From Trichlorobacter thiogenes (GTDB lineage: Bacteria > Desulfobacterota > Desulfuromonadia > Geobacterales > Pseudopelobacteraceae): DNA of 64,000 bases. The position numbers and the translations under genes were made by a program. Shown piece after piece: positions 1 through 64,000 of the stretch (positions within the stretch are counted from its first letter, which is position 1; each line of letters starts with the position of its first letter). The stretch is from positions 1 to 64,000 of the forward strand of contig NZ_FUWR01000015.1 in NCBI RefSeq assembly GCF_900167465.1. The letters run 5' to 3'. The notes beneath the pieces are model-generated. The model ran no database searches. It was not told where the DNA came from and saw only the letters and a program-made list of their open reading frames with translations.

Positions 1-325
1 CCGGTTCTGCGTCCAACATTTCGAGGGGGTCACTTCTGCGGTGACAATTCCGGCAGCACCAACACAGCGTCCAGTATTCCGGGGGTGCCTGTTCTGCGTC
101 GCCTGTTCGCACCTGGCTGATTCTCCGTCCGGTCTGAAGGGTAGCCCCTTTCTCCGTCCGAAAATCAGCCGGGCTTGCTTCTGCGTCCAGGATCGGGACC
201 AGCTCAACACAGCGTCCAGCCCATGGCCGGTCCCGGTTCTGCGTCCAGGTTTTCGAGGTGGTCAACTCAGCGAAGCGCGGACGGCTGGGACCAACACTGC
301 GTCCAGATCCCCCACGAACTATAAA
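1..325. repeat. 29-bp degenerate tandem repeat array (11 units, cut by window start)
   Basis: A core of the form C[T/A]GCGTCCAG recurs with exact 29-bp spacing. The core C of successive units falls at 7, 36, 65, 94, 123, 152, 181, 210, 239, 268 and 297. Six units keep GCGTCC exactly and two more read CCGTCC. The rest of each unit is loosely conserved, often with a G-rich middle such as TTCGAGG.GGTCA. Register never slips, although individual units differ a lot. The array continues past the left edge, because the preceding unit's end (GGTT) is visible, and stops in A/T-rich DNA after about 306. Function unknown. A multi-site protein-binding region, for example at a transposon end, is one possibility. 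29 is not a multiple of 3, so this is not a repeat protein. Confidence 0.85.
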
Positions 326-937
326 AGCTAATAGTTAATGTTATTATATTGTTCGGGTCCTTCCCGGCATTCCACTCCATGCGGGTAATTCAGCCCTCGA
401 CCTTTTCGCGCAATTTGGTTTTTTTAAGTTCCAGAATATCGGAATACAACGGTACTGTGCCAAGTTGTGCCTTGGGTGTAAGTATTGGTCGTGTGTTGTT
501 GCGGAAAAGTCAGTAGATTTTTTATCTTTGCAAACATGGCAAGTTTTGCGGCAAGCAAAAGTTTTTGGGGGCTTTTTAGGGGGCTTTTTTCTGAAAGGCT
601 TTAAAATAAGTAAATGATTTCAGCATTGTGTTGTTCCGGCCTCTGTACCAGCTAACAATCCAGCATCATCCGATGCACCCCTAAAGCCCTTGACAACTCA
701 AGGGCTTTTCTTTTTACTGATTCAACCATTCTATTGTCAGTTCGCTGTATCTGTATATGTGAAGTACCTTGAGGGGCTTGCTTGCATGGAAACCCACTGG
801 ACTTTAAATATACAAACATATATATTATCAAATATTTTTTTACGCCTGCTTTTTTCGACTACAGAAATCAGTACCAACAGATAGCTTCTGCTATCTTATT
901 TAACCAAAATTAATCAGTATGTTACGGGTACACCTAT
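326..937. other. A/T-rich intergenic stretch without a convincing gene
   Basis: About 600 bases with no credible coding region. It holds a direct repeat of GGGGGCTTTTT near 566-590, a type of sequence I associate with the edges of integrase-borne islands, and an intrinsic terminator at 683-714. Short open frames here lack ribosome-binding sites and recognisable products. What the terminator ends is unclear, since no gene or RNA was recognised just upstream of it. Confidence 0.5.
683..714 (+). terminator. Rho-independent terminator
   Basis: A perfect 10-bp stem AAAGCCCTTG / CAAGGGCTTT with a 6-base loop is followed by TCTTTTT. No clear gene ends just upstream, so it may close an unrecognised small RNA or a decayed gene. 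Confidence 0.75.
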
Positions 938-1783
938 ATGTCGCCTAAAAAACTGCTGGGAGAAATACTGGTTAATAAAGGCATCCTTTCACCGGTGACG
1001 GTTGAGCGCATGAGCAAACTGGCCAGTTCTGAAAAGAAACGTTTTGGCTGGTTCCTTGAGGACAGAGGACTCATTACGGGAAATGAGCTTTCGGAAGCAC
1101 TGGCTGAACAGTTCAACATTAAACACCTGCCAAATATCGCACAATACAGCTATTCCAAACAGCTTCTTGCCTTGATTACGCCTGAGACAGCACTTGAATT
1201 CAACCTGTTTCCGCTACGTCAGGAAGGCAACAACCTTTTAATGGCAGTCACTGACCCCACCGACATGAAGATGGCAAACAATATTGCCAAAAATCAGGGG
1301 ATGACCATTGTCCCGGCGGTGGTGTCCCGAAAGGAATTTTTTGCCGCATTTTGTAAACATTATCTTGGTCGAGAGGTTCAGCAACCAAAGGAAAAAACCG
1401 TCCTCATTGCAGATGATGACAAGCTGACGCGGGAGATGTTAAAGGAGATTTTGACAAGCAACGGTTTTCGGGTACTGCTGGCCGCCGATGGTATGGAGGC
1501 ATACAAGGAGATCGTTGCCAGCCGCCCTCAAGTTGTGCTTACAGATAAAGTAATGCCCAATTTTGATGGATTCCAATTGATCAAGCTGGTCAAGGCCATT
1601 CATGATCTCAGATCAATCCCGATCATACTGATCAGTGATAAAACAACTGACGATGATGAGGCCAGGCTCTTTGAACTTGGATTCTTCGATTTCATGAGTA
1701 AACCGATCAAGGCGGTCACCCTGGTATCAAGGGTCAAGCGGGCCATGGGTATATCCGGGGATTCAACAGAATCCACTGTCTAA
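938..1783 (+). CDS. MshEN (GspE/PilB N-terminal) domain - receiver domain protein
   Basis: A 281-residue soluble protein with two parts. Residues about 1-145 resemble the N-terminal domain of type II secretion and type IV pilus ATPases (GspE/PilB, MshEN), the part that in some homologues binds cyclic-di-GMP. Residues about 150-275 are a response-regulator receiver domain with the acidic pair in IADDDK, the phospho-acceptor Asp203 in TDKVMPN and a conserved Lys in SKPIK. There is no ATPase domain and no DNA-binding output. It is therefore probably a signalling adaptor, for motility, pili or secretion, rather than a motor. It stands alone on the plus strand after a non-coding stretch. The domain calls are firm; the role is inferred. 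Confidence 0.85.
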   Translation: MSPKKLLGEILVNKGILSPVTVERMSKLASSEKKRFGWFLEDRGLITGNELSEALAEQFNIKHLPNIAQYSYSKQLLALITPETALEFNLFPLRQEGNNLLMAVTDPTDMKMANNIAKNQGMTIVPAVVSRKEFFAAFCKHYLGREVQQPKEKTVLIADDDKLTREMLKEILTSNGFRVLLAADGMEAYKEIVASRPQVVLTDKVMPNFDGFQLIKLVKAIHDLRSIPIILISDKTTDDDEARLFELGFFDFMSKPIKAVTLVSRVKRAMGISGDSTESTV

Positions 1784-1804
1784 TCCAGAAGCAGGTCCGA
1801 CACG

Positions 1805-1975
1805 TTAATTTTTGCTGCAGATCTCGCAGCGGCTGATATCAAGCGTCTGCAGCTCTGCTCCACACACAGCGCAGGCATTCAGCCATTCCGGGTGTCCGGC
1901 TGCAACGGCCCGGGCCAGGGCTTCCAGACGCTTCACCTCTGCTTCCATCTCATCGTTGTACTGACATTCAAACAT
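1805..1975 (-). CDS. Small zinc-ribbon protein (56 residues)
   Basis: A short open frame reading on the minus strand, starting just after the stop of the thiamine-binding-type gene, so the two are probably co-transcribed. It encodes 56 residues with a charged helical N-terminal half (residues about 6-25) and a C-terminal pair of CXXC knuckles, CAVC and CEIC, the layout of a small zinc ribbon. Its stop lies 21 bases beyond the convergent stop of the receiver gene. I do not recognise a named family. The clean coding pattern and paired CXXC motifs make it more likely real than chance. Confidence 0.6.
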   Translation of the reverse strand: MFECQYNDEMEAEVKRLEALARAVAAGHPEWLNACAVCGAELQTLDISRCEICSKN

Positions 1976-1981
1976 GGCTGG

Positions 1982-2281
1982 CTATCCTAACTTTGCTTTC
2001 ACACTGTTGATCTTGTCTTCCATAGTCTGATCACGATCAGTGCGGGTACCCATTTTGATGGTGGTGGTGATACGCGGTGCCCCCATCCCATGCACCACCT
2101 CATGGCAACGCTTGATGGCCGCAAAGACCGCATCCCATTCCCCTTCAATGTTGGTGCCGTAGGAATGCAGCGCCGTCTTCAGGCCTGCCTCGGTCAGCAC
2201 CTTTTCACAGGCAGCAATATAGCTGGAGACGGAAACACCCACCCCCATCGGAACCACGCAGAGATCAACCAAAACCTTCAT
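1982..2281 (-). CDS. MTH1187/YkoF-family thiamine-binding-type protein
   Basis: The start at 2281 is chosen because a GGAGG ribosome-binding site sits 6-10 bases upstream and because the conserved core begins at MKVLVDLCVVP. An in-frame upstream extension has no such support. The 99-residue product has the features of the MTH1187 (DUF77) family: the N-terminal VPMGVG.SVS strand-turn, the central HSYGTN(I)EGEWD motif and a C-terminal IK.GTR segment. Family members are small ferredoxin-fold proteins, and some bind thiamine or its pyrimidine. The physiological ligand here is not shown. It is divergent from the radical SAM gene at 2385 and precedes the small zinc-ribbon gene. Confidence 0.85.
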   Translation of the reverse strand: MKVLVDLCVVPMGVGVSVSSYIAACEKVLTEAGLKTALHSYGTNIEGEWDAVFAAIKRCHEVVHGMGAPRITTTIKMGTRTDRDQTMEDKINSVKAKLG

Positions 2282-2384
2282 ACTGCCTCCAGACAGGTAA
2301 AATAGTTTGCCAAACAGATCTTGTTGATTACTATCAGATCTGATCATCCCATTGCACTGAAAAAATCCCGGCCAGGAGTCTAGC

Positions 2385-3266
2385 ATGCCCCGTTACATAG
2401 AACCGGTGTTCCGTCCACCCAGTGAAGCCCGCAGCCTGATCTTCCAGATCACGGTGGGTTGTTCCCAGAACCAGTGCAAATTCTGCGGCATGTACAAGGG
2501 CAAGCAGTTTCGCGTTCGCCCTGTGGATGAGATGCTGGCTGAGATTGCCGGAATACCGGCCTCTTACCGGTCGCGGGTTGAGCGGGTTTTTCTGGCTGAT
2601 GGCGATGCCCTGGTCTACCCATTTGACGGACTGGTCACTATTCTGGATGCCTTGGCCACCGCCTTTCCCGACCTGACACGGATCGGCTCCTATGCCTCAC
2701 CCAACAGCCTGACCACCAAAACAGTGGAGCAGTTACAGCTACTACGGGAGAAGAAGCTACGGATTCTGTACTTTGGTCTGGAATCCGGTGATGACGAGAC
2801 CCTGCAACAGATCAACAAGGGCTTTGACAGCAACCGGATGGCTGAACTGGCGTTGATGGCACGCCAGGCCGGCATGAAGCTGTCAGTCACCGCGATCCTC
2901 GGTCTGGCCGGGCGAAGCCGCAGCCTGGAACATGCCAGAGCCACGGCTGCCTGGGTCAACCGGGTCAACCCGGAGTATTTCTCGTTGTTAACTCTCTTTC
3001 ACCGCCACAACGAACCGTTTGTCCGTTCACTTGAACAGTGCAACCACCGTGAACTGTTGCTGGAGGCACGGGAACTGCTCTGTCATCTGGCTCCCCAGCG
3101 CACCATCCTGCGCTCCAATCACGTCTCCAACTTTCTGAACCTGGCTGGCAGTTACCCCAAAGACCGGGAGCGGCTGATTGCAGATCTTGACCAAGCAATG
3201 ATACGGGCTGAGCAGCTGCCGGGCTTTATGGATCTGGTGCCGACCTACGAAGAAGAGTATTACTGA
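2385..3266 (+). CDS. Radical SAM protein
   Basis: A 293-residue enzyme whose N-terminus carries the [4Fe-4S] cluster motif as C-SQNQ-C-KF-C (residues about 28-36), a CX4CX2C arrangement instead of the usual CX3CX2C. It is followed by GMYKGKQFR, a glycine-rich GLESG motif near residue 130 (SAM binding) and ILGLAG later on. I recall a family of stand-alone radical SAM proteins with this GCS.N.C.FC.MY signature, but no established substrate. The start lies about 100 bases from the divergent thiamine-binding-type gene, so the two may share a control region. Confidence 0.85.
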   Translation: MPRYIEPVFRPPSEARSLIFQITVGCSQNQCKFCGMYKGKQFRVRPVDEMLAEIAGIPASYRSRVERVFLADGDALVYPFDGLVTILDALATAFPDLTRIGSYASPNSLTTKTVEQLQLLREKKLRILYFGLESGDDETLQQINKGFDSNRMAELALMARQAGMKLSVTAILGLAGRSRSLEHARATAAWVNRVNPEYFSLLTLFHRHNEPFVRSLEQCNHRELLLEARELLCHLAPQRTILRSNHVSNFLNLAGSYPKDRERLIADLDQAMIRAEQLPGFMDLVPTYEEEYY

Positions 3267-3442
3267 TTCCAGCTCAAGGTACTCTCTTCGTTGGCTTGCC
3301 TTCGGCTACTTATAGCCTTGAATCAGCCTTTATTTGAAATGAGAAGCTGCCATTACCTGCCAATTTTCTTGAAAAAATATTCATTTTCATATATTTTTAC
3401 GCATTTGATTTTATTAGCCTATCTACAGGTAGGGAACAGCCC
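3267..3442. promoter_or_regulatory. Leader of the pfa-ole operon with candidate sigma-70 promoter
   Basis: This gap precedes the seven-gene pfa-ole operon. TTGAAA at 3369-3374 and TATTTT at 3392-3397 are spaced by 17 bases and lie in a distinctly A/T-rich patch, so they are a plausible -35/-10 pair. AGGTAGGG at about 3427-3434 serves as ribosome-binding site for the TTG start at 3443. No operator was recognised. Confidence 0.4.
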
Positions 3443-4876
3443 TTGAACCCATTAACCGCACCGCTTGAGGAACAGCTTAGCCGGATTGTGCCAGAACAAC
3501 TGGGTGACACCAGCTTCTGTCAAGAGCTTGGCATCCGCTACCCGTACCTGGGTGGATCCATGGCCAAGGGGATCAGCTCAGTGCCCCTGGCAATTGCACT
3601 TGGCAAGACAGGCATGCTGGGATTCTTTGGCGCTGCCGGACTGCCGCTGGCAGCGGTTGAGGCAGCTGTTGACCAACTGCTGGCTGCCAACATCCCGTTT
3701 GGCTGCAATCTGATCCATTCCCCCCAAGAGCCTGATCTTGAGGCAGCTCTGGCAGAACTGTACATCCGCAAAGGGGTGCATCTGGTGGAGGCTTCGGCCT
3801 TTCTGGCCCTGACCCTGCCGCTGGTGCGCTACCGTCTGCATGGCATCCATCGCGGTGCTGATGGCAGCATCGTCACCCCCAACCGGATCATTGCCAAGGT
3901 CTCCCGCGAGGAGCTGGCTGAAAAATTCTTCTCCCCTGCCCCTGAAAAACTGATCAACAGCCTGCTGCAACAGGGTCAGATCACTGCTGAACAGGCGGAA
4001 CTGGCCCGTCAGATTCCGATGGCGCAGGATATTACGGCGGAGGCTGATTCCGGCGGCCATACCGATAACCGGCCAGCCCTGACCCTGCTGCCCACCATCC
4101 AGTCAGTGGCAGCCCGGATGCAGCAGCAGCACAACTACCCGCTGGCGTTGCGGGTTGGCCTGGGTGGCGGCATCGGCACCCCCCAGTCAGCAGCAGCAGC
4201 CTTCAGCATGGGGGCTGCCTGGATTATGGTAGGTTCTGTGCATCAAGCCTGCGTTGAATCCGGCACCTCCGATGCCGTGCGCAGCATGCTGGCTGAGACC
4301 CGTCAGGCTGATGTGACCATGGCACCGGCTGCTGATATGTTTGAGATGGGGGTTACGGTACAGGTGTTGAAGCGCGGCACCATGTTTGCCATGCGGGCAG
4401 CCAAGCTGTACGAAATTTACCGTAGCCTTGACAGCCTTGAGGCGATCCCGGCTACAGAACGGGAAAAGCTGGAAAAGACCGTCTTTCTTTCACCGCTGGA
4501 GCAGATCTGGCAGCAGACCCGCAGCTTCTTTCAGCAGCGTGACCCGCGTCAGGTGGAACGGGCTGAGCGTGAACCGAAACATCGCATGGCGCTGGTGTTC
4601 CGCTGGTACCTTGGTCAAGCAGCCCACTGGGCCAAGGATGGCGACCCCAAGCGGACTATTGATTATCAGGTCTGGTGCGGCCCTGCCATGGGGGCCTTTA
4701 ACGAATGGGTCAAAGGCAGTCCGCTGGAAGCGCCTGCCAACCGCCGGGCAGCCTGTGTGGCCCGCAATATCCTGGAGGGCGCCGCAACCATCAGCCGCGC
4801 CAACCTGCATCGCTTTACCGGGAGCAGCAGCAGCTCCCAGATGATGAAACCGGAGATCAAGGAGTTTCTCGCGTGA
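3443..4876 (+). CDS. pfaD: PfaD-type enoyl reductase of the polyunsaturated fatty acid synthase
   Basis: A 477-residue FMN-dependent enoyl reductase of the 2-nitropropane dioxygenase-like fold, matching PfaD by its N-terminal LGGSMAKGISS, the central ITAEADSGGHTDNRP motif, the glycine-rich GLGGGIGTP phosphate-binding loop and the MFEMGVTVQVLKRGTMFA block. PfaD reduces the enoyl double bonds that are to be saturated during iterative PUFA assembly. Translation starts at a TTG codon preceded by AGGTAGGG; no better ATG exists nearby. The stop overlaps the pfaA start (GTGA), so the two are translationally coupled. In Shewanella-type clusters pfaD is the last gene; here it is first. Confidence 0.92.
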   Translation: MNPLTAPLEEQLSRIVPEQLGDTSFCQELGIRYPYLGGSMAKGISSVPLAIALGKTGMLGFFGAAGLPLAAVEAAVDQLLAANIPFGCNLIHSPQEPDLEAALAELYIRKGVHLVEASAFLALTLPLVRYRLHGIHRGADGSIVTPNRIIAKVSREELAEKFFSPAPEKLINSLLQQGQITAEQAELARQIPMAQDITAEADSGGHTDNRPALTLLPTIQSVAARMQQQHNYPLALRVGLGGGIGTPQSAAAAFSMGAAWIMVGSVHQACVESGTSDAVRSMLAETRQADVTMAPAADMFEMGVTVQVLKRGTMFAMRAAKLYEIYRSLDSLEAIPATEREKLEKTVFLSPLEQIWQQTRSFFQQRDPRQVERAEREPKHRMALVFRWYLGQAAHWAKDGDPKRTIDYQVWCGPAMGAFNEWVKGSPLEAPANRRAACVARNILEGAATISRANLHRFTGSSSSSQMMKPEIKEFLA

Positions 4877-7800
4877 AACAATCAGAACAGGATCGCACCC
4901 TTACCACTGCCGGAGCACCACTGGCCATTATCGGCATCGGTTGCCTCTTTCCCAAATCAGAGGACAAGGCCGCCTACTGGGCCACCATCCGTGAAGGCGT
5001 GGATGCCATCACCGAGATCCCTGCATCCCACTGGCGCGTAGATGATCTCTATGATCCCAACCCCAAGACCCCGGACAAGACCTATGGCAAGCGCGGCGGT
5101 TTCCTGTCTGAAGTGCCGTTTAACCCGATGGAATACAACATCCCCCCTAACTCCCTTGAGGCGATTGACACCTCGCAGCTGCTGGGTCTGGTTGCTGCCG
5201 GTCAGGCGTTGCAGGATGCAGGCTACGGATCAGACAAGCAGTTTGACCGGAGCAAGGTCAGCGTGATTCTGGGAGTCACCGGTGCCCTGGAGATGGTGAT
5301 TCCGCTGGGTGCCCGCCTGGGCCACCCCCGCTGGCGTGAGGCCTTGCATGATGCCGGTGTAACGCAGGATGTTGCCGAGGATGTAGTACAACGGATCTCC
5401 GATTCCTACGTGGGCTGGCAGGAAAACTCCTTCCCCGGCCTGTTGGGCAACGTGGTTGCCGGACGGATCAGCAAACAGTACGACCTGGGCGGCACCAACT
5501 GCGTGGTTGATGCTGCCTGCGCTAGCTCCTTCAGTGCCCTGCATCTGGCAGGCATGGAGTTGACCACCGGTGCTGCTGATATGGTGGTAACCGGCGGGGT
5601 GGATACCTTTAACGACATCTTCATGTACACCTGTTTCAGCAAGACCCCGGCCCTCTCTGCCTCCGGCAATGCCAAGCCGTTTGATGCCTCGGCTGACGGC
5701 ACCATCCTGGGCGAAGGTCTGGGGCTGGTGGTATTAAAGCGACTGGCTGATGCAGAACGGGATGGCGACAAGATCTACGCAGTTGTCCGTGGCATCGGCT
5801 CTTCCAGTGATGGCAAGGGTGAAGCGATCTATACCCCCAGCGCCTCCGGCCAGAAAAAAGCGATCCTGAACGCCTGCGCCAATGCAGGGGTCACCCTGGA
5901 CAGCATCGGCCTGCTGGAGGCCCACGGCACCGGCACCAAGGTGGGTGATGCGGTTGAGGTCTCAGCAGCACGGGAGATCTTTGGTGAAGCAGACCACCCC
6001 TGGTGCGCCATCAGTTCAGTCAAGTCCCAGATCGGCCATGCCAAGGCAGCGGCCGGATCAGCCGGCCTGATCAAGGCTGCCCTGGCCCTGCACCACCGGG
6101 TCATCCCCCCCACCATCAAGGTCACCAAACCACAGGATGAGGTCACTGCTGGCCGCACCCCTTTCTACATCACCACCCGCAAACGGCCCTGGATTACCCG
6201 CAACAACAGCCCCCGCCGTGCCGGTGTCAGCGCCTTCGGGTTTGGTGGTTCCAACTTCCACACCATTCTTGAAGAGTACCGCCCCCTGCAGGAGGCTGCA
6301 GAATGGGATGGTTCAGTACAGTTGCTGACCTTCAGCGGAGCTGATGCCGCCAGTCTGACCACACAACTTGCCAGCATTTCTGCTGATAGTGCCTGGAACG
6401 ACCTGCGTGGCAAGGCAGCCGGCCTGCGGGCCGGTTTTGATCCAAAGGCAGCCTGCCGTCTGGCCCTGACTGTTGAACGCAGTGCCAACCTTGGCACCCT
6501 GCTGAATACTGCAAAAACCATGCTGGCCAAGCAACCTGCTGCCAACTGGACCACGCCGGATGGTATCTGCTATGCCACCGGCAGTGCTGTTGCTCAACCG
6601 GGCCTGTTGTTCCCTGGTCAGGGAGCCCAGTATGTGGGTATGCTGCGGGATCTGGCCTGTGGCTTTCCCCAACTGCTGGACAGCCTCGAGCAGGCAGAAG
6701 CCGCAACACCGGGCCTGACCGACCTGATCTACCCTGCTGATCGTTTTGATCAAGGGGCTGCTGAGCAGCAGGAGACTGAACTGCGTGCCACCCAGATCGC
6801 CCAGCCAGCCATTGGTGCCGTCAGCCTGGGTGCCCTGCGCCTGCTGGAGGCGTTCGGCCTGAAGGCTGCTGCTGCTGCAGGCCACAGTTATGGTGAGCTG
6901 ACCGCCTTGTGTGCTGCTGGTCTGCTGGATGAAACCTCCTTCCACAGCCTCTCCCGTTTACGCGGTTCCTTGATGGCTGAGGGGACTGGCGACAAAGGTA
7001 GCATGCTGGCAGTTTCAGCACCTCTGGCAGCGGTTGAGCAGATGCTGGCTGAAGAGAAGATCAATCTGGTGATTGCCAACCGCAATGCCCCGACCCAGGC
7101 GGTCCTGTCCGGCGCAACCGACCAGATCAAGCTTGCCGAAGCTGCCTGCAAGAGCCGCAAACTAACCTGTAAACAGTTGCCGGTTGCTGCTGCCTTCCAC
7201 AGCCCGCTGGTGGCAGATGCTGCAGCACCGTTTCTGGCCGGTCTGGCAGATATCCGGTGGGGCAGTGGCAGCATGCCGGTCTATGCCAACAGCAGTGCCG
7301 CCCCCTACCCGGCTGACATGGCTGCTGCCAAGGAGCTGCTGGCTGGCCAGCTGGCCCGTCCGGTTGAGTTTGTAGCCCAGATTGAGGCGATGTACGCTGC
7401 CGGCATCCGTTGCTTTGTTGAGGTTGGTCCTGGTGCCCGCCTGTCCGGTCTGGTCAAGGCGATCCTAGGGGACAAGGAACATAGCTGCGTGGCCCTAGAC
7501 AGCTCCAATGGCAAGCGTAACGGACTGGTTGACCTGGGACGCTGCCTTGCGCAACTGAGTGTGCTTGGCCTTGAGATCAACCTGCAGCTCTGGGATGAAG
7601 GCTATCACGCCCCTGCAGCGCCTGCCAAAAAGCCACTGCTGGTGGTTCCGCTCTGCGGCGCCAACTATGTCAAATCCAAGCCCAAGCGGCCTGCAGTTGC
7701 ACCGAAGCCGGTCAGTACTGCACAGCCAGCCGCCAGTAGCATACCGGTTGCACCGGCCCCAATAACTGTTCAGGCAACGGCACCAACTGCATCCCGCGAT

Positions 7801-10800
7801 GCCCTGGCAGAATCGTTGCGGGTGACCCGCGAAGGGATGGCAGTGCTGCAACGGATGCAGGAAGAGACCGCCCAACTGCACCGCCGTTTTCTGGAGGGAC
7901 AGGAGACCGCCTCCCGCACCATCCAGACCCTGCTTTCCCAGCAGCAACAGGTTCTGCAGGGTGGTATGGCAACCATGCCCACTATGCCGCTTGCACCTGT
8001 CACCATCGCTGCGCCGGTCATGTCGGCAGCAGTTGTGCAGCCTCAGCCGGTTCAGCAACAGGTTACCGTCCAACCAGCCCCTGTTGCTGCACAGCCGGTC
8101 TCCAATGCAGTCACCGAGACCCTGCTGACAGTGATCAGTGAAAAGACCGGCTACCCGATGGAGATGCTGGAACTGTCCATGAGCATGGATGCTGATCTAG
8201 GGATTGACTCCATCAAGCGGGTCGAGATCCTTTCCGCTCTGCAGGAGCGACTTCCCTCTTCACCAGCCATCGGCCCTGACCAACTTGGCGTATTGAACAC
8301 CCTGGGACAGATTGCTGAGTATCTGGGAGCCGGAGCTGCTGTTGCAACACCAGCTGCAGCGCCTGTGCAGCAGGTATCCAGTGCAGTTACCGAAACCATG
8401 CTGGCAGTGGTCAGTGAAAAAACCGGCTATCCCATAGAGATGCTGGAACTTTCCATGAGCATGGATGCGGATCTGGGAATTGACTCCATCAAGCGGGTTG
8501 AGATCCTCTCCGCACTGCAGGAACGTCTGCCTTCAGCACCGGTGATCGGCCCTGACCAACTTGGTGTACTGAACACCCTGGGACAGATTGCTGACTATCT
8601 GGGGGCTGGTACGGCGGTTGTTGCGCCTGTTGCCGTCAGTGGCAGTCAACCAGCAAGCAGCGCAATTACCGAAACCATGCTGGCCGTGGTCAGTGAAAAG
8701 ACCGGCTATCCCATAGAGATGCTGGAACTGACCATGAGCATGGATGCTGATCTGGGGATTGACTCCATCAAGCGGGTTGAGATCCTCTCCTGCCTGCAGG
8801 AGCGGCTGCCAACAGCACCGGTGATTGGCCCTGATCAGCTGGGTGTGCTGAACACCCTGGGGCAGATTGCAGACTATCTGGGAGCAGGAGCAGCACCTAC
8901 AGCTGTCAGCACAGTACAACCAGCAGCCTCAAACATTACCGAGACCATGCTGGCGGTGGTCAGCGACAAGACCGGCTATCCCATAGAGATGCTGGAACTG
9001 ACCATGAGCATGGATGCGGATCTGGGCATAGACTCCATCAAGCGGGTCGAGATCCTTTCCTGCCTGCAGGAGCGGCTGCCAACAGCGCCGGTCATCGGCC
9101 CTGACCAGCTTGGTGTGCTGAACACCCTGGGGCAGATTGCCAACTACCTGAGCGCCGGTACCGCACCGGCAGCACCGGCAGCACCGGCTCCATCAGCAAC
9201 GCCAGTCCAGCCAGCAGCTGCAGCAGCACCCTCTCAAACTGTGCTGAACCGCAGCCGGATTGTGGCAACGCCGGTTGCTGGCGGTTCTGACACCATCTCC
9301 CTGGCGCAAAACGGGGTGATCGTGGTGACCGATGATGGTTCCAGCTTCTCTGCTGAGCTGTGCAGTTGTCTGACCAGCCAGGGCCACGGCGTGATCCTGA
9401 CCAAGGTATTGGACATCCTGGAACTGCTGCCCATGGATCAGGTGGCTGGTCTGGTGCTGATCGCACCGGCAGACGGCACCGACGATGCCTTTCTGAAAAA
9501 CGGATTCCAGTTACTGAAGCAGATGGCTCCCGGCCTGAAACGGGCCAGCCGCGAAGGTGGCGCCCTGTTTGCCACGGTTTCACGTCTGGATGGCACCTTT
9601 GGCTGCGCAGAGGGATCACAACTGATTGACCCGCTCTCAGGCGGTCTGGCAGGCATGAGCAAGACCGCCCGCCATGAATGGCCGGAAGTGGCCTGCAAGG
9701 CGATTGATCTGGGGGGATTCCCTGACCAGGCTGGTGCTGCACAGGCAGTTGCCAGCGAGCTGTTCCTGAACGGCCCGATTGAAGTGGGGCTATCAGCAGA
9801 GCAACGGATCAGCCTGACACTGCAGGATCTGCCTGAACTGGCAACAGCTGCAACAACACCGGTCCAGCCGGGTGAACTGGTGGTCATCACCGGTGGCGGT
9901 CGGGGTGTGACTGCCGGCGCTGCTGTGGCCATGGCAAAGGCCTGGCAACCGCTGCTGGTACTGCTGGGACGCAGCCCCCTGCCGGAACAGGAACCGGACT
10001 GGCTGCAGGGCATGACCGATGAAGCCGCTATCAAGCGGGCAATTCTGACCCATTCAAAAGAAAAACTGCATCCCCGTGAAATAGAGGAGCGTTATCAGGC
10101 CACAGTTGCCGGTCGTGAACTGCGGGAAACCATGGCACAGATCCAGGCTGTGGGAGGCAGATCGCTCTACTGTTCTGTGGATATCCGTGACAGCCAGGCC
10201 GTTACTGACCTGCTGGCCGATCTGCGCAAGGAACATGGCGAGATCCACGGTCTGGTGCATGGCGCCGGTGTGCTGGCTGACCGTCTGATCGTTGATAAGA
10301 CCAGAGAACAGTTCAACCAGGTCTACAGCACCAAGGTGGCTGGCCTGCGTTCCCTGCTGGATGCCACCCGCAGTGATGACCTGCGCTTTATCGCCCTGTT
10401 CGGTTCCACCACCGGCCGTCTGGGACGCTCCGGTCAGGTGGATTATGCCGTGGCCAACGAAGTCTTGAACAAACTGGCCCAGGCCGAAGCGCGTTGTCGG
10501 GTAAACTGCCGCTCCATCTGCCTCAACTGGGGTCCCTGGGATGGCGGTATGGTCACCCCGGCCCTGAAAAAGGTCTTTGCTGCTGAAGGGATCGGTCTGA
10601 TTCCGCTGGAGGCTGGTGCGGATCTGCTGGTGCAGGAGATAGCAGCATCAACAGGACCGGTTGAGGTCACGGTGCTGGCCGGTGTCAAAGGTACAGCCCT
10701 GTCCATTGATGCCCCCAAACCTGCTGCACCGCTCAAAGAGGCGCTGCGTCTGACCCTGAACGTGGATGATTTCCCGTTCATCAGCTCCCACGTGATTGAC

Positions 10801-11616
10801 AACAAGGCAGTACTGCCAATGGCCATGATTGTTGAGTGGCTGGCCCACGCTGCCCTGCATGGCAATCCCGGTTTCCGCTTCCACGGCTTCAATGATCTGC
10901 GGATCTGCAAAGGGGTCATCATTGACCGCTCCACCCCCTGCAGCCTGCAGTTGATGGCAGGCAAGGCCAAGCGCCAGGATGCCTTCTACACCGTACCGGT
11001 GGAACTGATCAGCAGCCTGGGTGAAGGCCGCAGCCAGCTGCATGCCCGAGCAGAGATCGTACTGGCCAACAAACTGCCGGAAGGTATCCGCACCATCAAG
11101 GAACTGCCCAGCAGTCCCTACAACCAGAGCAGCGCGGTCTATGACCAGCCCTACCTGTTCCACGGTCCTGACCTGCACGGCATTGAGCAGGTGATCGGCT
11201 GTTCTGACAAAGGGATAGCAGCACTGGTCAAGGCAGCGCCCCAGCCTGGCAACTGGATCAAGCAACCGCTGCGCAGTAACTGGCTGACCGATCCGCTGGT
11301 GGTTGACAGTGCCTTCCAGATGATGATTCTTTGGAGCTTTGAGCGGTTCGGGGCTGGTTCTCTGCCCTCCTTTGCCGGTCGTTATCGTCAGTTCCATGAG
11401 ACCTTCCCAAAGGATGGCGCCCAGGTGGTGATCAGGGTCACCTCACAGCAGAGCCACAGTGCAACCGCTGATGTCGAGTTCCTTGAGCGGGCAAACGGCA
11501 AGCTGATTGCCCGCCTGGAAGGGTACGAATGCGTGATTGATGCCTCGCTGCAGCAGGCCTTCCAGCGTAATCAGTTGCCACAGGCCGGACAGACGGCTGC
11601 CCTGGTAGCAGCCTGA
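4873..11616 (+). CDS. pfaA: PfaA-type polyunsaturated fatty acid / secondary lipid synthase (KS-AT-4xACP-KR-DH)
   Basis: A 2247-residue multidomain synthase. The GTG start at 4873 has AAGGAG upstream and overlaps the pfaD stop; the frame upstream of it is only a shadow of pfaD. Domain order: ketosynthase (Cys216 in DAACASS, later EAHGTGT and GHAKAAAG), malonyl acyltransferase (Ser672 in GHSYGE), a coiled linker, four tandem acyl carrier domains each with LGIDSIKR (phosphopantetheine serines 1113, 1205, 1298, 1388), ketoreductase (TGGGRGVTAG near 1672, Tyr1858) and a C-terminal hot-dog dehydratase-like domain with HVIDNKAVLP near 1970. The four carriers are nearly identical, differing mainly in Ala/Pro-rich linkers. 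With PfaC and PfaD it builds a polyunsaturated acyl chain from malonyl units. No phosphopantetheinyl transferase gene is present in the window. Confidence 0.93.
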   Translation: MKQSEQDRTLTTAGAPLAIIGIGCLFPKSEDKAAYWATIREGVDAITEIPASHWRVDDLYDPNPKTPDKTYGKRGGFLSEVPFNPMEYNIPPNSLEAIDTSQLLGLVAAGQALQDAGYGSDKQFDRSKVSVILGVTGALEMVIPLGARLGHPRWREALHDAGVTQDVAEDVVQRISDSYVGWQENSFPGLLGNVVAGRISKQYDLGGTNCVVDAACASSFSALHLAGMELTTGAADMVVTGGVDTFNDIFMYTCFSKTPALSASGNAKPFDASADGTILGEGLGLVVLKRLADAERDGDKIYAVVRGIGSSSDGKGEAIYTPSASGQKKAILNACANAGVTLDSIGLLEAHGTGTKVGDAVEVSAAREIFGEADHPWCAISSVKSQIGHAKAAAGSAGLIKAALALHHRVIPPTIKVTKPQDEVTAGRTPFYITTRKRPWITRNNSPRRAGVSAFGFGGSNFHTILEEYRPLQEAAEWDGSVQLLTFSGADAASLTTQLASISADSAWNDLRGKAAGLRAGFDPKAACRLALTVERSANLGTLLNTAKTMLAKQPAANWTTPDGICYATGSAVAQPGLLFPGQGAQYVGMLRDLACGFPQLLDSLEQAEAATPGLTDLIYPADRFDQGAAEQQETELRATQIAQPAIGAVSLGALRLLEAFGLKAAAAAGHSYGELTALCAAGLLDETSFHSLSRLRGSLMAEGTGDKGSMLAVSAPLAAVEQMLAEEKINLVIANRNAPTQAVLSGATDQIKLAEAACKSRKLTCKQLPVAAAFHSPLVADAAAPFLAGLADIRWGSGSMPVYANSSAAPYPADMAAAKELLAGQLARPVEFVAQIEAMYAAGIRCFVEVGPGARLSGLVKAILGDKEHSCVALDSSNGKRNGLVDLGRCLAQLSVLGLEINLQLWDEGYHAPAAPAKKPLLVVPLCGANYVKSKPKRPAVAPKPVSTAQPAASSIPVAPAPITVQATAPTASRDALAESLRVTREGMAVLQRMQEETAQLHRRFLEGQETASRTIQTLLSQQQQVLQGGMATMPTMPLAPVTIAAPVMSAAVVQPQPVQQQVTVQPAPVAAQPVSNAVTETLLTVISEKTGYPMEMLELSMSMDADLGIDSIKRVEILSALQERLPSSPAIGPDQLGVLNTLGQIAEYLGAGAAVATPAAAPVQQVSSAVTETMLAVVSEKTGYPIEMLELSMSMDADLGIDSIKRVEILSALQERLPSAPVIGPDQLGVLNTLGQIADYLGAGTAVVAPVAVSGSQPASSAITETMLAVVSEKTGYPIEMLELTMSMDADLGIDSIKRVEILSCLQERLPTAPVIGPDQLGVLNTLGQIADYLGAGAAPTAVSTVQPAASNITETMLAVVSDKTGYPIEMLELTMSMDADLGIDSIKRVEILSCLQERLPTAPVIGPDQLGVLNTLGQIANYLSAGTAPAAPAAPAPSATPVQPAAAAAPSQTVLNRSRIVATPVAGGSDTISLAQNGVIVVTDDGSSFSAELCSCLTSQGHGVILTKVLDILELLPMDQVAGLVLIAPADGTDDAFLKNGFQLLKQMAPGLKRASREGGALFATVSRLDGTFGCAEGSQLIDPLSGGLAGMSKTARHEWPEVACKAIDLGGFPDQAGAAQAVASELFLNGPIEVGLSAEQRISLTLQDLPELATAATTPVQPGELVVITGGGRGVTAGAAVAMAKAWQPLLVLLGRSPLPEQEPDWLQGMTDEAAIKRAILTHSKEKLHPREIEERYQATVAGRELRETMAQIQAVGGRSLYCSVDIRDSQAVTDLLADLRKEHGEIHGLVHGAGVLADRLIVDKTREQFNQVYSTKVAGLRSLLDATRSDDLRFIALFGSTTGRLGRSGQVDYAVANEVLNKLAQAEARCRVNCRSICLNWGPWDGGMVTPALKKVFAAEGIGLIPLEAGADLLVQEIAASTGPVEVTVLAGVKGTALSIDAPKPAAPLKEALRLTLNVDDFPFISSHVIDNKAVLPMAMIVEWLAHAALHGNPGFRFHGFNDLRICKGVIIDRSTPCSLQLMAGKAKRQDAFYTVPVELISSLGEGRSQLHARAEIVLANKLPEGIRTIKELPSSPYNQSSAVYDQPYLFHGPDLHGIEQVIGCSDKGIAALVKAAPQPGNWIKQPLRSNWLTDPLVVDSAFQMMILWSFERFGAGSLPSFAGRYRQFHETFPKDGAQVVIRVTSQQSHSATADVEFLERANGKLIARLEGYECVIDASLQQAFQRNQLPQAGQTAALVAA

Positions 11617-14600
11617 TGCAGGATTACAGCAGCACAGTTGCCATAGTCGGGATCGGCGCGCTCTTTCCTGATGCCCCGGATCTTGAACAGTACTGGGAGC
11701 TGATCCGCAGCGGCCGCAGTGCTGTCCGTGAGGTACCGCCAGGACGCTGGCAGGTGGCTCCGGAAGAGGTCTTTGATCCGGAGGTGGGCAAGCAGGATCA
11801 CCTCTACACCACCCGCGGCTGTTTTCTGGACCAGACCCCGCAGCTGCTAGAGCTGGATGGCCTTGATCCCCTGTTTCATGTTCTGGTTAGCGCAGGCAGG
11901 AAGGCCTTGAGCGACAGCCAGACCGCTGGCCTTGACCGTTCCAGGGTCGGGGTGATCATCGGCAACCTGGCCCTGCCATCCGAGACTTCTTCTCTGCTGG
12001 CCCGCAACTGGCTTGGCCGCAGCTTTGAAGAACAGGTGGTCGGTCAGGCTTCTGATCCAATCCCCACCTCTCCGCTCAACCGCTATCTGGCCGGTCTTCC
12101 GGCCGGTATTCTGGCCCAGCAACTGGGTCTGGGCGGCATCACCAACACCCTTGATGCAGCCTGTGCCTCTTCGCTGTATGCCATCAAGCTGGCCATGGAT
12201 GAGCTGCTTTCAGGACGGGCTGATGCCATGCTGACCGGCGGTCTTTCCCGGCCTGACCCGCTCTACACCCAGATGGGTTTCAGCCAGCTGCGTGCCCTAT
12301 CAAAGCGCGGGATCTGTTCCCCCTTTGATGCTGCTGGCGATGGCCTCTTAACCGGCGAAGGTGCCGGTATCTTTGTCTTAAAACGGACCAGTGATGCCGT
12401 GGCTAGTGGCGACCGGATCTACGGCATCATCCGGGCTGTGGGACTTTCCAATGACGTGGGTGGCAGCCTGCTGGCACCGATGTCAGAAGGGCAGTTGCGA
12501 GCCATGCAGGCAGCCTATCAACGGGCTGGCTGGCAACCACAGGATGTTGACCTGATTGAATGCCATGCCACCGGCACCCCGGTTGGTGATGCAGTTGAGG
12601 TGGCCAGCCTGAAGGAGCTCTGGCAGGGTAGTGAGACCCGGCAGAGCTGTGTGATCGGCTCGGTCAAGTCCAACATCGGCCATTTGTTGACCGCTGCCGG
12701 GGCAGCTGCCCTGACCAAGGTGCTGCTGGCCATGCAGCATACAACCCTGCCCCCCACTGCTAATTTCAGATCCCCGCAACCCGGTATGCAACTGGAGCAA
12801 AGCCCGTTCAAGGTGCTGACCCAGGCAGAGCCGTGGCAACGCCGTGGCAACAACATTCCCCGCCGTGCTGCAGTCAGCGCCTTTGGCTTTGGAGGCATCA
12901 ATGCCCACCTGCTGGTGGAGGAATATATACCTTCTGTAGGGGCGTATGACCATACGCCCCTACAACCACCAACTTCAGAATCAATCGCAATAGTTGGCCT
13001 GGATGCCTCCTTTGGTCCCTGGCGGGGGCTGCAGGCAGTGCAGCAACGGTTGCTGGGAGGCAGCAGCAACGCCGTGGCCCCGACCCGTACCAACAAGCGC
13101 TGGTGGGGTGTTGAACAACGGACCTGGTTCAAACAACAGGGGCTTGACCAGATACCATTCACCGGCTGGTTCATGGATCAGATCAAGGTCAGCAGCAACC
13201 GTTTCCGCATCCCCCCCAAAGAGATGGAAGAGATGCAGCCCCAACAGTTACTGATGCTGCAAACCGCTGCCAATGCCCTGCAGGATGCAGGTCTGGACAA
13301 GCAGGACAACCCCAGGACCGGGGTGATGATCGGGATCGCCTTTGACCTGAACAGCACCGGATTTTCCCTGCGCTGGCCCCTGCAACGACAGGCCAAAAGC
13401 TGGGCAGTCAAGCTGGAACGGAACCTGACTGAAGTAGAGTTGACAGACTGGACAGCCAGGTTGCGGGACAACATCTCCCCTGCCCTGAACGCCAACCGCA
13501 CCATGGGCAGCCTGGGCAACATTGTGGCCAGCAGGATTGCGCGTGAATTCAAGATCGGCGGCCCTAGTTTTACCCTTTCCAGTGAAGAGAGTTCCGGCAT
13601 CCGTGCCCTGGAAACCGCTGTCAGGATGCTGCAGCAGCACGAGCTTGATCAGGCCGTGGTAGGTGCGGTTGATCTGGCCGGTGATCTACGGGCAGTGCTG
13701 GGACAACATGCCGTACACCCTTTTTCAGCCACCGGGCAATGTCGCCCCTTTGATCAACAGGCAGATGGCACGGTGATTGGTGAAGGAGCCTGCGCCTTTG
13801 TACTGAAACGGCTTTCCGATGCAGAGGCTGATGGTAACCGGATCTATGCCGTGATCCGCGGTATCGGTTCCAGTAACGGTCCCCCCCCCATCCCCCCCCT
13901 GAATCAGGGGGGGGCTACCTCTTTATTCTCCCCCACTAATTTAGGGGGGGGGTACGCATCTGCTCTGCAGCGTGCCTACCAGGATAGTGGTATTGCTCCA
14001 TCAACCGTGAGCCTGCTTGAGGCCGCTGCTGATGCCAGTCCAGAACAGGACCGGCTTGAGGCAGAGGAGCTGACCCGTTTCTTTGCTGACACTGCAGCTG
14101 ATGCAACCGTGGTCGGCAGTGTTAAAGGGGCCATCGGCCATACCGGTGCTGTATCCGGCCTGGCATCGCTGCTGCGGGGTTGTCTTGCCCTGTATCAAGA
14201 GATCATCCCGGCCAGCAGTAGCACTGAAACAGCCTGCCCGGAGCTGACCAATGGACCACTGCAGCTGGTAACCACCCCCCGTTACTGGCTGCGCAATCGG
14301 GAAGAGGGGCCACGCCGGGTCGGTGTGTCGGTCTGCGGCATTGATGGTTCCTGCAGCCACGTGGTGCTGGAGGGCTGGGATCAGCAGCCTGCTGCAGATG
14401 CTGCCAGACGGCAGGCACCACTGGGGCCATGCCATGAACTGCTGTTCCCGCTGGTTGCCAACAGCTCTGCAGAACTGGCAGCAGAGCTGGACCTGTTGCA
14501 GCAGCGCTGCCGCGCCACTGCTGGCAGCAGGCAAGAACTGGCTGGACTGGCATCTGAATATTGCAGCAGAATCACCCTGCAGACTGCACAACCGCAGGGC

Positions 14601-17600
14601 ATGGCACTGGTGGCAGCTGATGCAGAACAGCTTGAGCAGCTGATTGAGCAGGGCAGACAGATCCTGCAACAGGGAACTGACCTTGCAGACCTTCCACCTG
14701 CCCTGCGTGACCGGCTGTTCTACAGCAAAGTACCGCTGGCCAGCCAAGGCCGGATCGCCTTTGTCTTCCCCGGCTCCGGCAATCATTACCCTGATATGGC
14801 TCGAGATCTGTTCTGCTGCTGGCCCGATATATTACGGCAACAGGACAAGGAAAACCGCTGGCTGAAAGAACAGTTCCAGCCAGAGTTGTTCTGGTCTGGT
14901 AACGAGAGTGCCCTGATCAATGACAACCACCGTGCCGTGATTTTTGGTCAGGTGGCAACCGGTTGCGGGGTCAGTGACCTGGTACGCAGTTTCGGCATAA
15001 GCCCCGCCAGCGTGATCGGCTACAGCCTGGGTGAGTCAGCCGCCCTGTTCTCCACCCGGACCTGGGTGGATCGTGATCTGATGTACAGCCGGATGCAGGA
15101 ATCAACCCTGTTTACCCATGACCTGGCTGGCGAATGCCGCGCCGCCCGCATTGCCTGGGGGCTTCCTGATGACCAGCTGGTCAACTGGAGCCTGGGGGTG
15201 GTGATGGCCCCGGCCGATCAGGTACGCGCACAGATCAGCGCAATATCGCGGGTCTATCTGCTGATCATCAATACCCCGGATGAATGTGTAGTTGGTGGTG
15301 ACAGCGCTGCCGTAACCGAGCTGGTCAGCCGTCTGGGCTGCCATTTCTTCCCGCTCTACGGTGTAACCACCGTGCATTGCGAGGTGGCCCAGCCAGTAGC
15401 AACCCCGTACCATGACCTGCACCTGTTTACGACCAACCCACCCCAGGGGGTAACCTTCTACAGTGGCGCCAAAGGGGACCGTTTTGAGCCTACCCGTGAA
15501 AGCTGTGCTGCAGCAATCCTGGACCAGGCCCTGCACGGGATTGACTATCCAGCCACCATTGAAGCGGCCTACCGCGATGGCGTGCGTCTGTTCCTTGAAA
15601 TGGGGCCCGGCAACTCCTGTAGTAGGATGATCAGCCGGATTTTGGAGGGACGCCCGCACCTGGCCCGTTCTGCCTGTTACAGTGGTCAGGATCAGGTATT
15701 GACCCTGCTGCGTCTGCTGGCCAGCCTGATTGCCGAGCGGGTTCCGCTGGATCTGTCACCACTCTGTATGGCTGAGCCCCTTGCAACTCAGGTCACAAGC
15801 AACAGCCCGCAGGTTCAGCTGGTGATTGGCGGCAAGCCGTTTAGAGTGCCGACACTGCCGCCTGCAATAATCCGTGCAGAATCAAACCCCTCTAACCCTC
15901 CCCGGCCCTCCCTTGTCAGGGAGGGAGCAAAACCTGTTTCTAGCCCCCCTGACAAGGGGGGATGGGGGGTTGCTTCTTCTAGCCATGACCTGCTGCAGGA
16001 GTTCAGTCAGGCCCAGGCAGCCCAGATTGCAGCCCATGAGGCGTTTCTTACCCTCAGCAATAGCCTGACCCAATCCATGGCACAGGCGCTGGCGCTGCAG
16101 GCCAACCTGCAACAGGCATTGGGTGATGATACAGAGCCAAATCCACTCCAGCCCACAAACCCCTCCCGACCTCCCCTTGTCAGGGGAGGAGAAAAGCCTT
16201 TAAGCCCCCCTGACAAGGGGGGATGGGGGGTTGCCTTTAACCGTGAGATGTGCATGGAGTTTGCCATCGGCTCGGTGGCCAAGATGCTGGGACCGCAATT
16301 TGCCGAGGTGGATAGCTTCCCCACCCGGGTACGTCTGCCGGATGAGCCGTTGATGCTGGTGGACCGGATTATCCGGGTTGAGGGTGAGCCGCGCTCCATG
16401 ACCCATGGCCGGGTAATTACCGAGCATGACATCTTCCCCCATGCTTGGTACCTGGATGGTGGTCGCATTCCCACCTGCATCGCAGTGGAGGCTGGTCAGG
16501 CAGACCTGTTCCTGTCCGGCTACCTGGGAATCGACTTCATCACCAAGGGGTTGGCGGTCTATCGCCTGCTGGATGCGGTGGTGACCTTCCACCGTGGCCT
16601 GCCCGGCCCTGGTGAGACCATCAACTATGATATCCGGATTGAACGGTTCTTCCGCCAGGGAGACACCTGGCTGTTCCGCTTCTTCTTTGAGGCAACCGTG
16701 GCTGGTGAGCCGCTGCTCTCCATGCGGGACGGCTGCGCCGGGTTCTTCTCATCAGCAGCACTTGAGGCTGGCAAAGGGATTGTCAGACCACTGGTTGATC
16801 CGCGTCCGACAACCGGCGTGAGGCAGGCTGACTGGCAGGATCTGGTGCCCCTGAAACGGGAAGGGTTCACGGCTGAGCAGCTTGATAAACTGCGCCATGG
16901 TGATCTGGCTGGCTGCTTTGGCCCCTTGTTCAGCGGCCTCGGCATCAAGCAGCCCCTGACCATTCCTGGTGGCAGAATGCGCCTGGTACACCGGGTCAAT
17001 GAGATCATCCCCAGTGGTGGGCGCTACGGCCAGGGGATGATCCGGGCTGAGGCAGACATTCACCCGGATGACTGGTTCATCACCTGCCACTTTGTTGATG
17101 ACCGGGTCATGCCCGGCACCCTGATGTACGAGTGCTGCATGCATACCCTGCGGATTCTGCTGCTACGGATCGGCTGGGTGGCTGAGGCAAACAGTGCGGT
17201 CTGGGAACCGGTACCCGGTGTGGCCAGCAAGCTCTGCTGCCGCGGCCAGGTACTGGAGACAACCAAGGTGGTTACCTATGAGGTTACCATCCGCGAGATC
17301 GGCTATCGACCGGAACCGTATGTAATTGTGGATGCCCTGATGTATGCCGATGGCAAGCCGATTGTGGAGATTACCAGCATGTCGGCCCGCCTGACCGGAA
17401 CCACCAGACAGCAGCTTGAACAGCTCTGGCAGGGGCGCAACAGCAGCCCTGTCAGTTATATCAAGCCAGCTATCTATACGAAGAAACAGATTCTGGCCTA
17501 CAGCAACGGCAATCCCTCGGAAGGATTCGGCGACCGTTACCAGGTCTTTGATCAGCAGCGCAAGATCGCTCGCCTGCCTGGCCCGCCGTTCCAGTTTATG

Positions 17601-18551
17601 GACCGGGTAACCTCAGTCACTGGTGAGCCGTGGCAGATGAAGGCCGGAGCCGCAGCCGAGGCCCAGTATGACCTGCCGACCGATGCCTGGTTCTTTGGGG
17701 TAGAACGTCAGCCCCTCATGCCGTTCTGCGTGCTTCTGGAGGCAGCCCTGCAGCCCTGCGGCTGGCTGGCAGCCTATGTGGGTTCTGCCCTGACCACCCC
17801 CAATGACATCTCGTTCCGCAATCTGGGCGGCAGTGCCATCCAGCACCGCCCCGTAATGCCGGACAGCGGCACCCTGACCTGCAGCGCCACCATGACCAAG
17901 GTGGCCACCAGTGGCGGCATGATCATCCAGGAGTTTGATTTCAGCGTAGCTGATAGCGTGGGGCTGATCTACGAAGGCCAGACCATGTTCGGCTTCTTCT
18001 CCAAAGAAGCCTTGGCCAACCAGGTCGGTATCCGCGATGCACAGCCCTATCAGCCATCAGAGGCGGAAGCTGCCCGTGGTCGCAGCCTTGCCTATCCAAC
18101 TGCGGCACCGTTTCCGGACAAACAGTTGCGGATGATCGACCAGATCGAACTGTACGTGCCCGATGGTGGTCCGGCTGGGCTGGGGTATCTGCAGGGGATC
18201 AAACAGGTTGATCCTGATGAGTGGTTCTTTAAGGCCCACTTCTATGAAGACCCGGTTACCCCCGGTTCCCTTGGGCTTGAGTCATTCCAGCAGTTGCTCA
18301 AGTTTGCAGCTGTTGAACGCTGGGGCTGGCAGGATGGCACGATCATCTCCAGCGTGGCCCTGCAACAGAAGCACCGCTGGCTCTACCGTGGCCAAGTGGT
18401 GCCCACAAACCAGCAGGTAACAGTCACTGCCTGGATCACTGCAGTGGATGATCAGCAACAGTTGCTGACTGCCAGCGGCTTCCTGGCCGTGGATGGCAAA
18501 CTGATTTACCAGATGATTGATTTTACCGTGAGAATGGAACCCATACGATGA
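11616..18551 (+). CDS. pfaC: PfaC-type synthase with fused acyltransferase (KS-CLF-AT-DH-DH)
   Basis: A 2311-residue partner of PfaA, coupled to it by a TGATG overlap. Order: ketosynthase (Cys183 in DAACASS), chain-length factor (the catalytic Cys replaced by Glu657 in SSEESS), an acyltransferase with FPGSGNHYP and GYSLGE (Ser1137), and two FabA-like double hot-dog dehydratases. The dehydratases are marked by GRIPTCIAVEAGQ near 1617, CHFVDDRVMPG near 1825, a second DRV block near 1990 and AHFYEDPVTPG near 2206. The acyltransferase resembles the separate PfaB protein of marine gammaproteobacteria, so PfaB function appears built in. Chain-length factor and dehydratases determine length and cis double-bond placement. 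The coding sequence contains several palindromic repeat units inserted in frame (listed separately), adding Pro/Gly-rich linkers. Confidence 0.92.
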   Translation: MQDYSSTVAIVGIGALFPDAPDLEQYWELIRSGRSAVREVPPGRWQVAPEEVFDPEVGKQDHLYTTRGCFLDQTPQLLELDGLDPLFHVLVSAGRKALSDSQTAGLDRSRVGVIIGNLALPSETSSLLARNWLGRSFEEQVVGQASDPIPTSPLNRYLAGLPAGILAQQLGLGGITNTLDAACASSLYAIKLAMDELLSGRADAMLTGGLSRPDPLYTQMGFSQLRALSKRGICSPFDAAGDGLLTGEGAGIFVLKRTSDAVASGDRIYGIIRAVGLSNDVGGSLLAPMSEGQLRAMQAAYQRAGWQPQDVDLIECHATGTPVGDAVEVASLKELWQGSETRQSCVIGSVKSNIGHLLTAAGAAALTKVLLAMQHTTLPPTANFRSPQPGMQLEQSPFKVLTQAEPWQRRGNNIPRRAAVSAFGFGGINAHLLVEEYIPSVGAYDHTPLQPPTSESIAIVGLDASFGPWRGLQAVQQRLLGGSSNAVAPTRTNKRWWGVEQRTWFKQQGLDQIPFTGWFMDQIKVSSNRFRIPPKEMEEMQPQQLLMLQTAANALQDAGLDKQDNPRTGVMIGIAFDLNSTGFSLRWPLQRQAKSWAVKLERNLTEVELTDWTARLRDNISPALNANRTMGSLGNIVASRIAREFKIGGPSFTLSSEESSGIRALETAVRMLQQHELDQAVVGAVDLAGDLRAVLGQHAVHPFSATGQCRPFDQQADGTVIGEGACAFVLKRLSDAEADGNRIYAVIRGIGSSNGPPPIPPLNQGGATSLFSPTNLGGGYASALQRAYQDSGIAPSTVSLLEAAADASPEQDRLEAEELTRFFADTAADATVVGSVKGAIGHTGAVSGLASLLRGCLALYQEIIPASSSTETACPELTNGPLQLVTTPRYWLRNREEGPRRVGVSVCGIDGSCSHVVLEGWDQQPAADAARRQAPLGPCHELLFPLVANSSAELAAELDLLQQRCRATAGSRQELAGLASEYCSRITLQTAQPQGMALVAADAEQLEQLIEQGRQILQQGTDLADLPPALRDRLFYSKVPLASQGRIAFVFPGSGNHYPDMARDLFCCWPDILRQQDKENRWLKEQFQPELFWSGNESALINDNHRAVIFGQVATGCGVSDLVRSFGISPASVIGYSLGESAALFSTRTWVDRDLMYSRMQESTLFTHDLAGECRAARIAWGLPDDQLVNWSLGVVMAPADQVRAQISAISRVYLLIINTPDECVVGGDSAAVTELVSRLGCHFFPLYGVTTVHCEVAQPVATPYHDLHLFTTNPPQGVTFYSGAKGDRFEPTRESCAAAILDQALHGIDYPATIEAAYRDGVRLFLEMGPGNSCSRMISRILEGRPHLARSACYSGQDQVLTLLRLLASLIAERVPLDLSPLCMAEPLATQVTSNSPQVQLVIGGKPFRVPTLPPAIIRAESNPSNPPRPSLVREGAKPVSSPPDKGGWGVASSSHDLLQEFSQAQAAQIAAHEAFLTLSNSLTQSMAQALALQANLQQALGDDTEPNPLQPTNPSRPPLVRGGEKPLSPPDKGGWGVAFNREMCMEFAIGSVAKMLGPQFAEVDSFPTRVRLPDEPLMLVDRIIRVEGEPRSMTHGRVITEHDIFPHAWYLDGGRIPTCIAVEAGQADLFLSGYLGIDFITKGLAVYRLLDAVVTFHRGLPGPGETINYDIRIERFFRQGDTWLFRFFFEATVAGEPLLSMRDGCAGFFSSAALEAGKGIVRPLVDPRPTTGVRQADWQDLVPLKREGFTAEQLDKLRHGDLAGCFGPLFSGLGIKQPLTIPGGRMRLVHRVNEIIPSGGRYGQGMIRAEADIHPDDWFITCHFVDDRVMPGTLMYECCMHTLRILLLRIGWVAEANSAVWEPVPGVASKLCCRGQVLETTKVVTYEVTIREIGYRPEPYVIVDALMYADGKPIVEITSMSARLTGTTRQQLEQLWQGRNSSPVSYIKPAIYTKKQILAYSNGNPSEGFGDRYQVFDQQRKIARLPGPPFQFMDRVTSVTGEPWQMKAGAAAEAQYDLPTDAWFFGVERQPLMPFCVLLEAALQPCGWLAAYVGSALTTPNDISFRNLGGSAIQHRPVMPDSGTLTCSATMTKVATSGGMIIQEFDFSVADSVGLIYEGQTMFGFFSKEALANQVGIRDAQPYQPSEAEAARGRSLAYPTAAPFPDKQLRMIDQIELYVPDGGPAGLGYLQGIKQVDPDEWFFKAHFYEDPVTPGSLGLESFQQLLKFAAVERWGWQDGTIISSVALQQKHRWLYRGQVVPTNQQVTVTAWITAVDDQQQLLTASGFLAVDGKLIYQMIDFTVRMEPIR
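12936..12963. repeat. Palindromic repeat inside pfaC (KS-CLF linker)
   Basis: Perfect 13-bp inverted arms GTAGGGGCGTATG / CATACGCCCCTAC with a 2-base centre. It lies in frame in pfaC between the ketosynthase and chain-length-factor domains and encodes a short linker (SVGAYDHTPLQ). Such G/C-rich palindromes are common as interspersed intergenic repeats in Geobacter-type genomes; finding one inside a coding sequence is unusual. Confidence 0.85.
13880..13954. repeat. Palindromic repeat pair inside the pfaC chain-length-factor domain
   Basis: Two hairpins lie in tandem. The first is CCCCCCCCTGA / TCAGGGGGGGG (13892-13902 and 13904-13914, perfect 11-bp arms). The second is CCCCCACTAA / TTTAGGGGG (about 13930-13949). 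It is translated as a Pro/Gly-rich insert after GIGSSNG, where PfaA and other ketosynthases have a short surface loop before the next helix. It keeps the frame. Confidence 0.8.
15885..15976. repeat. Palindromic repeat inside pfaC, copy A of a related pair
   Basis: Contains CCCTCCC / GGGAGGG (15906-15912, 15919-15925) and CCCCCC-TGACAA-GGGGGG (15944-15961), followed by ATGGGGGGTTGC. It is translated in frame as a Pro/Gly-rich linker ending SPPDKGGWGV, between the acyltransferase and the first dehydratase. The copy at 16140 has the same order of hairpins and nearly the same sequence. Confidence 0.85.
16140..16237. repeat. Palindromic repeat inside pfaC, copy B of a related pair
   Basis: CTCCCC / GGGGAG (16171-16176, 16183-16188) and CCCCCC-TGACAA-GGGGGG (16205-16222), then ATGGGGGGTTGC. 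It reads in the same frame as copy A and again yields SPPDKGGWGV. The two copies lie about 255 bp apart and bracket a short helical linker between the acyltransferase and dehydratase domains. Confidence 0.85.
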
Positions 18552-19591
18552 AGTATCAGAAGGTTGTGATTGAGGCGTTGGAATACGAACTGGCGCCGGT
18601 GGTGGTTTCCAGCAGCGATCTTGAGGCACGACTTGAGCCGCTCTACCGCGAACTGCGGATCGCGCCGGGACAGCTGCAGGCCCTGACCGGTATCCGTGAG
18701 CGGCGCTGGTGGGAGCCGGGCTACCCGCTGTCCCATGGCGCCATCATGGCAGCCCGCAAGGCGCTGCTTAGCTCCGGCATTGCTGCCAGCGAGATCGGCG
18801 CCCTGGTCTACACCGGTGTCTGCCGCGAACAGTTTGAACCTGCCACCGCCTGCCGGGTGGCCGACGGCCTGGGGATCAGCGGCGATGTGGCGATCTTTGA
18901 CCTCTCCAACGCCTGTCTGGGGGTCCTGAACGGCATTCTGGATATGGCAAACAGAATAGAACTGGGCCAGATCAAGGCCGGTCTGGTGGTTTCCTGTGAA
19001 TCAGCCCGCGAGATCAATGAGGTCATGATTGCCAAGATGCTGGAAGAGCGTAACATGCAGCATTTTGCCCATTCCCTGGCCACCCTGACCGGTGGTTCCG
19101 GCGCTGTGGCAGTTCTGCTGACCGATGGTTCATTCGGCAGCAGCGCCCCTCACCGCCTGCTGGGCGGCATTACCAAGGCAGCTCCGCAGCACCACAACCT
19201 CTGCCTGTGGGGTGTTGGGCCGGACGGCAAGGGTGGTTATCAGCAGTCCATGGCAACCGACGGGGTTAATGTCATGAACCATGGCGTGGAACTGGGCCGT
19301 CGCACCTGGGAGGCGTTTCTGCCCCATGTGGGCTGGAAGGCAGAACAGGTTGACCGGGTGATCTGCCACCAGGTTGGTTCAGCCCACCAGAGCATGATCC
19401 TGAAAACCCTGGGGGTGCCTGCTGACAAGGACTTTACCACCTATGAATTCCTGGGCAACATGGGCACGGTCTCCCTGCCGCTGACCGCCGCACTGGCGGT
19501 TGAACGGGATATCCTGCTAGCGGGGGACAGGGTTGCGTTTCTGGGTATCGGAAGCGGTCTGAACTGCATGATGTTGGGAATCGAGTGGTAA
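18548..19591 (+). CDS. oleA: OleA-type acyl-CoA/acyl thiolase (head-to-head condensation)
   Basis: A 347-residue thiolase-fold enzyme related to FabH. The catalytic residues of OleA are visible: Cys123 in SNACLG, His274 in CHQVG, Asn304 in LGNMG, and the OleA-typical Glu97 in CREQFEPATA, 26 residues before the Cys as in the characterised Xanthomonas enzyme. OleA joins two fatty acyl thioesters head to head by a non-decarboxylative Claisen condensation, giving a 2-alkyl-3-ketoacid. Its ATG overlaps the pfaC stop (ATGA), so it is translationally coupled to the PUFA synthase. This argues that synthase products are its substrates. Confidence 0.92.
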   Translation: MKYQKVVIEALEYELAPVVVSSSDLEARLEPLYRELRIAPGQLQALTGIRERRWWEPGYPLSHGAIMAARKALLSSGIAASEIGALVYTGVCREQFEPATACRVADGLGISGDVAIFDLSNACLGVLNGILDMANRIELGQIKAGLVVSCESAREINEVMIAKMLEERNMQHFAHSLATLTGGSGAVAVLLTDGSFGSSAPHRLLGGITKAAPQHHNLCLWGVGPDGKGGYQQSMATDGVNVMNHGVELGRRTWEAFLPHVGWKAEQVDRVICHQVGSAHQSMILKTLGVPADKDFTTYEFLGNMGTVSLPLTAALAVERDILLAGDRVAFLGIGSGLNCMMLGIEW

Positions 19592-19604
19592 TTTAATTCT
19601 TTTT

Positions 19605-19700
19605 CACCACAGAGATCACAGAGGAACACAGAGGAAAAGCCCAAAGGCTATTCAATAAGATTTTGAAGTTTCTCTGAGCCCTCTGAGCCCTCTGTGGTAA
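19605..19700. repeat. Interspersed inverted repeat between oleA and oleB
   Basis: Left arm CACCACAGAGATCACAGAGG and right arm with CTCTGAGCCCTCTGTGGT form a long imperfect inverted repeat filling most of the 149-bp oleA-oleB gap. The CACAGAGG...CACAGAGG type of sequence is a familiar interspersed repeat of bacterial genomes. It separates two otherwise tightly packed parts of the operon and could fold in the mRNA. Confidence 0.7.
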
Positions 19701-19740
19701 ATGTTTTTGACTTGTATTTTGAAAGGCTCTGATTCAACTG

Positions 19741-20637
19741 ATGAATCCTGATCTGATAAAACACTACCCCTTTAGCAGCAACTACCTTGACCTGAACGGC
19801 CTCAAGTACCACTATCTGGATGAAGGCCAGGGGCCGACCGTGGTAATGCTGCATGGCAACCCATCCTGGTCGTTCTACTATCGTAATCTGGTCAGAGAGC
19901 TTTCCAATCGCTTCCGTTGCATTGTGCCGGATCATATCGGCTGCGGCCTTTCTGACAAACCGGGGGACGACCGCTATGACTATACCCTGCCCCAACGGGT
20001 GGATGATCTGGAGCAGTTGCTGGATAACCTGCAGCTGAACGAGAAGATCACCTTGGTTGTGCATGACTGGGGCGGCATGATCGGCATGGCCTATGCGGTG
20101 CGCCACCCGGAGCGGATCAGCCGCCTAGTGATCCTGAATACCGGTGCCTTTCCGTTGCCCAAGGCCAAGCCATTTCCACTGGGCCTGAGAATCTGCCGTG
20201 ACACCTGGCTAGGCACCCTGCTGGTGCGAGGCTTCAATGCCTTCAGTCGTGGCGCTGCCTGGGTGGGCTGTAAAGAGCATCCGATGTCAGCGGAGCTGCG
20301 GGCGCTTTATGAGCTGCCCTATGACTCCTGGCAGAACCGGATCGCCACCCTGCGCTTTGTGCAGGATATCCCGCTGCAGCCTGGTGACCGTAACTATGAC
20401 CTGATCTGCGAAGTGGCTGACGGCATCAACCAGTTTGCTGCCCTGCCGATGCTGATCTGCTGGGGTGAGCTTGATTTTGTGTTTGATTGTCACTTCCTGG
20501 CAGAATGGAAGCGCCGTTTCCCTGCTGCTGAACTGCATAGCTATCCCAAAGCTGGGCACTATATCCTGGAAGATCGGCAGGATGTGGTGGTGCCGATCAT
20601 CAGTGAGTTTTTAGACCGAACCGGTCCAGCAACCTGA
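19741..20637 (+). CDS. oleB: OleB-type alpha/beta hydrolase (beta-lactone decarboxylase)
   Basis: A 298-residue protein of the haloalkane-dehalogenase-like branch of the alpha/beta hydrolases. The nucleophile is Asp109 in VVHDWGG, the oxyanion region is HGNPSWSF near residue 39 and the catalytic His is His273 in AGHYIL. In the ole pathway OleB removes CO2 from the beta-lactone made by OleC and releases the cis-olefin. It lies 149 bp after oleA, across an inverted repeat, and 5 bp before oleC. Its sequence alone would also fit a dehalogenase; the neighbours decide the call. Confidence 0.9.
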   Translation: MNPDLIKHYPFSSNYLDLNGLKYHYLDEGQGPTVVMLHGNPSWSFYYRNLVRELSNRFRCIVPDHIGCGLSDKPGDDRYDYTLPQRVDDLEQLLDNLQLNEKITLVVHDWGGMIGMAYAVRHPERISRLVILNTGAFPLPKAKPFPLGLRICRDTWLGTLLVRGFNAFSRGAAWVGCKEHPMSAELRALYELPYDSWQNRIATLRFVQDIPLQPGDRNYDLICEVADGINQFAALPMLICWGELDFVFDCHFLAEWKRRFPAAELHSYPKAGHYILEDRQDVVVPIISEFLDRTGPAT

Positions 20638-20642
20638 ACAAC

Positions 20643-22277
20643 ATGACCATACCCACCTTTGTCAACATCGCCGCCCATCTACCCAGGATGGCGCAGCAAC
20701 AGCCGGATACCACGGCAATTATATTTCCCAAAGGTAATCAGCGTCTGACCTTTCAGGAGCTAGACCAACTGTCTGACCGGATCTGTCATGGCTTAATCTG
20801 CTCCGGCATTACCCGCGGTACCCGTACCGTGCTGATGGTTACCCCTTCTCCGGAGTTTTTTGCCCTGACCTTTGCCCTGTTCAAGGTGGGGGCGATACCG
20901 GTGCTGATTGATCCTGGTCTGGGGATCAAAAATCTGAAGTCCTGCCTGGCTGAGGCGCAACCAACCGCCTTTATTGGCATCCCCAAGGCCCAGGTTGCCC
21001 GCCTGCTGTTCGGCTGGGCAAAGGACAGCCTTAAAACTATCATCACGGTTGGGCCGCGGCTATTCTGGTGCGGTACAACTCTTGACAATCTGATCAAGCA
21101 GAGCCCTGAGCAACCTTTTGAAATAGCAGTTACGGCTGCCGATGATCAGGCAGCCATCCTGTTTACCAGCGGCAGCACCGGCCCTCCCAAAGGTGCAATC
21201 TACAGTCATGGCAACTTCAGTGCCCAGATTGCGGCATTAAAACAGGTCTACCTCATTCAGCCCGGCGAGATTGATCTGCCCACCTTTCCGCTGTTTGCCC
21301 TATTTGCACCAGCCCTGGGGATGACTGCAGTGATTCCGGAGATGGACTTTACCCGGCCCGGTTCAGTTGATCCGCAAAAGATCATCTCTGCCATCACCAC
21401 TTATAACGTCACCACCATGTTCGGTTCACCGGCCCTGATCAACCGGGTCAGTCGCTATGGTGCTGAGCAGGGGATCAAACTGCCCACTCTGAAACGGGTA
21501 ATCTCTGCCGGTGCGCCGGTTCCGGCTGCGGTTCTGGAACGGTTTTCACGGATGCTTGCCGATGGCGTGGAGATCTTTACCCCCTATGGTGCCACCGAGT
21601 CTTTGCCGGTCTGCTCCATTGGCAGCCGTGAGATCCTTGGTGAGACGCGCGCTATTACTGAGAACGGCGGCGGGGTCTGCATCGGTAAGCCGGTTGACAG
21701 TATCCGGGTTGAGTTGATCAGGATCAGCGATGAACCGATTGCAGCCTGGAGTGATGATCTGCGTGTTGCACCGGGTCAGGTTGGCGAGATTGTGGTGCAG
21801 GGTCCACAGGTGACCCGTGGCTATTTCCAACGGCCTGAGGCAGATCAGGTTTCCAAGATCAGCGATCCTGAAGGTGGTTTTTTCCACCGCATGGGCGATC
21901 TGGGCAGACAGGATGAGACCGGCAGACTCTGGTTTTGTGGCCGCAAATCCCACCGGGTTGAATCGGCCCTTGGTCCATTGTTCACCATCCCGGTGGAAGC
22001 AGTCTTTAATACCCATCCTGCTGTGTTCCGCAGCGCCCTGGTTGGTATCGGCCCCAAAGTCAGCCAGCAACCGGTAATCTGCATTGAACTGGAACAAGGG
22101 TTCAGCGCCAGTCAGGAACAGGTACGGTCTGAACTGTTGAGCATTGCCGCCAGCCATCCACATACCAAGGATATCAACACAATCCTGTTCCATCCTGCCT
22201 TTCCGGTGGATATCCGCCACAATGCCAAGATCTTCCGTGAGAAACTGGCGGTCTGGGCTGCGGAGCAACTGACATGA
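20643..22277 (+). CDS. oleC: OleC-type beta-lactone synthetase (AMP-ligase fold)
   Basis: A 544-residue member of the acyl-CoA synthetase superfamily with the adenylation loop LFTSGSTGPPKG near residue 173, TPYGATES near 316 and the GD..R..E.G hinge region near 425. OleC uses ATP to convert the 2-alkyl-3-hydroxyacid from OleD to a beta-lactone. Its stop overlaps the oleD start (ATGA). Together with oleA, oleB and oleD it makes the full olefin set. Confidence 0.9.
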   Translation: MTIPTFVNIAAHLPRMAQQQPDTTAIIFPKGNQRLTFQELDQLSDRICHGLICSGITRGTRTVLMVTPSPEFFALTFALFKVGAIPVLIDPGLGIKNLKSCLAEAQPTAFIGIPKAQVARLLFGWAKDSLKTIITVGPRLFWCGTTLDNLIKQSPEQPFEIAVTAADDQAAILFTSGSTGPPKGAIYSHGNFSAQIAALKQVYLIQPGEIDLPTFPLFALFAPALGMTAVIPEMDFTRPGSVDPQKIISAITTYNVTTMFGSPALINRVSRYGAEQGIKLPTLKRVISAGAPVPAAVLERFSRMLADGVEIFTPYGATESLPVCSIGSREILGETRAITENGGGVCIGKPVDSIRVELIRISDEPIAAWSDDLRVAPGQVGEIVVQGPQVTRGYFQRPEADQVSKISDPEGGFFHRMGDLGRQDETGRLWFCGRKSHRVESALGPLFTIPVEAVFNTHPAVFRSALVGIGPKVSQQPVICIELEQGFSASQEQVRSELLSIAASHPHTKDINTILFHPAFPVDIRHNAKIFREKLAVWAAEQLT

Positions 22278-23269
22278 AGGCATTAGTTACCGGCGGCGGC
22301 GGATTTTTAGGCGGTGTGATCGTTAAAATGCTACGTGAGCGAGGCGATCAGGTGGTCAGCATCTCACGCTCCAGTTACCCTGCACTGACTAGCCTGGGGG
22401 TTGCACAGGTGCAGACAGATCTTGCTGACAAAGCCGCAGTGATCAAGGCAGCCGAAGGATGCGACATCATCTTTCACGTGGCAGCCAAGGCCGGTATCTG
22501 GGGCAGCTACAACGACTTCTATCAGGCCAATGTAACCGGCACTGAAAACGTACTGGAAGCCTGCAGGCGGCATGGCATTACCAAGCTGGTCTACACCAGC
22601 TCCCCCAGCGTGGTGTTTGATGGCACTGATGTCGAGGGTGGCAATGAGTCCCTGCCCTACCCTGACCACTTTGAGGCCTTTTATCCCCAGACCAAGGCAC
22701 TGGCTGAACAGCTGGTGCTGCAGGCAAACAGCCCACAGCTTGCAACCGTGTCACTACGTCCCCACCTGATCTGGGGGCCGAGTGATAACCATCTGGTACC
22801 ACGGATCATTGCCAAGGGAAAGAGTGGCAGATTGCGGCGGATCGGCAACCGTCCCTGTCTGGTGGACACTGTCTACGTGGACAATGCCGCCAAGGCGCAC
22901 CTGCAGGCAGCAGAACAACTTGCACCAGGCAGCCCGGTTGCAGGCAAGGCCTATTTTATCAGTAATGGTGAGCCGCTACCGCTCTGGGAGATGGTTAACC
23001 GGATTCTGGCCGCAGGTGGTGTAGCGCCGGTAAAAAGGAGGATCTCACCAAAGGCAGCCTATGCCATTGGAACAATCTGTGAAAAACTTTGGGGATGGTT
23101 TAAGTTGGCTGGTGAACCGCCCATGACCCGCTTTGTGGCCAAAGAACTGGCCACGGCCCACTGGTTTGATATCTCGGCAGCAAAAAAAGATTTCGGCTAT
23201 CAACCAGAGATAACGGTTGATGAAGGGTTAAAACAGTTACAACAATGGCTTGCTACAATCAGACCGTGA
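22274..23269 (+). CDS. oleD: OleD-type NAD(P)H-dependent 2-alkyl-3-ketoacid reductase
   Basis: A 331-residue short-chain dehydrogenase of the extended (epimerase-like) type. The N-terminus has the Rossmann motif TGGGGFLGG (residues 6-14), followed by a conserved HVAA and the active-site YPQTK (Tyr near residue 137). OleD reduces the OleA product to the 2-alkyl-3-hydroxyacid. It is the last gene of the operon, and its end overlaps the convergent lgt gene by 11 bases with no terminator between them. Confidence 0.9.
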   Translation: MKALVTGGGGFLGGVIVKMLRERGDQVVSISRSSYPALTSLGVAQVQTDLADKAAVIKAAEGCDIIFHVAAKAGIWGSYNDFYQANVTGTENVLEACRRHGITKLVYTSSPSVVFDGTDVEGGNESLPYPDHFEAFYPQTKALAEQLVLQANSPQLATVSLRPHLIWGPSDNHLVPRIIAKGKSGRLRRIGNRPCLVDTVYVDNAAKAHLQAAEQLAPGSPVAGKAYFISNGEPLPLWEMVNRILAAGGVAPVKRRISPKAAYAIGTICEKLWGWFKLAGEPPMTRFVAKELATAHWFDISAAKKDFGYQPEITVDEGLKQLQQWLATIRP

Positions 23270-24053
23270 CATCCTGCGGCTTCTTCTTCCAATTTAACCA
23301 GACCAGCAATATACCACCAGCCAGGAAAAGTGGCAGGCTGAGCAGTTGCCCCATTGAGAAGAATCCCCAGTACAGGCCCAACTGGCTATCCGGCTGACGG
23401 AACAGTTCAACAATAAACCGGAACAGCCCATACCCACCCAGGAAGGCAGCGATGGCAGTGCCAGGGGCCTGAAAACGACGAGCAAGAAAACGGACCAGAA
23501 AGAACAGCACAACCCCTTCCAACAACGCTTCATACAGCTGTGAGGGATGTCGAGGTAATGGCCCTCCATCAGGAAAGATCATCCCCCAGGCTACGGTGGT
23601 GGGACGACCGTATAACTCACCATTGATAAAATTGCCGATCCTCCCTAAACCAAGACCAACCGGCGTTGCCAGGGCAACCAGATCAGCCAGCTGTAGGTAG
23701 GGCAACTGAAAGCGTCGGGCATACCAGAGGCCTGCTACCGCAACCCCCAGCAGACCACCATGGAAAGACATCCCCCCCTGCCAGATGGCAAAGATCCGTA
23801 ATGGATTGCTCAGGTAGGAGCCAAGATCGTAGAACAACACGTAGCCCAGACGACCGCCCAGCACTACACCCAAGGCAAGGCAAAAAATAAAGTCAGCCAC
23901 CGCTTCGTTATCCATGCTCAGTTTTCTGCGTCGGGCTTCATTGCGGATCAGGAAGTAGCTGGCTAAAAAACCGATCACATACATCAGTCCATACCAGCGG
24001 AACTGCAACGGACCCAAACGCAGGAAAACAGGATCAATTGCGGGAAAGTGCAT
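23259..24053 (-). CDS. lgt: Prolipoprotein diacylglyceryl transferase
   Basis: A 264-residue multi-spanning inner-membrane enzyme that transfers diacylglyceryl from phosphatidylglycerol to the lipobox cysteine of prolipoproteins. Signature features are RWYGLMYVIGF near residue 19, the FHGGLLG segment near 96 and the Lgt signature GRIGNFINGELYGRPT near 136, with about seven hydrophobic segments. The start MHFPAIDP is typical of the family. Substrates in this window include the TlpA-like, MlaA and beta-helix lipoproteins. Confidence 0.95.
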   Translation of the reverse strand: MHFPAIDPVFLRLGPLQFRWYGLMYVIGFLASYFLIRNEARRRKLSMDNEAVADFIFCLALGVVLGGRLGYVLFYDLGSYLSNPLRIFAIWQGGMSFHGGLLGVAVAGLWYARRFQLPYLQLADLVALATPVGLGLGRIGNFINGELYGRPTTVAWGMIFPDGGPLPRHPSQLYEALLEGVVLFFLVRFLARRFQAPGTAIAAFLGGYGLFRFIVELFRQPDSQLGLYWGFFSMGQLLSLPLFLAGGILLVWLNWKKKPQDVTV

Positions 24054-24145
24054 ATCAAGTTACTCCTAGGCTGTATCTATGAAAGTGTAATAAAAAACGT
24101 CCAAAAATTCTGACTGCTATGGTATATAACCAGCTGGAGGGTATC

Positions 24146-24298
24146 ATGAAAGATATTATTTTGTTGCTGATTATTCTGGTTGTCTGGTTTGTGGTGAACA
24201 AATACCTGCTCCCAAAAATGGGAGTCCCTACCTGAATGTCAGACAGCTGTACTCCCCCGGTTCGGGAGGAGAAAAAAACCACCGATAACAAGAAGTAG
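24146..24298 (+). CDS. Candidate 50-residue membrane selenoprotein (in-frame UGA)
   Basis: ATG at 24146 has GGAGGG 4 bases upstream. Read conventionally, the frame stops at TGA 24233-24235 after 29 residues: one hydrophobic helix (residues about 4-17), then NKYLLPKMGVPT. Read through as selenocysteine, it continues for 20 residues, MSDSC followed by a charged, Lys-rich tail, and ends at TAG 24296. The UGA would give a UX4C pair (Sec30, Cys35) just after the membrane helix. A hairpin with GGUUC in its loop begins 16 bases after the UGA, as in bacterial SECIS elements. Geobacter-type bacteria are known to use selenocysteine, and I recall small proteins there with Cys at the matching PTCMS position. 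It is likely a membrane-anchored thiol/selenol redox protein; function unknown. Confidence 0.7.
24252..24271 (+). promoter_or_regulatory. SECIS-like hairpin downstream of the in-frame UGA
   Basis: CTCC (24252-24255) pairs with GGAG (24268-24271) and CCC (24256-24258) with GGG (24264-24266). A single bulged A lies at 24267 and the apical loop is GGTTC (24259-24263). The loop starts 23 bases after the UGA, within the spacing described for bacterial SECIS elements, and has the required G in its first positions. It lies inside the coding region, as expected in bacteria. Confidence 0.65.
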
Positions 24299-24323
24299 TA
24301 ATAGAATTCAGCACAGACAAACA

Positions 24324-24354
24324 CAAGGCCGGTTGCTCTCAGCGACCGGCCTTG
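24324..24354 (-). terminator. Terminator of the ispB-tlpA-ccdA-VOC operon
   Basis: A perfect 10-bp stem CAAGGCCGGT / ACCGGCCTTG. On the minus strand it is followed by TGTTTGTCTG, a weak U-rich run. The VOC gene's stop codon lies in the loop. It also sits 26 bases after the selenoprotein candidate and could serve both strands. Confidence 0.6.
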
Positions 24355-24773
24355 CTACGTCGTACCGTTGGCTCCTCAAGGGCAATCAGGTAGCCATCAG
24401 GATCAAAACACCACATCTCCTTGACGCCATAGGGTTTTTCTTCCAGGTGATAGAGAATCTCCATATCCTCTTCAAGAATGGCATCCCTGATCCCTTCAAT
24501 ATCCTGAACTTCAAAATGCAGTGTCAGGCCAACCCCTTTGGGAAACATACCGAAGCGATGTTCAAGAATCGGGTGAGTCCTGATCACATCCCCCTCCTCG
24601 ACAAAGATCAGCGAGATCCCTTCCATATCAACAATCAGGTGCTCCGGTGCGCCAGGTGCAGAAAAAGAGCGGCGGATCGGCAGCTCCAGAATACCGGCAT
24701 AAAAGGCTTCTGTGACCACCAGTTGGGAGACAGCCAGCTGAATTGAATGCTGTGAACGATGCGCCTTGACCAT
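24339..24773 (-). CDS. VOC (glyoxalase/bleomycin-resistance) family protein
   Basis: 144 residues with the beta-alpha-beta-beta-beta repeats of the vicinal oxygen chelate fold. Recognisable parts are AFYAGILELP near residue 23, the GLTLHFEVQDIE strand-turn near 81 and the C-terminal FDPDGYLIALEEP. Possible metal ligands include a His at the N-terminus and the C-terminal Glu. Such proteins range from glyoxalases to dioxygenases, so the reaction is not assignable. It starts one base beyond the ccdA stop and is probably the last gene of that operon. Confidence 0.8.
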   Translation of the reverse strand: MVKAHRSQHSIQLAVSQLVVTEAFYAGILELPIRRSFSAPGAPEHLIVDMEGISLIFVEEGDVIRTHPILEHRFGMFPKGVGLTLHFEVQDIEGIRDAILEEDMEILYHLEEKPYGVKEMWCFDPDGYLIALEEPTVRRSKAGR

Positions 24774-24774
24774 C

Positions 24775-25503
24775 TTAGTTTTTCATGAACAGCAGATTAA
24801 CATAACCGGATAATACGGACAGCCAGTTGGTAAAGATCAGGATACCGACAATCATCAGGAAGAATCCGGTAATGATTTCAAAGAGCCGGATATGCTTTTT
24901 AAAACGATTAAAGATCGTAATAAAGCGATGCAGGGCAAGCGATGAAAGCAGAAACGGTATCCCCAACCCGATGGAGTAGAGCAGCAACAGCACAATCCCT
25001 TGGGCAACCTTTTCCTCGGTTGCTGCAATCATCAGAATCGAGGCCAGGATCGGGCCGATACAGGGGGTCCAACCAGCCGCAAAGGCCAATCCAACCAAGA
25101 AGCTGCCCAGAAAACCGGCCGGTTTATGCTTCAGCGAGACCCGTTTTTCTCCCAGTAACCATCTCAGCGGCACCAAACCGGTGACATGAATACCAAAGAC
25201 AAAAATCAGAATTCCGCCAAGCTTGCGAACCAGCTCCATATGTTGCTGCAGAAAAGAGCCGATATAGGTTGCAGAGGCGCCAAGCAATACAAAAACCACC
25301 GTAAAACCAATGACAAAGGCCAGCGAGTGCAGCATGGTCTTTCTGCGCACCACATGGGTTGGATGCTCAGCATCCAGATCACTGAACGAAAGTCCGGTAA
25401 TATAGGTGATGTACGACGGGATGAGCGGCAGAACACAGGGAGACAGGAAGGAAAGCAGACCTGCCACAAAGGCCCCGATATAGCTTATATGCGGAGTTTC
25501 CAT
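24775..25503 (-). CDS. ccdA: CcdA-type thiol-disulfide electron transporter
   Basis: A 242-residue inner-membrane protein with six predicted spans, of the CcdA/DsbD-transmembrane family. The two conserved redox cysteines are seen in LSPCVLPLIPSY near residue 22 and GWTPCIGPILA near 148. CcdA carries electrons from cytoplasmic thioredoxin to periplasmic partners, typically for cytochrome c maturation. It lies 11 bases after the tlpA-like gene, whose product is a natural periplasmic partner. This fits an organism rich in c-type cytochromes. Confidence 0.92.
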   Translation of the reverse strand: METPHISYIGAFVAGLLSFLSPCVLPLIPSYITYITGLSFSDLDAEHPTHVVRRKTMLHSLAFVIGFTVVFVLLGASATYIGSFLQQHMELVRKLGGILIFVFGIHVTGLVPLRWLLGEKRVSLKHKPAGFLGSFLVGLAFAAGWTPCIGPILASILMIAATEEKVAQGIVLLLLYSIGLGIPFLLSSLALHRFITIFNRFKKHIRLFEIITGFFLMIVGILIFTNWLSVLSGYVNLLFMKN

Positions 25504-25514
25504 AAAATTCCTGA

Positions 25515-26030
25515 CTACTTCATCAATCCTTCAAGAAACGCGATCACTTCTGGGCTGTTCCAATCCAAGCCGCCGATGACCTTCTTCACAATCATGCCGT
25601 TTTTATCAATTACAAAGGTCTCTGGCACCCCGGTAATACCGTAGGTCTTGGAAACCTGACCGCTGGGGTCAGTATAGGCAGGCAACGAAAAACCAGAATT
25701 TTTGAAGAACTCTTCAATCGCCTTTTTACCACCTTCATCAACCGAGACACAGACCATTTGAAATGGCTTGCCCTTCATAAACGTGTTCAGTTTCATCATG
25801 GAAGGGATCTCTTCACGGCAGGGAGGACACCAGGTGGCCCAGAAGTTAAGCAACACAACCTTACCTTTCAGGGATGCAAGGGTCAGCTGTTGATTATCAA
25901 GGGAAACAACACTGATCTCGGGTGCCTGGCTTTTTTCAGCCGGGGTTTTACCCGGCGCATTAGACGTGCCCTTGCTGCAACCAGTGGCAAGGGCAACAGC
26001 ACAGCAGAGCAGTACCAATAACTTTTTCAT
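25515..26030 (-). CDS. TlpA/ResA-type thioredoxin-like lipoprotein
   Basis: 171 residues with a lipoprotein signal (lipobox ATGC, Cys18) and a thioredoxin fold carrying WATWCPPC near residue 71. The cis-Pro lies in GVPETF near 137. Proteins of this type reduce cysteines in apocytochromes c or other exported proteins. The adjacent ccdA gene supplies the electron route across the membrane. It follows ispB after 47 bp and is probably co-transcribed with it. Confidence 0.9.
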   Translation of the reverse strand: MKKLLVLLCCAVALATGCSKGTSNAPGKTPAEKSQAPEISVVSLDNQQLTLASLKGKVVLLNFWATWCPPCREEIPSMMKLNTFMKGKPFQMVCVSVDEGGKKAIEEFFKNSGFSLPAYTDPSGQVSKTYGITGVPETFVIDKNGMIVKKVIGGLDWNSPEVIAFLEGLMK

Positions 26031-26077
26031 CTAATAATCCTCCAAAAAATAAAAAGGGATGTAAGCAGAGAGTGATA

Positions 26078-27046
26078 CTAACGGTTTCGTGTTACCACGT
26101 ACCTGGCCAGATCCAGCAGGGCCTGTTTACAGGTATTGTCAGAAAAACAGGAGAGATGCCGACCACAGTTTTCAACACAGCCACGTGCTTTTTCAACGGT
26201 GTACTCAATACCACCATAGGTTTGCACCAGGTCAGAAACAAGGCGGAAGTCTTCAGGGGTCAGCTCATCTTTTTCAATAATAGCTGCTACCGCTTCACGC
26301 TCTTGATCATTACAGCCACGCAGGGCATGGATCAGAGGCAGGGTAAGTTTACCTTCTTCAAGATCATGACCGATACTTTTACCAAACTCTTCTTCAGAGG
26401 CCGTATAATCAAGGATATCATCCATCAGCTGGAAGGCGATCCCCAGTTCCATACCAAAATCGGCAAGAGCCTGTTCCTGCTCCGCTGAAACGCCACCCAG
26501 AATGGCACCGCACTGGCAGGCAGCAGACAGCAGTACTGCTGTCTTGGCACGCACCACTTCAATATACTGCTCTTCTGTCAGCTCAACTTCACCGGTATAG
26601 AGTAGTTGCAGCACTTCCCCTTCAGCAATCACTGTGGTGGCACGGGACATAACCCGCAACACATCAAGACTGCCGGCATTAACCATCAGGGAGAAGGATT
26701 TTGAAAAAAGGAAGTCACCGATCAGAACAGAGGCTTCATTGCCCCAAAGGGTATTGGCAGAGGCAAGCCCGCGGCGCAGGGTGGCACTGTCAACAACATC
26801 ATCATGCAGCAGGGTGGCAGTATGGATAAACTCAACCACGCTAGCCAAGGGGATGGCCTGTGTACCTTGATAATCACACAGTCGGGCAGCCAAAAGCAGC
26901 ATGGCGGGACGGATCCGTTTGCCGCCACTGGCAAGCACATACTCGCCCACCTTACGGATAAGCGGAACATCAGATTCAAGGTCTTTTCTGAACTGTTCCT
27001 CTACCTGTTTAAGATCTTCACCAATCAGTTCTAATGCAGCCTGCAT
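26078..27046 (-). CDS. ispB: Polyprenyl (octaprenyl-type) diphosphate synthase
   Basis: A 322-residue all-helical trans-prenyltransferase with both aspartate-rich motifs: LLHDDVVD near residue 82, where DDVVD is the first motif, and LMDDILDYT near 212. The GGKRIRP block near residue 42 is present. It elongates farnesyl diphosphate with isopentenyl units to make the quinone side chain (menaquinone in this group). Chain length cannot be read from the sequence with certainty. It is the first gene of the minus-strand operon with tlpA-like and ccdA. Confidence 0.9.
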   Translation of the reverse strand: MQAALELIGEDLKQVEEQFRKDLESDVPLIRKVGEYVLASGGKRIRPAMLLLAARLCDYQGTQAIPLASVVEFIHTATLLHDDVVDSATLRRGLASANTLWGNEASVLIGDFLFSKSFSLMVNAGSLDVLRVMSRATTVIAEGEVLQLLYTGEVELTEEQYIEVVRAKTAVLLSAACQCGAILGGVSAEQEQALADFGMELGIAFQLMDDILDYTASEEEFGKSIGHDLEEGKLTLPLIHALRGCNDQEREAVAAIIEKDELTPEDFRLVSDLVQTYGGIEYTVEKARGCVENCGRHLSCFSDNTCKQALLDLARYVVTRNR

Positions 27047-27220
27047 GCCGGTCCAATCTGTTACATAAAGTTTTCACATACTACTGAAGCGGTGCTTATT
27101 TTGTCAAAGCATTTCTGGCCATATCTGCAGGCACAAACGCGTATAAAGTTGCCTGTATGCACAATCCGGTGTATAGCATTAAAGGTCTCATACCTTACGC
27201 TTCAAGATGGAAACAAATCG

Positions 27221-28573
27221 ATGAAATTCAGCGAACTTTCGCTCCCCAATCAAGTATTGCAGGGAATCAACCAGGCAGGCTTCAGTGAGTGCACCCCTAT
27301 TCAAGCTCAAACTCTGCCTATCTCCTTAGGCGGCAAAGATGTTGCGGGCCAGGCACAGACCGGCACCGGCAAGACTGCAGCCTTCCTGATTACACTCTTT
27401 ACCAAGTTGCTAGCTTCACAAGAGGAAGCAGCTGACAGCGTCCTGCCACGCCCACGGGCACTGATCCTGGCACCGACCAGAGAGCTGGTGGTGCAGATTG
27501 AAAAAGATGCCCAACTGCTTGGCAGCCACTGCGGTTTCAACATTCAGGCCATCTACGGTGGCGTTGATTATATGAAACAGAAAAACGCCCTGAAAGACGG
27601 GGCTGACGTCGTTATCGGTACGCCGGGACGCCTGATCGACTATCTGAAGCAGAAAGTCTACTCCCTGAAACATATCGAGATGCTGGTGATTGATGAGGCT
27701 GACCGGATGTTTGACATGGGCTTTATCCCTGACCTGCGCTACATCCTGCGTCGTCTACCCCCCTTTGATAAGCGTCAGAACCTGATGTTTTCAGCCACCC
27801 TCAACCAACGGGTCATGGAACTCTCCTATGAGTTTATGAACGTGCCTCAGAAGGTCTCGGTGACACCGGAAAAGATGACTGCTGAGCGGGTTGAGCAGTT
27901 ACTCTACCATGTGTCCAACAAAGAAAAATTTCCCTTGCTGCTGGGCCTTTTACGACGCGAAGGAATGGCCCGTACCATGCTCTTTGTCAATACCAAACGG
28001 GAAGCAGAACGGTTGCAGGACCGTCTGAATGCAAATGAATTCCCCTGCCGGGTGATTTCAGGGGATGTTGATCAACGTAAACGGATGAATATTCTTGAAC
28101 AGTTTAAGCGGGGAGAACTGGCAATTCTGATTGCTACGGATGTTGCCTCACGGGGTCTGCATATTGATGGCGTTTCCCACGTCATCAATTACGACCTACC
28201 CCAGGATGCTGAAGACTATGTTCACCGTATCGGCCGGACCGCCCGGGCTGGTGCTGAAGGCAAGGCGATCTCTCTGGCTGATGAGGATGGTGCCTTTTAC
28301 CTTGAAGCGATCGAAGAGTATATCAAACACAAGGTTCCTGTTGAGTGGGCTGAAGACGAGCTTTTCATACATGATTACAAGCGGCCCAAGCACCGCCCAC
28401 CCACCCCGCTCGCTTCAACCAAACAACCCCATGGTCAGCGCCACAAACCCAAAGATAGCAAGGCAGCGGCTCAGCAGCCTGTGGCATCAGACCCGGAAAA
28501 AAAGAAGCGCCGTCCACGGCGTAGAAAGCCGGACAGCGCCTCAAAAACAGCCAGCACACCTAAAACAGACTAG
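27221..28573 (+). CDS. DEAD-box ATP-dependent RNA helicase
   Basis: The start at 27221 (MKFSELSLP) is preferred because the conserved Q-motif begins directly after it; the in-frame upstream extension has no homology features. The 450-residue protein shows the Q motif PIQAQTLP, AQTGTGKT, PTRELVVQ, TPGRL, DEAD, SAT, the helicase C block with DVASRGLHIDGV, and HRIGRTARAG. The last ~80 residues are basic and Pro/Lys/Arg-rich, usual for RhlB/RhlE-type helicases that bind RNA or the degradosome. Its end overlaps the convergent zinc-ribbon gene by 4 bases. Confidence 0.93.
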   Translation: MKFSELSLPNQVLQGINQAGFSECTPIQAQTLPISLGGKDVAGQAQTGTGKTAAFLITLFTKLLASQEEAADSVLPRPRALILAPTRELVVQIEKDAQLLGSHCGFNIQAIYGGVDYMKQKNALKDGADVVIGTPGRLIDYLKQKVYSLKHIEMLVIDEADRMFDMGFIPDLRYILRRLPPFDKRQNLMFSATLNQRVMELSYEFMNVPQKVSVTPEKMTAERVEQLLYHVSNKEKFPLLLGLLRREGMARTMLFVNTKREAERLQDRLNANEFPCRVISGDVDQRKRMNILEQFKRGELAILIATDVASRGLHIDGVSHVINYDLPQDAEDYVHRIGRTARAGAEGKAISLADEDGAFYLEAIEEYIKHKVPVEWAEDELFIHDYKRPKHRPPTPLASTKQPHGQRHKPKDSKAAAQQPVASDPEKKKRRPRRRKPDSASKTASTPKTD

Positions 28574-29469
28574 GTTTTCTGGTAATACCCCTTCTTAATA
28601 CTGTTCCCTTTGAGGTACTGCAGCAAAAAATACAACGGCACCACCACAAGGGCTGAGACCAGGAGCGCACTCAACAGCTCAACAAGGTAGGCCCACCAGG
28701 GTGGAGAGATCGACTTTACGATCCAGACGCCGTACTGTCCCAGCTCATAGACCGGCGCTAACACCAGAGAGGCTGTAACAACCTGTTGCAGCCTCGGCAT
28801 CCCCCACTCAGCACGCTGCAGAAATCCGAATGCAGCACATAGAACAACCACACCAAAAAGAAACTCTACCCAAGGCAAAAAACCGTATCCCCAAAAAACC
28901 TGCCAAGCAGAAACCGGTTCAACGGACTGAGCCGACAACTGAGCCTGAATATCAGTTCCCTGATAGTCCAGCACCCCCCACCCGCCAACAGCAATAAACA
29001 ACACTGCACATGCAGCTGCCCCCCAACCTACAGCAGCCACAGGATCAAACCCATCAGCAAAAGAGGCCAGATTAATCTTGATTTTTTCAGGTTCAGGTGC
29101 TGGTGCTGAAGCTGGATATTTTGAGCCTGTCGGTAACGGTAACGGTTGAGCTGCTGCCGCCTCTGCCCGATAGTTCCGATTCAGAACCTCAAGTTCCCTT
29201 TTCCGGGCAGTTTCCTCGCGCTTACGCTCTGCTGCAGTTTTTACATCTGCGCCACAGTGGGGACATTCGTCAAAAACCTCTTCACAGAAGGTACTATACC
29301 CACAGGAAGGACAGGTGTTGGTTGCAAAGGCAGAAGTGGCTTTTTTGCGTGGCTTTACCACGCGAAAACTCTCCTGACAACGTGGACAGGCAAGCATCAT
29401 GCCGTCATCAGGGATCTCCAGATCATTGACATTTCCGCTTGCCTTGCACTTAGGGCATTCAATTCGCAC
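28570..29469 (-). CDS. Zinc-ribbon membrane protein (MJ0042-type N-terminus)
   Basis: 299 residues. The N-terminus has two zinc-ribbon units: CPKC...CPRC at residues about 5-31, of the MJ0042/zinc-finger type seen in many deltaproteobacterial membrane proteins, and CPSC...CPHC near 53-73. A charged coiled stretch and a Pro-rich linker follow, then four hydrophobic spans between about 150 and 290. Function unknown. The gene starts 6 bases after the thrC stop and is likely in its operon. Confidence 0.75.
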   Translation of the reverse strand: MRIECPKCKASGNVNDLEIPDDGMMLACPRCQESFRVVKPRKKATSAFATNTCPSCGYSTFCEEVFDECPHCGADVKTAAERKREETARKRELEVLNRNYRAEAAAAQPLPLPTGSKYPASAPAPEPEKIKINLASFADGFDPVAAVGWGAAACAVLFIAVGGWGVLDYQGTDIQAQLSAQSVEPVSAWQVFWGYGFLPWVEFLFGVVVLCAAFGFLQRAEWGMPRLQQVVTASLVLAPVYELGQYGVWIVKSISPPWWAYLVELLSALLVSALVVVPLYFLLQYLKGNSIKKGYYQKT

Positions 29470-29475
29470 GATTCA

Positions 29476-30858
29476 TTACCCCACTGTTGCTATGATGAAA
29501 TTACGAACCTGCTCGCTATCAGCGGCCATCCGCACACAGCGGGTTGGCAAGCCTTCCAGTTGCGCAATGGCCGGAGGTACCGGCACAGGTTCGCCGGTTG
29601 CTTCCACCACGGCATCCCCAAACTTTGCCGGATGGGCAGTGGCAAGGCATACCACCGGTGTAGTACCTGTTTCCAACTGTTGAGCTGCCCGGACCCCGAC
29701 CGCTGTATGAGGGTCTAACAGGTAACCGGTCTCTCGCTTAAAGCGCCCAATAGTTGCCAGGGTTTCTTCACGACCTACTGATGCAGAGCAAAAATCCTGA
29801 CGGACCTGTTGCAACTCTTCGTTGCTGAAGCTGATTTTGCCCTCTGTCTTAAGCTGGGTAAAGGCTGCTGAAACCCGCCCTCCATCCTGATTAAAGAGAT
29901 AGTAAAGATACCGTTCAAAATTGGAAGCAACCTGAATATCCATTGAAGGCGAGAGGGTTTGTACCACGCTGCCAACCGAGTAATCACCCTGGTTGATAAA
30001 ACGGGTCAGGATATTATTTTCATTGGTCGCCAGCAGCAGCTTTTCAATCGGCAGCCCCATCTTTTGCGCCATGTAGCCAGCAAAGATATCGCCAAAGTTA
30101 CCGGTGGGTACCGAGAACAGCACCTTCTGCCCCTTTTCCGCCACCCGCAGCCAGGCATAGATATAGTAGACCACCTGTGCCAACACCCGGGCCCAGTTGA
30201 TGGAGTTAACAGCCCCAAGGGAGTACTTCTGCTTAAACGCGAGATCTCCCATCAACTCTTTAACAATATCCTGACAGTCATCAAAGGTACCATCAGCAGC
30301 AATGTTGTGGACGTTTTCATCCAGCACGGAGGTCATCTGCTGCGCCTGCACCGGTGAGGTCTTGCCATGGGGATGCAGGATAAAGATACTGATACCAGCC
30401 TTACCACGCACACCATGAATGGCGGCACTGCCGGTATCGCCGGAGGTAGCCCCTACAATGGTCAACCGTTCATTCCGCTCATGCAGAATATACTCAAACA
30501 GGTTGCCAAGGAACTGCAGGGCCACATCCTTAAAGGCCAGGGTTACTCCATGGAACAGCTCCAGAATATAGACCCCGTCCTTCTGCACCACCGGAGTAAC
30601 CTCAGGGTGATTGAAGGTGGCATAGGAACGCTCAATCAGCGCCTGTAGATCAGCTGCAGGAATATCATCAACAAAACGGGATATAACGTTAAAGGCAAGC
30701 TGGGGATAGGTCAGTGTGCGCCATGATTCAAGTTCCTCAGCGGAAAAGGCAGGAATTGACTCAGGTAACAAAAGGCCACCATCGTCGGCCAGCCCCATCA
30801 TCACCGCATCTTTAAAGCGTACCGGCGCAATGCCGCCACGAGTACTTATATAACGCAT
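29476..30858 (-). CDS. thrC: Threonine synthase
   Basis: A 460-residue PLP-dependent enzyme converting O-phosphohomoserine to threonine. The N-terminal signature YISTRGG is typical of the E. coli/yeast-like long form. The PLP lysine is in TLAFKDVALQ near residue 111, and GATSGDTGSAA near 141 forms the phosphate-binding loop. It follows the ydcF-like gene by 60 bp and precedes the zinc-ribbon gene by 6 bp. Confidence 0.95.
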   Translation of the reverse strand: MRYISTRGGIAPVRFKDAVMMGLADDGGLLLPESIPAFSAEELESWRTLTYPQLAFNVISRFVDDIPAADLQALIERSYATFNHPEVTPVVQKDGVYILELFHGVTLAFKDVALQFLGNLFEYILHERNERLTIVGATSGDTGSAAIHGVRGKAGISIFILHPHGKTSPVQAQQMTSVLDENVHNIAADGTFDDCQDIVKELMGDLAFKQKYSLGAVNSINWARVLAQVVYYIYAWLRVAEKGQKVLFSVPTGNFGDIFAGYMAQKMGLPIEKLLLATNENNILTRFINQGDYSVGSVVQTLSPSMDIQVASNFERYLYYLFNQDGGRVSAAFTQLKTEGKISFSNEELQQVRQDFCSASVGREETLATIGRFKRETGYLLDPHTAVGVRAAQQLETGTTPVVCLATAHPAKFGDAVVEATGEPVPVPPAIAQLEGLPTRCVRMAADSEQVRNFIIATVG

Positions 30859-30918
30859 GGGAATTCCTTTCAGGTGTAGAGAACAACGCTTTTTTGTAGC
30901 AGGTTTGGATAAAAAAAG

Positions 30919-31515
30919 CTAGAGGCTGACCGGACGCAATTCTCCCGGTGAAAAGAGGAAGAAAACTCTGAAAATGCAATATTTGTAGAACTCTGAAAAC
31001 AGCAACCTGAAGGTCCCCACGTGGTGCCACCACTCTTCCTTGACATTACTGCTATCGACCGGATAGGGGTACACGGCAACTTCAGGTGGAAGGGCATTCC
31101 GAAAAAGAATGGCTGAACGCTTCAGGTGATAGCGAGAAGTAATCAGTAATACTGAGCGGACTTTATGCTCAGCCAGGATATCACGACCGTAAATGGCATT
31201 TTCCAACGTATTCCGCGATAGCTTTTCAAGGACAACGTTGTCTGATGATGGATCCCCCTGCTTGGGGCGATACAGATCTGATTTTCTGACGGTGGGATCC
31301 ACGCCAACCAGAAAAAGCCAGTTTGCACGGCGCTCCTTAAAAAGACGAACCCCCTCTTCGACCCGCCCTTTACCGCCAGCAAGCACCACAATCGCATCAA
31401 CCTGCACCTGACGAGGGCGCGCAGAAAAGGTTTTGTAGGTAAAATCAATAAAAAGTGCGGTAACAATCAGTACGGCAAGCATAAGTAGCGACAGAAGCGC
31501 TTTAAAGATTTTCAT
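30919..31515 (-). CDS. YdcF/SanA-type (DUF218) membrane protein
   Basis: 198 residues with one N-terminal transmembrane helix (residues about 5-27) and a DUF218 domain. The domain shows VDAIVVLAGGKGRV near 39, an SRNTLENA motif near 100 and LLITSRYHLKRS near 125. Members such as ElyC and SanA affect envelope integrity or lipid-carrier metabolism; the activity is not established. It is the probable first gene of the ydcF-like/thrC/zinc-ribbon operon. Confidence 0.82.
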   Translation of the reverse strand: MKIFKALLSLLMLAVLIVTALFIDFTYKTFSARPRQVQVDAIVVLAGGKGRVEEGVRLFKERRANWLFLVGVDPTVRKSDLYRPKQGDPSSDNVVLEKLSRNTLENAIYGRDILAEHKVRSVLLITSRYHLKRSAILFRNALPPEVAVYPYPVDSSNVKEEWWHHVGTFRLLFSEFYKYCIFRVFFLFSPGELRPVSL

Positions 31516-31590
31516 AGCGGTATTTTTCCTTGCACCTGAGAACTGATTCTGATAAAAGAATTTGTTCAGTTAGCACGGGAGGTAAGATCC

Positions 31591-31785
31591 ATGTCCAGAA
31601 AATGTGAAATTTGCGGTAAAGGCCCCAGCACCGGCAACAACGTGAGCCATGCCAACAACAAGACCCGTACCACTTGGTACCCTAACCTGCAGAAGGTTAA
31701 AGCCAAGGCAGCGAACGGCAGCGTATCAACCATCAAGGTTTGTACCCGCTGCATCCGTTCCGGCTCAGTTACCAAGGCTCTCTAG
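31591..31785 (+). CDS. rpmB: 50S ribosomal protein L28
   Basis: 64 residues starting [12 protein letters not shown], with a second cysteine pair CTRC near residue 51, the zinc-binding (C+) form of L28. The basic central segment [13 protein letters not shown] is typical. It is a single-gene unit with its own ribosome-binding site (GGGAGGT, ending 10 bases before the ATG) and a downstream terminator. Confidence 0.95.
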
Positions 31786-31805
31786 CCTTCCGGTAACACC
31801 CCTTT

Positions 31806-31848
31806 AAACAGCCGTGTGCACTCGTTTGCACACGGCTTGTTTAGTTTT
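31806..31848. terminator. Bidirectional terminator between rpmB and ridA
   Basis: A 10-bp stem GCCGTGTGCA / TGCACACGGC (31811-31820 and 31827-31836) with loop CTCGTT. It is flanked by T-rich DNA on the plus side (TTGTTTAGTTTTT) and A-rich DNA before it, which becomes T-rich on the minus strand. It can serve both convergent genes. Confidence 0.75.
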
Positions 31849-32221
31849 TCAACTCCGCAACTGCCTCAATTTCAACCCGCGCCCCACGGGGCAGTGCAGC
31901 AACTGCTACTGTTGCACGTGCAGGTTTGATTGTTGAAAAATACTGACCGTAGACCTGATTCACCGCTGCAAAATCAGCCATATCGGTCAAATAAATAGTT
32001 GTCTTCACCAGATGGTCAAAATCAGTACCAGCCGCTTCCAACACACCACGCAGATTCTCCATTACCCGCTCTGTCTCCTGCTCAACCGTACCAACAACCA
32101 GCTCACCAGAAACAGGGTCCAGCGGAATCTGACCAGAACAGAATAACAGGCCACCTGCCACAACAGCCTGGGAATACGGCCCGATAGCTGCCGGTGCCTT
32201 ATCAGTTGCAATACTTTTCAT
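31841..32221 (-). CDS. ridA: RidA-family enamine/imine deaminase
   Basis: The start at 32221 (MKSIATDKAP) has GGGAGGT just upstream; the in-frame upstream extension crosses an interspersed repeat and is not credible. The 126-residue product has the YjgF/YER057c/UK114 signatures: AIGPYSQAV near residue 12, the FCSGQIPLDP strand, the VKTTIYLTDM block and the catalytic-site Arg in KPARATVAVAALPRGARVEIEAVA. It hydrolyses reactive 2-aminoacrylate-type enamines from PLP enzymes. It is downstream of spoT, as in many bacteria. Confidence 0.92.
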   Translation of the reverse strand: MKSIATDKAPAAIGPYSQAVVAGGLLFCSGQIPLDPVSGELVVGTVEQETERVMENLRGVLEAAGTDFDHLVKTTIYLTDMADFAAVNQVYGQYFSTIKPARATVAVAALPRGARVEIEAVAELKN

Positions 32222-32250
32222 AGAGTACCTCCCTATCAAGGAGTGAGGAA

Positions 32251-32351
32251 TTTTTCGTACAGATTGCGGCACGTAAGGAATGGCACGGAGGCGTACTGAT
32301 GCAGTACGTCGCACAAGACATTTAGCAGCTTGACGTGATATGTACGGAAAA
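32251..32351. repeat. ~100-bp inverted-repeat element, copy 1
   Basis: Outer arms TTTTTCGTACA and TGTACGGAAAA enclose a centre with GGCGTACTGATGCAGTACGTCG. It lies between spoT and ridA. A second copy at 35517-35616 has the same order of segments, but its arms read CGTTCTG / CAGAACG, so the arm changes are compensatory. It is transcribed within the operon and could fold as a long hairpin. Confidence 0.8.
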
Positions 32352-32360
32352 GGACCACTC

Positions 32361-34511
32361 CTAGCTTTTTACCCGCTCCACCTTCATAACCCCCTTCACC
32401 TTCATCAAGGAGTTTACCACCTTATTCAGGTGGGCCAGGTCAGTTACGTTCAACTCAAAGATATTCTCACCCCGCTTGTCAACGGTACTCTTGATCTGGG
32501 CACTGACGATATTTGCTTCAGCATTGGTAATAGCCAGCGTCATGTGAGCCAGGATACCTTTTTCATCCATACAGAACACCCGCAACCTGACCGGCAGTGC
32601 AGCGCTCTTGCCCTTGGCCCAGGTCACCTCTATCCGCCGTTCAGGATCGCTTTCAGCAGCAAAAGGACAGTCAGCGGTATGGATAGTCACTCCCTGCCCC
32701 CTGGTAATGAAACCGACAATCTCGTCTCCGGGCAACGGGTTGCAGCATTTGGCATAGCGGATCATGATATCTTCCATGCCGCCGACTTCAACGGCGCTGG
32801 ATGACCGCCCCTTCAACTTATTGATCACACTGGTGATGCGTGATTCCTTCTGTTCCTGGCGAGCCTGTATCCGCTCTTCAGGGATCAGTTTGGCTATTAT
32901 CTGAGCAGCTGAAATCTTGCCGTAGCCCATGGCTGCCAGCAGATCATCCTCTGTGTTAAAACCATACTCGTTGGCAATCTTCCGCAGCTCTCCACCCTTG
33001 ATAAGCTTTTGCAGATTAAGCGAATACTTGCGAAACTCCTTTTCGCAGAATTCCCGTCCCAGCACAATACTGCGCTTACGCTCTTCAATCTTGATCCAGG
33101 CCCTGATCTTGTTGCGAGCGCGAGAGGAACGGACGATCTTAAGCCAATCCTTGCTGGGAGTATGGTGAGGGGAGGTTATGACTTCTACAATGTCGCCATT
33201 TTGCAGCTCATGCTTAAGGGGCACAAGTTTACCGTTGACCTTACCACCCACACAACGATGCCCCACATCGGTATGTACGGCATAGGCAAAATCAATCGGG
33301 GTCGATCCCTTAGGGAATCCCTTCACATCCCCTTTAGGGGTGAAGACGTAGACCTCTTCAGGAAACAGTTCAACCTTGACCGAATCCATAAACTCACGAG
33401 AGTCCTGCAACTCCTGCTGCCATTCCAGCAACTGACGCAGCCAGGCAAAGCGTTTGACCTCTTTCTCGTCATAGCCCTTGCCTTCTTTATACTTCCAATG
33501 GGCCGCAATACCGGCCTCGGCAACCCGGTGCATCTCATGGGTGCGGATCTGCACCTCCATCCGGTCACCGTGGGGACCGATCACCGTGGTATGCAGTGAC
33601 TGGTACATATTCCCCTTGGGCATGGCGATATAATCTTTAAAGCGTCCTGGAATAGGCCGCCAGGAGGAGTGAATCAGCCCCAGCACCTCGTAACAGGACT
33701 TGATATCATCCACCAGAATCCGCAGGGCGGTCAGGTCATAGATCTCCTCAAAATCAACCTTGCGCTTTTCCATCTTGCGGTAAATTGAATAGAGGTGCTT
33801 GCTGCGGCCGGAGACCTCGCCCACAATCTGGTGTTCAACCAGCTTCTGGCGGATCGCGTCCTGGATATCATAGATAAAGGATTCCCGTTCCTGCTTCTTG
33901 CGCTGGATCTTGGTTGCCAGATCAAAATAGACATCCGGCTGCAGATAGCGGAACGATAGATCTTCAAGTTCGGTCTTGATCCAGGATATCCCCAACCGGT
34001 GGGCGATTGGGGCGTAGATATCCATGGTTTCGCGGGAGATGGAACGCTGCTTGGTGTCAGGCTGAAACTGCAGCGTCCGCATATTATGCAGCCGGTCAGC
34101 CAGCTTCACCAGAATCACCCTGATGTCATTGGCCATGGCGATCAGCATCTTGCGGAAGTTCTCAGCCTGATTCTCTTCTTTGGTCTTGAAGTGAATCTTG
34201 CTGATCTTGGTTACCCCGTCAACCAGTTCCGCAACCTCTTTACCAAACATTTCAGCCAGTTCTTCCGAGGTGGTCAGGGTATCTTCAATGGTATCATGCA
34301 GGAAGCCGGTCACAATGCTGGCCACATCCAGTTTCAGACCAGCCAGAAGACCCGCAACTTCAAGGGGATGGATAATATACGGCTCACCGGAAAGGCGGGT
34401 CTGGCCCTGATGCACCTTGGCACAGTAGACATAGGCCTTCCTGATCAGATTAAGATCAGCAGAGGGGTTGTAGATAACAACCGTATCAAGGATATCGTTA
34501 AGGCGTATCAT
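32361..34511 (-). CDS. spoT: Bifunctional (p)ppGpp synthetase/hydrolase (RelA/SpoT family)
   Basis: 716 residues in the usual order. The HD hydrolase domain has HDTIED (His72-Asp73). The synthetase domain has RILVDDIKSCYEVLGLIH and the basic GYQSLH-like YQSLHTTV. The TGS domain contains VFTPKGDVKGFPKG...DFAYAVHT. A helical/zinc-finger-like region includes KCCNPLPGD, and an ACT domain lies at the C-terminus. Intact HD residues argue for a bifunctional Rel. It sits downstream of gmk and rpoZ in the classic gmk-rpoZ-spoT order and sets the stringent-response alarmone level. Confidence 0.95.
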   Translation of the reverse strand: MIRLNDILDTVVIYNPSADLNLIRKAYVYCAKVHQGQTRLSGEPYIIHPLEVAGLLAGLKLDVASIVTGFLHDTIEDTLTTSEELAEMFGKEVAELVDGVTKISKIHFKTKEENQAENFRKMLIAMANDIRVILVKLADRLHNMRTLQFQPDTKQRSISRETMDIYAPIAHRLGISWIKTELEDLSFRYLQPDVYFDLATKIQRKKQERESFIYDIQDAIRQKLVEHQIVGEVSGRSKHLYSIYRKMEKRKVDFEEIYDLTALRILVDDIKSCYEVLGLIHSSWRPIPGRFKDYIAMPKGNMYQSLHTTVIGPHGDRMEVQIRTHEMHRVAEAGIAAHWKYKEGKGYDEKEVKRFAWLRQLLEWQQELQDSREFMDSVKVELFPEEVYVFTPKGDVKGFPKGSTPIDFAYAVHTDVGHRCVGGKVNGKLVPLKHELQNGDIVEVITSPHHTPSKDWLKIVRSSRARNKIRAWIKIEERKRSIVLGREFCEKEFRKYSLNLQKLIKGGELRKIANEYGFNTEDDLLAAMGYGKISAAQIIAKLIPEERIQARQEQKESRITSVINKLKGRSSSAVEVGGMEDIMIRYAKCCNPLPGDEIVGFITRGQGVTIHTADCPFAAESDPERRIEVTWAKGKSAALPVRLRVFCMDEKGILAHMTLAITNAEANIVSAQIKSTVDKRGENIFELNVTDLAHLNKVVNSLMKVKGVMKVERVKS

Positions 34512-34611
34512 ACAGGAGCAGGTGATATTAAGTGGTCAGTAAAAACAGACATCGGGGGCAGACACAAAAATGGAGGCGCTACCAATTGGCAGGCCTCCAG
34601 AGATGATCCGA

Positions 34612-34818
34612 TCATGCAGAACGTTTGCTGGTCAACTCGGCTGACAGTTTACCGGCAGCGATTTCACGCAGAGAGGTAACCACAAAACGGTTATTTTTGG
34701 GGTCAATCAGGGGCTTAGCCCCCTTGTATAGCTGCTTGACCCGCTTGGAGGCCAGCATAACCAGCATGAAGCGGTTATCTACTTTTTCAAGGCAATCTTC
34801 AACAGTCACACGTGCCAT
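34612..34818 (-). CDS. rpoZ: RNA polymerase omega subunit
   Basis: The start at 34818 (MARVTVEDC) has AGGAGAT upstream; a longer in-frame start is not supported. The 68 residues carry the omega signature [21 protein letters not shown], followed by [10 protein letters not shown]-like [12 protein letters not shown]. It stabilises the beta' subunit and couples polymerase to (p)ppGpp, which fits its place between gmk and spoT. Confidence 0.95.
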
Positions 34819-34879
34819 CGTCTCTATCTCCTTTTTCCATACGCTCAAGCAATGGGAGGCTGATTATACCTATACCAGC

Positions 34880-35488
34880 TCAAATATCAAACATTTTCGA
34901 CACCTGACCCAACATGCGCCCGGTTGTCTGACGAGCCGCCGTCACAATCGAGGACAACGCCTCATGGGCCTCATCAAGTCGATCATTCACCACAATATAA
35001 TCATACCAGCGTGCTTCGCGGATCTCCTCGGTTGCCCGCGCAATCCGGCGTTCAATCACCTCTTTTGCATCGGACGAGCGGGATTCCAGCCGACGACGCA
35101 GCTCCGTCATGCTGGGAGGCAGCACAAAGACAAACAGTCCGTTAATACCGCGATCTTTCAGGATGCGCGCCCCCTGGCAGTCAATATCCAGCAGGATATC
35201 AATGCCGTCAATCCTGGCCTGCTCCAGGGTTGCAATGGCGGTTCCATAGAAATTACCATGCACCTCTGCCCACTCGGCAAAACCGTCTTCAGCAACCATC
35301 TGCTTAAAGCGGTCCACAGAGACAAAATGGTAGTCAACCCCGTCCTGCTCCCCCTGCCTGGGCTGCCGGGTCGTATAGCTGATTGATTCTTTCAAGGCCG
35401 GAAAGCGACTGACCAGAGCATTGCACAGTGTTGTCTTGCCAGCTCCGGACGGCGCTGAAATAACGATTAAGAGACCTTCTTGTTGCAT
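34880..35488 (-). CDS. gmk: Guanylate kinase
   Basis: 202 residues with the P-loop SAPSGAGKTTL near residue 11, SYTTRQPRQGEQDGVDYHFV near 37 (GMP binding) and DIDCQGARIL near 99. It phosphorylates GMP to GDP. It is the first member of the gmk-rpoZ-spoT group and is separated from upstream yicC by an inverted-repeat element. Confidence 0.95.
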   Translation of the reverse strand: MQQEGLLIVISAPSGAGKTTLCNALVSRFPALKESISYTTRQPRQGEQDGVDYHFVSVDRFKQMVAEDGFAEWAEVHGNFYGTAIATLEQARIDGIDILLDIDCQGARILKDRGINGLFVFVLPPSMTELRRRLESRSSDAKEVIERRIARATEEIREARWYDYIVVNDRLDEAHEALSSIVTAARQTTGRMLGQVSKMFDI

Positions 35489-35516
35489 ACACCCTCCATC
35501 AGTATCAGGAACGATG

Positions 35517-35616
35517 ATTTTTTCGTTCTGGGTGCGGCAGTTAAAAAATGGCGCGAAGGCGTACCATCAGTACGTTGACAAGCTATTTTGAAAACTGACG
35601 TGCTCAGAACGGAAAA
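35517..35616. repeat. ~100-bp inverted-repeat element, copy 2
   Basis: Arms TTTTTCGTTCTG and CAGAACGGAAAAA with a centre containing GGCGTACCATCAGTACGTTG, matching copy 1 at 32251-32351 segment by segment (TGCGGCA, AATGGC, AGGCGTAC, CAGTACGT, CTGACGTG). It lies between yicC and gmk. Arm substitutions relative to copy 1 keep base pairing. Confidence 0.8.
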
Positions 35617-35625
35617 AGATCGTTT

Positions 35626-36501
35626 CTACTCAATGTTCTGGACCTGCTCCCGCATTTTCTCCAACTCCGCCTTCATCTGCACCACCAACGAGGTGATGGT
35701 TGCATCATTTGCCTTGGAACCGATGGTATTTACCTCACGGTTGATCTCCTGCATCAGGAAATCAAGCTTGCGACCTACCGGCTCCTTCAGCAGCAGGGTT
35801 TCATCAAACTGGATAAAGTGGCTCTCCAGACGCACCAGCTCTTCTGTAATATCACAACGGTCAGCCAGCAGGGCAACTTCCTGAGCCAGACGCTGGGGAT
35901 CAAGCTCGGTTCCGCCCAGTAGCTTTTCCAACCGCTGTTGCAGTTTCTGCTGATACTCGTCAACCACCTGAGGAGCGCGCTCCCGGACCTGAGCAACCAG
36001 GGCAGCCAGATCAGTACGTCGCCCCTTCAGATCAGCCTGCAGTGCTTCACCTTCACGCAGCCGCATCCCGTCCAAACCATCAAGGGCCTGTCCCACTGCC
36101 TGCAGCACCAGCGGCAACAGATCTCCCTGTTCTTCACTGGCAGATTCCTGCAGCACATTTCGTTGTGCCAGTATCAATGACAGCGGAATCTCTGCCGAGA
36201 CATGCAGTTCATGGGCCAGATCCAAAAAGGCCTGATGGTATCCCCTGGCCACAGCATGATTCAATGGCGGCACCACCACCTCACCTGTTGCTGCCTCCCA
36301 CTGCACAAACAGATCTGCCTTACCTCGTTTAACACGCCCTCCAACCGCCTTACGCACCTCATGCTCATAGGCCAGAAAACTGCGTGGCATCTTGACCGAC
36401 ACCTCACCATAGCGGTTATTTACCGTCTTTACCTCAACGACACAGCGCCCCTGAATATCTGCTGCCTCGCCCTTGCCATATCCGGTCATACTCTTAATCA
36501 T
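35626..36501 (-). CDS. yicC: YicC-family endoribonuclease-like protein
   Basis: The start at 36501 is chosen because the family begins MIKSMTGYG and GAGGAGG lies upstream; the ten-residue extension is unsupported. The 291-residue product has MTGYGKG at the N-terminus, KTVNNRYGEVSVKMPR near residue 24 and the C-terminal LDFLMQEINREVNTIGSKAND block. YicC proteins have been described as RNases acting on small RNAs. It precedes gmk, as in many Geobacter-type genomes. Confidence 0.92.
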   Translation of the reverse strand: MIKSMTGYGKGEAADIQGRCVVEVKTVNNRYGEVSVKMPRSFLAYEHEVRKAVGGRVKRGKADLFVQWEAATGEVVVPPLNHAVARGYHQAFLDLAHELHVSAEIPLSLILAQRNVLQESASEEQGDLLPLVLQAVGQALDGLDGMRLREGEALQADLKGRRTDLAALVAQVRERAPQVVDEYQQKLQQRLEKLLGGTELDPQRLAQEVALLADRCDITEELVRLESHFIQFDETLLLKEPVGRKLDFLMQEINREVNTIGSKANDATITSLVVQMKAELEKMREQVQNIE

Positions 36502-36682
36502 GCCTGCCTCCTCATATTCATCTCTATTCATATACTGCAGCTGACCTGCTGCTGTCCAGACCGAGAAAACAATAACTGACCTATTGACAACACAGTGGAT
36601 CAGTGTTCAAAGTTTGTCAGCAAGCGAAGTAACGCCCTGAATAACCATAATATTTTCTAACATTATCAGGACTCACATACCT

Positions 36683-38719
36683 ATGAGCAGCCATTCAAAC
36701 ATACGCCATCAGATACTTATCCCTTTGACGCTTACCTTTCTGGTACTGCTATGCTGCTTTCTGCTGGCCCTGTTTGCCATTCGTAATGATGGCATTTCCA
36801 ACACACTGAACAGAGAACACGGAGAATCTATAGCGGTCTTCAAGGCCTTGCTTGTATCAAAGACCGAGTTAATGAGTGCCGAAGCCAATACTATTATCAA
36901 CGATCCAAAACTGAAACAGGCAATGCGTCGCAAAGATCGCACCGCACTCTATTCAGAAGCCCATCCTTATTTACGAAAGCTATCTAAAAGCAAAATTACT
37001 CATCTCTATTTCCATGACCCAACCGGCAAAAATTTTTTAAGGGTTCATCAACCGGATCAGCATAGTGACCATATAAACAGAAGCAGCCTGAATCAGGCAC
37101 TGGAAACCGGTACCCCGAGTCATGGTCTGGAACTGGGACCATTTGGCACACTCACCCTGCGCCTGGTGATCCCCTGGAAATCCCAGGCCGAGTTACTGGG
37201 GTACATCGAACTGGGAACTGACGTCAACGACATCCTGACTGATCTCTCAGTTATAAACAATATTGATTATCTTCTGGTAATCGATAAGGCCTTATTAGGC
37301 AAGAACACCGCTCCCATTGGATATTCATGGGTAAACAGGCATCTCAATTGGGATCAATTTCCGGACAAGCTCATTGTTTCAAAATCCCTGGATCAAATCC
37401 CTCCTGTGTTGCAGCACCGGTTAACCAGCAGAGACCCAAACCAGCTGCAGGATAGAAGCTGGAATACCGCCCATCTTGGTAGCAAGCATTTTGCATTCAA
37501 GGCATTTCCCTTTAAAGAGAGCAGTGGGCGTGAAATTGGCAATTTTATTCTATTGTATGACATGACGCTTCAGGCCAGGCAGTTTCAGCACTTTATTGTA
37601 CTGGCAGTGCTTGGCAGCAGCGTTCTCTGCCTGATCCTGTTTGCCTTTACCTGGCGGATACTTGGCCAGATCAATCAAACCATAGAGACAACACAGCAAA
37701 AGCTGTCAGAAGAGATCAGAAAGACTTCTGAGGCAAACAACCTGCTTGAGGCTGAGATTGGTGAGCGCCAGAAGGCTGAAGAGGCCCTTGTTTACCTGAA
37801 TACGAGCCTTGAAGATCGTATTCGCGATCGGACACGGCACCTTGAAACCGCAACCGTAGAGCTTGAACAGAGACGAAGCGAACTTGATCGGGCGCATTTA
37901 GAATTGCAATCCCGTCAGGCAATGATCCTGCATCAGGATAAAATGGCCAGCATCGGCCTGCTGGCTGCCGGAGTTGCCCATGACATCAATAACCCGATTG
38001 GCTTTGTAACCAACAACCTGGAAGAGCTCCAGATCTACCTATCCCGCTTACAAACCTTTATCGAAGTCCAACAGAAAGAACTTCAGGCAACAGCTTCACC
38101 GGAGTCGCTGCAGACACTCCATAAAAAATGGGATGAGCTGGGAATTGATTACATTTTTGAAGATTTTGGCACGTTGATTGCGGAATCATTAGAGGGTGCC
38201 GGCAGGGTTGGCGATATCGTCAAAAACCTGCGCAGCTTTTCCCGGGTTGATGATCAGGAATACAAGCAGGCTGATATCAATGAGTGCCTGGAAAGCGCAA
38301 TCAGGATTACGCACCACGAACTACGCCACAAGGCAGTGGTACACCGGAAATTTGGCGTTATCCCCACGCTACACTGTCAGGCTCAACAGTTAAATCAGGT
38401 CTTTATGAACCTTCTGGTTAACGCAGCCCATGCTCTGGATAAACGGGGAGAGATTACGGTAAGCACCTGGTCAGATACAAAAAACATCTCTATCAGCATT
38501 GCCGACACCGGCTGCGGTATTCCAGAGGAATTACAGCAACGGATTTTCGAACCATTCTTTACCACCAAGGAAACCAACAAAGGAACCGGGCTGGGGCTGA
38601 GCATCGTCGCTGATATTATCCAACAGCACCATGGCACAATCAGCGTACAAAGCCACCAGGGGCAGGGAACAACCTTTATAATCACGCTGCCGATCAAGGC
38701 CGGGGTGGATGATGTCTGA
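36683..38719 (+). CDS. Membrane sensor histidine kinase
   Basis: 678 residues. The N-terminal transmembrane helix (about 9-31) and a second near 310-330 bracket a ~275-residue periplasmic sensor, probably a double Cache-type domain (it contains THLYFHDPTGKNFLRVHQPD). A coiled coil (about 345-420) and a HisKA-like domain with His433 in GVAHDINNP follow. The ATPase has the N box (NQVFMNLLVNAAHAL), G1 (ADTGCGIPE), F box and G2 (GTGLGLSI). Its end overlaps the receiver gene, then an NtrC-type regulator follows, so the three form one phosphorelay unit. The Cache-type domain implies a small extracytoplasmic ligand, unidentified. Confidence 0.9.
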   Translation: MSSHSNIRHQILIPLTLTFLVLLCCFLLALFAIRNDGISNTLNREHGESIAVFKALLVSKTELMSAEANTIINDPKLKQAMRRKDRTALYSEAHPYLRKLSKSKITHLYFHDPTGKNFLRVHQPDQHSDHINRSSLNQALETGTPSHGLELGPFGTLTLRLVIPWKSQAELLGYIELGTDVNDILTDLSVINNIDYLLVIDKALLGKNTAPIGYSWVNRHLNWDQFPDKLIVSKSLDQIPPVLQHRLTSRDPNQLQDRSWNTAHLGSKHFAFKAFPFKESSGREIGNFILLYDMTLQARQFQHFIVLAVLGSSVLCLILFAFTWRILGQINQTIETTQQKLSEEIRKTSEANNLLEAEIGERQKAEEALVYLNTSLEDRIRDRTRHLETATVELEQRRSELDRAHLELQSRQAMILHQDKMASIGLLAAGVAHDINNPIGFVTNNLEELQIYLSRLQTFIEVQQKELQATASPESLQTLHKKWDELGIDYIFEDFGTLIAESLEGAGRVGDIVKNLRSFSRVDDQEYKQADINECLESAIRITHHELRHKAVVHRKFGVIPTLHCQAQQLNQVFMNLLVNAAHALDKRGEITVSTWSDTKNISISIADTGCGIPEELQQRIFEPFFTTKETNKGTGLGLSIVADIIQQHHGTISVQSHQGQGTTFIITLPIKAGVDDV

Positions 38720-39119
38720 GACACTACACATACTCTGCGTTGATGACGAAGAACATATCCTGAAAACCCTTGAGCGGTTCTGCCACAATGAAGACATTCC
38801 GATGCTGGCTGCCTCATCAGCTGCTGAGGCGCTGAAGCTATTGGAAAACAAGCAGGTTAACATCATTATTTCAGACTATCAGATGCCGGAAACAGACGGC
38901 CTGGTATTTCTGAATGAAGTCAGCTGCAGGTGGCCTGAAATTATCAGGATCATACTTTCAGGATTCATCGAAACAACAGCTGTGACTCAGGCATTGCAAG
39001 AGGGCAAAGTTTTTGGTTTTTTACCCAAGCCTTGGCAACGCAGTGAATTAAAAAGTATGATCCAGGCTGCTGCAGCCCAGTATCAGACCAACATCCGTAC
39101 AAAGGGAACGCCGTCATGA
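38709..39119 (+). CDS. Stand-alone response regulator receiver
   Basis: A 136-residue receiver domain with the acidic pocket CVDDEE, phospho-acceptor Asp56 in ISDYQMPETDG, a Ser in LSGF and Lys in LPKPW. There is no output domain, and the sequence ends shortly after the fold. Sandwiched between the kinase (overlapping its 3' end) and the NtrC-type gene (4-base overlap), it may be an intermediate or a phosphate sink. Two adjacent ATGs at 38709 and 38712 are both possible starts. Confidence 0.88.
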   Translation: MMSETLHILCVDDEEHILKTLERFCHNEDIPMLAASSAAEALKLLENKQVNIIISDYQMPETDGLVFLNEVSCRWPEIIRIILSGFIETTAVTQALQEGKVFGFLPKPWQRSELKSMIQAAAAQYQTNIRTKGTPS

Positions 39120-40483
39120 GCGCAACCACCCGCATTCTTTTTGTTGATGATGAGCCAGCCTACTGCCGCATTTTCCGTACACGTATTGGTGCAGACCCAC
39201 AGTTCCAGATTGAAACTGCCAATAGTGGCGACGAGGCGCTTACACGCCTGCAAACGTTTCCTGCCGATATCGTCTTCGCCGACATGAATATGCCGCTCAT
39301 GGATGGGATAGAGCTGCTAACTGAGATTAAAAACCGATATCCCCAGATTTTTGTGATTATGCTGACCGGTGATGATGCAACCTCTCAAGTCGTCAAGGCG
39401 ATGAAGGCAGGTGCCTACGACTACCTGCTGAAACCGATGGATCTTGAGATGGTTAAACGTTCTATCCAGACCATCCTGGATCACAAGGCAGCCGTACAGT
39501 CAGGCAGATCAGAAAGATGCAGCCAGGGAGAAAACTTCTGCTTTGAAAACATCATCGGCCAGGACCGAAAAATGTTTGAGATCTATGAGCAGATTAACCA
39601 GGTTGCTCAGAGTATGGCCACTGTTCTGATTACCGGCGAAAGCGGTACCGGCAAAGAATTGATAGCAGCCGCCATACATGCCAAAAGCCCCCGTAAGAAC
39701 AAACCATTTATCCAGATCAACTGCGCAGCATTGGCCGAAGGCCTGATCAGCAGCGAGCTGTTTGGCCATGAAAAAGGCGCCTTTACCGGTGCCATCACCC
39801 GTAAAAAAGGTTTTTTTGAACAGGCCACCGGTGGCACCCTCTTTCTGGATGAAATTGGCGATATCTCCCCCACAACACAGGTTTCTCTCCTGCGTATCCT
39901 GGAACTGGGAACCTTTCAGCGGGTCGGTGGATCAGAAACCATCAAGGCAGATGTACGCTTAATCTGCGCCACAAACCGGGATCTGGCGGCAGCAACCAGG
40001 GAAAAACTGTTTCGTGAAGACCTCTATTACCGCCTGAATGTTGTTTCCTTGCAAGCCCCACCACTGCGAGACCGCAAGTCAGATATCCCACTGCTGGCCA
40101 ACTACTTTCTGGAGCGTTTCAGCACCATTAATAGCAAACAGATTGAAGGCATTTCCCGTGATGCAATGGATCTGCTCTGCGCCTATGACTGGCCCGGTAA
40201 CTGCCGTGAATTGGCCAATATCATTGAACATGCCGTTGTCTTCTGCCGTGAAAAAAGCCTTACCAGAGAACTCCTGCCAGCCCAGTTTAAAACGACAGAA
40301 CCATCTGTTGTTCCGGTGAACAACATTACAACACCAACGCTTGCTGAGGCCGAACATGCACTGATTAAAAAGGCCCTTGAAGCATCAAACTGGAACCTAA
40401 AAATGGCTGCAGAGGCACTGGATATTGCCCGTGGCACCCTCTATAGCAAGATTGAAAAATACCATCTGCATAAACCAGACTGA
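39116..40483 (+). CDS. NtrC-family sigma-54-dependent response regulator
   Basis: 455 residues: receiver (Asp56 in FADMNMPLMDG), AAA+ ATPase with Walker A GESGTGKE and the sigma-54-contacting loop GAFTGA, Walker B-type LFLDEIGD, and a C-terminal Fis-type helix-turn-helix (about 415-450, WNLKMAAEALDIARGTLYSKI). The GAFTGA loop shows it can activate sigma-54 polymerase. A near-perfect sigma-54 promoter lies about 380 bp downstream, ahead of the decaheme cytochrome gene, which makes that operon the obvious target. Confidence 0.93.
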   Translation: MSATTRILFVDDEPAYCRIFRTRIGADPQFQIETANSGDEALTRLQTFPADIVFADMNMPLMDGIELLTEIKNRYPQIFVIMLTGDDATSQVVKAMKAGAYDYLLKPMDLEMVKRSIQTILDHKAAVQSGRSERCSQGENFCFENIIGQDRKMFEIYEQINQVAQSMATVLITGESGTGKELIAAAIHAKSPRKNKPFIQINCAALAEGLISSELFGHEKGAFTGAITRKKGFFEQATGGTLFLDEIGDISPTTQVSLLRILELGTFQRVGGSETIKADVRLICATNRDLAAATREKLFREDLYYRLNVVSLQAPPLRDRKSDIPLLANYFLERFSTINSKQIEGISRDAMDLLCAYDWPGNCRELANIIEHAVVFCREKSLTRELLPAQFKTTEPSVVPVNNITTPTLAEAEHALIKKALEASNWNLKMAAEALDIARGTLYSKIEKYHLHKPD

Positions 40484-40567
40484 CTGTATGCATTTTCCAT
40501 AGACCGTCTTGTCAGCTATCTCGCCTGACCCTACCCGCCCCTGTTCCTTAGCCCCAACCCTGCTGCC

Positions 40568-40752
40568 GGATTTTGAACACTCCCCACTACATGTACAATA
40601 TGCTGTTTTCACTTTATTTACACATAAAACAAACAGATCAACGTCACTAACCGCCGGATCTTGAACAGCCATTTTTGCCAAAACCAGCCCTTTTACGTTC
40701 AATTTAATGAAATAGGGCCATATCATCAAAACCTACTGTTGTATTTTGAACA
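40568..40752 (+). promoter_or_regulatory. Three direct repeats, candidate enhancer sites for the NtrC-type regulator
   Basis: GGATTTTGAACA at 40568-40579, GGATCTTGAACA at 40656-40667 and GTATTTTGAACA at 40741-40752, spaced 88 and 85 bases and each followed within a few bases by a C-rich run. They lie about 110-290 bases upstream of the sigma-54 promoter, the usual distance range for enhancer-bound activators. NtrC-type sites are often palindromic, which these are not, so the assignment is tentative. Confidence 0.45.
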
Positions 40753-40858
40753 CAGCCCCCTGCACACCCCCACACAACTTCTTAACAAACCTGCCTAACC
40801 AGTCACCACAAATAAAATTACACAATAAAATAAGAGCCTTAGATCGCACACAGCACAA

Positions 40859-40874
40859 TGGCACATCCATTGCT
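40859..40874 (+). promoter_or_regulatory. Sigma-54 (RpoN) promoter
   Basis: TGGCACATCCATTGCT matches the -24/-12 consensus TGGCAC-N5-TTGCW exactly, including the GG and GC doublets with 10 bases between them. Transcription would start near 40885 and run into the cytochrome-porin pair with a ~150-base leader. Confidence 0.8.
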
Positions 40875-41033
40875 AAACACCATTAGAATTCTAATTATTC
40901 AATAGCCGTAAAATTAACGGCAACCAATACCACTAAACATCTGAAGGAGGATAATTACTGTTTGAACGGAAGCACCTGAAGCAAAGAAGTTCACCCATTT
41001 TTTTGTAGAACGATCACCACAGGAGGAAAACGT

Positions 41034-41897
41034 ATGCCACGAATGTTCGTAAGACTCTCAATGCTAGCTGCAAGTGCGCTCCTGCTGTTCGCAGGCTCAG
41101 CCCTTGCCAACGAAAAGTGCGCTACCTGCCATGCAGACATCGCAGCCAAGCACAAGACTACGCTGCACGGCAAAGCAGGTAAAGATTGCCTCTCATGCCA
41201 CGGTGGTGGAGATGCCCACATTGCCAATCCATCTAAGAACAACATTGTCAGATTCAGCAAAGGTGCAGCAGTTAAGGACCAGAATGCCCAGTGCCAGCAG
41301 TGCCACGCCAAGAATCAGAAGCTGATGTTCTGGGACAACTCAAAGCATAAGCAGGAAGACATTGCCTGTGTTGCCTGCCATACCGTCCACAAGGCATCTA
41401 AGCCTTATGCAAAACAGCCTGAAAAATGCTTTGAATGCCATAAGAACGTGAAGGCTGAAGCCAACAAGTTCTCGCATCATCCAATTGTTGAAGGCAAGAT
41501 CAGCTGCTCAGACTGCCACAATCCTCACGGCACATTATCCAAAAACATGATTAAGGCCGAAAACGTCAATCAGCTTTGCTACACCTGCCATGCTGATAAA
41601 CGTGGTCCTTACATCAACCAGCACCCACCAGTTGAAGAAGATTGCATGATCTGTCACGCCCCCCATGGAACAAAGGCTTACAAACTGACTCGTGAAAAGA
41701 TGCCAAATTTGTGTAACAGCTGTCACGCTGGCACACACGGAACCGGTTTCTGGACTGGATCAAACTCTTTCAGTGGTCCTGGCACCAAGAGTGGCCGTTT
41801 CTTTGCCCAGTCATGCATAAACTGCCACAGCAACATTCACGGATCAAATGCACCAACCGGCACTAGCGGCCGTCACGGTCAGCGTTTTGAGCGATAG
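41034..41897 (+). CDS. MtrA/DmsE-type periplasmic decaheme c-type cytochrome
   Basis: 287 residues with a Sec signal peptide cleaved near ALA-NEK (about residue 26) and ten CXXCH heme-binding motifs: CATCH, CLSCH, CQQCH, CVACH, CFECH, CSDCH, CYTCH, CMICH, CNSCH, CINCH. Spacing and the closing NCHSNIHGSN match the MtrA/DmsE/PioA family. These cytochromes plug the porin encoded next and carry electrons across the outer membrane. No MtrC-like surface cytochrome is adjacent, so the pair resembles MtoAB/PioAB. Direction (metal reduction or Fe(II) oxidation) cannot be read from sequence. AGGAGG precedes the ATG. Confidence 0.92.
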   Translation: MPRMFVRLSMLAASALLLFAGSALANEKCATCHADIAAKHKTTLHGKAGKDCLSCHGGGDAHIANPSKNNIVRFSKGAAVKDQNAQCQQCHAKNQKLMFWDNSKHKQEDIACVACHTVHKASKPYAKQPEKCFECHKNVKAEANKFSHHPIVEGKISCSDCHNPHGTLSKNMIKAENVNQLCYTCHADKRGPYINQHPPVEEDCMICHAPHGTKAYKLTREKMPNLCNSCHAGTHGTGFWTGSNSFSGPGTKSGRFFAQSCINCHSNIHGSNAPTGTSGRHGQRFER

Positions 41898-41911
41898 GGA
41901 GGATACTACAG

Positions 41912-43996
41912 ATGAAAAAAACGATTCTTACTACCTTAGCGATCGTATCTGCTTGTGCAGCCTCAGCTACCGCAGCAGACCTTGATGGATCTGTAAGCGT
42001 TGGTGGCAGTCTTTCAAGCATTCATGGCCAAAAAGCCAAAGCAAACGAATACCGTGCTTTGGGTGATGGGGCAGCCGGAGGTTTTGACCTTAATTACCGG
42101 ACACCAAGCTCATTCCTGGACGTTGATGCCAATGTTTCCGTTACCGAAGGCAAGCAGCCGACTCAAGACCTTGCAACCGACAATAATTTCAAAATCAAGG
42201 GGGGAATGACTGATCTTTTCAAGCTGTCACTATTTTACAACGAGATCCCACACAATCTAACTTTTGGCGCGTCAACCTTCATGAACGGCGTGGGCACAAA
42301 TGTACTGACATCCCCCTTGACACCGGCAACAACAGTACCAACTGTGGCCAACACTGCGGGCCTCTGGAAAAGTTTTGATTACTCTTTATTCCGTCGTAAC
42401 TTTGGTGCAGATGCAGAAGTTTCACTCAAAACTCCATTTTTCTTTAGCGCCCGTGTTGACAGGCAGGAAACCAGCGGTCTGCAACCTTACAATTGGACAA
42501 CACAACTTCGAGAGCTACCTGCTCCTGTCGACTACACAACTGATACTCTATTCCTACAAACCGGCTATCGCAGTAAATCATTGATTGCAACTATTGAAGG
42601 AACAATCAGTAACTTCCAGAATGCCAATAATACAATTTATATTGGACAACTTGGCAATACCGCTGCCACTGCAGCTGGCTATGGTTATCTTCCTCCGGAC
42701 AACAGGCTTTACAAGGTTGCCGGTTCCATTATGTACAAGTTACCACTTTGGTCTACCACACTCATGGCGCGTGGCAGCCATGCAATGCAGGAAAGCAACC
42801 CATTATTGTTTGAGGCCCCTGCAGCTGGTTTAACCTGGAACGGCTTAATCACAACAGACAACGGTAGCGTTGTGATTACATCATCACCATTACCAAAGCT
42901 TGATACACGTATTCACTTTAACTATCTGATCACTAAAAATAAAAGTGACAACATAAATTACTCAACAAGCGCAACAGCAACGTCATACAACCAAGTTGCA
43001 GCTAAATATGATTACAATAAAAAAGTGGGTGGCATTGACCTAAGCTACAAACTTCCTGCTGAGACAAAGGTATTAGCAGGATATGAGTATAGCGATGTCC
43101 ATCGTGCAACATGGGCGGCTGATCCAGTATTAACAGTTGCTGGAGCACCGCACGCTACTAAGACAACTGATCATACGGTGTATATGCAGGTCAAAAACAA
43201 CCTGCTTGACTGGGTGAGTGGCAAACTGCGCTATGAACACCAGTTCAGATCAAGCGAATATCCTACACTTGGCCTCTATGCTGCAACTAACCGTATGGGT
43301 TATTTCCGGGCATTTGAAGCAGCTGATAAAGACATGGATGCCATCAAAACCGAACTTGAGTTTGAACCACTGCACGGCTTGAGTATCGGACTACAGTACG
43401 CACTTAAGCTGAATAAGTACACCAACTCACCGCTTGGTATGCAAGACGATACCCGCCATGAATTCTATGCAGACGCAACCTATGTAGCAGGAATTGCAAA
43501 AGTAAATGTGTATGGAGAACTAGAAACAGTTGAGACCAATGGGAAATTTTATGCGGGCACTTATGGATCAGCTGCAACAGCTACCAACAACTTCTTTTGG
43601 ACAACCAAGCGCAAAGACTTGAACTATGCGTTCGGCAGCACAGTTGATGTAAGTATCATTAAAGACCTTCTGTCTGCCTATGCTGGTTATCGTTACGAAA
43701 AAGCAAATGGTTCTAATGATTTCACCGTATCGAACGCATCAATCATGACCACACCATACTCGAATGTAAACTCTTTGGATGACTATACCAAGCATTCGTT
43801 GAATGCAAAATTGACCTACCAAGCATCTAAAGCTGTGAGCATAGACCTTGGTTATCTGTACGAAAATCTAAAGTATTCTGATGATGCCTATGCTAACTAC
43901 ACCAACATTGTTGGAACCAACTTTTTGACTGGTGCCTACGCCAATCCCAACTACGATGCCAGCGTGGTCTATACCAAGCTGACCTACAAATTCTAA
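41912..43996 (+). CDS. MtrB/PioB-type outer-membrane beta-barrel porin
   Basis: 694 residues: a signal peptide (cleavage near ATAADLD), then a long series of amphipathic strands rich in Tyr, Thr and Asn, ending in a C-terminal Phe (YTKLTYKF) as outer-membrane barrels do. The closing block of paired strands (AKLTYQASKAVSIDLGYLYENLKYSDD) resembles MtrB/PioB. Unlike MtrB of Shewanella, there is no N-terminal CXXC; the only Cys lies in the signal peptide. It begins 14 bases after the cytochrome gene, with which it should form a transmembrane electron conduit. Codon use and base composition are a little more A/T-rich than the neighbours. Confidence 0.88.
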   Translation: MKKTILTTLAIVSACAASATAADLDGSVSVGGSLSSIHGQKAKANEYRALGDGAAGGFDLNYRTPSSFLDVDANVSVTEGKQPTQDLATDNNFKIKGGMTDLFKLSLFYNEIPHNLTFGASTFMNGVGTNVLTSPLTPATTVPTVANTAGLWKSFDYSLFRRNFGADAEVSLKTPFFFSARVDRQETSGLQPYNWTTQLRELPAPVDYTTDTLFLQTGYRSKSLIATIEGTISNFQNANNTIYIGQLGNTAATAAGYGYLPPDNRLYKVAGSIMYKLPLWSTTLMARGSHAMQESNPLLFEAPAAGLTWNGLITTDNGSVVITSSPLPKLDTRIHFNYLITKNKSDNINYSTSATATSYNQVAAKYDYNKKVGGIDLSYKLPAETKVLAGYEYSDVHRATWAADPVLTVAGAPHATKTTDHTVYMQVKNNLLDWVSGKLRYEHQFRSSEYPTLGLYAATNRMGYFRAFEAADKDMDAIKTELEFEPLHGLSIGLQYALKLNKYTNSPLGMQDDTRHEFYADATYVAGIAKVNVYGELETVETNGKFYAGTYGSAATATNNFFWTTKRKDLNYAFGSTVDVSIIKDLLSAYAGYRYEKANGSNDFTVSNASIMTTPYSNVNSLDDYTKHSLNAKLTYQASKAVSIDLGYLYENLKYSDDAYANYTNIVGTNFLTGAYANPNYDASVVYTKLTYKF

Positions 43997-44011
43997 CCCC
44001 TTCCACAAAAA

Positions 44012-44032
44012 GGCGGCCCGCAACGGGCCGCC
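44012..44032 (+). terminator. Strong hairpin after the porin gene
   Basis: A perfect 9-bp stem GGCGGCCCG / CGGGCCGCC with loop CAA begins 15 bases after the porin stop. There is no U-run after it, so it may stabilise the mRNA 3' end or act with the canonical terminator 60 bases on. Confidence 0.5.
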
Positions 44033-44091
44033 AGCAGTACAGCAAAATCCTTCATGTGGTGGATGTACTGTTAGGGTACTTCCAACACTTT

Positions 44092-44123
44092 GCCTCCCCG
44101 CCTTCTCCCGGGGAGGCTTTTTT
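44092..44123 (+). terminator. Rho-independent terminator of the cytochrome-porin operon
   Basis: GCCTCCCCG / CGGGGAGGC (9 bp) followed directly by TTTTTT. It ends immediately before the convergent HD-domain gene's stop. Confidence 0.85.
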
Positions 44124-44124
44124 A

Positions 44125-44667
44125 TTATTCCCCAAATTCCCGCTGCCAGGCCTCAAAAATGGCAACCTTGTCGTCATCAAACTTAGCCAGACTTTTTCTG
44201 ATTTTCTCTACCGACTTTTCCTTTTCAAGCCGATCCGGATTCTTTGAGAAGAAGAGATCAGCATAGCAGATGATCCGCTCTGCAAGGGTTTCCGGGGTCA
44301 TATCCCGCTGCGGCAGCGGCAGATTCTGGCTGCTTATGTCGTTTATCGTAAGCCCTACCCCGGTATGACGTTCACAGATCAGGGCATGTAGCGGCAATCC
44401 CTCTGCATCAAGCAGCTCTCTACCCAACACGCCGTGCCGGATATACGGTTCTTGGCCATGGCAGGCAATATCCGGCGCATCCACCTTGCAGACACCGATA
44501 TCATGCAGATAGGCAGCCTCTATAACCAGGCGGCGGGTTTCTGAATCTGCATTGACTGCTGCACAGGCAGAAAGCGCCTTACCAGCCACCATCTTGCCAT
44601 GGATCATCAGGATCTCCGCTGTTTCGGGACTGCAATAGCGTTTCAATAGCTCTTCAACCGCTAACAT
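44125..44667 (-). CDS. HD-domain (HDIG-type) phosphohydrolase-like protein
   Basis: 180 residues with HGKMVAGKA near residue 24, the metal-binding AAYLHDIGVCK near 51 and a later RHGVLGRELLD and CERHTG, the pattern of small HD phosphohydrolases. The C-terminal part is charged and helical. Substrate unknown; nucleotides or phosphorylated metabolites are usual. It begins 3 bases after the MscS gene stop, so the two are probably co-transcribed. Confidence 0.82.
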   Translation of the reverse strand: MLAVEELLKRYCSPETAEILMIHGKMVAGKALSACAAVNADSETRRLVIEAAYLHDIGVCKVDAPDIACHGQEPYIRHGVLGRELLDAEGLPLHALICERHTGVGLTINDISSQNLPLPQRDMTPETLAERIICYADLFFSKNPDRLEKEKSVEKIRKSLAKFDDDKVAIFEAWQREFGE

Positions 44668-44670
44668 GGG

Positions 44671-46209
44671 CTACCCCTTTCCAAAGAAATCCCTCAGTCG
44701 CTTCAGGTAATCCACCGGGCTGCGTTCACCTGCGCTCGATTCCACCTGTTGTTCCTGCTGTTGCTGGTTGCTGGCTGTGTGCCGTGATAGCGCCTCACCA
44801 AGCCGCTCCATCAGTTTATCATTGCTATCCAGCAACTCAGCTATGGCTGATTTGGAAAGCTCTGCCAGAATTGCCTCAGTGCATGCCCGTACCGTTGCCT
44901 TACGAGGCTCACCAGTTAAGAGTGACATCTCACCAAACATCCTGCCCTGCCCCAGGCGGGCAACTCCATTCCCGTCAACCTCAACCGCCATCTCGCCACG
45001 CAGCACAAAAAAGAGCGAGCTGCCTGCATCCCCCTGCCTGACTGCAGCTTCGCCCGGCGCAAAGCTACGCAGCTTCGCACTGTCCGCAAAGTGGGCTACT
45101 TCATCAGCAGTCAAAACATCAAACAGATGGGATTGACGCACCCCTGCCAGTATTTCATCCCGCTGGTTGGGAAATGATTCTTTAAGGGGGACCGTAACCA
45201 GTTGACGATGGGGAAAGGGAAAGCTCCAACCGGCCCGATGCACCGCATACCAGGCCTTGGTCTGAAGTTCAGAGAGAGCCAGATTACGTTGTGCCGGATC
45301 TGCCAGCCAGAATTTAAGCAGATAGACAATGCTGCTGTCATTCATGGTCTGGAGACGGACTGCCGGTTGTGGTTCGTTCAGCACCAGTGTTTCTTCCAGC
45401 AAAACCTGCAACAGAAGTGCTTTTGCCTGTTCAGGAGGTAGTTCATAGGGTAGGCCAATGGTCAGGGTCAGCGCTGCCCGTTCCTGGGCTGTTTCTCTGA
45501 TGGAACCATGGGTGGTGACCACGCTCTGAACCACAACCGTATTGGGAACCAGCACCTGGTTGTTGTCCAGGGTACGCAGGGTGATATAGCGAAAACCGAC
45601 ATTGACGATCTCACCAAACAGATTTTTTTCAGGGATTGTTATCCAGCTGCCCCGGGTCATCAATGGATCAATCTGGACCGTAAAGCCGTAAAAGGCGTTG
45701 GAAAGTGTGGTCTGCATGGCAAAGGCAATGGCAGCAGTAAGTACCGTGGTGGTAGTAATAACGGCAGACAGATCCACCTGAAAGACCAACCGCAAAGATA
45801 CGATACCTGCAGCCAGATAGACTGCCAGACGGATCGCATCACGCAGCAGCATCGGCACATCTCCATGCCGCCGCAGACTAAGCATCATATCCACCAGCAC
45901 GTAGATCACCAGCTTAGCCAGACAGATCAGGACGATCACACTTTGCAGCCGTGCAAGGATAAGACTATAGTTTGGATACCCGGTCAGCGTGGCCTCAAAA
46001 TAGAGTAGCACCAAACCCAGCAAAGAGAGCTTGAGCGCCGTCGGAGCCTGAGAAGAAAGCGACTTGCCCTGCACCCGGCGAACCACGGTAACCGTGACAA
46101 AGAACACAATCACCACCAACAGCACAACCAGCTTGTTGACCAGAATAAAATTCAGGTCCACCAGTGAGAGCATCCCCTGATTAAGCTGCTGTGCTGCTGA
46201 ATTTGCCAT
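44671..46209 (-). CDS. MscS-family channel with C-terminal cyclic-nucleotide-binding domain
   Basis: 512 residues. Four or five membrane spans lie in the first ~190. The MscS pore/beta domain follows, with AIAFAMQTTLSNAFYGF and the GEIVNVGFRYITLRTLDNNQVLVPN block near 205-225. A cyclic-nucleotide-binding domain occupies about 345-470 (LFFVLRGEMAVEV, GRMFGEMSLLTGEPRKATVRA). The phosphate-binding cassette here ends RKATV rather than R(T/S)A, so ligand specificity is uncertain. The C-terminal tail is Gln-rich. It resembles bacterial cyclic-nucleotide-gated MscS-like channels, a known architecture. Its start follows pyrD by one base. Confidence 0.87.
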   Translation of the reverse strand: MANSAAQQLNQGMLSLVDLNFILVNKLVVLLVVIVFFVTVTVVRRVQGKSLSSQAPTALKLSLLGLVLLYFEATLTGYPNYSLILARLQSVIVLICLAKLVIYVLVDMMLSLRRHGDVPMLLRDAIRLAVYLAAGIVSLRLVFQVDLSAVITTTTVLTAAIAFAMQTTLSNAFYGFTVQIDPLMTRGSWITIPEKNLFGEIVNVGFRYITLRTLDNNQVLVPNTVVVQSVVTTHGSIRETAQERAALTLTIGLPYELPPEQAKALLLQVLLEETLVLNEPQPAVRLQTMNDSSIVYLLKFWLADPAQRNLALSELQTKAWYAVHRAGWSFPFPHRQLVTVPLKESFPNQRDEILAGVRQSHLFDVLTADEVAHFADSAKLRSFAPGEAAVRQGDAGSSLFFVLRGEMAVEVDGNGVARLGQGRMFGEMSLLTGEPRKATVRACTEAILAELSKSAIAELLDSNDKLMERLGEALSRHTASNQQQQEQQVESSAGERSPVDYLKRLRDFFGKG

Positions 46210-46210
46210 T

Positions 46211-47125
46211 CTACCCCTCCAAAGCGCCGATCAGACTTTTAATATCAGCAATGCCCCGCGCCGCCAGCCACTGTTCCATCCCTTCAGCAATCTCCTGGGC
46301 TGCGCCAGGGTTGACAAAGCTGGCCGTACCCACCTGCACTGCGGTTGCACCAGCCAGGATGAACTCAAGGGCATCGGTTGCCGACATGATACCGCCAATA
46401 CCGATCACCGGTACCTTAACCGCCCTGGCCACCTGCCAGACCATCCGCAGGGCAACCGGTTTGATGGCAGGGCCCGACAGTCCACCGGTAATATTGGCCA
46501 GCACCGGTCTGCGGCGTTCCAGATCAATGGCCATACCGGTCAGGGTGTTGATCACGGACAGTGCATCTGCCCCTGCCCCTTCGCAGGCCTGGGCCATTTC
46601 TACAATATCGGTCACATTGGGCGAGAGCTTAACGATCAGAGTCTTTTTTGTGGCAGCACGACAGGCAGCAACGACGCTGGCAGCACAGTTTGGATCAGTG
46701 CCGAACACAATCCCGCCCTGCTTGACGTTGGGACAGGAGATATTCACCTCAAGGGCTGCAACCTCAGGGATGTCATCCAGACGGCTAGCCAACTCGGCAT
46801 ACTCATCCGGGGTATACCCAAAAAAGTTGGCAATGGCCGGGGTGTTGACCGAACGCAGGAACGGCACCTTCTTCTGGATAAAGGCGTCAATCCCCACGTT
46901 CTGCAGGCCGATGGCGTTCAGCATACCGCCCGGCGTCTCCACAATCCGAGGGGTGGGGTTACCGGCACGGGGCTTTAAGGACAACCCCTTGGTGACAAAG
47001 GCGCCAATCTTTTCCAGATCAACATACTGGCTGAACTCCTCACCATAGCCAAAGGTACCGGAGGCGGTCATGACCGGGTTACGCAGCTTGAGGCTGCCGA
47101 TCTCAACTGACATATCAGGTTTCAT
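46211..47125 (-). CDS. pyrD: Dihydroorotate dehydrogenase, catalytic subunit (class 1B)
   Basis: 304 residues of the FMN TIM-barrel enzyme. It has [10 protein letters not shown] near residue 19, the NISCPN.KQGG motif near 128 with the class-1 catalytic Cys environment, and [27 protein letters not shown] near 243 (FMN phosphate). Its stop is one base from the MscS gene and its start one base from pyrK. The pyrK partner marks it as the NAD-linked 1B type of pyrimidine synthesis. Confidence 0.95.
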
Positions 47126-47126
47126 A

Positions 47127-47948
47127 TCAGTTCCCCTCCCACTTTAGTACAGCAGCCTCAAAGACCGGACCTTCAGTACAGACACAACGATAGTCAGGGT
47201 TTTCAGCACTGTGTTCAGCACCTTGGCAGACGCAGCCCAGACAGGCCCCCATGCCGCAAGCCATATACCCTTCCAGCGAGACCTGGGTTTTCACGCTCCG
47301 CTTGGCTCCAATGGCTGCCACCGCCTTCAGCATGCCGTGGGGGCCGCAGGCACAGATCTGCCCCTTGTTTCCGGTAGCATCCAGGCGACCCTCCAGCACC
47401 TTGGTAACCAGACCGCACTCACCCAGCGAGCCATCCTCGGTTGCGGTGTAGCACTCCACACCCAGACGCTCAAACTCGGTGATACAGAGCACGTCATCCT
47501 TGCTGCGACCACCGGCAAACAGGCGCACCGGAGAATCCTTGACCAGTTCCTTTGCCAGCAGATAGAGCGGAGCCAGGCCAACACCACCGCCAACGATCAA
47601 CTTCTCCTCACCAGCCGGACCGTTGTCAAACCCGCTGCCCAACGGCCCGAGAACATCCAGAATATCATTTTCATGCAGATCAGAAAGCATACCGGTCCCC
47701 TTACCCACCACCCGGTACAGGATCTCCAGGTACGGCTGGGCAACCGCGCCGGTGTAGGCTGGCTGGTGCATCCCCACATCAAAGACACCAAAGGGGCGAC
47801 GGATCAACGGGTCGATTGATGGATTGACCCGCACCATCACAAACTGGCCCGGCTTGGCTGCAAGCATCTCAGCCGGTGCGGTCATCCGCATCCGCCAGTA
47901 GCCGGGTGACACCTCGGCATTGTCAAGAATCATGGCCTTAAACTGCAT
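47127..47948 (-). CDS. pyrK: Dihydroorotate dehydrogenase, electron-transfer subunit
   Basis: The start at 47948 is preferred because GAGGAGG lies 6 bases upstream; in-frame ATGs at 47954 and 47963 would overlap rimI further. 273 residues with an FAD domain (RRPFGVFDV near residue 49), the NAD domain ([10 protein letters not shown] near 117; CGPHGM) and a C-terminal [2Fe-2S] cluster site C-GMGA-C-LG-C...C. It passes electrons from PyrD to NAD+. Confidence 0.93.
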
Positions 47949-48396
47949 CAACATCCTCCTCAATGAGGTTTTTATCCATCAACAGGGCATCAATACCCTG
48001 TTCGTAATATGCCTTCCTCAAACCGCTTCTGACAAAACCAAACCGTTCGTACAGGGTGATAGCCGGAATACTGGTGGCCCGCACCTCCAACCGCAGCAAC
48101 GCAGCCCCTTGCCGGAGCGCCTCGGCACAGGCCCACTGCATCAGCTGTACGCCGATCCCCCTGCCCTGTAAGGCTGGATCAACCGCTACATCCAGAATCT
48201 CTGCCTCATCCAGCAGCACGCTTAAACAAAGATACCCAGCCACCTGGCCATTAAACTCGGCCACTACCGGTGTGCCACGTTCCGAGCCGATCTCTGCCAA
48301 AAAGTGTTCTCTGGTCCATGCACGGGGAAAACAGGCCTGTTCAATGCGTAGCACCGCAGCAAGATCAGCCTCAATCATTGGTCTAAGAGTCATCAT
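47938..48396 (-). CDS. rimI: Ribosomal-protein-alanine N-acetyltransferase (RimI-like GNAT)
   Basis: 152 residues of the GNAT fold with R.M...DL..VL.IE..CFP..WT at the N-terminus, the acetyl-CoA loop QGRGIGVQLMQ near residue 97 and the C-terminal ALYERFGF-like ITLYERFGFVRSGLRKAYY. RimI acetylates ribosomal protein S18, and homologues act more broadly. It overlaps the pyrK start by a few bases and follows tRNA-Gln. Confidence 0.88.
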   Translation of the reverse strand: MMTLRPMIEADLAAVLRIEQACFPRAWTREHFLAEIGSERGTPVVAEFNGQVAGYLCLSVLLDEAEILDVAVDPALQGRGIGVQLMQWACAEALRQGAALLRLEVRATSIPAITLYERFGFVRSGLRKAYYEQGIDALLMDKNLIEEDVDAV

Positions 48397-48435
48397 CGGT
48401 CGGCAGAATACCGTTATTAGTGGTGTGAGGCAAAC

Positions 48436-48470
48436 GAAAAAAGCACCTACGGTATAACCGTAAGTGCTTA
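48436..48470 (-). terminator. Terminator downstream of tRNA-Gln
   Basis: On the minus strand, AAGCACTTACGGT pairs with ACCGTAGGTGCTT around a TAT loop, followed by TTTTCG. It starts 8 bases after the tRNA 3' end. Confidence 0.8.
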
Positions 48471-48477
48471 ATTTCTA

Positions 48478-48552
48478 TGGCAGGGGTGCCAGGATTCGAA
48501 CCTAGGAATGCCGGAATCAAAATCCGGTGCCTTACCGCTTGGCGACACCCCT
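48478..48552 (-). tRNA. tRNA-Gln (anticodon UUG)
   Basis: Read on the minus strand, the 7-bp acceptor stem AGGGGTG / CACCCCT closes a cloverleaf. The anticodon arm is CCGGA-TTTTGAT-TCCGG (anticodon TTG), the T arm contains GGTTCGAATCC and the CCA end is encoded. It lies between korC and rimI with its own terminator. Confidence 0.95.
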
Positions 48553-48592
48553 AAAAAAGAGAAAAGTTAAATACCAAATTATCGACTACGAG

Positions 48593-49147
48593 TCAAGCTT
48601 TTCGTGCAGAAAAAACTGCAGCAGCCCCTGCCTCAATCGCCTTGATGTTGGCAGGAATCAACCTATGGTTACGTTCCGGCAGGGCATCCTTAAGCGCTTT
48701 CTGCAGCGATTCCAGGGCAAGCGCGCCGGTTGCAGCAGCATAGGCGCCGCAGGCCACCATGTTCACCATCCGCACATCACCCAGCTCAATGGCAATCTGG
48801 TTCATCGGAACAGCAAGCAGTTCACGCCCTTCAAGGGCAACTCCGGCACGTTCAACCAGCGAGCTGTTAACCAGACAGATGCCCCCCTGCTTAACCTTTG
48901 CAGCATATTTATCAAAGGAGAGCTGGTTCAGGATCACCGAGACAGAGGGTTCGCCAACCACCGGTGAACCGGTCTCACCATCGGCAAACACCACGGTACA
49001 CATGGCTGCCCCACCCCGTTTTTCCACGCCGTAGGCCGGAAAAAAAGAGACGTTTTTGCCTTCACGAATGGCTGCATAGGAAAGCAGGTTACCGGCAAGC
49101 AGCACACCCTGGCCGCCGTATCCTGCAAAAAAGAGATCATAACGCAT
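48593..49147 (-). CDS. korC: 2-oxoacid:ferredoxin oxidoreductase, gamma subunit
   Basis: 184 residues with the gamma-subunit signature FAGYGGQGVLLAGNLL at the N-terminus, then YGVEKRGGAAMCTVV near residue 39. It forms part of the KorABCD complex, in which the subunit set D-A-B-C is encoded in one minus-strand operon. It follows korB by 15 bases. Confidence 0.92.
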   Translation of the reverse strand: MRYDLFFAGYGGQGVLLAGNLLSYAAIREGKNVSFFPAYGVEKRGGAAMCTVVFADGETGSPVVGEPSVSVILNQLSFDKYAAKVKQGGICLVNSSLVERAGVALEGRELLAVPMNQIAIELGDVRMVNMVACGAYAAATGALALESLQKALKDALPERNHRLIPANIKAIEAGAAAVFSARKA

Positions 49148-49162
49148 AGATATATACTCCAG

Positions 49163-49906
49163 TTACAGGTTTTCGTTGTTTTTAAAGACACCCAGAGGGA
49201 AGTAGGGGATCATTTCACTGCCCACCCGCTCATTGGCTGCCAGCGGATTCATACCCCAGTTGGTGGGACAGGCTGCCAGCGCCTCAATAAAGGCAAAGCC
49301 CTTCCCTTCCACCTGATATTGGAAGGCATTTTTGATGATCTTCTTGGCCTGCAGCACATTCCTGGGACTGTTCAGAGCCACCCTGGCCGAATAGGCCACT
49401 CCATCCAGATTGGACAGCAGCTCTGCCATCTTGAACGGCTTGCCGTCGTTGGCTACATCCCGGCCATTGGGTGAGGTGGAGGTTTTCTGGCCCGGCATGG
49501 TGGTGGGGGCCATCTGTCCGCCGGTCATACCATAGGTGGTGTTGTTGACAAAGATCACGGTGATCTTCTCGCCACGGTTGGCAGCATGGATAATCTCGGA
49601 AGTACCGATGGCAGCTAGGTCGCCGTCCCCCTGATAGGTGAAGACGATCCGGTCCGGCCGGGCCCGCTTGACACCGGTGGCCACCGCCGGAGCGCGACCA
49701 TGGGGAGATTCCACCACATCGATGTTGAAATAGCCATATAGAAACACTGAGCAGCCCACTGAGGCGCAGCCGATGGTCTTATCGGCAATACCGAAGCTGT
49801 CCATGGCCTCAGCCACCAGACGATGGATTGAACCATGGTGACAGCCAGGGCAAAAATGGGTCTGCACATCTTTCAAACTAACCGGTTTGGAAAATACCTG
49901 CTTCAT
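49163..49906 (-). CDS. korB: 2-oxoacid:ferredoxin oxidoreductase, beta (TPP) subunit
   Basis: 247 residues with [16 protein letters not shown] near residue 18 and the thiamine diphosphate motif [19 protein letters not shown] near 94-112, followed by [11 protein letters not shown]. It binds TPP and Mg2+ at the active site shared with KorA. Substrate is most likely 2-oxoglutarate (reductive or oxidative TCA use in Geobacter); a branched-chain oxoacid enzyme cannot be fully excluded. Confidence 0.92.
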
Positions 49907-49918
49907 ATAGATGCGTCC

Positions 49919-50980
49919 TTAACAGAATTTCTTGATCTGGGTAAACAGCTCTTCGGGAGTTGGAAGAGATCCGGCCCCTGGCGGGCGGCCATAGAACTCC
50001 ACCTCTGCATCCCGTGCCACAGCCAGACGGACATCATCCACCATCTGACCGGTTGAAAGCTCTATGGTCAGCCATTTCTTGCAACGGCTCGACAGATCAG
50101 CATAGGCCTTTTTCGGGAACGGGAACAGGGTAATCGGCCGCATCAGGCCAACCTTGATCCCTTCTGCACGGGCCATTTCAATGGCAGTGCGGGCAATACG
50201 GGAAGTACAGCCAAAGGCGGTCACAATCAGCTCTGCATCATCCGTTGCAAACGTTTCCCAACGGGACTCTTTGTCTGCCAGTTCCTGATAGCGGGCATGC
50301 ATCTTCCAGTGAAACTTCTCCATCTCGCCATCACCAAGGTAGAGCGACTTGACCACGTTCTGCTGGCCGCCGCCAGTACCGCGCACTGCCCAGTCCTTGG
50401 CAGGCAGATCGACCTTAGGCCGTGGATTAGGAACAATCGATTCCTTCATCTGACCCAGCACCGAATCAGCCAGCACCATGGCCGGCATCCGGTATTGGTC
50501 TGACAGATCAAAGGCCAACATGGTCAGGTCGTACATCTCCTGTCCGGAGTTGGGAGCCAGCACAATAATTCGGTAACCACCATGTCCGCCCCCTTTGGTG
50601 GCCTGATGGTAGTCTGCCTGGGAGGCGTCAATGCCGCCCAGCCCCGGGCCGGAGCGCATGATATCAACAATCACGCCGGGCAGTTCAGAACCGGCCATGT
50701 AGGAGATCCCTTCCTGCTTGAGCGAGATACCAGGGCCGGATGAGGAGGTCATGGCCCGCACGCCACAGGCCGAGGCTCCCAGCACCATATTGATGGCGCC
50801 GATCTCACTCTCCACCTGAATAAAGGTGCCACCTGTTTTAGGAAGCTCGCGGGAAAGATATTCCGGGATATCGCTCTGGGGAGTGATCGGGTAGCCGAAA
50901 TAACACTGCACCCCTGCCTCAATGGCAGCCATGGCAACCGCTTCATTACCTTTGACAAACTTTCGTTTCAGCGCAGTCAT
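49919..50980 (-). CDS. korA: 2-oxoacid:ferredoxin oxidoreductase, alpha subunit
   Basis: 353 residues with the alpha-subunit hallmarks GNEAVAMAAIEAGVQ, GYPITPQSDI near residue 30, the TSSSGPGISLKQEG block near 78 and PRSGPGLGG-like MRSGPGLGGIDASQAD. The C-terminal LMRPITLFPFP is also typical. It abuts the ferredoxin gene directly and overlaps none of its partners. Confidence 0.93.
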   Translation of the reverse strand: MTALKRKFVKGNEAVAMAAIEAGVQCYFGYPITPQSDIPEYLSRELPKTGGTFIQVESEIGAINMVLGASACGVRAMTSSSGPGISLKQEGISYMAGSELPGVIVDIMRSGPGLGGIDASQADYHQATKGGGHGGYRIIVLAPNSGQEMYDLTMLAFDLSDQYRMPAMVLADSVLGQMKESIVPNPRPKVDLPAKDWAVRGTGGGQQNVVKSLYLGDGEMEKFHWKMHARYQELADKESRWETFATDDAELIVTAFGCTSRIARTAIEMARAEGIKVGLMRPITLFPFPKKAYADLSSRCKKWLTIELSTGQMVDDVRLAVARDAEVEFYGRPPGAGSLPTPEELFTQIKKFC

Positions 50981-51193
50981 CTAGTTATCTTCCTTGAACA
51001 CAGTAATGGCAACATCCGGGCACATCTCGGCACAGAGACTACAACCGGTACAGTTTTCTGGATTGTTGAATACTGCCAGAGTGTAGCCAAGTGCATTGGG
51101 CTGGCTGCTTAAACTCACCAGTTTTTTGGGGCAGGCAATGGTACACAAGCCGCAGCCTTTGCAGCGGTCTTCTTCAATCACAATATACGGCAT
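50981..51193 (-). CDS. korD: 4Fe-4S ferredoxin-like delta subunit
   Basis: The ATG at 51193 has GAGGTG 8 bases upstream, so it is chosen over an in-frame TTG at 51199. 70 residues with two cluster motifs, CKGCGLCTIACP and CTGCSLCAEMCP. It takes electrons from KorAB to the ferredoxin pool and is the first gene of the korDABC operon. Confidence 0.92.
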   Translation of the reverse strand: MPYIVIEEDRCKGCGLCTIACPKKLVSLSSQPNALGYTLAVFNNPENCTGCSLCAEMCPDVAITVFKEDN

Positions 51194-51372
51194 ACTCAAT
51201 CACCTCAGGCAAAGTCAGCAGATAAAGATTTTAAGTACCAGAAGGATATTGGCATGGTCAAACTTTTTTTAGGCATATTGCGGCAGTTTCATAAGAAACA
51301 GCTTGATTTACCAATTGTATACTGTTAGAGGGAAGCAGCTTTTAAATACAACATCTCATATATGGAGGAAGT

Positions 51373-51966
51373 ATGTCATCAATACTGGTTGAATTAACCG
51401 CTAACATTGTATCTTCACACGCTGCAACAGTTGAAATGAGTTCTGATGAACTATTACAAGAGATTCAAAAAGTCTATGCAGCGTTAAAAAATCTTGATTC
51501 TGATATAGCTGCCGGTGAAGAAGCTGTTGTTAAAGAAGCTGCTCCGGCCATCTCTCCCAAAAAATCAATTCAAAAAGATCAGATCATCTGTCTGATCTGT
51601 GGTAAAGGCGGTTTTAAGACCCTTTCCCGCCACCTGAAGCAGGCCCATGGACTGAAGGCCAGCGAATATCGTAAACAGTTTGGCATTGCCAGCGGCACCC
51701 CTCTGGCTGCTAAAAACTACTCGGAAGCCAGACGTCAGTCGGCTATCGACAACAACCTTGGTGAAAAGCTGGCAAAAGGTCGGGCAACCCGCATGGCTAA
51801 TCTGGAAGCAAAGAAAGCGGTACCGGAAAAGGCACCAAAGGCGGCTCCGGTAAAGGCTCAAAAGCCAGTGACGCCAAAAGTTCCAAAGGCGGCTCCGGCA
51901 AAAGCTCCTAAAGCTCCTGCTGCAAAAGCTCCAAAGGCTGCAGCTCCCCGCGCTAAGAAGAAATAA
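51373..51966 (+). CDS. MucR/Ros-type zinc-finger regulator with histone-H1-like C-terminal tail
   Basis: 197 residues. Residues about 65-145 match the Ros/MucR family: a C2H2 zinc finger (Cys73, Cys76, His87, His92 in CLICGKGGFKTLSRHLKQAH), then GLKASEYRKQFG and SEARRQSAIDNNLGEKLAKGR. The remaining ~50 residues are a tail of repeated KAPKAA/KAPVKA units, much like histone H1 or bacterial AlgP/Hc1-type tails. MucR proteins bind A/T-rich DNA and act as regulators or nucleoid organisers; the tail suggests stronger nonspecific DNA binding. GGAGG sits 6 bases before the ATG, and a terminator follows. Confidence 0.88.
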   Translation: MSSILVELTANIVSSHAATVEMSSDELLQEIQKVYAALKNLDSDIAAGEEAVVKEAAPAISPKKSIQKDQIICLICGKGGFKTLSRHLKQAHGLKASEYRKQFGIASGTPLAAKNYSEARRQSAIDNNLGEKLAKGRATRMANLEAKKAVPEKAPKAAPVKAQKPVTPKVPKAAPAKAPKAPAAKAPKAAAPRAKKK

Positions 51967-51987
51967 CCCAATCTGCTCCATTGACCC

Positions 51988-52020
51988 AAAGCCGCCGCTG
52001 AAAAGCAGGCGGCTTTTTTT
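51988..52020 (+). terminator. Rho-independent terminator after the MucR-like gene
   Basis: AAAGCCGCC / GGCGGCTTT stem around an 11-base loop, ending in a run of seven T. It lies against the convergent ksgA stop. Confidence 0.85.
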
Positions 52021-52834
52021 ATAGCCCAAGCAGCATCGAAAGGGTTCGTGACAACAGGGCAAACTCTTCAATAGCAAGGGTCTCACCGCGGCGCTTGCCA
52101 TCAATGGAGCAGGACAACAGCACCCGTTCAAGCTGCTCCGGCTCTGCAAGACCACCACTTTTAAGACAGTTCCAGAGTGTCTTGCGCCGCATGCCAAAGG
52201 CTGCCTTTACCAGCCGATCAAACAGAGCCTGATTCCCCACCTCAACCCGTGAAGCAGCCAGTGGTGTCAGACTGATCACCACAGAATCCACCTTGGGTGG
52301 CGGAAAGAAACAGCCGGGCGGCACCAGAAACTCCCGCTTTACCTCAAACCACTGGCGGAACAGCACCGTCAGAATGCCATAATCGCTGCAGTCCGGCTGC
52401 GCTGCCAGACGCTCACCCACCTCTTTCTGCAGCATGACCACCAGTCGGGAAAAACGCTGACGTTCTTCAAGAAACCTGAACAGCACCGGGGTTGAGATAT
52501 TGTACGGCAGGTTAGCCACCACCTTGCAGGTGTGACTGCCCAGCAGTTGTTCAAAATCAACCTTCAGAATATCCTGCTCATGGATCATCACCTGCTGTTG
52601 TCCTGCAAAGCGCTCACGCAGCAACGCAGCCAGATCACGATCAAACTCCACTGCCACCAGATGCCCGGCTTGTGCAGCCAGCAGTTCTGTTAATGCCCCC
52701 CTGCCCGGCCCAACCTCAAGCACATGGTCAGTTGGCTGCAGATGCGCTGCAGTCAGGATCTTTCTGATAATGTTATGGTCACTAAGAAAGTTTTGGCCCA
52801 GGGACTTGCGGGGACGTGGAAAAGACTGGTTCAT
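52019..52834 (-). CDS. ksgA: 16S rRNA (adenine-1518/1519) dimethyltransferase
   Basis: The start at 52834 (MNQSFPRPRKSLGQNFL) overlaps the tsaD stop as ATGA and fits the family N-terminus. 271 residues with KSLGQNFLSD, the SAM motif LEVGPGRGALT near residue 43 and the catalytic NLPYN motif near 110 (VANLPYNISTPV). It dimethylates two adenines in helix 45 of 16S rRNA during small-subunit assembly. Confidence 0.94.
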   Translation of the reverse strand: MNQSFPRPRKSLGQNFLSDHNIIRKILTAAHLQPTDHVLEVGPGRGALTELLAAQAGHLVAVEFDRDLAALLRERFAGQQQVMIHEQDILKVDFEQLLGSHTCKVVANLPYNISTPVLFRFLEERQRFSRLVVMLQKEVGERLAAQPDCSDYGILTVLFRQWFEVKREFLVPPGCFFPPPKVDSVVISLTPLAASRVEVGNQALFDRLVKAAFGMRRKTLWNCLKSGGLAEPEQLERVLLSCSIDGKRRGETLAIEEFALLSRTLSMLLGL

Positions 52835-53859
52835 GGCAGTTGCTCCCAACGTGCCACCTGATCAAGGGGCCAGGTGGCAATTGCATCCATGGCAAGGTCA
52901 TCCAGACACCCGGCTGTGAGGTAGGCATCACCGGCCACAGCCAGCATGGCAGCATTGTCACCGCACAACACAGGCGGGGGGATCTGCAGCTCAATCTTGA
53001 GGCGGGTTGCCAGCTGCTGCATGGCATGGCGCAGACCACTGTTACAGGCCACACCACCGCCCACCACCAGGCGCTGCAGCCCTTCCTGCTTCAAGGCTGC
53101 CTCGGTCTTTTTTACCAGCACCTCACAGACTGCAGCCTGAAACGAGGCGCAGAGATCATGCAGCTCTGCACCTTCAGGAGTATGAGATTGTTTCTTCAAG
53201 TGAGTCAGCACAGCTGTTTTAAGTCCGCTAAAGCTGAAATTAAGGGTTTTATCATGCAGCAGCGGACGGGGAAACTTTACTGCTGTCGGGCTGCCTTGTT
53301 GTGCCAGCTTGTCAATCAAGGCGCCCCCTGGATAACCAAGCCCCAGCAGGGTTGCGGTCTTGTCATAGGCCTCACCAACCGCATCATCAATGGTGCGTCC
53401 CAGAATACGATAGCGGCCAATACCGTCCACCCGATAGAGATGAGTATGGCCACCGGAAACCACCAGGGCCAAAAAGGGAAACAGTACCGGCTGTTCCAGA
53501 AAACCGGCCAGCAGGTGACCTTCAATATGATGTACTCCCACCAGCGGAATCCTGCAGGCCAGGGCCAGAGATTTAGCCATTGAGACACCCACCAGCAAGG
53601 CCCCCAACAGGCCAGGGCCACGGGTTACCGCAATCCCTTCAATCTCTGCCAGCATAACGCCAGCCTCATCCAGGGCCTGCCGGACAACCGGTGTAATCAT
53701 CTCCAGATGCTTACGGGAGGCGATCTCAGGCACCACACCGCCATACTCGGCATGGGTTGCCACCTGGGAGGAGATCACGCTGGACAGGACCAAACGGCCG
53801 TCGCGAACTACTGCGGCGGCCGTTTCATCACAGGATGTTTCAATGGTAAGAATCAGCAT
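52831..53859 (-). CDS. tsaD: tRNA N6-threonylcarbamoyladenosine transferase
   Basis: 342 residues of the ASKHA fold, with IETSCDETAAAVV at the N-terminus, the metal-binding ASRKHLEMI-type histidine region near residue 107, VSGGHTHLYRV near 134 and VGGGVACNSGLR near 266. It transfers the threonylcarbamoyl group to A37 of ANN-decoding tRNAs. It overlaps phoH by one base (TAATG) and ksgA by four. Confidence 0.94.
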   Translation of the reverse strand: MLILTIETSCDETAAAVVRDGRLVLSSVISSQVATHAEYGGVVPEIASRKHLEMITPVVRQALDEAGVMLAEIEGIAVTRGPGLLGALLVGVSMAKSLALACRIPLVGVHHIEGHLLAGFLEQPVLFPFLALVVSGGHTHLYRVDGIGRYRILGRTIDDAVGEAYDKTATLLGLGYPGGALIDKLAQQGSPTAVKFPRPLLHDKTLNFSFSGLKTAVLTHLKKQSHTPEGAELHDLCASFQAAVCEVLVKKTEAALKQEGLQRLVVGGGVACNSGLRHAMQQLATRLKIELQIPPPVLCGDNAAMLAVAGDAYLTAGCLDDLAMDAIATWPLDQVARWEQLP

Positions 53860-55178
53860 TAGAGGAGGTTGGCCGCCAGCTCTGCCAGCTCAGACCGCTC
53901 ACCGCGGGTAAGCGTTACGTGGGCTGAGATCCGCTCGTTCTTGAACCGCTCCACCAGATAGGACAGACCGTTACTGGAGGAGTCCACATAGGGATTGTCA
54001 ATCTGGTACGGGTCACCGGTCAGGACGATCTTGGTCCCCTCCCCTGCCCGGGTCACAATGGTCTTGATCTCATGGGGGGTCAGGTTCTGGGCCTCATCCA
54101 CAATCAGGTACTGGTTGGGGATGGAACGGCCACGGATGTAGGTCAACGGTTCAATATCCAGCAGCCCCATGGCCATCAATTCCTTGTAGCCTTTGTTGCT
54201 GTGACGTTTATCGGTCTCATGTCCTGAAATCAGCAGTTCAACGTTGTCAAAGATCGGCTGCATCCAGGGGGTCAGTTTTTCCTCAATATCACCGGGCAGA
54301 AAACCCAGATCCTTGCCCATCGGAAAGACCGGACGGGAGACCAGCAGGCGGTTGTAGACATTCTCCTCTGCCACCTTTTGCAGGCCTGCTGCAATGGCCA
54401 TCAGGGTCTTACCGGTACCGGCCTTACCCACCAGACTGACTAGTTTAACGTTGTCATCCACCAGGGCATCCAGGGCAAACTGCTGTTCACGGTTACGGGC
54501 ATGGATGCTCCAGACCCCTTCCTTGGGCACCTTGCGTACCGGCACTACCTTACCGGTGGCTGCATCAAAACGACTAAGTGCAGTATGGGATGGATTACTG
54601 GTGTCGATCAGGGTGGCATACTCATTGGGCAGCAGCCCTTCAGGAGCCTCAAGCCAGCCCTGACCATAGAAACGATCTATTGAATCAGGCCCCATATCAA
54701 TAGTGCGGGCCCCGGCATACAGTTCCTGAATATCAACCTTGTCAGACTCGTAATCCTCTGCCACCAGGCCGATGGCATCGGCCTTGATCCGCAGGTTGGT
54801 ATCCTTGGTAACAAAGATAACAGTCTCATCGGGAAAACGCTCATGGGTCACCTGGGCCACTGCCAGAATCCGGTTATCGCCCTTGTCATCCCGCAGATCC
54901 TTGGGCATCCGGTTCAGGGCCTGTTCTTCACACAGTTCCACCCGCAGAATGCCGCCACCGGGCAGACTGACGCCGCTGGAAAGCGACCCCTTTTCACGTA
55001 GCATATCCAGAACCCGCGAAATAGAGCGGGCATTACGACCAGTTTCATTCATATCTTTTTTGAAGCGATCAATCTCTTCAATCACCGTAATCGGTATGAT
55101 GATGGTGTTATCTTCAAACTTAAACAGGGCCTGTGGGTCGTGGAGCAGTACGTTGGTGTCCAGCACAAAAAATTTCAT
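53859..55178 (-). CDS. PIN domain - PhoH-like ATPase fusion
   Basis: 439 residues. The N-terminal PIN nuclease domain starts KFFVLDTNVLLHDPQAL with acidic residues at D7 and in EEIDRFKKD. It is followed from about 230 by a PhoH-type P-loop ATPase with GKAGTGKTLMAI, SRPVFPMGKDLGFLPGD and IVDEAQNLTPHEIKTI. PIN-PhoH fusions are proposed RNA helicase/nucleases. The start overlaps the aminotransferase stop by ATGA. Confidence 0.9.
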   Translation of the reverse strand: MKFFVLDTNVLLHDPQALFKFEDNTIIIPITVIEEIDRFKKDMNETGRNARSISRVLDMLREKGSLSSGVSLPGGGILRVELCEEQALNRMPKDLRDDKGDNRILAVAQVTHERFPDETVIFVTKDTNLRIKADAIGLVAEDYESDKVDIQELYAGARTIDMGPDSIDRFYGQGWLEAPEGLLPNEYATLIDTSNPSHTALSRFDAATGKVVPVRKVPKEGVWSIHARNREQQFALDALVDDNVKLVSLVGKAGTGKTLMAIAAGLQKVAEENVYNRLLVSRPVFPMGKDLGFLPGDIEEKLTPWMQPIFDNVELLISGHETDKRHSNKGYKELMAMGLLDIEPLTYIRGRSIPNQYLIVDEAQNLTPHEIKTIVTRAGEGTKIVLTGDPYQIDNPYVDSSSNGLSYLVERFKNERISAHVTLTRGERSELAELAANLL

Positions 55179-56326
55179 GGATGACCTTTCTGGGTAATGG
55201 AGATCAGAGCATCACAGCACGTTTCAACATCAGCAAGGGTATTAAACCAGCCCGGGCTTATACGCAGGGTTCCGGTTGGGTAACTTCCAATGGTACGGTG
55301 GGCACGGGGGGCGCAGTGCAGACCTGCCCGAACCGCAATACCATACTCACGGTCAAGGTAAAAGGCCAAAATTGAGGGGTCCCACCCTTCGATGGCCAGG
55401 GAAACCACGCCGGATCGCTGTTCGGGGGTTACCGGTCCAAACAGCCTGCAACCAGCCATCCCTTCCAGCCGTTGCCGGGCATGTTCAGCCAATTGCTGTT
55501 CATGCTGTCCGATCCTGGCAATACCGGTTTCAAGCAGAAAGGACAGCCCGGCCCCCAAACCGGCAATACCGGACAGGTTATGGGTGCCAGCCTCAAACCC
55601 TTCAGGAAAGGTATCAGGCTGATGGTCCTGATCTGAGCTGCTGCCGGTTCCTCCGGCTATGATCGGTTTTAATGGCACTCCGGGAGCAACCGCCAGAAAA
55701 CCGGTACCCTGTGGTCCCATCAGCCCCTTGTGGCCGGGGGCTGCCAGCAGATCAATCCCCAGTGCCTGCATATCAAGGGGGAGAGTCCCGGCAGACTGTG
55801 CTGCATCAAGCAGCATCAGGACACCAGCCGCTTGGGCAATACCTGCTATCTGCCGGATATCCTGAATCCCGCCGGTGACATTGGAAACATGGGCCACGGC
55901 AATCATCCTGGTGTTTTTACGCAACGCCTGCCTGATCTGATCAGGATCAACCAGCCCCTGTGAATCAGCAGGCACCACTGTCAGCTCAACACCTGTTTTT
56001 TCAAGCATGAACAGCGGCCGCAAAAGGGAATTATGCTCCATGGAACTGGTAATTACATGATCCCCCGGCTGCAGGGTTCCCATGGTGGCCAGATTCAGGG
56101 CCATGGTGGCATTGCTGGTAAAGACGATCCGGGATGAATCAGCACAATTAACAAGCTGTGCAGCAGCCTCACGGGTATCCAACATCACACGGGAGGCATC
56201 CAGTGCCCGGCCATAGCCGCCTCTGCCGGGTGACCCGCCAATCTGCTGCATCGCCTGCAGGGCTGCCTGATAAACCTGGTCTGGTTTGGGAAAACTGGTG
56301 GCTGCGTTATCAAGATAGATGGACAT
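55175..56326 (-). CDS. Class V aminotransferase, cysteine desulfurase-like
   Basis: 383 residues of PLP fold type I. It has YLDNAATSFPKP at the N-terminus, a central H..GG region, the PLP lysine in APGHKGLMGPQG (about residue 205) and a C-terminal cysteine loop AGLHCAPRAHR followed by GTLRISPG. It resembles the SufS/CsdA-like branch found in Geobacter and Clostridia rather than IscS. It probably mobilises sulfur from cysteine; the sulfur acceptor is unknown and no suf genes are adjacent. Confidence 0.87.
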   Translation of the reverse strand: MSIYLDNAATSFPKPDQVYQAALQAMQQIGGSPGRGGYGRALDASRVMLDTREAAAQLVNCADSSRIVFTSNATMALNLATMGTLQPGDHVITSSMEHNSLLRPLFMLEKTGVELTVVPADSQGLVDPDQIRQALRKNTRMIAVAHVSNVTGGIQDIRQIAGIAQAAGVLMLLDAAQSAGTLPLDMQALGIDLLAAPGHKGLMGPQGTGFLAVAPGVPLKPIIAGGTGSSSDQDHQPDTFPEGFEAGTHNLSGIAGLGAGLSFLLETGIARIGQHEQQLAEHARQRLEGMAGCRLFGPVTPEQRSGVVSLAIEGWDPSILAFYLDREYGIAVRAGLHCAPRAHRTIGSYPTGTLRISPGWFNTLADVETCCDALISITQKGHP

Positions 56327-56341
56327 AAATATAAAAACGGA

Positions 56342-57760
56342 CTAGGGCGCCGTGACCGGACGTTCTTTCAAAAAAGGAGCAAACAGAATTAACGCAGTAT
56401 CATTCTTCCGTTCTGGATCATGAATACCGGCCAGTATCTGCTTTTCATCAGCACTGCCCCACCAGTTAAGCAGCGCAGCAAAAGGTTCACTGCCACGATT
56501 CTGCAGATTGCCTGCCCTGTTATCACTGAAAACAGAGCCGACAACACTGCCCCGTGCGTTTTCCAGCAGAATACCAACACCGCTGTTCTGAATGAATGAT
56601 GAATTGCTAATTCTGACCCGCACCCCCACCAGTTCAGCACCGCTTTCACGGTTTTGGGAGAAACGGCAGAGAAACAGCTGGCCATCGCCACCGGTTAACC
56701 TGAGTCCGCTCCGGTTCTCCACGAACTGGCTGCTGGTCAGGCGGAAACGGCACTGGTCTGCCGCAACCCCTTCCTGAGAATTATTCAGTACCTTGACACT
56801 GGATAACGTAAACGAGGAGCGCTGCGCATCTATTCCCTGGCGGTTCTCTTGCAGCGTACTGTCACGCAGATCAAGTTCGCTGTCAGCGAGCCTACCCCCC
56901 CTGTCACAACGGCTGATGCTGCAGCCCTGCAAGCCGGCTTCTGAATCATACAGGGCAATACCGGTCCGGGATTTCGTCACCATCACACCGCGCCCGCTAA
57001 AACGTGAAAAATGGGCCTCAATACCGGTCTGGGCTCCTTCAATACGACAATGGTCAAAGCTGTTCTTCTTCTCACTGTTTAACAGCACCACACCACCCCA
57101 GTCACCGGCAAGGGGCTGGTTCAAGGCAGGTGCAAACAGAATCGGTTGCTGCAGCGTACCGTTGGCAACAATCCGCCCCTGTACCACCAGGCGAGAAAGC
57201 TCTGCAGAGCCGGGAGCAGAAGCGAACAGAATCCGGGTACCGGGATCAATCCGCAAGGTTGCCTGAGGAGCAACCACCAGCGCCCCTTTGATCAAGACGG
57301 TGCCACGCAGCACCATATCTTCAGCAACCGTCTTATTGACCAGCACAGTACCGGCCTTATCAATCACAGCCCGGGCCGGTTTTGATTGACTCGTTGCTGG
57401 AACATCCACCTGATTTCTGATTGCCAGAGGATCGGTATGCAGTGATGTCTCAGTTGGCAGCAGACGGCTGTCAAGGGGGCTCTGGGGGTTTTTCTGCGGC
57501 ACCGGCTGCTCAGATCCCTGCTGCAGCGGCTTTGCTGCTGGCGGTGGCGGCTGAGGAACCGTCATGGAAACCGTTACGGTCTGTCCCTTTAACGGAGCGT
57601 CCTGGGCATGAAACAGCTGTTGACAGCCGGCCTGAGTCAGAATCAGGCAGCCAAGAAGCAGGCAGCGGGCCGTAAAAGCGGGGGAAAATCGAATATTTTT
57701 CACGAAGGGTATCCTGATCAAACAAACATTCAAATTACTGAATATACAGATAAAGTTCAT
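56342..57760 (-). CDS. Right-handed beta-helix repeat lipoprotein
   Basis: Up to 472 residues. The likely start is a downstream GTG at 57703, giving a standard lipoprotein signal with lipobox LTQAGC; the ATG at 57760 adds 19 residues of doubtful use. After a Pro/Gln-rich linker come many ~22-residue beta-helix turns (about 155-440) with the recurrent N.S..G..L pattern of pectate-lyase-like parallel beta-helices. The function is probably envelope-associated carbohydrate binding or structure; no catalytic residues were recognised. It begins the minus-strand operon leading to ksgA. Confidence 0.72.
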   Translation of the reverse strand: MNFICIFSNLNVCLIRIPFVKNIRFSPAFTARCLLLGCLILTQAGCQQLFHAQDAPLKGQTVTVSMTVPQPPPPAAKPLQQGSEQPVPQKNPQSPLDSRLLPTETSLHTDPLAIRNQVDVPATSQSKPARAVIDKAGTVLVNKTVAEDMVLRGTVLIKGALVVAPQATLRIDPGTRILFASAPGSAELSRLVVQGRIVANGTLQQPILFAPALNQPLAGDWGGVVLLNSEKKNSFDHCRIEGAQTGIEAHFSRFSGRGVMVTKSRTGIALYDSEAGLQGCSISRCDRGGRLADSELDLRDSTLQENRQGIDAQRSSFTLSSVKVLNNSQEGVAADQCRFRLTSSQFVENRSGLRLTGGDGQLFLCRFSQNRESGAELVGVRVRISNSSFIQNSGVGILLENARGSVVGSVFSDNRAGNLQNRGSEPFAALLNWWGSADEKQILAGIHDPERKNDTALILFAPFLKERPVTAP

Positions 57761-57850
57761 AGCACAGTATCCAACGGGAGTAAATTTTTAAAAAGCTTCC
57801 TGTAATCAAAAACTTCGCCTATCACGCCCAACATATCTTAACATTTGCTG

Positions 57851-57905
57851 TTGACAGCACATACATGTTGTGGTTCTATCCACCGGCAAGCACAAAATGT
57901 TGTGA
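57851..57905 (+). promoter_or_regulatory. nrdJ promoter with paired NrdR boxes
   Basis: TTGACA (57851-57856) and TTCTAT (57874-57879) are spaced by 17 bases. One NrdR-box-like site occupies the spacer (57858-57873, ending ATGTTGTGG). A better one, GCACAAAATGTTGTGA, lies at 57890-57905. The ATGTTGTG cores are exactly 32 bases apart, the three-turn spacing known for tandem NrdR boxes. NrdR bound here would block polymerase and couple nrdJ to nucleotide levels. Confidence 0.65.
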
Positions 57906-57998
57906 TCCACCCGTAGCAACCAGCATCATCTTTCATCAGCACTTCCCTGTACCACGTTATAAAGCATATAGGAACCATCTGACAAGGAGAACACAACC

Positions 57999-60236
57999 AT
58001 GTCCGCACAAGCGTCCACTGCCGGTCAACCTGCGCTCACCCCCAACGCCCTTACGGTCCTCGAAAAACGTTACCTCAAACGGGATACCAGCGGAAAACCG
58101 CTTGAGACCCCTTCTGATATGTTCCGCAGGGTCGCAGAGACCATTGCCGAGCCTGATAAGAAGTTTGACAAAAAGGCTGATGTCAAAAAGCTTGCTGACC
58201 GTTTCTATGAGATGATTGTCAGCTTTGATTTCCTGCCCAACTCCCCCACCCTGATGAACGCAGGCCGTGAACTGGGGCAGCTTTCCGCCTGTTTTGTGCT
58301 TCCGGTGGGCGACTCCATTGAAGAGATCTTTGATGCGGTCAAGTTCACTGCCATGATCCACAAATCAGGCGGCGGCACCGGCTTCTCCTTCTCCCGTCTG
58401 CGTCCGGCCAACGATCTGGTCAAGACCACCACCGGCGTCTCCAGCGGCCCGATCTCCTTTATGCGGGTCTTTGATACCGCAACTGAGACCATCAAACAGG
58501 GCGGCACCCGTCGTGGCGCCAACATGGGTATCCTGCGGGTTGATCACCCCAACATCATGGATTTTATCATGTGCAAGGCTGATCAGAAGCTGTTCAACAA
58601 CTTCAACATATCGGTCGGTCTAACCGAGAAGTTCATGGAGGCGGTTGAACAGGATGAAGAATACGACCTGCTCAACCCCCGCGATAAGACAAAAATGGGC
58701 TCCCTGAATGCCCGCAAGGTGTTCCAGCGGATCGTCAATCAGGCCTGGGAAAACGGCGAGCCGGGCATCATCTTCCTGGATCGTCTGAACCGTGACAACC
58801 CGACCCCCCATGTCGGCGAGATCGAATCAACCAACCCCTGTGGCGAGCAGCCGCTGCTGCCCTATGAATCCTGCAACCTGGGTTCCATCAACCTGGGGCG
58901 TTTTGTCAGCGAAGGAGCCATTGACTGGAGCCGCCTGAAAGGGGTTATCCATGACTCGGTTCATTTCCTGGATAACGTGATCGAGGCCAACAAATACCCG
59001 CTGCAGCAGATCCACGACATGACCCACTCAAACCGCAAGATCGGCCTGGGGGTCATGGGCTGGGCAGATATGCTGATCCTGCTGGGTGTACCGTACAATT
59101 CAGACGAAGCGGTAAAACTGGGCAAGAAGGTTATGCAGTTTATCAACGATGAAGGCCACGCTGCCTCCCGTGATCTGGGCCAGAAGCGTGGTTCATTCCC
59201 CAACTTCATCGGTTCAACCTTTGATAAAAAAGGTGCCCTGCCGCAACGGAACGCCACGGTCACCACCATCGCCCCCACCGGCACCATCTCCATGATCGCC
59301 AACGCCTCTTCCGGCGTAGAGCCGCTCTTTGCCATCTCCTATGTCAAGAATGTCATGGACGGCACCAAGCTGGTGGAGGTAAACCCCACCTTTGAACAGC
59401 TGGCCAAAGAGCGCGGTTTCTATTCCGCAGAGCTGATGGAGAAGATTGCAGAACATGGCACCGTACATGATCTGGATGAGGTTCCTGCCGACGTCCGACG
59501 GGTCTTTGTTACTGCCCACGACATCACCCCGGAAGACCATATCCAGATGCAGGCCGCCTTCCAGTACCACACGGACAACGCCGTATCCAAGACCGTTAAC
59601 TTCCCCAATACCGCCACCATTGAAGATGTTGAAAACGTCTACATGCTGGCCTACAAAACCGGCTGCAAAGGGGTCACCATTTACCGCGACGGTTCCCGCG
59701 ATGAGCAGGTTCTCTCCACCACCAAGAAAGAAGAAAAAGCCGTTGTTTCGTCACTGGCAATGGAAGACGACAAACATGCCATCAAGCGTGAGCGTCCCAA
59801 GGCCCTTAAAGGCTGGACCTACCAGATGCAGACCGGCTGCGGACCGCTCTACATCACCGTCAACGAAGACAAGAACGGCCTGTTTGAGCTGTTCACCACC
59901 ATGGGCAAAGCCGGTGGTTGCGCGGCATCCCAGGCAGAGGCGATCGGACGGATGGTCTCACTGGCATGGCGCAGCGGCATCCAGGCCCGCCAGGTCATCA
60001 AGCAGCTACTGGGCATCTCCTGCCACTGCCCTTCCGGCTATGGCGAAAACCGTGTCCTCTCCTGCGCCGACGCCGTGGCCAAGGCAATTCAGGCCCACAT
60101 GCTTGAAAACGGCTACGACCTGAACGCAGAAGCAGCCCAGCATGAGCGTGGTGCCTGCCCTGAGTGCGGCGGCATTGTTGAACACGAAGGCGGCTGCATG
60201 GTCTGCCATGTCTGCGGCTACTCTGAGTGCGCATAA
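57999..60236 (+). CDS. nrdJ: Adenosylcobalamin-dependent (class II) ribonucleoside-diphosphate reductase
   Basis: 745 residues. It has PNSPTLMNAGRELGQLSACFVLP near residue 78 with an active-site cysteine, HKSGGGTGFSFS near 124, the NPCGEQPLLPYESCNLGS signature with the thiyl-radical Cys near 280, and PTGTISMIANASSG near 425. A C-terminal zinc module CPECGG...CHVCGYSEC closes the protein. It makes deoxyribonucleotides in the presence or absence of oxygen and needs B12. The gene is monocistronic, with NrdR boxes upstream and a hairpin after the stop. Confidence 0.95.
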   Translation: MSAQASTAGQPALTPNALTVLEKRYLKRDTSGKPLETPSDMFRRVAETIAEPDKKFDKKADVKKLADRFYEMIVSFDFLPNSPTLMNAGRELGQLSACFVLPVGDSIEEIFDAVKFTAMIHKSGGGTGFSFSRLRPANDLVKTTTGVSSGPISFMRVFDTATETIKQGGTRRGANMGILRVDHPNIMDFIMCKADQKLFNNFNISVGLTEKFMEAVEQDEEYDLLNPRDKTKMGSLNARKVFQRIVNQAWENGEPGIIFLDRLNRDNPTPHVGEIESTNPCGEQPLLPYESCNLGSINLGRFVSEGAIDWSRLKGVIHDSVHFLDNVIEANKYPLQQIHDMTHSNRKIGLGVMGWADMLILLGVPYNSDEAVKLGKKVMQFINDEGHAASRDLGQKRGSFPNFIGSTFDKKGALPQRNATVTTIAPTGTISMIANASSGVEPLFAISYVKNVMDGTKLVEVNPTFEQLAKERGFYSAELMEKIAEHGTVHDLDEVPADVRRVFVTAHDITPEDHIQMQAAFQYHTDNAVSKTVNFPNTATIEDVENVYMLAYKTGCKGVTIYRDGSRDEQVLSTTKKEEKAVVSSLAMEDDKHAIKRERPKALKGWTYQMQTGCGPLYITVNEDKNGLFELFTTMGKAGGCAASQAEAIGRMVSLAWRSGIQARQVIKQLLGISCHCPSGYGENRVLSCADAVAKAIQAHMLENGYDLNAEAAQHERGACPECGGIVEHEGGCMVCHVCGYSECA

Positions 60237-60255
60237 GCTAAAGGTTGACAAAGAA

Positions 60256-60281
60256 GAGGCCCTTTAGCTATAAAGGGCCTC
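60256..60281 (+). terminator. Hairpin between nrdJ and tRNA-Gly
   Basis: A perfect 11-bp stem GAGGCCCTTTA / TAAAGGGCCTC with loop GCTA, ending 7 bases before the tRNA. No U-run follows, so it could be a weak terminator or a processing signal for a nrdJ-tRNA transcript. Confidence 0.5.
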
Positions 60282-60287
60282 CATTGA

Positions 60288-60362
<75 letters not shown>

Positions 60363-60370
60363 GTCAATTC

Positions 60371-60405
60371 AAGGGTTTATGCACACAGCATAAACCCTTT
60401 TTGTT
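60371..60405 (+). terminator. Terminator after tRNA-Gly
   Basis: AAGGGTTTATGC / GCATAAACCCTT (12 bp) with loop ACACA, then TTTGTTT. Confidence 0.85.
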
Positions 60406-60497
60406 TATCATGGGAACATTCATGGGAACAAACGGCGTATCATCTCCACAGGAACACCCAATAAAGTCTTCCTTTGCACACAAAACCGGAGTCACGT

Positions 60498-61049
60498 ATG
60501 AACTCAAACACCACAACATCTAAGAAAAAAACAAATTCTCGAAACCCGTTCATCCATCATCCTTGGTTTGTTTCCATTGTTCCCGGCTTAATCTTTTTAT
60601 TACTTGGTGCTGGTATCAACAACGTTAAAGGGCAAATTGCGACAGCCACAGAAAACATTAGAGGGATCAAAGAGACGACAGACACTCTAAGAAAGTGCCT
60701 GATTAACGAAATCAAAGATGGCTTGGCAGTAAAAGTTGGCATAAACAATAAGGAAATTTCTGGGAACGGGGTAATAGTCTTTGCTGATAACACCTACAAT
60801 TTGAACGAAGGAGATCAAATTTACCTTACAAACTCACTTGACGACAAATACGAAACAACAGTGAAGTTTTTAGTGCAACGAACACCGCGGCGAAACGGCG
60901 ACAAGAGTGAGGCGGAAATGTTTATAAGTTTAGAGGCTGCTAAAAGGCTTGATATATTGTCTGGCCGTCCAAAGCAAGGTGTCTATCTACTTAAAATGAC
61001 ACGCAAGCAAGACAAAATCAGGTCTATCAATTCGGCCAACAAAGTTTAA
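60498..61049 (+). CDS. Unknown membrane-anchored protein of the tRNA-Gly insert
   Basis: 183 residues starting at ATG 60498 (GGAG upstream). A short Lys/Asn/Thr-rich cytoplasmic start is followed by one transmembrane helix (about 25-45, FVSIVPGLIFLLLGAGI), a coiled stretch and a soluble C-terminal domain of mixed strands with many charged residues. I do not recognise the family. Its base composition is clearly more A/T-rich than nrdJ or the usp gene, and codon use differs, so it is probably horizontally acquired. With no partner gene and no known motif, no function is offered. Confidence 0.65.
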   Translation: MNSNTTTSKKKTNSRNPFIHHPWFVSIVPGLIFLLLGAGINNVKGQIATATENIRGIKETTDTLRKCLINEIKDGLAVKVGINNKEISGNGVIVFADNTYNLNEGDQIYLTNSLDDKYETTVKFLVQRTPRRNGDKSEAEMFISLEAAKRLDILSGRPKQGVYLLKMTRKQDKIRSINSANKV

Positions 61050-61089
61050 TTTTTGGTCAACTCCTGTTGACACTGCCCCAACAAGGGGG

Positions 61090-61203
61090 CACATAATTTC
61101 ATTACATGTGTCATACACATATTATGTGTTAAATTTCATCGTGTTATGGTGTTTAATGTTGAATTATTTCACATAATGTTATGTTACATAACACATAATT
61201 TAT
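61090..61203. repeat. A/T-rich cluster of CACATAAT-type palindromes
   Basis: CACATAAT occurs at about 61090, 61170 and 61192. ACACATATTATGTGT at 61115-61129 and TTATGTTACATAA at 61179-61191 are palindromes, and further TTATG/CATAA fragments lie between. Together they form a dense set of inverted and direct repeats in ~110 bases between the unknown gene and the structured segment. It could be a binding region, a recombination site or a transposon end. No coding capacity. Confidence 0.55.
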
Positions 61204-61224
61204 ACACACCCAGTAATAAAGGGT

Positions 61225-61466
61225 TAAGGGGCAACGTCTGATCCGAATCTCTGTAAATAGCAGAGAGCACCTGACACCCGTGGCTGGGGAGAGGGGTAAG
61301 CGAAGGACAGACGCGGTGCTGAAAAGGCGCCGGGACGAAGGAGGCTACCTACCGTTGTGCTGGATGGTCTGGATGTGACTGACATGGTCGAAACCATGAA
61401 TGGCACACAAATGCGCCCTCTCAACTGCACCTATTGGTGCGGTATGAGGGGGCGCATTCTTTTTGT
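61225..61466 (+). ncRNA. Candidate structured RNA of unassigned class, with terminator
   Basis: A compact series of hairpins on the plus strand: TCTCTG/CAGAGA (61248-61266), CGGTGC/GCGCCG around TGAAAAG (61314-61332), CATGGT-CGAA-ACCATG (61383-61398), and GCACC-TATT-GGTGC (61427-61440). The last is nested within a 13-bp stem ATGCGCCCTCTCA / TGAGGGGGCGCAT (61411-61457), followed by TCTTTTTG. The region is G/C- and purine-rich amid A/T-rich DNA and has no good reading frame. The first hairpin followed by GCACCTGACACCCG is reminiscent of HEARO (IscB omega-RNA)-type RNAs, but I cannot confirm this. It sits just before an IS4 transposase remnant. Confidence 0.45.
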
Positions 61467-61495
61467 GCGGATTTTTGGAAATGCAGACCCAGTAG

Positions 61496-61618
61496 CATGC
61501 ATACCGCTTCGTCACCAATGCAAGTCACATCCCGGCTGCATTGGTGGCTGATCTTTACAAGGAACGCTGGCAGATTGAGCTGTTTTTCAAGTGGATCAAG
61601 CAGAACCTGAGAATCAAG
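61496..61618 (+). pseudogene. IS4-family transposase remnant (C-terminal part)
   Basis: One frame encodes YRFVTN...ALVADLYKERWQIELFFKWIKQ.LRIK, the hallmark Y-(2)-R-(3)-E-(6)-K region of IS4-type DDE transposases, with the catalytic Glu in ERWQIEL. A stop (TAG at 61493) precedes it. After LRIK the frame stays open to 61792 but no longer resembles a transposase. Only about 40 of some 400 residues survive, so the element is dead. Confidence 0.8.
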
Positions 61619-61836
61619 ATCAATAATCAGATGATCATCCTTATGCCACAAACCCGATTTTCCGCGATGATCCACCCTTGGCCTCGTACTCCTTCTTCAA
61701 GACTTCATAGAGTCTGGCTGCCGTGGCTGGCTCCCCTCACAGCTCAAACTGCCGTGCAGGATATCAACAATGCTGCAAGACCTCGCACCTGAAGGTGCAG
61801 AGACAGAAGTATATTGGTACCTTCATAACTGATCAC
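61619..61836. other. Unassigned DNA between IS remnant and usp gene
   Basis: About 220 bases with no gene recognised. It may be scrambled remains of the insertion. No inverted repeat matching an IS end was found by eye. Confidence 0.4.
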
Positions 61837-62640
61837 TCACCGCGCAGCCCGAAACAGGATTGTGTTACAGGGGGGCTGATGCATGACATCACCGGCAGGG
61901 TTGCCAAAGAACAGCTTTTCCAATGCCCCTCGTTCACTGGCACCCAGCACAACCAGATCATTGTGGTGGGTTATCGCTTCAACGGTAATTGATTTGGCTA
62001 CCTGACCACTGCCAGTTCGCTCCAGCACCAAGATCTGCTGCTGCTCCAACTCTTCCCGAAAGCGGACAATGCTGTCAGGCATCCCCTCTTTTGCACAGGC
62101 TGCAGACAGGTGAAACAGGGTAACCTGTGCATGGAAGCTCCTGGCCAGTTGACTGATGAAAATCAGACGGCGCTCCATGACGCTGACAACCTTACCCAGT
62201 GGCACCAGGATATGCCGGGGATGGGGTTTGGCCATACTGATGATCCGCATGACTGCCAGATCCGGGATAATTGTGCGCAGCATCTGATGCACCGTATGCC
62301 GCTGCAGATGATCACCATAGTGTTCATCCGGTGTCAGGGGATAAATCACCAGATCTGCCTGTTCAGCCTGCACCTGCTCAGGCAACAGTCGGCTAATCTG
62401 CCCAACACCGCGCAATCGCTTGACAGGGATCTCAAGCTCTTCGGCAACCGCAGCCAGATGTTCCAGGTGGCGATCAGTATGGATGAGGATGCTCTCGCTG
62501 GTTTCCTCAGGATGAACGGCATACAGGACCAGCCGCGCCCTGCACTCTTGCGCTAAAGAGATGGCATAGCGGCCTGCGACCATGGATGCGGTATGATCGT
62601 TAATGACTGACAGTATCGTGTGATAGCTCATGATCATCAT
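61837..62640 (-). CDS. Tandem universal stress protein
   Basis: 267 residues made of two UspA domains. The first (about 1-135) has degenerate nucleotide-binding residues. The second (about 140-267) keeps the ATP-type loop G-2X-G-9X in GASERGALEKLFFGNPAGDV, preceded by LVVLGAS. Tandem Usps occur in stress and energy-starvation responses; the partner is unknown. Its start overlaps the mlaA stop (ATGA), so it belongs to that minus-strand operon. Confidence 0.87.
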   Translation of the reverse strand: MMIMSYHTILSVINDHTASMVAGRYAISLAQECRARLVLYAVHPEETSESILIHTDRHLEHLAAVAEELEIPVKRLRGVGQISRLLPEQVQAEQADLVIYPLTPDEHYGDHLQRHTVHQMLRTIIPDLAVMRIISMAKPHPRHILVPLGKVVSVMERRLIFISQLARSFHAQVTLFHLSAACAKEGMPDSIVRFREELEQQQILVLERTGSGQVAKSITVEAITHHNDLVVLGASERGALEKLFFGNPAGDVMHQPPCNTILFRAAR

Positions 62641-63416
62641 TCCTTGGTAGAACGCTTGCCGGACTCTATCTCACGCTTCTCATGATAAAAAAAACGAACC
62701 AGATAATATTCAAAGGGATTACCGCTCTCAAAATAACGGAAACTCTGGTGATGCCGTGTGTCAACAAACCCCAGGGTTGTTATGCCTGCACCGATTTCAA
62801 AACTGTAGTCGCTACTGCCAAAAGGGTCTATGGCACTGTAGACTCCGTATGTGATGGCACTGTCCACTACAAGCCCGCTTGCATCGCGCATAGAGGAAGG
62901 CCCAAAGACCGGCAGCACCAGATAGGGGCCTGAATCAGCCCCCCAATACCCCAGGGTCTTGCCAAAGTCCTGATTCCGACGCTCAAGGCCAAAGCTGGTG
63001 GCCGGGTCAAACAGGCCACCAATGCCAACCGTGCTGTTGGTCACAAAACGGCCAAGCGTTGAAAGTGCTTCAAGCCCTTTCAGCTGGAACAGGCTGTTGC
63101 TGAAGTTCTGCAGCTCTCCAAGGTTGCTGTAGAAACCGGAGATCCGTTCCTGCAGAAAGGTGGGGGTGATATACTCATAGCCACCCACCACCGGCAGAAA
63201 GAGATATTTATCAAAGTAAAAGTTGAAGCGGTACATGCTCCGATTGGTAGCTTCCCAGGGGTCTGACACCTCGGCAAAACGCTGGTCATTAAACTCGCTG
63301 ATGGAATGTCTTGCCGGAATCTCTGCCTGGGTAGTGACACCGGTTGTAGCACAGCCGGAAAGTGACAGCAGCAAGGCAAGGAAAATCAGGCCGGACAGCC
63401 GTTGAAAAGCCCTCAT
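62637..63416 (-). CDS. mlaA: MlaA (VacJ)-family outer-membrane lipoprotein
   Basis: 259 residues with a lipoprotein signal (lipobox LSGC near residue 22) and the MlaA core: DPWEATNRSMYRFNFYFDKY near 52, the LGELQNFSNSLFQLK and GRFVTNSTVGIGGLFDPA helices, and GPYLVLPVFGPSSMRDASG near 165. MlaA removes phospholipids from the outer leaflet of the outer membrane as the outer part of the Mla pathway. No mlaC or mlaFED genes are in the window. It overlaps both neighbours by 4 bases. Confidence 0.92.
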   Translation of the reverse strand: MRAFQRLSGLIFLALLLSLSGCATTGVTTQAEIPARHSISEFNDQRFAEVSDPWEATNRSMYRFNFYFDKYLFLPVVGGYEYITPTFLQERISGFYSNLGELQNFSNSLFQLKGLEALSTLGRFVTNSTVGIGGLFDPATSFGLERRNQDFGKTLGYWGADSGPYLVLPVFGPSSMRDASGLVVDSAITYGVYSAIDPFGSSDYSFEIGAGITTLGFVDTRHHQSFRYFESGNPFEYYLVRFFYHEKREIESGKRSTKE

Positions 63417-64000
63417 TGGAGTGTCTCCTTATCTTGTAAAAATGCGATCATATAGGCCAGATTATCTTTGTACTCAATGTTGCCCAGATGTCCGCCACGT
63501 GGGTAAATTTTGGCCCGCTTACCAAAAAGCTGACGCAGGTAGTCAAGCTCTGCCCTGGTGAGAATAAAGTCATTCTCGTTGGTAATCAGACCGAACTTGG
63601 CAGATGACTTCAGATACCCCTCAATACTCTTCAAACTCTGGGCATCGATCAGCTGCTGTTTGGTCAGTCCTGGTCGCTGTTTCTGAAAATGGGGATAAAA
63701 CTGTTCGTTGAAATAATCAAAAAAACTCAGGTGGGTAGAGACCATAAAATACTCATACAGCGAATCAGTGGGACGCAAGACACGGTTTTTGGGCACCACA
63801 TACCCGCTATTGGTCATGACATCAGAGGTAAAGAGCATACCGGCCATTCCAATACGGTAGGTAATTCCGATCAAACCGGCTGTTTCCTCATGGGTGAACA
63901 GCTTTTCCGTATAGATTGCATAAAGAAAATCTTCATTTATGGTGACAAAATTCCCATAGCGATAAAACTGGCTGAACTTTGACAACATCCTGTTGACAAA
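63413..64000 (-). CDS. Alpha/beta hydrolase-like protein, C-terminal part (runs off window)
   Basis: The last ~195 residues of a minus-strand gene whose beginning lies beyond 64000. The frame is open to the edge, so the first Met visible (63988) is probably internal. The segment FGLITNENDFILTRAELDYL...PRGGHLGN places a catalytic Asp/His pair as in alpha/beta hydrolases, with the His in GGHLGN. I recall such hydrolases next to mlaA in Geobacter, which suggests a lipid-related role, but the nucleophile region is not visible. The stop overlaps the mlaA start. Confidence 0.7.
   Translation of the reverse strand, partial: FVNRMLSKFSQFYRYGNFVTINEDFLYAIYTEKLFTHEETAGLIGITYRIGMAGMLFTSDVMTNSGYVVPKNRVLRPTDSLYEYFMVSTHLSFFDYFNEQFYPHFQKQRPGLTKQQLIDAQSLKSIEGYLKSSAKFGLITNENDFILTRAELDYLRQLFGKRAKIYPRGGHLGNIEYKDNLAYMIAFLQDKETLQ

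Follow-up and report, generated by a model that had tools for sequence, protein, structure and literature searches.

A very probable 50-residue membrane selenoprotein of Trichlorobacter thiogenes and its relatives

The locus and its parts

The DNA analysed here (the window) is a stretch of 64,000 nucleotides from Trichlorobacter thiogenes, contig NZ_FUWR01000015.1. At position 24146 of its forward strand an ATG opens a reading frame that has 29 codons before an in-frame TGA at 24233-24235 and continues past that codon for 20 more, the first ones specifying MSDSC, to a TAG at 24296-24298. The read-through product is MKDIILLLIILVVWFVVNKYLLPKMGVPT-U-MSDSCTPPVREEKKTTDNKK. The features of the locus, with the basis for each in parentheses, are these:

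24136-24141, + strand: Shine-Dalgarno-like GGAGGG (sequence)
24146-24298, + strand: very probable selenoprotein gene, 50 residues, Sec being residue 30 (TGA), with TAG as stop (sequence, alignments, covariation)
24149-24217, + strand: predicted transmembrane helix, residues 2-24 (AlphaFold2 model, pLDDT about 90 for residues 1-20; hydrophobic sequence)
24233-24235, + strand: TGA, very probably selenocysteine, residue 30 (TGA in 122/122 loci of the order; a Cys codon in homologues from other lineages)
24248-24250, + strand: conserved partner Cys35 of a Ux4C pair (invariant in alignments A1 and A3)
24252-24271, + strand: bSECIS hairpin, apical loop GGTTC or GTT 23-24 nt past the TGA (folding, covariation, constraint check)
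24325-24353, no strand assigned: inverted repeat AAGGCCGGT...ACCGGCCTT, a probable terminator common to both convergent genes (inferred from sequence alone)
24339-24773, - strand: convergent neighbour, VOC-like by eye and without an NCBIfam match (adjacency to the selenoprotein gene retained at 37 of the order's loci)
24775-25503, - strand: CcdA/DsbD-type transmembrane thiol-disulfide protein (family member)
25515-26030, - strand: TlpA/ResA-like thiol-disulfide oxidoreductase (annotation of neighbours)

A preliminary description of this locus had listed the GGAGGG, the ATG, the 29 codons, the TGA, the 20 codons beginning MSDSC and the TAG, all of which held when checked against the sequence. 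It had also placed a hairpin with its stem 16 nt, and a GGTTC loop 23 nt, past the TGA; that position held, and its 7-bp stem held only with the A at 24267 bulged out.

Elsewhere in the window, at 18548-23269 (+), are olefin-type genes (an OleA-like 3-oxoacyl-ACP synthase III, a hydrolase, an olefin beta-lactone synthetase-like ligase and an OleD-like reductase; NCBIfam matches, partly below cut-off). A 2311-residue polyketide/PUFA-synthase-type ORF (11616-18551) lies directly upstream of them. From sequence alone, 11616-23269 is inferred to be a long-chain olefin cluster.

The TGA codon and the hairpin that follows it

The survey of Sec-form genes was limited to the source phylum. When the read-through product is the query, 13 of the 13 other matching genomes of the genus have an in-frame TGA within the match, and 126 of 141 genomes of the order match at E <= 1, about 115 of them clearly significantly and with the TGA, the remainder by chance. 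With an alignment as query, matches are found in 222/277 genomes of the class and, in a sample of the phylum, in 168/395 genomes representing 112/246 genera; the Sec codon is TGA in all the clearly significant matches listed for class and phylum. Among the 122 loci extracted from the order, the TGA stands at the same codon in every one, at 29 codons from the start in at least 120, and is accompanied throughout by Thr as the preceding residue and Cys as residue 35. Searches of plasmids gave no match, and a phage origin was rejected, viral contigs containing no relative.

Selection has acted on protein sequence on both sides of the TGA: dN/dS is 0.152 upstream and 0.285 downstream (51 independent pairs), without comparable bias in a +1 frame control, and constraint at the amino acid level extends for at least 14 codons past the TGA. 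Synonymous change is lower after the TGA than before it (0.234 vs 0.390), as is expected, because RNA structure is also constrained there. The reading in which the TGA is a true stop, leaving a 29-residue membrane peptide and a hairpin that serves as terminator or regulatory element, can point to the strong helix and to a conserved, GC-rich hairpin straight after the stop. It is, however, all but ruled out by those constrained codons and the invariant Cys35, by the lack of a T-run in the sequence after the window hairpin, and by the Cys homologues, which read straight through. A reassigned TGA code was rejected as well, 38 of the 122 family members themselves terminating with TGA.

The Cys homologues, ten in number and uninterrupted, with TGC or TGT in place of the TGA, were found by scanning named genomes with a Cys-only pattern, a scan that is uninformative about Sec forms in those genomes. 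Their hosts are MAGs of unclassified Deltaproteobacteria, Acidobacteria, Chloroflexi and Verrucomicrobia, plus one MAG labelled Cyanobacteriota (labels as deposited, unchecked). They retain the motif P-K/R-x-G-x-x-T-C-M-S-x-x-C; the order itself yielded no Cys form.

The codon following the TGA is ATG in 108 of the 122 loci, a classical stop-start arrangement that lends some support to another reading: two tiny, translationally coupled genes at TGAATG, one for a 29-residue membrane peptide and the other for a 20-residue peptide beginning MSDSC. We consider this highly improbable. The codon is CTG, TTG, ATA or ACT in the other 14 loci of the order, and it is one of these or a Gly, Val or Ala codon in many distant loci; the Cys homologues are single unbroken ORFs; and coupling leaves unexplained both the covariation of the hairpin stem and the joint loss with selB that are described below.

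Around the TGA, Sec in the preferred reading, some variation is seen. In one family of the class (loci L156-L168) GLGUGPQQC replaces TUMSDSC (that is, G-U-G-P-x-x-C vs T-U-M-S-x-x-C), and the downstream DLPVRK motif is conserved; distant members with longer loops (UMSPGNGRSC) keep the Sec plus a later Cys. The spacing of the partner Cys ranges from Ux3C to Ux8C among distant members, a variability more in keeping with a flexible tail than with a rigid active site.

Bacterial SECIS elements are constrained to a loop of 3-9 nt with an early G, a stem of 4-16 bp, a distance of 16-37 nt from the UGA and an MFE <= -7.5 kcal/mol (PMC13188914). The window hairpin satisfies every one of these constraints; MFE folding adds an extra closing G-C pair, giving 8 bp, a GUU loop 24 nt away and -12.0 kcal/mol. 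All the constraints are satisfied at 116/122 loci of the order and 47/59 more distant loci, and, as a control, at 35/150 TGA codons that truly terminate neighbouring ORFs. In 96% of loci the folding energy is lower than in shuffles that preserve the codons (mean z -1.65). Stem covariation greatly exceeds its controls: 56 cells of the alignment show a double change vs 20.2 +/- 7.5 on shuffling, and the covariation score is 0.412 vs 0.211 for shuffled alignments. Slid registers fail, none having more than 17 double changes. Pairing is retained in 88% of stem cells, with CG/AU/UA exchange at four pairs. The loop begins 23 nt from the UGA in 86/122 loci of the order, and its G (position G26) is invariant in 107/107 distinct sequences. 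An Rfam scan of the locus returned only chance matches.

Selenocysteine machinery and loss of the gene

The source genome encodes selA, selB, selD and a tRNA-Sec with anticodon TCA (selC), and its intact selD (contig C20) itself contains a TGA. There is also a second selD (G000:C37:64619-65453), which appears as two overlapping match pieces, with a frame break. Among 112 genomes of 90% completeness or more, 95 of the 101 with selB have the gene vs 1 of the 11 without it (Fisher p = 1.5e-9, uncorrected for kinship). The losses fall mostly in one genus, the others in two more, and selA is also absent from all ten selB-less genomes that lack the gene. In G119 and G103, which have no Sec machinery, the C_GCAxxG_C_C and YgaP-like genes are still adjacent and only the selenoprotein gene is missing.

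The exception, G120, has an intact TGA-containing gene (L084) with its hairpin, and neither selA nor selB was found in it; this genome may have lost the Sec trait recently, or its assembly may have a gap. Two genomes that have kept the Sec machinery have likewise lost the gene from the operon. The gene is judged to be dispensable on this ground and because six near-complete selB-positive genomes lack it.

As side observations, the operon C_GCAxxG_C_C - YgaP_TM - MBL is found without the selenoprotein gene at L217 (G119), L218 (G103), L219 (G105) and L220 (G113), and in G103 and G105 repeat-like DNA occupies the site of the missing gene.

We take the TGA to encode Sec because conservation of the protein on both sides, SECIS covariation, Cys homologues, co-loss with selB and the presence of the Sec machinery all support it. 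That 24146-24298 encodes a true selenocysteine protein with a recoded UGA is thus all but certain, on computational grounds; no 75Se or mass-spectrometry data exist. The preliminary description had come to the same interpretation and had named two findings that would overturn it, namely absence of conservation downstream of the UGA in relatives and absence of selB/selC from the genome. Both were looked for: conservation is found downstream of the UGA, and selA, selB, selC and selD are all present. Sec incorporation itself remains without experimental data.

Topology, neighbours and standing among known selenoproteins

The membrane anchor and Ux4C pair of the preliminary description also held, the AlphaFold model showing one helix (residues 2-24) followed by low-confidence coil; its redox function remains an inference. 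The model offers no fold usable for structure search. Across the family, the 30 C-terminal-side residues contain 5.7 Lys/Arg on average, the N terminus carrying a net charge of +0.7, and the tail is inferred to be cytoplasmic because, by the positive-inside rule, the basic C-terminal side should lie there.

Genes of thiol and sulfur metabolism are frequent neighbours. A convergent group, VOC-like - ccdA - tlpA/resA, stands opposite the gene in the window and in 37 loci of the order. A CcdA/DsbD gene lies directly downstream on the same strand in the Cys forms L136-L139 and upstream in the Sec form L181; a thioredoxin gene is upstream at L187, and the Cys form L142 is preceded by a rhodanese-YgaP and an MBL-fold gene. 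(A cluster assignment of the L187 neighbour to CcdA was rejected: it is a thioredoxin, merged into that cluster via DsbD fusions.) The arrangement RND pump - C_GCAxxG_C_C - gene - YgaP_TM - MBL is found in about 14-21 loci of the order, some with a rhodanese; C_GCAxxG_C_C is upstream in 14 loci, and rhodanese or MBL genes are downstream in others. Many loci have no thiol/sulfur neighbour at all and context is variable, so that the neighbourhood suggests a thiol/sulfur function and does not prove it.

In the mechanism that we propose, SelB would bind the hairpin at 24252-24271 and the ribosome would decode the UGA at 24233 as selenocysteine, yielding a single membrane helix and a short, presumably cytoplasmic tail that carries the Sec30-x4-Cys35 pair and is basic at its C terminus. 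The selenol/thiol pair would then be a membrane-tethered exchange site for electrons or sulfane sulfur, with thioredoxin and rhodanese as the soluble carriers on one side and CcdA and YgaP-like proteins as the membrane partners on the other. A tethered Ux4C relay is proposed because thiol/sulfur proteins (CcdA, TlpA, thioredoxin, rhodanese, YgaP-like, C_GCAxxG_C_C) are so frequent among the neighbours. Taken jointly, a selenoprotein with some sort of thiol/selenol function is very likely; for the relay in particular, whose redox or persulfide chemistry and partners are inferred, we would put the case for no higher than the case against.

The main rival to the relay is a selenoprotein that serves as a metal or metalloid ligand, for example a soft-metal chaperone. 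An RND efflux (ACR_tran) gene is upstream in 21 loci, with ArsR-like regulators near, the Sec/Cys pair sits on a flexible membrane-tethered tail, and a 2026 review argues metal binding for several Sec families (PMC13188914). Against this, only one subset of loci has metal-type neighbours, thiol/sulfur neighbours recur across unrelated lineages and in Cys forms, and no ligand residues are conserved beyond the U and C; the idea remains possible. A structural or regulatory role, such as stabilising a membrane complex as one of its small subunits, Sec being a redox sensor, would fit the size and topology, which are like those of small membrane subunits generally, and the varying operon context. 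It is unlikely, since Sec is costly and strictly kept and there is no constant partner gene.

Returning to the thiol/selenol protein, we have not found this family described in the open-access literature that was searched, and a description elsewhere is possible. Thirty-six diverse members passed no curated cut-off of NCBIfam release 20 (best E 0.018, to unrelated models), neither the window protein nor six Cys homologues passed a Pfam-A gathering cut-off, a PDB profile search gave no match, and the 119 prokaryotic selenoprotein families of the 2026 review include none with such a motif and size. The UGA codon makes gene finders truncate a 50-residue membrane protein, and two early genome scans had cut-offs of 90 residues, or 80 for SelW (PMC1242214), and of 80 codons (PMC1914089). 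In three Desulfuromonadia genomes, which may or may not carry the gene, deep-Sep (PMC12013277) is reported to have identified no new family; it filters on Cys homologues.

The window gene resembles bacterial selenoprotein genes decoded through SelB and bSECIS in its in-frame UGA, hairpin 16-37 nt downstream with an MFE below -7.5 kcal/mol, G in the first two loop positions, Cys homologues and co-occurrence with selB (PMC13188914). Its product differs from known bacterial selenoproteins in having only about 50 residues and Ux4C rather than UxxC or CxxU, and, as far as NCBIfam shows, it has no homology to any of the 119 families. Unlike selenoproteins of thioredoxin-like fold, it models as helix and coil, without that fold or a UxxC/CxxU motif. 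TsoB (NF045694), a rhodanese/DsbD fusion-like selenoprotein, also ties Sec to rhodanese and DsbD-type membrane thiol chemistry, the partner types that adjoin the window gene, but it is a large fused protein with UxxxxU, whose model the small window protein fails. The PP0621 family (NF041023) shares small size and an N-terminal membrane helix, but scores 13.3 bits against a cut-off of 45, matching over the helix only. The eukaryotic proteins SELENOK and SELENOS likewise have one membrane helix, their Sec lying in a disordered cytosolic tail; they differ in Sec position and in their eukaryotic SECIS, and sequence similarity is not expected.

Selenoprotein catalogues serve to gauge an organism's dependence on selenium, and an uncatalogued family in 112/246 sampled genera would alter the selenoprotein counts of well-studied metal- and sulfate-reducing bacteria; more small selenoproteins may sit under the length limits of past scans. 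A bolder reading, which we are slightly more inclined to doubt than to accept, is that this is among the phylum's most widespread selenoproteins, an undescribed relay linking cytoplasmic sulfane-sulfur/thioredoxin chemistry to CcdA/YgaP-type membrane proteins and missed through its size of about 50 residues. Conservation, loss with selB and the thiol/sulfur neighbours make the function directly testable. Two copies of the gene, in different contexts, are present in each of the genomes G017, G018, G085, G098, G107, G114 and G117.
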